Assembly: GCA_016199015.1 (NCBI GenBank)
Contig: JACQHN010000249.1
Location: 1-11,348, forward strand
Source of the DNA: Nitrospira defluvii
Lineage (GTDB): Bacteria > Nitrospirota > Nitrospiria > Nitrospirales > Nitrospiraceae
Direction of reading: 5' to 3'
DNA: 11,348 bases
In this document: positions 1-11,348 of the stretch, in pieces
How positions within the stretch are numbered: the stretch's first letter is position 1
Layout of the letters: every line of letters starts with the position of its first letter
Notes under the pieces: generated by a model
Database searches by the model: none
What the model was told of the DNA's origin: nothing
Seen by the model: only the letters and a program-made list of their open reading frames with translations
Translations under genes and position numbers: made by a program

Positions 1-1244
1 CCTGTGCGACCTGCGCGAAGTGCAACTCGGTCTGCCCGGTGTACGACGTGTTTCAGTCGGAAGACATGAGCTCGCGCGGCTGGTTTGAGATCGTGACGTC
101 GAAAGACTACAGCTACCTGAATTCAAAGCGGGTGGTGGAAGCCTGCTTGAACTGCAAATCCTGCCGGACGATTTGTCCGGCCGGCGTGGACGTCTCAGAA
201 TTGATTCTCCAGCGGCGCGCGGAGCATCCTAATCAAGGCTCGCGGTGGCTCTTTAACCTTCAAGCGAAACTTTCAGTATTTGAAGCGATTCTTAAACTTT
301 TGGCGAGAACGCAGCCTCTGTGGGATCGCCCCTTCCCGCGTGCCATTCTTGAGCGCCTGGCTGCGCCTCTGATGGCACGAATCGCTCCCACAGCCAAGCT
401 CTCAGCGGACATGGTCCTCCCCAAGCTCGCCACGACACATTTGCGCGAGCGTTATCCGGAACTCACGCAACCGTTGAAGAATTCCCCAACCCCCCGCATC
501 GCTTACTTCCACGGCTGTGCGGCGAACTATTTTCAAGACGGAGTGGGAGATGCGGTCATCGGCGTACTGCGCAAACATGGAGTCGAACCGGCCTTGCCGC
601 CGCAGCGTTGTTCCGGCACGCCGATCGAAACCTACGGGCATGTAGACCTGGTGAAGGAAAATGCCCGGTTCAATGTCCAATCGTTGGCAGGGTATGACCA
701 GGTCGTGACCGGCTGCGCCTCCTGCACCCTCATGCTCAAGGAATACAAGAAGTTCTTCGAGAGCGAACCAGAGCGACAGGCAGCGGACAACTTAGCAAAG
801 AAAGTCATGCACATTACGGAATTCGTGGCGCGCTCAGACAAGCAGCCGGCCATGGGATCGCCGGAAGGCTCACCCTGTCGCGTCACGTATCATTCTTCCT
901 GCCACCTGCGAGCCGCCGGCGTCACCAAAGAGCCGCGCCAGATTCTCTCGCTGGTGCCGGGGACAGAGTATGTGGAGATGACGGATGCCGATCGCTGTGC
1001 AGGTGGGGCGGGCACCTATCTCGTGAAGGATTACGACACGTCGCAGAAGATCTTTGACCGGAAGCGCCGGAACATCGAGCAGAGTGGGGCTGAGACGGTC
1101 GCCACCAGTTGTCCTGCCTGCATGATACAACTCAACAATGGCATGCGCGGGCGCGTGGCGGTGAAACATGTCGCGCAGGTGCTGAACGAGGCCTACGAGG
1201 CGGGAGCACAGCAAACAGGAAAACGACCAGGAGCCGCTGAATGA
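1..1244 (+). CDS. GlcF/GlpC/LutA-type iron-sulfur oxidoreductase subunit (5' end outside window)
   Basis: Electron-transfer subunit with two 4Fe-4S ferredoxin clusters followed by two cysteine-rich CCG domains, the layout of GlcF, GlpC and LutA, which pass electrons from a flavin dehydrogenase (glycolate, glycerol-3-phosphate, lactate) towards quinone or cytochrome. The frame is open to the left edge. The first complete codons (from base 3) already give CxxCxxCxxxCP, so the GTG at 39 is not the real start. The second cluster, CLNCKSCRTICP, is at about 144-179. CCG domain 1 has YFHGC (about 504-518), RCSG (about 603-614) and GCASC (about 711-725). Domain 2 has SSCH (about 894), RCAGGAGTY (about 990) and TSCPAC (about 1107). 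In both domains the second cysteine of the usual CC pair is replaced (CSG, CAG). The stop overlaps the next start as ATGA. The missing N-terminus may be short, or may be a fused FAD domain. Substrate unknown. Confidence 0.85.
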   Translation, partial: CATCAKCNSVCPVYDVFQSEDMSSRGWFEIVTSKDYSYLNSKRVVEACLNCKSCRTICPAGVDVSELILQRRAEHPNQGSRWLFNLQAKLSVFEAILKLLARTQPLWDRPFPRAILERLAAPLMARIAPTAKLSADMVLPKLATTHLRERYPELTQPLKNSPTPRIAYFHGCAANYFQDGVGDAVIGVLRKHGVEPALPPQRCSGTPIETYGHVDLVKENARFNVQSLAGYDQVVTGCASCTLMLKEYKKFFESEPERQAADNLAKKVMHITEFVARSDKQPAMGSPEGSPCRVTYHSSCHLRAAGVTKEPRQILSLVPGTEYVEMTDADRCAGGAGTYLVKDYDTSQKIFDRKRRNIEQSGAETVATSCPACMIQLNNGMRGRVAVKHVAQVLNEAYEAGAQQTGKRPGAAE

Positions 1245-1483
1245 CTTTTCGCAAAGTGGATATTATTTTTGTGATGCTGGCGTTGCTCGTGGTCGGGGGC
1301 GTCGCGCTGCTGCCCTCTCCGCGTGACCGCAACCCCAAGGTGCCGACCAACAGCGATCACCAGGCGGTGACCGTGGAGAAGGATTGCCTGGCGTGCCATG
1401 TGCCGGCAGGCATCCGCCCGCTGCCGGCGCAACATCCCAAGCGACAAGACTGCCTGCATTGCCACGCGCGAGCGCAGAGCTAG
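1241..1483 (+). CDS. small membrane-anchored dihaem cytochrome c
   Basis: An 80-residue protein with one N-terminal hydrophobic helix (about residues 7-25, no obvious cleavage site) and a short polar domain carrying two CxxCH haem c attachment motifs: CLACH at 49-53 and CLHCH at 71-75. H40 and H65 are candidate distal haem ligands. Expected topology is a membrane anchor with the haems outside the cytoplasmic membrane, assembled by the cytochrome c maturation system. The start overlaps the upstream Fe-S subunit stop (ATGA), implying translational coupling and a shared complex. I infer that it accepts electrons from that oxidoreductase at the membrane or hands them to quinone or the respiratory chain. 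I do not recognise a named family. The start is fixed by the overlap and by the hydrophobic helix beginning directly after it. Confidence 0.85.
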   Translation: MTFRKVDIIFVMLALLVVGGVALLPSPRDRNPKVPTNSDHQAVTVEKDCLACHVPAGIRPLPAQHPKRQDCLHCHARAQS

Positions 1484-1497
1484 GTGGCGAACGTCTT

Positions 1498-1527
1498 ACG
1501 TGAAGCGTCGTTCGTATCTCGCATCGG
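1498..1527 (+). repeat. degenerate intergenic repeat, GTGAAGCG / CGTATCTCG type
   Basis: The stretch holds GTGAAGCG (1500-1507) followed by CGTATCTCG (1513-1521). The same two words occur fused and inverted at 5431-5445, as the complement of GTGAAGCGTATCTCG, and CGTATCTCG recurs near 1969-1979. This looks like a dispersed intergenic sequence family rather than a coding remnant. A possible weak hairpin, CGAACG (1488-1493) with CGTTCG (1508-1513), overlaps it and could help end transcription of the cytochrome gene, but there is no T-run. Confidence 0.4.
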
Positions 1528-1547
1528 AAACTCCGCCATCGGTTCCT

Positions 1548-1572
1548 AGCCATATGCTATAAGCCATAGGCT
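1548..1572 (+). repeat. degenerate AGCCATA/AGCCATC-type repeat
   Basis: The stretch has AGCCATA twice (1548-1554 and 1562-1568) separated by a TGCTATA-like word. It resembles the words built on GCCATC and GGCTATC at 2011-2105 and, inverted, at 3241-3278. It lies just upstream of the ribosome binding site of the next gene. Assignment to the same family is by eye only. Confidence 0.35.
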
Positions 1573-1604
1573 CCTATCACCAACTCACGAAGGACATACC
1601 CACA

Positions 1605-1883
1605 ATGGTTAAAGTGCTGATTCTTGGAGTGACGTTACAACAGCGTGTGACGGAAACAGAATTGGATCTTGATGTGGAAGGACCGATGGCCATCAAAGCC
1701 TTGATTGAGGGCAATGTGGATCTGCTCGATGCCTTGGCACCGTTCGTGGTACGCGGCGAATTGCTGGTCACCGTGAATCGAAAGGTCGGCTCACTCGATT
1801 CCCTCGTGAAAGACGGCGACGTGTTGAAAATCTCCCATCAGTCGCGGGCCTCTTACGACGGCACCACCGATATTCCCACCTGA
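1605..1883 (+). CDS. small beta-grasp protein, MoaD/ThiS-like
   Basis: A 92-residue soluble protein. Residues 52-76 (VNRKVG, SLDSLVKDGDVLKISHQ) match the typical ThiS/MoaD ending of VN then a short turn, then L.DGD.V.I. The length suits a ubiquitin-like beta-grasp fold. MoaD and ThiS end in a diglycine that is adenylated and thiocarboxylated. Here the chain continues past the last strand to DGTTDIPT and has no terminal GG, so a sulfur-carrier role is doubtful unless it is trimmed. A clear ribosome binding site (GAAGGA, about 10 bases upstream) supports the ATG. The gene stands alone between intergenic repeat stretches. It could be a degenerate sulfur carrier or a binding partner; the family call is moderate and the function unknown. 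Confidence 0.7.
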   Translation: MVKVLILGVTLQQRVTETELDLDVEGPMAIKALIEGNVDLLDALAPFVVRGELLVTVNRKVGSLDSLVKDGDVLKISHQSRASYDGTTDIPT

Positions 1884-1914
1884 GTCGGCAGCGACCTCGG
1901 CGGTCCTTGCGTGA

Positions 1915-2047
1915 CAAGAGCCGATGGCTGATGGCGGGAAAGAGAAGAGTCGATAGCAAGAGAATGAGTCGTATCTCGTTCTGAACGCTGCGTCCCTGCC
2001 TCCCGGCTCCAGCCATCAGCTCTTGTCTTTTTCGTCATCGGCTCTTG
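1915..2047. repeat. inverted repeat pair in the convergent gap
   Basis: CAAGAGCCGATG at 1915-1926 is exactly complementary to CATCGGCTCTTG at 2036-2047, about 110 bases apart. The pair lies between the ends of two convergent genes (beta-grasp gene on plus, peptidase gene on minus). It might fold in transcripts of either strand and act as a loose bidirectional transcription barrier, but the loop is long and no T-run follows the arms. The arms belong to the degenerate repeat family around them. Confidence 0.35.
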
Positions 2048-2105
2048 CCCCTCCTGCCATCGGCTATCAGCTATTAGCGATCCGCCATCTGCCATACGCT
2101 CTTAT
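2011..2105 (+). repeat. cluster of degenerate CCATC/GGCTATC words downstream of the peptidase gene
   Basis: Roughly 95 bases made of short similar words: GCCATCAGCTC, GTCATCGGCTC, GCCATCGGCTATCAGC, GCCATCTGCCAT. CCATCGGCTATC at 2057-2068 has an exact inverted match at 3253-3264 on the other side of the peptidase gene, and GCCATCTGCCAT (2084-2095) matches 11 of 12 bases of the complement of 3247-3258. No protein frame is convincing here. It is a repetitive intergenic element of unknown function. Confidence 0.5.
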
Positions 2106-2115
2106 TCCCCCTGCC

Positions 2116-3105
2116 TCAGCCAACCGTGGCGCCGGTTTTCGAAAGACAACAGTGTTTGTATTTCTTGCCGCTGCCGCAGGGACAGGGGGCATTACGATCG
2201 ATACCTTGGCGACGTTTGGGCAGGGACGGGAGCAGCGCGCGGGGGTCTTGATGAAACATGTCCCGCAGCATGGCGTACAAGGCGGGATCTCGGCGTTTCA
2301 AGATGTCGGGAGACGTGAAAAAATACTCAGCCAACACCGCGAAAAACTCGTGCGAGTTCGTGTAGGCATAGGTGTTGAAGTGGGCATGATGCGCCGGTGG
2401 GCGAGCCAGTTCCCGAGCCACATACCGCACCCATTGTCGGACCACCATCCAAGGCACCTCTGGCGGGAGCCCATAGTCGCTCGCCTCTCGTTCGACCAGA
2501 TGTGCGAACTCATGGACCCCCACATTCTGCTTGCCTGAGGGATGGGCGAATCCCGCCAGGAGAGCCGGCTTAGACAGAATCATCACCCCGCTCAAATGGT
2601 GCAGGCCGACCATCCCCAGCATGGCCGCATCGGACCCCTTGGCGCTTTGGTAGTCGTCGTCGAAGGCGTCCGGATAGATCAGCACCTCTCGCAGCCGGTG
2701 GTATTCCCAGTCGTGGAAGCCGAAGATGGGGATCACCGCACTCGCCGCCACTAGGACCCGAACCGTCTCGTCGATCTCCGTGCGAATGCCCGTGATCCGA
2801 ACCTCGTTGAGAAAAACCTGCACCAGCTGCCGGAACCGCGCCTTTCCCTCCGCATCCAGCGCGGCGAAGAATGCCACGCGCGCGCGTAGAATCTGCTCCC
2901 AGTCGTCGGGAAACGGCTGCTGCATGACCGCCAGACGCCGGAGACAGCGGCACCGCAGCAGCCAGTAGGTGAGCGGACTGAGTCCCAGCATGAGCCATAG
3001 AGGAGCAGCGAGCCAGCCCCAAAAACCTGTTGCCATGGCCACCAAAGCCGCGGCGGCGAGAGCCTGCCGCTGGGTCCGACGATTGATCTCCGGCGTCACA
3101 AGCAT
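2116..3105 (-). CDS. MtfA-family (M90) zinc peptidase with membrane anchor and C-terminal SEC-C motif
   Basis: A 329-residue protein. Residues about 16-50 are strongly hydrophobic with one or two membrane-spanning stretches, which E. coli MtfA lacks. The M90 core follows: HEFAH at 198-202 supplies two zinc ligands and the catalytic glutamate, and the AEYFF segment (E260) fits the third ligand of the family. The C-terminus (about 306-320) is a SEC-C zinc motif, CPCGSGKKYKHCC, with cysteines at 308, 310, 319 and 320. E. coli MtfA is about 265 residues, is an aminopeptidase and binds the glucose repressor Mlc; SEC-C motifs usually bind metal and assist protein or ribosome contacts. A membrane-tethered peptidase facing the cytoplasm is my inference. 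A ribosome-binding AGGAAA lies about 10 bases before the ATG. It is divergent from the WYL regulator. Confidence 0.85.
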   Translation of the reverse strand: MLVTPEINRRTQRQALAAAALVAMATGFWGWLAAPLWLMLGLSPLTYWLLRCRCLRRLAVMQQPFPDDWEQILRARVAFFAALDAEGKARFRQLVQVFLNEVRITGIRTEIDETVRVLVAASAVIPIFGFHDWEYHRLREVLIYPDAFDDDYQSAKGSDAAMLGMVGLHHLSGVMILSKPALLAGFAHPSGKQNVGVHEFAHLVEREASDYGLPPEVPWMVVRQWVRYVARELARPPAHHAHFNTYAYTNSHEFFAVLAEYFFTSPDILKRRDPALYAMLRDMFHQDPRALLPSLPKRRQGIDRNAPCPCGSGKKYKHCCLSKTGATVG

Positions 3106-3417
3106 CGTGGCAGTTTCCTAAACGAAGGGGTTGCTAACGAAGATTCTACTCTGGCCGATCATGCGCTGGCGATGAGCATGCCAAGGCAGTCACACCACAG
3201 CCATCACCGGGCTCGTCACTGGTATCTCGCCACAAGGTAGGAGCTGATGGCAGATAGCCGATGGTCGATAGTCATGAGTCAGCGGCATCGCGATTCGAAT
3301 GAGCGACGTGCACCGATGTGCGCTCCACGGATGTCGAACGAGCCGCTGGCTACCCTTTCAACATCCTGGTAGACTGAGCGCCGCAAAATCGGCCAGGGCC
3401 AAGGTTGAGGATCGCGT
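3106..3417. other. divergent intergenic region between the peptidase and WYL regulator genes
   Basis: 312 bases with no convincing gene. It must contain the promoters of both divergent genes, but I could not pick clear -35/-10 pairs. A repeat of the GATGGC/GATAGC type occupies 3241-3278. A weak five-base inverted pair, GAGCG and CGCTC, bounds the stretch from about 3300 to 3325. A GAGG ribosome binding site precedes the WYL start. Confidence 0.5.
3241..3278 (-). repeat. degenerate GATGGC/GATAGC repeat, inverted relative to 2011-2105
   Basis: The stretch contains GAGCTGATGGCAGATAGC followed by CGATGGTCGATAGTC. Its complement matches the cluster at 2011-2105: GATAGCCGATGG (3253-3264) is the exact complement of 2057-2068. 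With that cluster it brackets the peptidase gene in inverted orientation. Confidence 0.45.
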
Positions 3418-4407
3418 ATGCCGCGCAACGATCAGGCTGTCCGTCTGTTGGTCGTCCTGAAGCAGCTGGAAGCTTCGCGGCAGGGCTTGACGTTGGAGCA
3501 ACTGGCCGAATCCCTCGCACCTGGTTCCACCCGGCATCTTCGCACCCTTCGTCGCGATCTTGCCGCGTTGGAAGAAGCCGGCTATCCCTTGGTCACCGAG
3601 CGAATCAACGGCCACACCTGCTGGCGGCTCATGGAGGGATTTCGCAATGTCCCTGGGCTGCGGTTCTCTCCCTCCGAACTGATGGCGCTCACCTTCAGCC
3701 GCCGGCTCATCACCCCGCTCGAAGGCACCGAACTTCACACCTCGTTGCAATCGGCGCTCGGCAAGGCCGCTGCCGCACTTCCGCCGCAAGGTGTCGCGTT
3801 GGTCCAGCAGCTCGACGGCACGTTTAGCGTCGGACTCGGGCCGCACAAACGTTATCGACAACATCGCGACACCATCGATCGGCTGACCAGGGCCATCGCC
3901 GACAAGACCACCATTCAAGTGCGCTATGACTCCGCGTCGCGCGGCCGGATTACCAGGCGGGAAGTCGATCCCTATCGGCTGTGGTATGCCACCGGCGGCC
4001 TCTACCTCATCGGCTACTGTCACTTGCGGAGCGAACCGCGCATGTTTGCCGTGGAGCGCATCAAGTCCGTCACGCCCACCGACCATCCCTACCAGATCCC
4101 ATTGCACTTCGACCTCGACGCCTTCGTCCAAGACGCGCTCACGGTCATGCGCGGGCCACGCATCGAGGTGGAGCTGGAATTCGACCGAGCGACGGCAGCC
4201 TGGGTCAAGGATCGGGTGTGGCACGACACGCAGCAGAGCAAGCGAGTGAAGAATGGTGGCTTGCGCATGACGCTGTCGGTGGCCGACACGAGGGAACTGG
4301 TTGGGTGGGTTCTCAGCTTCGGGAGTGGGGTGAAGGTGCTCAAGCCGGAATCATTGGCTGCGAGGGTCGCAGAGGAGGCTCGACGAATAGTCGCACAGAG
4401 CGAGTGA
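3418..4407 (+). CDS. WYL-domain transcription regulator
   Basis: A 329-residue DNA-binding regulator. Residues about 5-60 form a winged helix-turn-helix of the HTH_11/DeoR kind, with the recognition helix around STRHLRTLRRDLAALEEAG. Residues about 150-220 are the WYL domain, with the signature RLWYATGGLYLIGYC (187-201) and the arginines of RMFAVERI (208-215). Residues about 245-325 fit the WCX C-terminal extension. WYL domains bind nucleic-acid or nucleotide ligands. Relatives include PafBC (DNA-damage response) and BrxR/CapW (repressors of phage-defence operons). The gene is separated from the following toxin-antitoxin pair by about 400 bases that hold a 26-base palindrome, which could be its operator. 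The GAGG ribosome binding site and the first in-frame ATG support the start. Ligand and targets cannot be read from the sequence. Confidence 0.9.
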   Translation: MPRNDQAVRLLVVLKQLEASRQGLTLEQLAESLAPGSTRHLRTLRRDLAALEEAGYPLVTERINGHTCWRLMEGFRNVPGLRFSPSELMALTFSRRLITPLEGTELHTSLQSALGKAAAALPPQGVALVQQLDGTFSVGLGPHKRYRQHRDTIDRLTRAIADKTTIQVRYDSASRGRITRREVDPYRLWYATGGLYLIGYCHLRSEPRMFAVERIKSVTPTDHPYQIPLHFDLDAFVQDALTVMRGPRIEVELEFDRATAAWVKDRVWHDTQQSKRVKNGGLRMTLSVADTRELVGWVLSFGSGVKVLKPESLAARVAEEARRIVAQSE

Positions 4408-4441
4408 TCGAAAGCGATAGCATCAATCTGCTCCCCACCAT

Positions 4442-4467
4442 TTGATATAGGCCATGGCCGATATCAA
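4442..4467. promoter_or_regulatory. 26-base near-perfect palindrome (possible operator)
   Basis: Half-site TTGATATAGGCCA (4442-4454) is followed directly by TGGCCGATATCAA (4455-4467). Twelve of the 13 pairs are complementary; only A4449 against G4460 fails. There is no loop and no T-run, so it fits a dimeric protein-binding site better than a terminator. It begins 34 bases past the WYL gene stop. Candidate binders are the WYL regulator or another dimeric regulator. Function is inferred. Confidence 0.5.
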
Positions 4468-4533
4468 GTTGAGGCCCTGTAATTGACATAACGATTCACC
4501 CCTTGTCCATTCAACAGACTGTTCGAGTGGGTG

Positions 4534-4595
4534 GCACGAGATCGGTCCGACTCAGCGCGGCGTCCGCCGCCGCCACTGTGGCCGATCTCTATGCC
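4534..4595. other. long GC-rich potential hairpin
   Basis: GAGATCGG (4538-4545) is complementary to CCGATCTC (4582-4589). Beyond a small bulge the outer bases GGCA and TGCC also pair. Inside the loop a second stem can form (GCGGC with GCCGC, around 4557-4570). It could be a structured RNA, or the remains of a mobile-element end. No T-run follows, so it is not a standard terminator. Confidence 0.3.
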
Positions 4596-4740
4596 CTGAA
4601 TCCTCCGGTAGCGAGCGCGCGTGCAACGTCTCTGGTTGGAGATGATCCACGGCCATGTCGCTGCAAATCCAGGTATCGAGTCAGAAGGTTTCTAGAACGC
4701 GCCGTTTGCTCAGGAAGATGGGTTGGGGAAAGTACATCGG

Positions 4741-4769
4741 TTGTTTCCGGACGGTCTTCAGACCATAAT
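4741..4769 (+). promoter_or_regulatory. sigma70-like promoter of the toxin-antitoxin operon with overlapping inverted repeat
   Basis: A -35 box TTGTTT (4741-4746) and a -10 box CATAAT (4764-4769) are separated by exactly 17 bases, about 45 bases before the antitoxin ATG. The inverted repeat GGTCT-TC-AGACC (4753-4764) lies in the spacer and touches the -10 box. Antitoxins of this class usually repress their own operon by binding such a palindrome, so it is a good operator candidate. Binding is inferred. Confidence 0.5.
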
Positions 4770-4813
4770 AGGAACAGGGAATATGGCTCTGGTGGCCTAA
4801 ATGAGAGGACAAG

Positions 4814-5014
4814 ATGTCGAAGGCTGAGCGAATCTTCAAAGAAGCGCAGAAACTCCCGGACACATTGGCACAAGAAGTGTTGGATTTCATCGGATACATT
4901 GAAATCAAGCATGGTCTCAGAGATCGATTCACTGAAGAATTGAAACAGGCGCAGGAGCCGGCCATGCGCCATGTGTGGGACAACCAGGAGGACGAGGTCT
5001 GGAATGGCGTGTAA
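4814..5014 (+). CDS. type II antitoxin, DUF2281-like
   Basis: A 66-residue acidic protein with the N-terminal pattern LPDTLAQEVLDFIGYIE (residues about 14-30), typical of DUF2281-type antitoxins whose N-terminus reads as a helix ending in VLDFI. The C-terminal tail MRHVWDNQEDEVWNGV, acidic with two tryptophans, is the part expected to wrap the toxin. The RBS GAGAGGAC is 3 bases or so before ATG. Its last 11 bases overlap the start of the toxin gene, the usual antitoxin-first layout that couples translation. It neutralises the downstream toxin and probably represses the operon. The short protein has no clear DNA-binding domain that I can identify, so autoregulation is uncertain. Confidence 0.8.
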   Translation: MSKAERIFKEAQKLPDTLAQEVLDFIGYIEIKHGLRDRFTEELKQAQEPAMRHVWDNQEDEVWNGV

Positions 5015-5342
5015 GCCTGGCGACCTGGTCTTGATTCCCTTTCCCTTCTCGGATTTGCAATCAACCAAGAAACGCCCGGTGATGGTCTTAACCCCACCGG
5101 ATCGGCACACCAATTTCATCGGGCTAGCCATTACCTCTGTCGAACAACAGAATCACGCTCTTCAAATCGAGCCGGCAAACTTGGTGCAAGGGGCACTCCC
5201 CAAACCCTGTTGGATCAGATGTGACAAAGTCTTTACCCTTTCCGAGAGCAGTATCGTAAAAACCTTCGGCGCCGTATCTCCCCAGACGCTGCAACGTGTG
5301 TCGCAGGGGCTCTGTTCCGTCGTCGGCTACGCTCGCAAATGA
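5004..5342 (+). CDS. PemK/MazF-family toxin (mRNA interferase)
   Basis: A 112-residue protein opening with the PemK/MazF signature: PGDLVLIPFPFSDLQ (5-19), then KKRPVMVL (22-29) and GLAITSV (40-46). Family toxins are ribonucleases that cut mRNA at short motifs. R24 and T44 sit where the catalytic arginine and threonine are expected. The start chosen is ATG 5004, overlapping the antitoxin by 11 bases; a longer in-frame start at 4971 would add 11 residues read inside the antitoxin and precede the conserved PGD motif poorly. The C-terminus (about residues 90-112, SPQTLQRVSQGLCSVVGYA) is the usual final helix. All parts expected of a working toxin are present. Role in plasmid-like maintenance of this island or in phage response is inference. 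Confidence 0.88.
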   Translation: MACKPGDLVLIPFPFSDLQSTKKRPVMVLTPPDRHTNFIGLAITSVEQQNHALQIEPANLVQGALPKPCWIRCDKVFTLSESSIVKTFGAVSPQTLQRVSQGLCSVVGYARK

Positions 5343-5344
5343 TT

Positions 5345-5400
5345 TGCGACGAAGACCGCGGCAACTTGATCGACAATCCTTTCTCGCTCGACTCCGCTGC
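5345..5400 (+). pseudogene. decayed partial copy of the NPF-repeat protein gene
   Basis: Directly after the toxin stop the frame reads EDRGNLIDNPFSLDSAA, which lines up with EDLGNLSANPFDFNSTA at the mature N-terminus of the secreted repeat protein downstream (residues 23-39). The DNA is also similar (roughly two thirds of the 51 aligned bases by eye). After this the resemblance stops and the text turns into a dispersed intergenic repeat. There is no signal peptide or ribosome binding site, so I read it as a relic of a duplication, not as a gene. The open frame 5339-5545 that includes it is probably accidental. Confidence 0.45.
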
Positions 5401-5430
5401 CAGCCCTCGGCTCCTATCGCTCGTCGTTCG

Positions 5431-5445
5431 CGAGATACGCTTCAC
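5431..5445 (-). repeat. inverted copy of the GTGAAGCG/CGTATCTCG intergenic word
   Basis: The complement reads GTGAAGCGTATCTCG, joining the two words seen at 1500-1507 and 1513-1521. It supports a dispersed family in this genome, though the match is short. Confidence 0.35.
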
Positions 5446-5485
5446 TCCCGTCGAGCGTGAAGCCGACGAAGATCTTTCGATTGAA

Positions 5486-5549
5486 AATCAGCTGGACTGT
5501 GACCTCCGATGTCACGTGGCCATGGTAGCCTCGGGCAGGCCATGAAGAT
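5486..5549 (+). repeat. imperfect repeat of about 62 bases, copy A
   Basis: Starts AATCAGCT, continues ACTGTGACCT, TGTCACG and GGGCAGGCCATGA. It aligns with 9601-9662 in the same orientation and order with small gaps. Within it GTGAC and GTCAC form a short inverted repeat (7-base gap). It lies upstream of the secreted repeat-protein gene. Confidence 0.5.
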
Positions 5550-5591
5550 CGCCGGCATCAGTCCGGTGATCGGGCCAAGAAGGAGGACGCC

Positions 5592-6032
5592 ATGCCGATC
5601 CCACAACTGATTCTGTGTCTGCTGTTGTGGGCATCGTTCATCACGCAGGCCCAAGCCGAAGACCTCGGCAACCTGAGCGCCAATCCATTCGATTTCAATT
5701 CCACCGCCAATCCGTTCGGGCAGGGGAGTCCTCTTGCACCGAACGGCGTGAACAATCCATTCAGTCCTTATGGCAGCCCGTTCAGCAACCAATCGGCCAC
5801 GAATCCCTTCGCCACCGACGCGCCGAAATTATACGACTCCCAGGGGAACTATCGGGGCAAACTCAGCGACAACCCTTACGATCCGGATTCGACCAGCAAC
5901 CAATTCGGGCGCTACGGCTCGCCGTTTTCTCCGGACTCACTGAACAATCCCTATGGCGCCGGAAGCCCGTTCCGGTACGACTCGCCGAAGAACCCGTATG
6001 GCCAGGGGTGGCGGATTGAGGGGAGTCGGTGA
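5592..6032 (+). CDS. secreted NPF/NPY-repeat protein
   Basis: A 146-residue exported protein of unknown function. A signal peptide covers residues 1-22, with a hydrophobic core LILCLLLWASFIT and a likely cut after AQA. The mature part is a low-complexity chain of short repeats rich in N, P, S, G and aromatic residues. NP[FY] occurs at 31, 40, 55, 71, 94, 119 and 134, with a degenerate NQF at 103. SP[FL] follows at 46, 62, 110 and 125, giving the repeating pattern D S . . NP[FY] G . . GSP[FY]. No cysteines remain in the mature chain. Proteins of this repeat type occur in many proteobacteria and others without a known role. A strong ribosome binding site, GGAGG, precedes the ATG. The protein probably acts in the periplasm or outside the cell; structure is likely extended. 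It is not recognisably tied to its neighbours. Confidence 0.8.
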   Translation: MPIPQLILCLLLWASFITQAQAEDLGNLSANPFDFNSTANPFGQGSPLAPNGVNNPFSPYGSPFSNQSATNPFATDAPKLYDSQGNYRGKLSDNPYDPDSTSNQFGRYGSPFSPDSLNNPYGAGSPFRYDSPKNPYGQGWRIEGSR

Positions 6033-6050
6033 AAGGTCAGTGTTGACCTT
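6033..6050. terminator. hairpin at the end of the repeat-protein gene
   Basis: AAGGTCA (6033-6039) and TGACCTT (6044-6050) form a perfect 7-base stem with a 4-base loop directly after the stop codon. No T-run follows and the stem is only moderately GC-rich, so termination is uncertain. It could equally be an mRNA 3' end protector or a binding site. Confidence 0.3.
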
Positions 6051-6095
6051 GGGAAGTCACATGATGGCCGACAACGACGATTCCGATTCGACTCG

Positions 6096-6111
6096 GTCAG
6101 ACAGGCCTGAC
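6096..6111. promoter_or_regulatory. inverted repeat upstream of the nuclease-helicase gene
   Basis: GTCAG (6096-6100) and CTGAC (6107-6111) flank ACAGGC, and the centre AGGCCT is itself palindromic. It lies 35 bases before the ATG of the large nuclease-helicase gene and may be a regulator site. I could not define a convincing promoter beside it. Confidence 0.25.
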
Positions 6112-6146
6112 AACTGAACAGCGCAGCGTGAATCCGAGGGTACCGA

Positions 6147-9100
6147 ATGAATAAACACTTCTCCGGCCAACTGCGGTACTCGCCGAGCGATCTCGTTCGT
6201 TATCTCGCCTCACCGTTCGCATCCTGGATGGATCGCTACTATGTGGAGAATCCGGCTGCAGTCACTCCGGATGAGGCAACCGAGGACGCCTCCCTCATCG
6301 CGCAAACGGGCGATCGGCACGAACAGGCGGTGCTGCACGAATTCCAATCATCGGGCGCCAAGTTGGTCGAGATTCCTAAGCAGGATCCCGTCGCCGCCCG
6401 GGCCGAGACGCTGTCAGCCATCAGCGCACAGGTCCCCATCATTTATCAGGCGGCTCTGGAAAGCGGGCCATTCTTCGGATACAGCGACTTTCTGCTGCTC
6501 GATGCATCCGGGCGGTATCAGGTGTGGGATACCAAGCTGGCCCGCTCGCCCAGGCCGCATTATGCCGTTCAGCTCTGCTGTTATTCGGACATGCTCGCGG
6601 CGGTGACCGGCGCTCCGATGCCGGAAAAATTCGGCCTCATCCTCGGCGCCAAAGAGAGGATTGAATTCCGGCTCGAAGATTTCATTCACTATTATCGCCG
6701 CATCAAGACGAGTTTTCTTTCCATGCAACAGGCCTTCGCCGGCACGATGGCGGATCGCCCGGAGCCGCTGCCACGGGCTGATCACGGCCGCTGGACCTCC
6801 CACGCGGACCACTTCTTTCAGGAGACGGACCACCTCGTGCAGGTCGCCGGCATTACGGTCGGCCAGATCAAGAAGCTGAAGAGAGCCGGCATCACCACAG
6901 TGACAGACCTTGCTACAGCCTCAGGAAAAACCGTTCCCAAACTCGACACCAACTCGCTAGAGAAACTCGCCGCGCAAGCTCGCCTCCAACGGCAGACGCG
7001 CGCTGATCGGAACGAAAAACCAGAGGCTCCGCCTCGTTACGAGATGCTGCCCCAAGCCGGAGCGAACGGCGAGCCCGTGGGCCTTGCGGCGCTTCCGCTC
7101 GATCATCCCGCCGATGTCTTTTTCGACATGGAGGGGTACCCGCTGGTGGCCGGTGGATTGGAATACCTGTTTGGGGTCTGCACGCGGAACGGGCAGCCAG
7201 ACTCATGGGAGTTTACCGATTGGTGGGCACACAACCGTGATGAAGAGAAGCGCGCCTTCGAGGGCTTCGTGGACTGGGTATTCAGACGATGGCAGAGCAA
7301 CCCCGGCATGCATATCTACCATTACGCCGCGTACGAAGTCAGCGCCGTGCGGCGGCTGAGCACGCAGCACGACACCCGGCAGGATGAGGTGGATGAGCTG
7401 CTCCGGAACGGGGTCTTCGTCGATCTCTATCAGATCGTTCGCCATGGCCTGCGCATCGGCGAGGACAGCTATTCCATCAAATCGGTGGAGCGCCTCTATC
7501 GACCGAAGCGCGCCACGGAGGTGGCCACGGCCATAGACTCGATCGTCCAATATGCACGTTGGATGGAAAGCCAACAACCGGGTGACTGGCCGAGCAGCCC
7601 CATCCTGAAGGACATCCGCGACTACAACGAGGACGACTGTCGGTCCACGGCGGAGTTGTTGCAGTGGCTCAGAAAGGTGGCGGCTGAACAGAGGATCACC
7701 GCTGAAAGGCCGGCTTCCCTATCGGCACCGTCGGCGCCACGAGAGCTACCGCCGGAAGTCGTCGCGCGGCTGGATACCGCGGCAAAGCTGCGCCAGGAGG
7801 GCGACGCAGTCTCGCTCGTCCTAGCGAACGTAATCGACTTTCACCGCCGGGAAGAAAAACCCATGTGGTGGCGGATGTTCGACCGTGCCGAGGCGACGCC
7901 CGAAGCACTCCGCGACGATCCGGCTTGCATCGAGGGCGTTCAAGCCATCGGCGCTCCGATGCCCGACAAACAATCGTTCGTGCAAGCCTATCGCTTCGAT
8001 CCCTCGCAGGAATGCAAACTTGCCGCCGGTGACAAATCCAAAGTGATGTTCACTCACAACTTGGAGGCGAAGCTCACGCTGTCGTCGCTGGATACGTCCG
8101 CAGGTCGGTTGGAACTCAAGGTCGGGAAGAAGGCGCTCAGTGAAAAATTCGGAGGTGCATTTCCTCAACAAGGGGCACTACTTCCGGACGAGCATGTGCC
8201 GGCCAAAGTCATTCAGGAGGCGTTGGCTGACGTGGCTGCACGTCACCTGTCGCACGATCTCCACGCTCCGGTGGCCGCGCTCTTGAATCGCGTGCCGCCC
8301 GCGGCGCTGGTGAGTCACGCCGATGAGTCCCCAACCGAGGCCGCCATCCGGGTGGCCCGTTCAATGTCCGGCGGATGCCTGGTCATTCAGGGGCCGCCAG
8401 GCACCGGCAAGACCTTCACCGCCTCGCGAGTCATCACGGCGCTGCTGGCTGTCGGGAAGAGGGTCGGAGTCGCGTCTCACAGCCATAAGGCGGTCGTGAA
8501 CCTTCTTCTTGCCTGCGGCGAGGCCGCCAGAGCCGGCGGTGGTCAGCTCCGAGGAATGAAAGTCGGTGGCGAGGCGGAAGGGCTATTGTTCTCTTCCAAC
8601 CCCGACCTGCAATACGTACCAGACAGCAGTGGCGCCCAGGCTGCGTATCGCGGGGGAGTCGTCGGTGGAACAGCCTGGCTCTTTACCCGACCCGAGTGGG
8701 AAGGCGCGCTTGATTTCCTATTTATCGATGAAGCCGGGCAGGTGGCCCTGGCCAACGCCATCGCAATGGCGCGATGCGCGAAAAACCTGGTGCTCCTCGG
8801 TGACCAGATGCAGCTCGAACAACCAGTGCAAGGGTCCCATCCGGGCGATGCGGGGTTGTCCGCCCTGCAATATGCCCTCAAGGACATGGACGCCAGCCGG
8901 CCCGATGCGCCCGTCTTCCATGCCGTCGTACCGCCGGATGCGGGGTTATTTCTCGGCGAATCCCGCCGGATGCATCCATCGGTCTGTCGCTTCATTTCCG
9001 AGAGCATCTACGGAGGACGTCTCGGTTCACATCCCGACTGCAACCGGCAGCGGATCGCCGTCCCATCGGGCCCACCGGGCCTCATCACGCGCGAAAGCGG

Positions 9101-9581
9101 GATCGTCTTCAGCGGCGTCGAGCATGACGGCAACATCCAGCAGAGTGACGAAGAGGTGACACGGGTTCTGGCGATCTATCAGGAGCTGCAGGGGCGTCTT
9201 TATACGGCGAAGGATGGTGCCACGAAGCCGCTGGCGCTGGAGCACTTTTTGTTCATCGCCCCCTACAATGCCCAGGTCCGCGCACTTCAAAGTGCCCTGC
9301 CCAGCGGCGCGCGCGTCGGGAGCGTCGACAGGTTTCAAGGGCAGGAAGCCCCGGTCTGTATTCTTTCCCTCTGTTCCAGTTACGGCGAATATGGGTCCCG
9401 CGGGCTGGCCTTCATTCTCGACCGCAATCGGGTGAACGTGGCCATTTCCCGCGCTCAATGTTTGGCGGTGGTGGTGGCCGATCCCCGCACAGCCGGCGCG
9501 ATCCCCGGTTCCCTGGACGAAATGATGTTACTCAATCTGTTCTGCAAATTGGTGGATGCGGCCGTCGCTGCCTGCAGGTGA
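6147..9581 (+). CDS. TM0106-type RecB-like nuclease / RNase H-like exonuclease / SF1 helicase fusion
   Basis: A 1144-residue DNA-processing protein with three enzymatic parts. (1) A RecB-like PD-(D/E)xK nuclease, about residues 50-150: GDRHE (55-59), YSDFL (D114), WDTK (D128, K130) and QLCCY (142-146), all expected catalytic positions present. A helix-hairpin-helix-like segment follows (about 224-260). (2) An RNase H-like 3'-5' exonuclease domain, about 320-505: DME (D327, E329), YHYAAYE (391-397) and YNEDD (493-497). (3) A superfamily 1 helicase of the Upf1/DNA2 type: Walker A GPPGTGKT (749-756), DEAG (861-864), GDQMQLEQ (885-892), ESRRMHP (938-944), VDRFQGQE (1060-1067) and NVAISRA (1097-1103). 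The length fits the TM0106 family. A GAGGG ribosome binding site precedes the ATG. The likely role is ATP-driven end resection or invader-DNA degradation; it may be repair or defence. Its placement beside a type I restriction gene and a toxin-antitoxin pair favours defence, by context only. Confidence 0.88.
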   Translation: MNKHFSGQLRYSPSDLVRYLASPFASWMDRYYVENPAAVTPDEATEDASLIAQTGDRHEQAVLHEFQSSGAKLVEIPKQDPVAARAETLSAISAQVPIIYQAALESGPFFGYSDFLLLDASGRYQVWDTKLARSPRPHYAVQLCCYSDMLAAVTGAPMPEKFGLILGAKERIEFRLEDFIHYYRRIKTSFLSMQQAFAGTMADRPEPLPRADHGRWTSHADHFFQETDHLVQVAGITVGQIKKLKRAGITTVTDLATASGKTVPKLDTNSLEKLAAQARLQRQTRADRNEKPEAPPRYEMLPQAGANGEPVGLAALPLDHPADVFFDMEGYPLVAGGLEYLFGVCTRNGQPDSWEFTDWWAHNRDEEKRAFEGFVDWVFRRWQSNPGMHIYHYAAYEVSAVRRLSTQHDTRQDEVDELLRNGVFVDLYQIVRHGLRIGEDSYSIKSVERLYRPKRATEVATAIDSIVQYARWMESQQPGDWPSSPILKDIRDYNEDDCRSTAELLQWLRKVAAEQRITAERPASLSAPSAPRELPPEVVARLDTAAKLRQEGDAVSLVLANVIDFHRREEKPMWWRMFDRAEATPEALRDDPACIEGVQAIGAPMPDKQSFVQAYRFDPSQECKLAAGDKSKVMFTHNLEAKLTLSSLDTSAGRLELKVGKKALSEKFGGAFPQQGALLPDEHVPAKVIQEALADVAARHLSHDLHAPVAALLNRVPPAALVSHADESPTEAAIRVARSMSGGCLVIQGPPGTGKTFTASRVITALLAVGKRVGVASHSHKAVVNLLLACGEAARAGGGQLRGMKVGGEAEGLLFSSNPDLQYVPDSSGAQAAYRGGVVGGTAWLFTRPEWEGALDFLFIDEAGQVALANAIAMARCAKNLVLLGDQMQLEQPVQGSHPGDAGLSALQYALKDMDASRPDAPVFHAVVPPDAGLFLGESRRMHPSVCRFISESIYGGRLGSHPDCNRQRIAVPSGPPGLITRESGIVFSGVEHDGNIQQSDEEVTRVLAIYQELQGRLYTAKDGATKPLALEHFLFIAPYNAQVRALQSALPSGARVGSVDRFQGQEAPVCILSLCSSYGEYGSRGLAFILDRNRVNVAISRAQCLAVVVADPRTAGAIPGSLDEMMLLNLFCKLVDAAVAACR

Positions 9582-9600
9582 GCGTGCAAGGCTGACTGAT

Positions 9601-9662
9601 AATCAGCTCCACTGTGACCTAAGTGTCACGCAGGCGACGATAATGCCGGACAGGCGATGAGA
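9601..9662 (+). repeat. imperfect repeat of about 62 bases, copy B
   Basis: Reads AATCAGCT, ACTGTGACCT, GTGTCACG and GACAGGCGATGA in the same order as copy A at 5486-5549. It contains GTGAC-N6-GTCAC, a short inverted repeat. It starts 20 bases after the nuclease-helicase stop and ends about 90 bases before hsdR. Confidence 0.5.
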
Positions 9663-9679
9663 ATTGTAACGAGCGATGA

Positions 9680-9717
9680 TTGTCGCCGCCTCCGTAAAAG
9701 AGTATTCTTCGGGCGGC
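9680..9717 (+). promoter_or_regulatory. candidate hsdR promoter with overlapping inverted repeat
   Basis: A -35-like TTGTCG (9680-9685) and a -10-like TATTCT (9703-9708) stand 17 bases apart, each matching four of six consensus bases, about 42 bases before the hsdR ATG. GCCGCC (9685-9690) and GGCGGC (9712-9717) can pair across the -10 box, so a regulator could act here, or the hairpin may end transcription of the gene before it. There is no T-run. Confidence 0.4.
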
Positions 9718-9750
9718 CTGATCCAAACCAACGCAATCTTGAGCTGATTG

Positions 9751-11348
9751 ATGCCCACGCCTGAGGAGAGAGCCCGCCAGAAAATCGACGAGATGCTGGT
9801 CAGTGCGGGCTGGGTCGTCCAGGACTACAGGCAGGCACATATCCACGCAGGCAGGGGAGTCGTCTTACGAAACTTCCCACTGACCAGCGGCCACGGATTT
9901 GCCGATTACCTGCTCTACATCGATGGTAAAGCTGCAGGAATAGTTGAAGCGAAGAAAGAGGGCGTCACCCTGACGGGTGTTGAAGTTCAATCAGAGAAAT
10001 ACAGCCAAGGCCTCCCTCATGACCTCCCAGCCATCACACGCCCTTTACCGTTTCTCTATCAAAGCACCGGAGTGGAAACGAGGTGTACGAACGGCCTCGA
10101 TCCGCAACCGCGAAGCCGGCAGGTGTTCAGTTTCCATAGGCCTGAGACCTTAGCAGGTTGGGCCTCGACCATCGTAGAGAAACCGCGCGATCTCGGCGGA
10201 GCCTCTCTAGCGGCAGAGACGGCCACCACCCTGCGCGGAAAGCTCCGGCACATGCCGCAGCTTGTCACCACCGGCCTCTGGCCCGCGCAAATTACCGCGA
10301 TTACGAACTTAGAAAAGTCGATGGCTCAGGATCGTCCCCGCGCCCTCATCCAAATGGCTACCGGCAGCGGCAAGACCTTCACCGCCATCAACTTCATCTA
10401 CCGGCTTATCAAGTTTGGAGGTGCGCGCCGCGTGCTCTTCCTCGTCGACCGTGGCAACCTCGGTGACCAGACGCTCAAGGAATTCCAGCAGTACGTCTCG
10501 CCGTACAACAACTTCAAGTTCACCGAAGAGTTCATCGTCCAGCGGCTGACGGGCAACCAACTCGATACCACCGCGCGGGTCTGCATCAGCACCATTCAGC
10601 GCATGTATTCCATGCTCAAGGGGCGGGAGCTATCGGACGAGGACGAAGAAATTTCCATTGCGGGACTTGAGCAACTCAACCAAGGGATTGGGCAAAGCAG
10701 AAGGTCGTCAGACAAGGCGCGAGGCGAGCGAGCAGCGGAGTTGACAGGCTCGTCAATGAGCAGCGAAGCGACCCGAGCAACGCAGAATCACGGCTTTCTG
10801 AGAAGCCCAATCGAGCCGATTGACTACAACCCGTCGATTCCGATCGAAACCTTCGACATCATCGTCACCGACGAATGCCACCGGTCCATCTACAACCTCT
10901 GGGCGCAGGTGCTGGAATATTTCGATGCCCACCTCATCGGCCTCACCGCCACGCCCAACAAGCAGACCTTCGGCTTTTTCAATCAGAACCTGGTCATGGA
11001 ATACAACCACGAACAAGCGGTAGCTGATGGTGTCAATGTGGACTTCGATGTTTACCGCATTCGCACGCAGATCACCCAGCAAGGTGCACAAGTCGAAGCT
11101 GGGCTTTTTGTCGATCGCCGCGACCGCGAGACCCGGGCCGTGCGTTGGGAGAAGCTCGACGAAGATCTCACCTACGATGCCTCGAAGCTCGATCGGGACG
11201 TGGTCGCTGTGGATCAGATCCGCACGGTGATTCGCACGTTCAAGGAAAAGCTGTTCACCGAGATTTTTCCCGGTCGCAAGGATGTTCCCAAGACCCTGAT
11301 TTACGCTAAAGATGATTCGCACGCTGACGACATCGTGCAGATCGTGCG
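9751..11348 (+). CDS. hsdR: type I restriction enzyme R subunit, EcoEI-like HsdR (3' end outside window)
   Basis: Restriction and DNA-translocation subunit of a type I restriction-modification complex, which needs HsdM and HsdS partners, probably beyond the right edge. I read the frame without a stop from ATG 9751 to the window end (532 codons). The N-terminal nuclease has GFADYLL (D52), EAK (E66, K68) and QSEKY (Q80, Y84), the PD-(D/E)xK set with the conserved Q. The helicase has Walker A ATGSGKT (203-209), STIQRMYSMLKG (about 284-302), DECH (374-377) and LTATP (398-402). Residues about 312-355 are an extra basic, serine-rich insert encoded by a repeat element (separate entry). Family members pass here almost directly to the YNP.IPIE.FD stretch. 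The ATG is supported by family alignment (MPTPEERARQKID opening); only a weak GAG precedes it. Confidence 0.92.
   Translation, partial: MPTPEERARQKIDEMLVSAGWVVQDYRQAHIHAGRGVVLRNFPLTSGHGFADYLLYIDGKAAGIVEAKKEGVTLTGVEVQSEKYSQGLPHDLPAITRPLPFLYQSTGVETRCTNGLDPQPRSRQVFSFHRPETLAGWASTIVEKPRDLGGASLAAETATTLRGKLRHMPQLVTTGLWPAQITAITNLEKSMAQDRPRALIQMATGSGKTFTAINFIYRLIKFGGARRVLFLVDRGNLGDQTLKEFQQYVSPYNNFKFTEEFIVQRLTGNQLDTTARVCISTIQRMYSMLKGRELSDEDEEISIAGLEQLNQGIGQSRRSSDKARGERAAELTGSSMSSEATRATQNHGFLRSPIEPIDYNPSIPIETFDIIVTDECHRSIYNLWAQVLEYFDAHLIGLTATPNKQTFGFFNQNLVMEYNHEQAVADGVNVDFDVYRIRTQITQQGAQVEAGLFVDRRDRETRAVRWEKLDEDLTYDASKLDRDVVAVDQIRTVIRTFKEKLFTEIFPGRKDVPKTLIYAKDDSHADDIVQIV
10686..10812. repeat. 127-base inverted-end repeat inserted in frame in hsdR
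   Basis: GATTGGGC (10686-10693) and GCCCAATC (10805-10812) are exact inverted ends. The first positions beyond differ by a few bases, and further in AGCAGAAGG resembles the complement of the other end (CAGAAAGCC) with gaps. The inside has the stem TTGAC-AGGCTC-GTCAA (10741-10756) and words such as GGCGAGCGAGCAGCGGAG and GAGCAGCGAAGCG, with base composition unlike the neighbouring codons. Its codons read SRRSSDKARGERAAE and on, with no stop, and the restriction-enzyme frame resumes at PIDYNPSIPIE. It has the size and form of a MITE- or REP-like repeat. No transposase or target duplication is evident. Confidence 0.65.

Follow-up and report, generated by a model that had tools for sequence, protein, structure and literature searches.

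An ERIC-like hairpin element in frame within the HsdR linker of a Nitrospira type I restriction gene

In-frame capture of small palindromic repeats by protein genes is already known from Rickettsia and from enterobacteria. ERIC elements end in TA, and their description reports stop-free frames and in-frame fusions, one of which extends an amidase gene at its 3′ end (PMC2759123). Their host range is given as Enterobacteriaceae and Vibrionaceae (PMC10969869), and transcripts are reportedly destabilised by ERIC in Yersinia (PMC2229807, PMC10969869). Rickettsia palindromic elements (RPE), of 105–146 bp, are described as being tolerated in frame within conserved protein genes (PMC2229807, PMC10969869). 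QMITE1 and QMITE2 of Coxiella burnetii and the Correia elements are further small hairpin repeats with coding capacity and gene overlap (PMC5896051, PMC2229807). Titles and abstract openings of the papers listed by searches of open-licence texts contained nothing on ERIC-like repeats in Nitrospira or on a MITE inside hsdR. With the locus described here, an ERIC-like superfamily reaches Nitrospira, where nearly all of the genomes searched hold the family, and a single protein site allows the presence and absence of the insert to be compared across many related genes.

The window, that is, the whole stretch of 11,348 nucleotides that was analysed (contig C154), belongs to a draft genome of 3.1 Mb in 600 contigs that is 67% complete. 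Its last gene is hsdR (9748..11346, + strand), encoding the R subunit of a type I restriction system. The gene matches HSDR_N, ResIII and SWI2_SNF2 and is truncated by the contig end, with 533 amino acids seen, and its nearest named relatives are Nitrospira. A close relative of the truncated gene, L002 (997 aa), also has EcoEI_R_C; the window protein and L002 were assigned to HsdR on the basis of an N-terminal nuclease domain, an SF2 motor and an EcoEI_R C-terminus. The gene following hsdR in L002 gave a weak Methylase_S match under the cut-off of that family. In the window, the helicase motifs are the Walker A sequence MATGSGKT (10354..10377, + strand), the DECH box (TDECH; 10867..10881, + strand) and a TATP motif (10945-10956). 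As the original prediction had it, a 127-base stretch with exact 8-base inverted ends and a hairpin lies between the ATP-binding motif and the DECH box, the frame stays open, and the flanking helicase motifs are undamaged. This ERIC-like hairpin element occupies 10686..10812 (+ strand), where it contributes about 42 HsdR residues in frame.

The element is an imperfect palindrome whose first 8 nt (GATTGGGC) and last 8 nt (GCCCAATC) are exact reverse complements, and its 23-nt arm pair is 74% complementary. Helix 1 joins the 5′ terminal arm (10686..10693) to the 3′ terminal arm (10805..10812), and among seven hsdR inserts both sides were changed in four of its eight pairs. A 3 × 3 internal loop separates it from helix 2 (5′ arm, 10697..10708; 3′ arm, 10790..10801), and an apical hairpin, GTTGA...TCAAT, lies at 10740..10757; all these features are on the + strand. 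The + strand of 10684-10818 folded with −52.6 kcal/mol (z = −3.29), a stability equalled by none of 200 shuffles, and the − strand fold was ordinary (z = −0.89). The 43 residues encoded by the element include eight Ser, six Arg and one Lys. At the termini of the hsdR copy TA ends were not present and no target duplication was established, and a search of window positions 10000-11348 against Rfam returned nothing at E ≤ 1. Being small, with inverted ends and without a transposase of its own, the element has the traits of a MITE, and its family is probably a non-autonomous mobile element. The 3′ outer arm (window 10800-10815) resembles codons (e.g. AAGAAGCCGGAG) that are native to insert-free hsdR genes; therefore, the 3′ border of the element is only approximate.

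The HsdR linker was spanned by all alignments of 196 distinct rows, among which 176 had a short linker, 16 carried the insert, and four had another repeat or a longer linker. Identical rows, P0125, the window duplicates L082, L083 and P0001, and rows with less than 70% of columns (the carriers P0004, P0006 and P0007 among them) had been removed from this count, and L060 and L061 were scored as lacking an insert by linker length despite a REP-like unit there. A similar picture was obtained for 80 related hsdR loci of named genomes: 73 were short, one (L033) had another long linker, and six carried the insert, namely L002, L007 and L022 in Nitrospirota and L026, L034 and L045 in Gammaproteobacteria. 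The short linker is thus the norm of the family, as had been proposed, and most of the homologues examined are without the inserted residues. The carriers have the insert in one common frame and at one place, give or take a few codons, and its 5′ junction shifts by a few codons. The gain over insert-free homologues is 120–129 nt (123 nt in the window), adding about 41–43 amino acids. Long open carrier genes with both N- and C-terminal HsdR domains are those of L002 and L007 (1002 aa); the 928-aa ORF of L026 does not match HSDR_N, and L045 is frameshifted. When the insert-encoded part of HsdR was searched against proteins of 293–933 aa, eight of 48 candidates matched, among them the window's own protein, and each of the eight bears HsdR/helicase domains, and the peptide pattern SRRSSDKARGERAAEL..MSS.AT of the insert was recognisable across phyla. 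The stretch 10686-10812 is a true insertion into the HsdR linker. AlphaFold models with the insert (mean pLDDT 55.4; 24–29 in the insert region) and without it (51.2) were too poor for a comparison of the helicase in the two forms.

BLAST found no second copy of the insert in its own genome, and among 100 genomes (own included) it found one other match, in G014 and within hsdR (L083). BLAST of the insert against plasmids and phages gave no match, and the insert was absent from viral contigs by exact pattern search. Diverged copies were uncovered with two covariance models, R1 built from seven hsdR inserts (window copy included) and R2 from 48 copies, all outside hsdR; the genome searches scored part of the candidates, and the copy counts are lower bounds. 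R1 gave the window insert 146.6 bits, the window being in its training set, and at E ≤ 0.1 it returned at least three matches in the own genome (insert included), among them diverged full-length copies. R2 scored the insert (10684-10813) at 118.8 bits, with an own-genome E value of 4.5e-32. At E ≤ 0.01 it found at least 37 matches in that genome, insert included, L095 and L101 among them having belonged to the R2 training set. The expectation of other copies in the host genome was therefore borne out by at least 36 further R2 matches, although BLAST had found none. At E ≤ 1e-8, R2 detected the family in 54 of 61 genomes searched from the window's order (own included), and 28 of the 29 from its own genus were positive. 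With R1, copies turned up in 49 of the 274 genomes searched from the class of G103 (E ≤ 1e-6), and four were found in 395 Nitrospirota genomes at E ≤ 1e-12, two of hsdR type and two outside hsdR. The insert belongs to a real dispersed repeat family.

The window also holds 31 inverted 8-mer pairs that span 100–150 bases; therefore, the 8-base ends alone carry little evidential weight. Their abundance and the failure of BLAST to find a second copy would suit a chance palindrome in an HsdR linker that expanded naturally, with no mobile element involved. However, the covariance models give full-length matches at other places in this genome and in the majority of the relatives searched. We regard this explanation as refuted by the R2 matches in the own genome and in the genomes of the order, and its probability as negligible.

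The dispersed copies share a common core, and their arms vary widely from copy to copy while self-complementarity is kept. In an alignment of 48 copies that had been fitted to the structure, 92.4% of pair cells were paired, against 55.8% in column shuffles and 38–42% when slid; in the same structure-fitted alignment, 34 of 36 pairs showed changes on both sides. Of 50 dispersed copies, only L121 and L122 are flanked on either side by Pfam domains of the ORF that contains them; the other spanning ORFs that were scanned gave no Pfam match, apart from L124, where the match is confined to sequence beyond the element. No donor outside hsdR closely like the insert was found, the best other scores being 83.5 bits with R2 (in relatives) and 83.2 bits with R1. 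The hsdR insert may derive from the proteobacterial or from the Nitrospira subfamily, whose best identities to the window insert were 67% and 64%, respectively.

An E. coli ERIC (L142), located through ERIC primer letters, was matched by R2 along its full length, with 32.2 bits and an E value of 3e-7 over 56,760 bases; L141, the corresponding locus of a second strain, reached only E = 0.0015. In profile alignments the E. coli ERIC (L142) scored 15.6 bits and Salmonella SeRU-1 scored 22.3 bits, in one orientation only, against maxima of 5.1 and 6.3 bits, respectively, in 250 pair-preserving shuffles of each. Two further enterobacterial repeats, RU-2 and RU-3, gave −2.5 and −10.4 in their better orientation. 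By sequence only, nhmmer did not detect ERIC significantly. Among 47 dispersed copies, 16 have TA in symmetrical outer position, fewer than have AG (24), GA (20) or GG (20) there; therefore, the TA ends expected for the family are unconvincing. Like ERIC / IRU / RU-1, the element is a 127-bp imperfect palindrome with inverted ends and a directional core around the apical stem, and like ERIC the Nitrospira family is dispersed and multicopy, as the R2 counts above indicate. Unlike ERIC, it occurs in Nitrospirota and in the class of G103, its arms differ, and its hsdR copy is without TA ends. Since the likeness lies in core and architecture and the two are distant by sequence, we named the family ERIC-like and did not file it as ERIC. 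In addition, the fusions in the available part of the ERIC description are not of one linker common to several phyla (PMC2759123). The RPE share in-frame insertion inside conserved protein genes (here hsdR and a YoaA/DinG-like helicase gene), but by the descriptions they are set apart as elements of Rickettsia, whereas here a single gene site is involved across phyla and the ERIC-like insert apparently moves between hsdR genes. QMITE and Correia elements differ in length from the 127-nt element, and QMITE lie mainly at the 3′ ends of genes of known function, unlike the insert in the hsdR linker.

In the hsdR frame, the common apical form GTAAATGAGC would give TAA. The hsdR copies instead have GTCAATG or G(G/C)CAATG, with a matching change on the partner strand, and some dispersed copies are also without the apical TAA (e.g. 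L132). At least one stop-free frame was present in 43 of 47 dispersed copies, a modest excess over shuffles (mean 37.1, highest 43). A second in-frame copy was found in the middle of a YoaA/DinG-like helicase gene, at L121:1501-1630 (G296) and L122:1501-1630 (G158), which represent one gene in two related genomes; a relative (G700) is without the copy, and its own frame shifts near the end. The reading of a repeat element in frame within the HsdR linker is supported by the 16 carrier rows, the R2 match and the open frame.

We propose that the hsdR linker was once entered, in a stop-free frame, by one member of this widespread family of ERIC-like hairpins, and that the copy would then have been read as part of the HsdR protein, which presumably tolerated it. 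After this founding event, the insert may have been transferred laterally and repeatedly between hsdR genes with little flank, by short-tract recombination or by re-insertion, and may also have been lost. We consider this course of events, a founding insertion followed by lateral passage and losses, fairly probable. One founding insertion is favoured because the hsdR inserts as one clade were not rejected (AU p = 0.219) and because the carriers share place and frame. Against this, two changes were counted for hsdR on the free insert tree, and Nitrospira dispersed copies were nested among the inserts.

Simple descent is not favoured. On a quick tree of HsdR (123 of the 196 rows, linker omitted), the insert label required 12 changes, at least nine of them forced by starred branches; shuffled labels required 15.3 changes on average, and this clustering of the real label beyond chance speaks against lateral passage. 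A single clade of the seven Nitrospirota carriers was rejected (AU p = 9e-33; quick tree of 32 rows). In all six Nitrospira pairs the dS of the insert was low (0.067–0.187) relative to that of the 5′ flank (0.455–1.255) and of the 3′ flank (0.292–1.056), and Fisher tests on synonymous differences between insert and flank, which covered 11 of 21 pairs, gave p values of 1.4e-6 to 0.0034 for these six. For L001 and L022, for example, dS was 0.068 in the insert, 1.145 in the 5′ flank and 0.552 in the 3′ flank (p = 1.4e-6). Identity falls at the insert edges in the comparisons of L022 and L007. The insert looks younger than the gene splits in most Nitrospira comparisons, and its low dS could come partly from a hairpin constraint on synonymous sites, without movement.

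A single ancient insertion, domesticated as a protein linker and passed on by vertical descent with many precise losses, would also explain that carriers share place and frame and that the peptide pattern is recognisable across phyla. In the three gammaproteobacterial pairs the inserts diverge like their own flanks (no difference, p = 0.21–0.64), as such descent would have it; of two cross-phylum pairs, insert and flank differ in one (p = 0.0083) and not in the other (p = 0.16). The gene-tree sisters L001 and L002 have the insert and its near flank in common, with no drop of identity at the 5′ edge (the adjoining 14 codons are 100% identical, the insert 92–98%), and here the insert was probably inherited together with the gene, which makes lateral passage somewhat less and vertical descent somewhat more credible. 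The wider flanks of this pair are more diverged than the insert (Fisher p = 9e-4). However, across the six Nitrospira pairs the insert dS is 4–17 times below that of the 5′ flank and 2–9 times below that of the 3′ flank, and at least nine forced changes on the gene tree and a weak peptide constraint also argue against vertical descent, which we consider unlikely.

Repeated site-targeted transposition, in which a subfamily homes to the linker by independent in-frame insertions, would fit the fall of identity at the insert edges in several pairs, the patchy distribution of carriers, the uptake of unrelated repeats by the same linker, and a hairpin that part of the comparisons show to be preserved, as it would be if the mobile element were active. 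Yet random insertion predicts both strands and several frames, and the carriers share one. Furthermore, no free copy of the subfamily was found outside hsdR in the model-searched genomes, and the hsdR copy is without TA ends. We retain such homing as a tentative and rather unlikely alternative to a founding insertion with lateral passage.

At the protein level, dN/dS of the insert was 0.43–1.02 in 20 of 21 pairs, the exception being L002–L022 with 0.08, and the flanks gave 0.02–0.34. The insert peptide thus evolves loosely, under weak protein-level constraint, and its continued presence most likely makes almost no difference to the fitness of the HsdR protein. The original prediction that the repeat had been domesticated as a protein linker found little support, given this weak constraint and the patchy occurrence of the insert on the gene tree, and it is further undercut by an insert that, in most Nitrospira comparisons, appears to postdate the gene splits.

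The hairpin itself may have an effect on mRNA or DNA and is a candidate in this respect. When L034 was compared with the window fold, all 19 outer pairs were kept despite 13 differences inside the stem, which was matched by none of 1000 neutral simulations under JC and by none under a transition-rich model. L026 and L045 keep 16 of 19 pairs (27 and 13 of 1000 simulations under JC; with the transition-rich model, 106 and 62 of 1000), and the 16 of 19 outer pairs kept by L007 equal the chance expectation. Synonymous resampling gave a fold as strong in at most seven of 300 trials for six of the seven inserts, and in 23 of 300 for L022. An earlier consensus-based retention test (237 of 252 pairs, 0 of 2000 simulations) was biased, its pairs having been chosen on the same alignment, and was replaced. 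Some comparisons therefore show clear retention of the hairpin, and for others it is unproven. The complete retention in L034, the folds that exceed synonymous resampling, and the destabilisation of Yersinia transcripts by ERIC, as reported (PMC2229807, PMC10969869), would be in line with a hairpin that is maintained because it serves hsdR, for instance through cleavage by RNase III/RNase E or through slowed translation that limits restriction. We find such a function doubtful, as retention in the remaining pairs is weaker or fails to reach significance, particularly with the transition-rich model, separate intact arrivals or arm-templating-arm would yield the same pattern, and most hsdR genes examined are without the hairpin.

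The same HsdR linker has also received other repeats. L060 and L061 carry there an in-frame palindromic REP-like unit of about 40 nt, which has at least 53 and at least 23 matches in the respective genomes, the linker copy included. It is like the ERIC-like element in being an in-frame palindromic unit at this site, and this REP / BIME-like unit differs in its length, its unrelated sequence, and the occurrence of some copies in inverted pairs. The linker of L033 holds another palindromic repeat, one part of which has at least seven further copies, and similar-looking linker peptides occur in P0083, P0085 and P0104 (protein rows only). Repeat-like peptides in the linkers of these six (L033, L060, L061, P0083, P0085 and P0104) include PSPSGRGAGGEG and PPLQGEGRGG. 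A wider scenario, in which an ERIC-like hsdR-linker subfamily crosses species and phyla as a nomadic coding hairpin, the hairpin throttles hsdR, and the linker also takes unrelated repeats (REP-like and others), is speculative and in our judgement improbable. The linker site offers a direct test between spread by gene exchange, re-insertion and hairpin selection. It also calls for caution, in that an unusual loop in a restriction helicase may turn out to be a translated repeat.

Upstream of hsdR, the window encodes several other proteins. Just before hsdR, at 6147-9581, lies the gene of a 1144-aa protein with RNase_H_2 and AAA_11/12 domains, and a 1144-aa ORF is likewise found upstream of hsdR in L002. 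A PemK/MazF-like toxin gene (4971-5342) is preceded by an ORF (4503-4943) without a Pfam match. Further upstream are a gene for an M90 metallopeptidase with an SEC-C motif (2116-3105, − strand) and one for a WYL-domain regulator (3418-4407, + strand). A small protein encoded at 5592-6032, without a Pfam match, contains repeated NPYG/NPF-like motifs.
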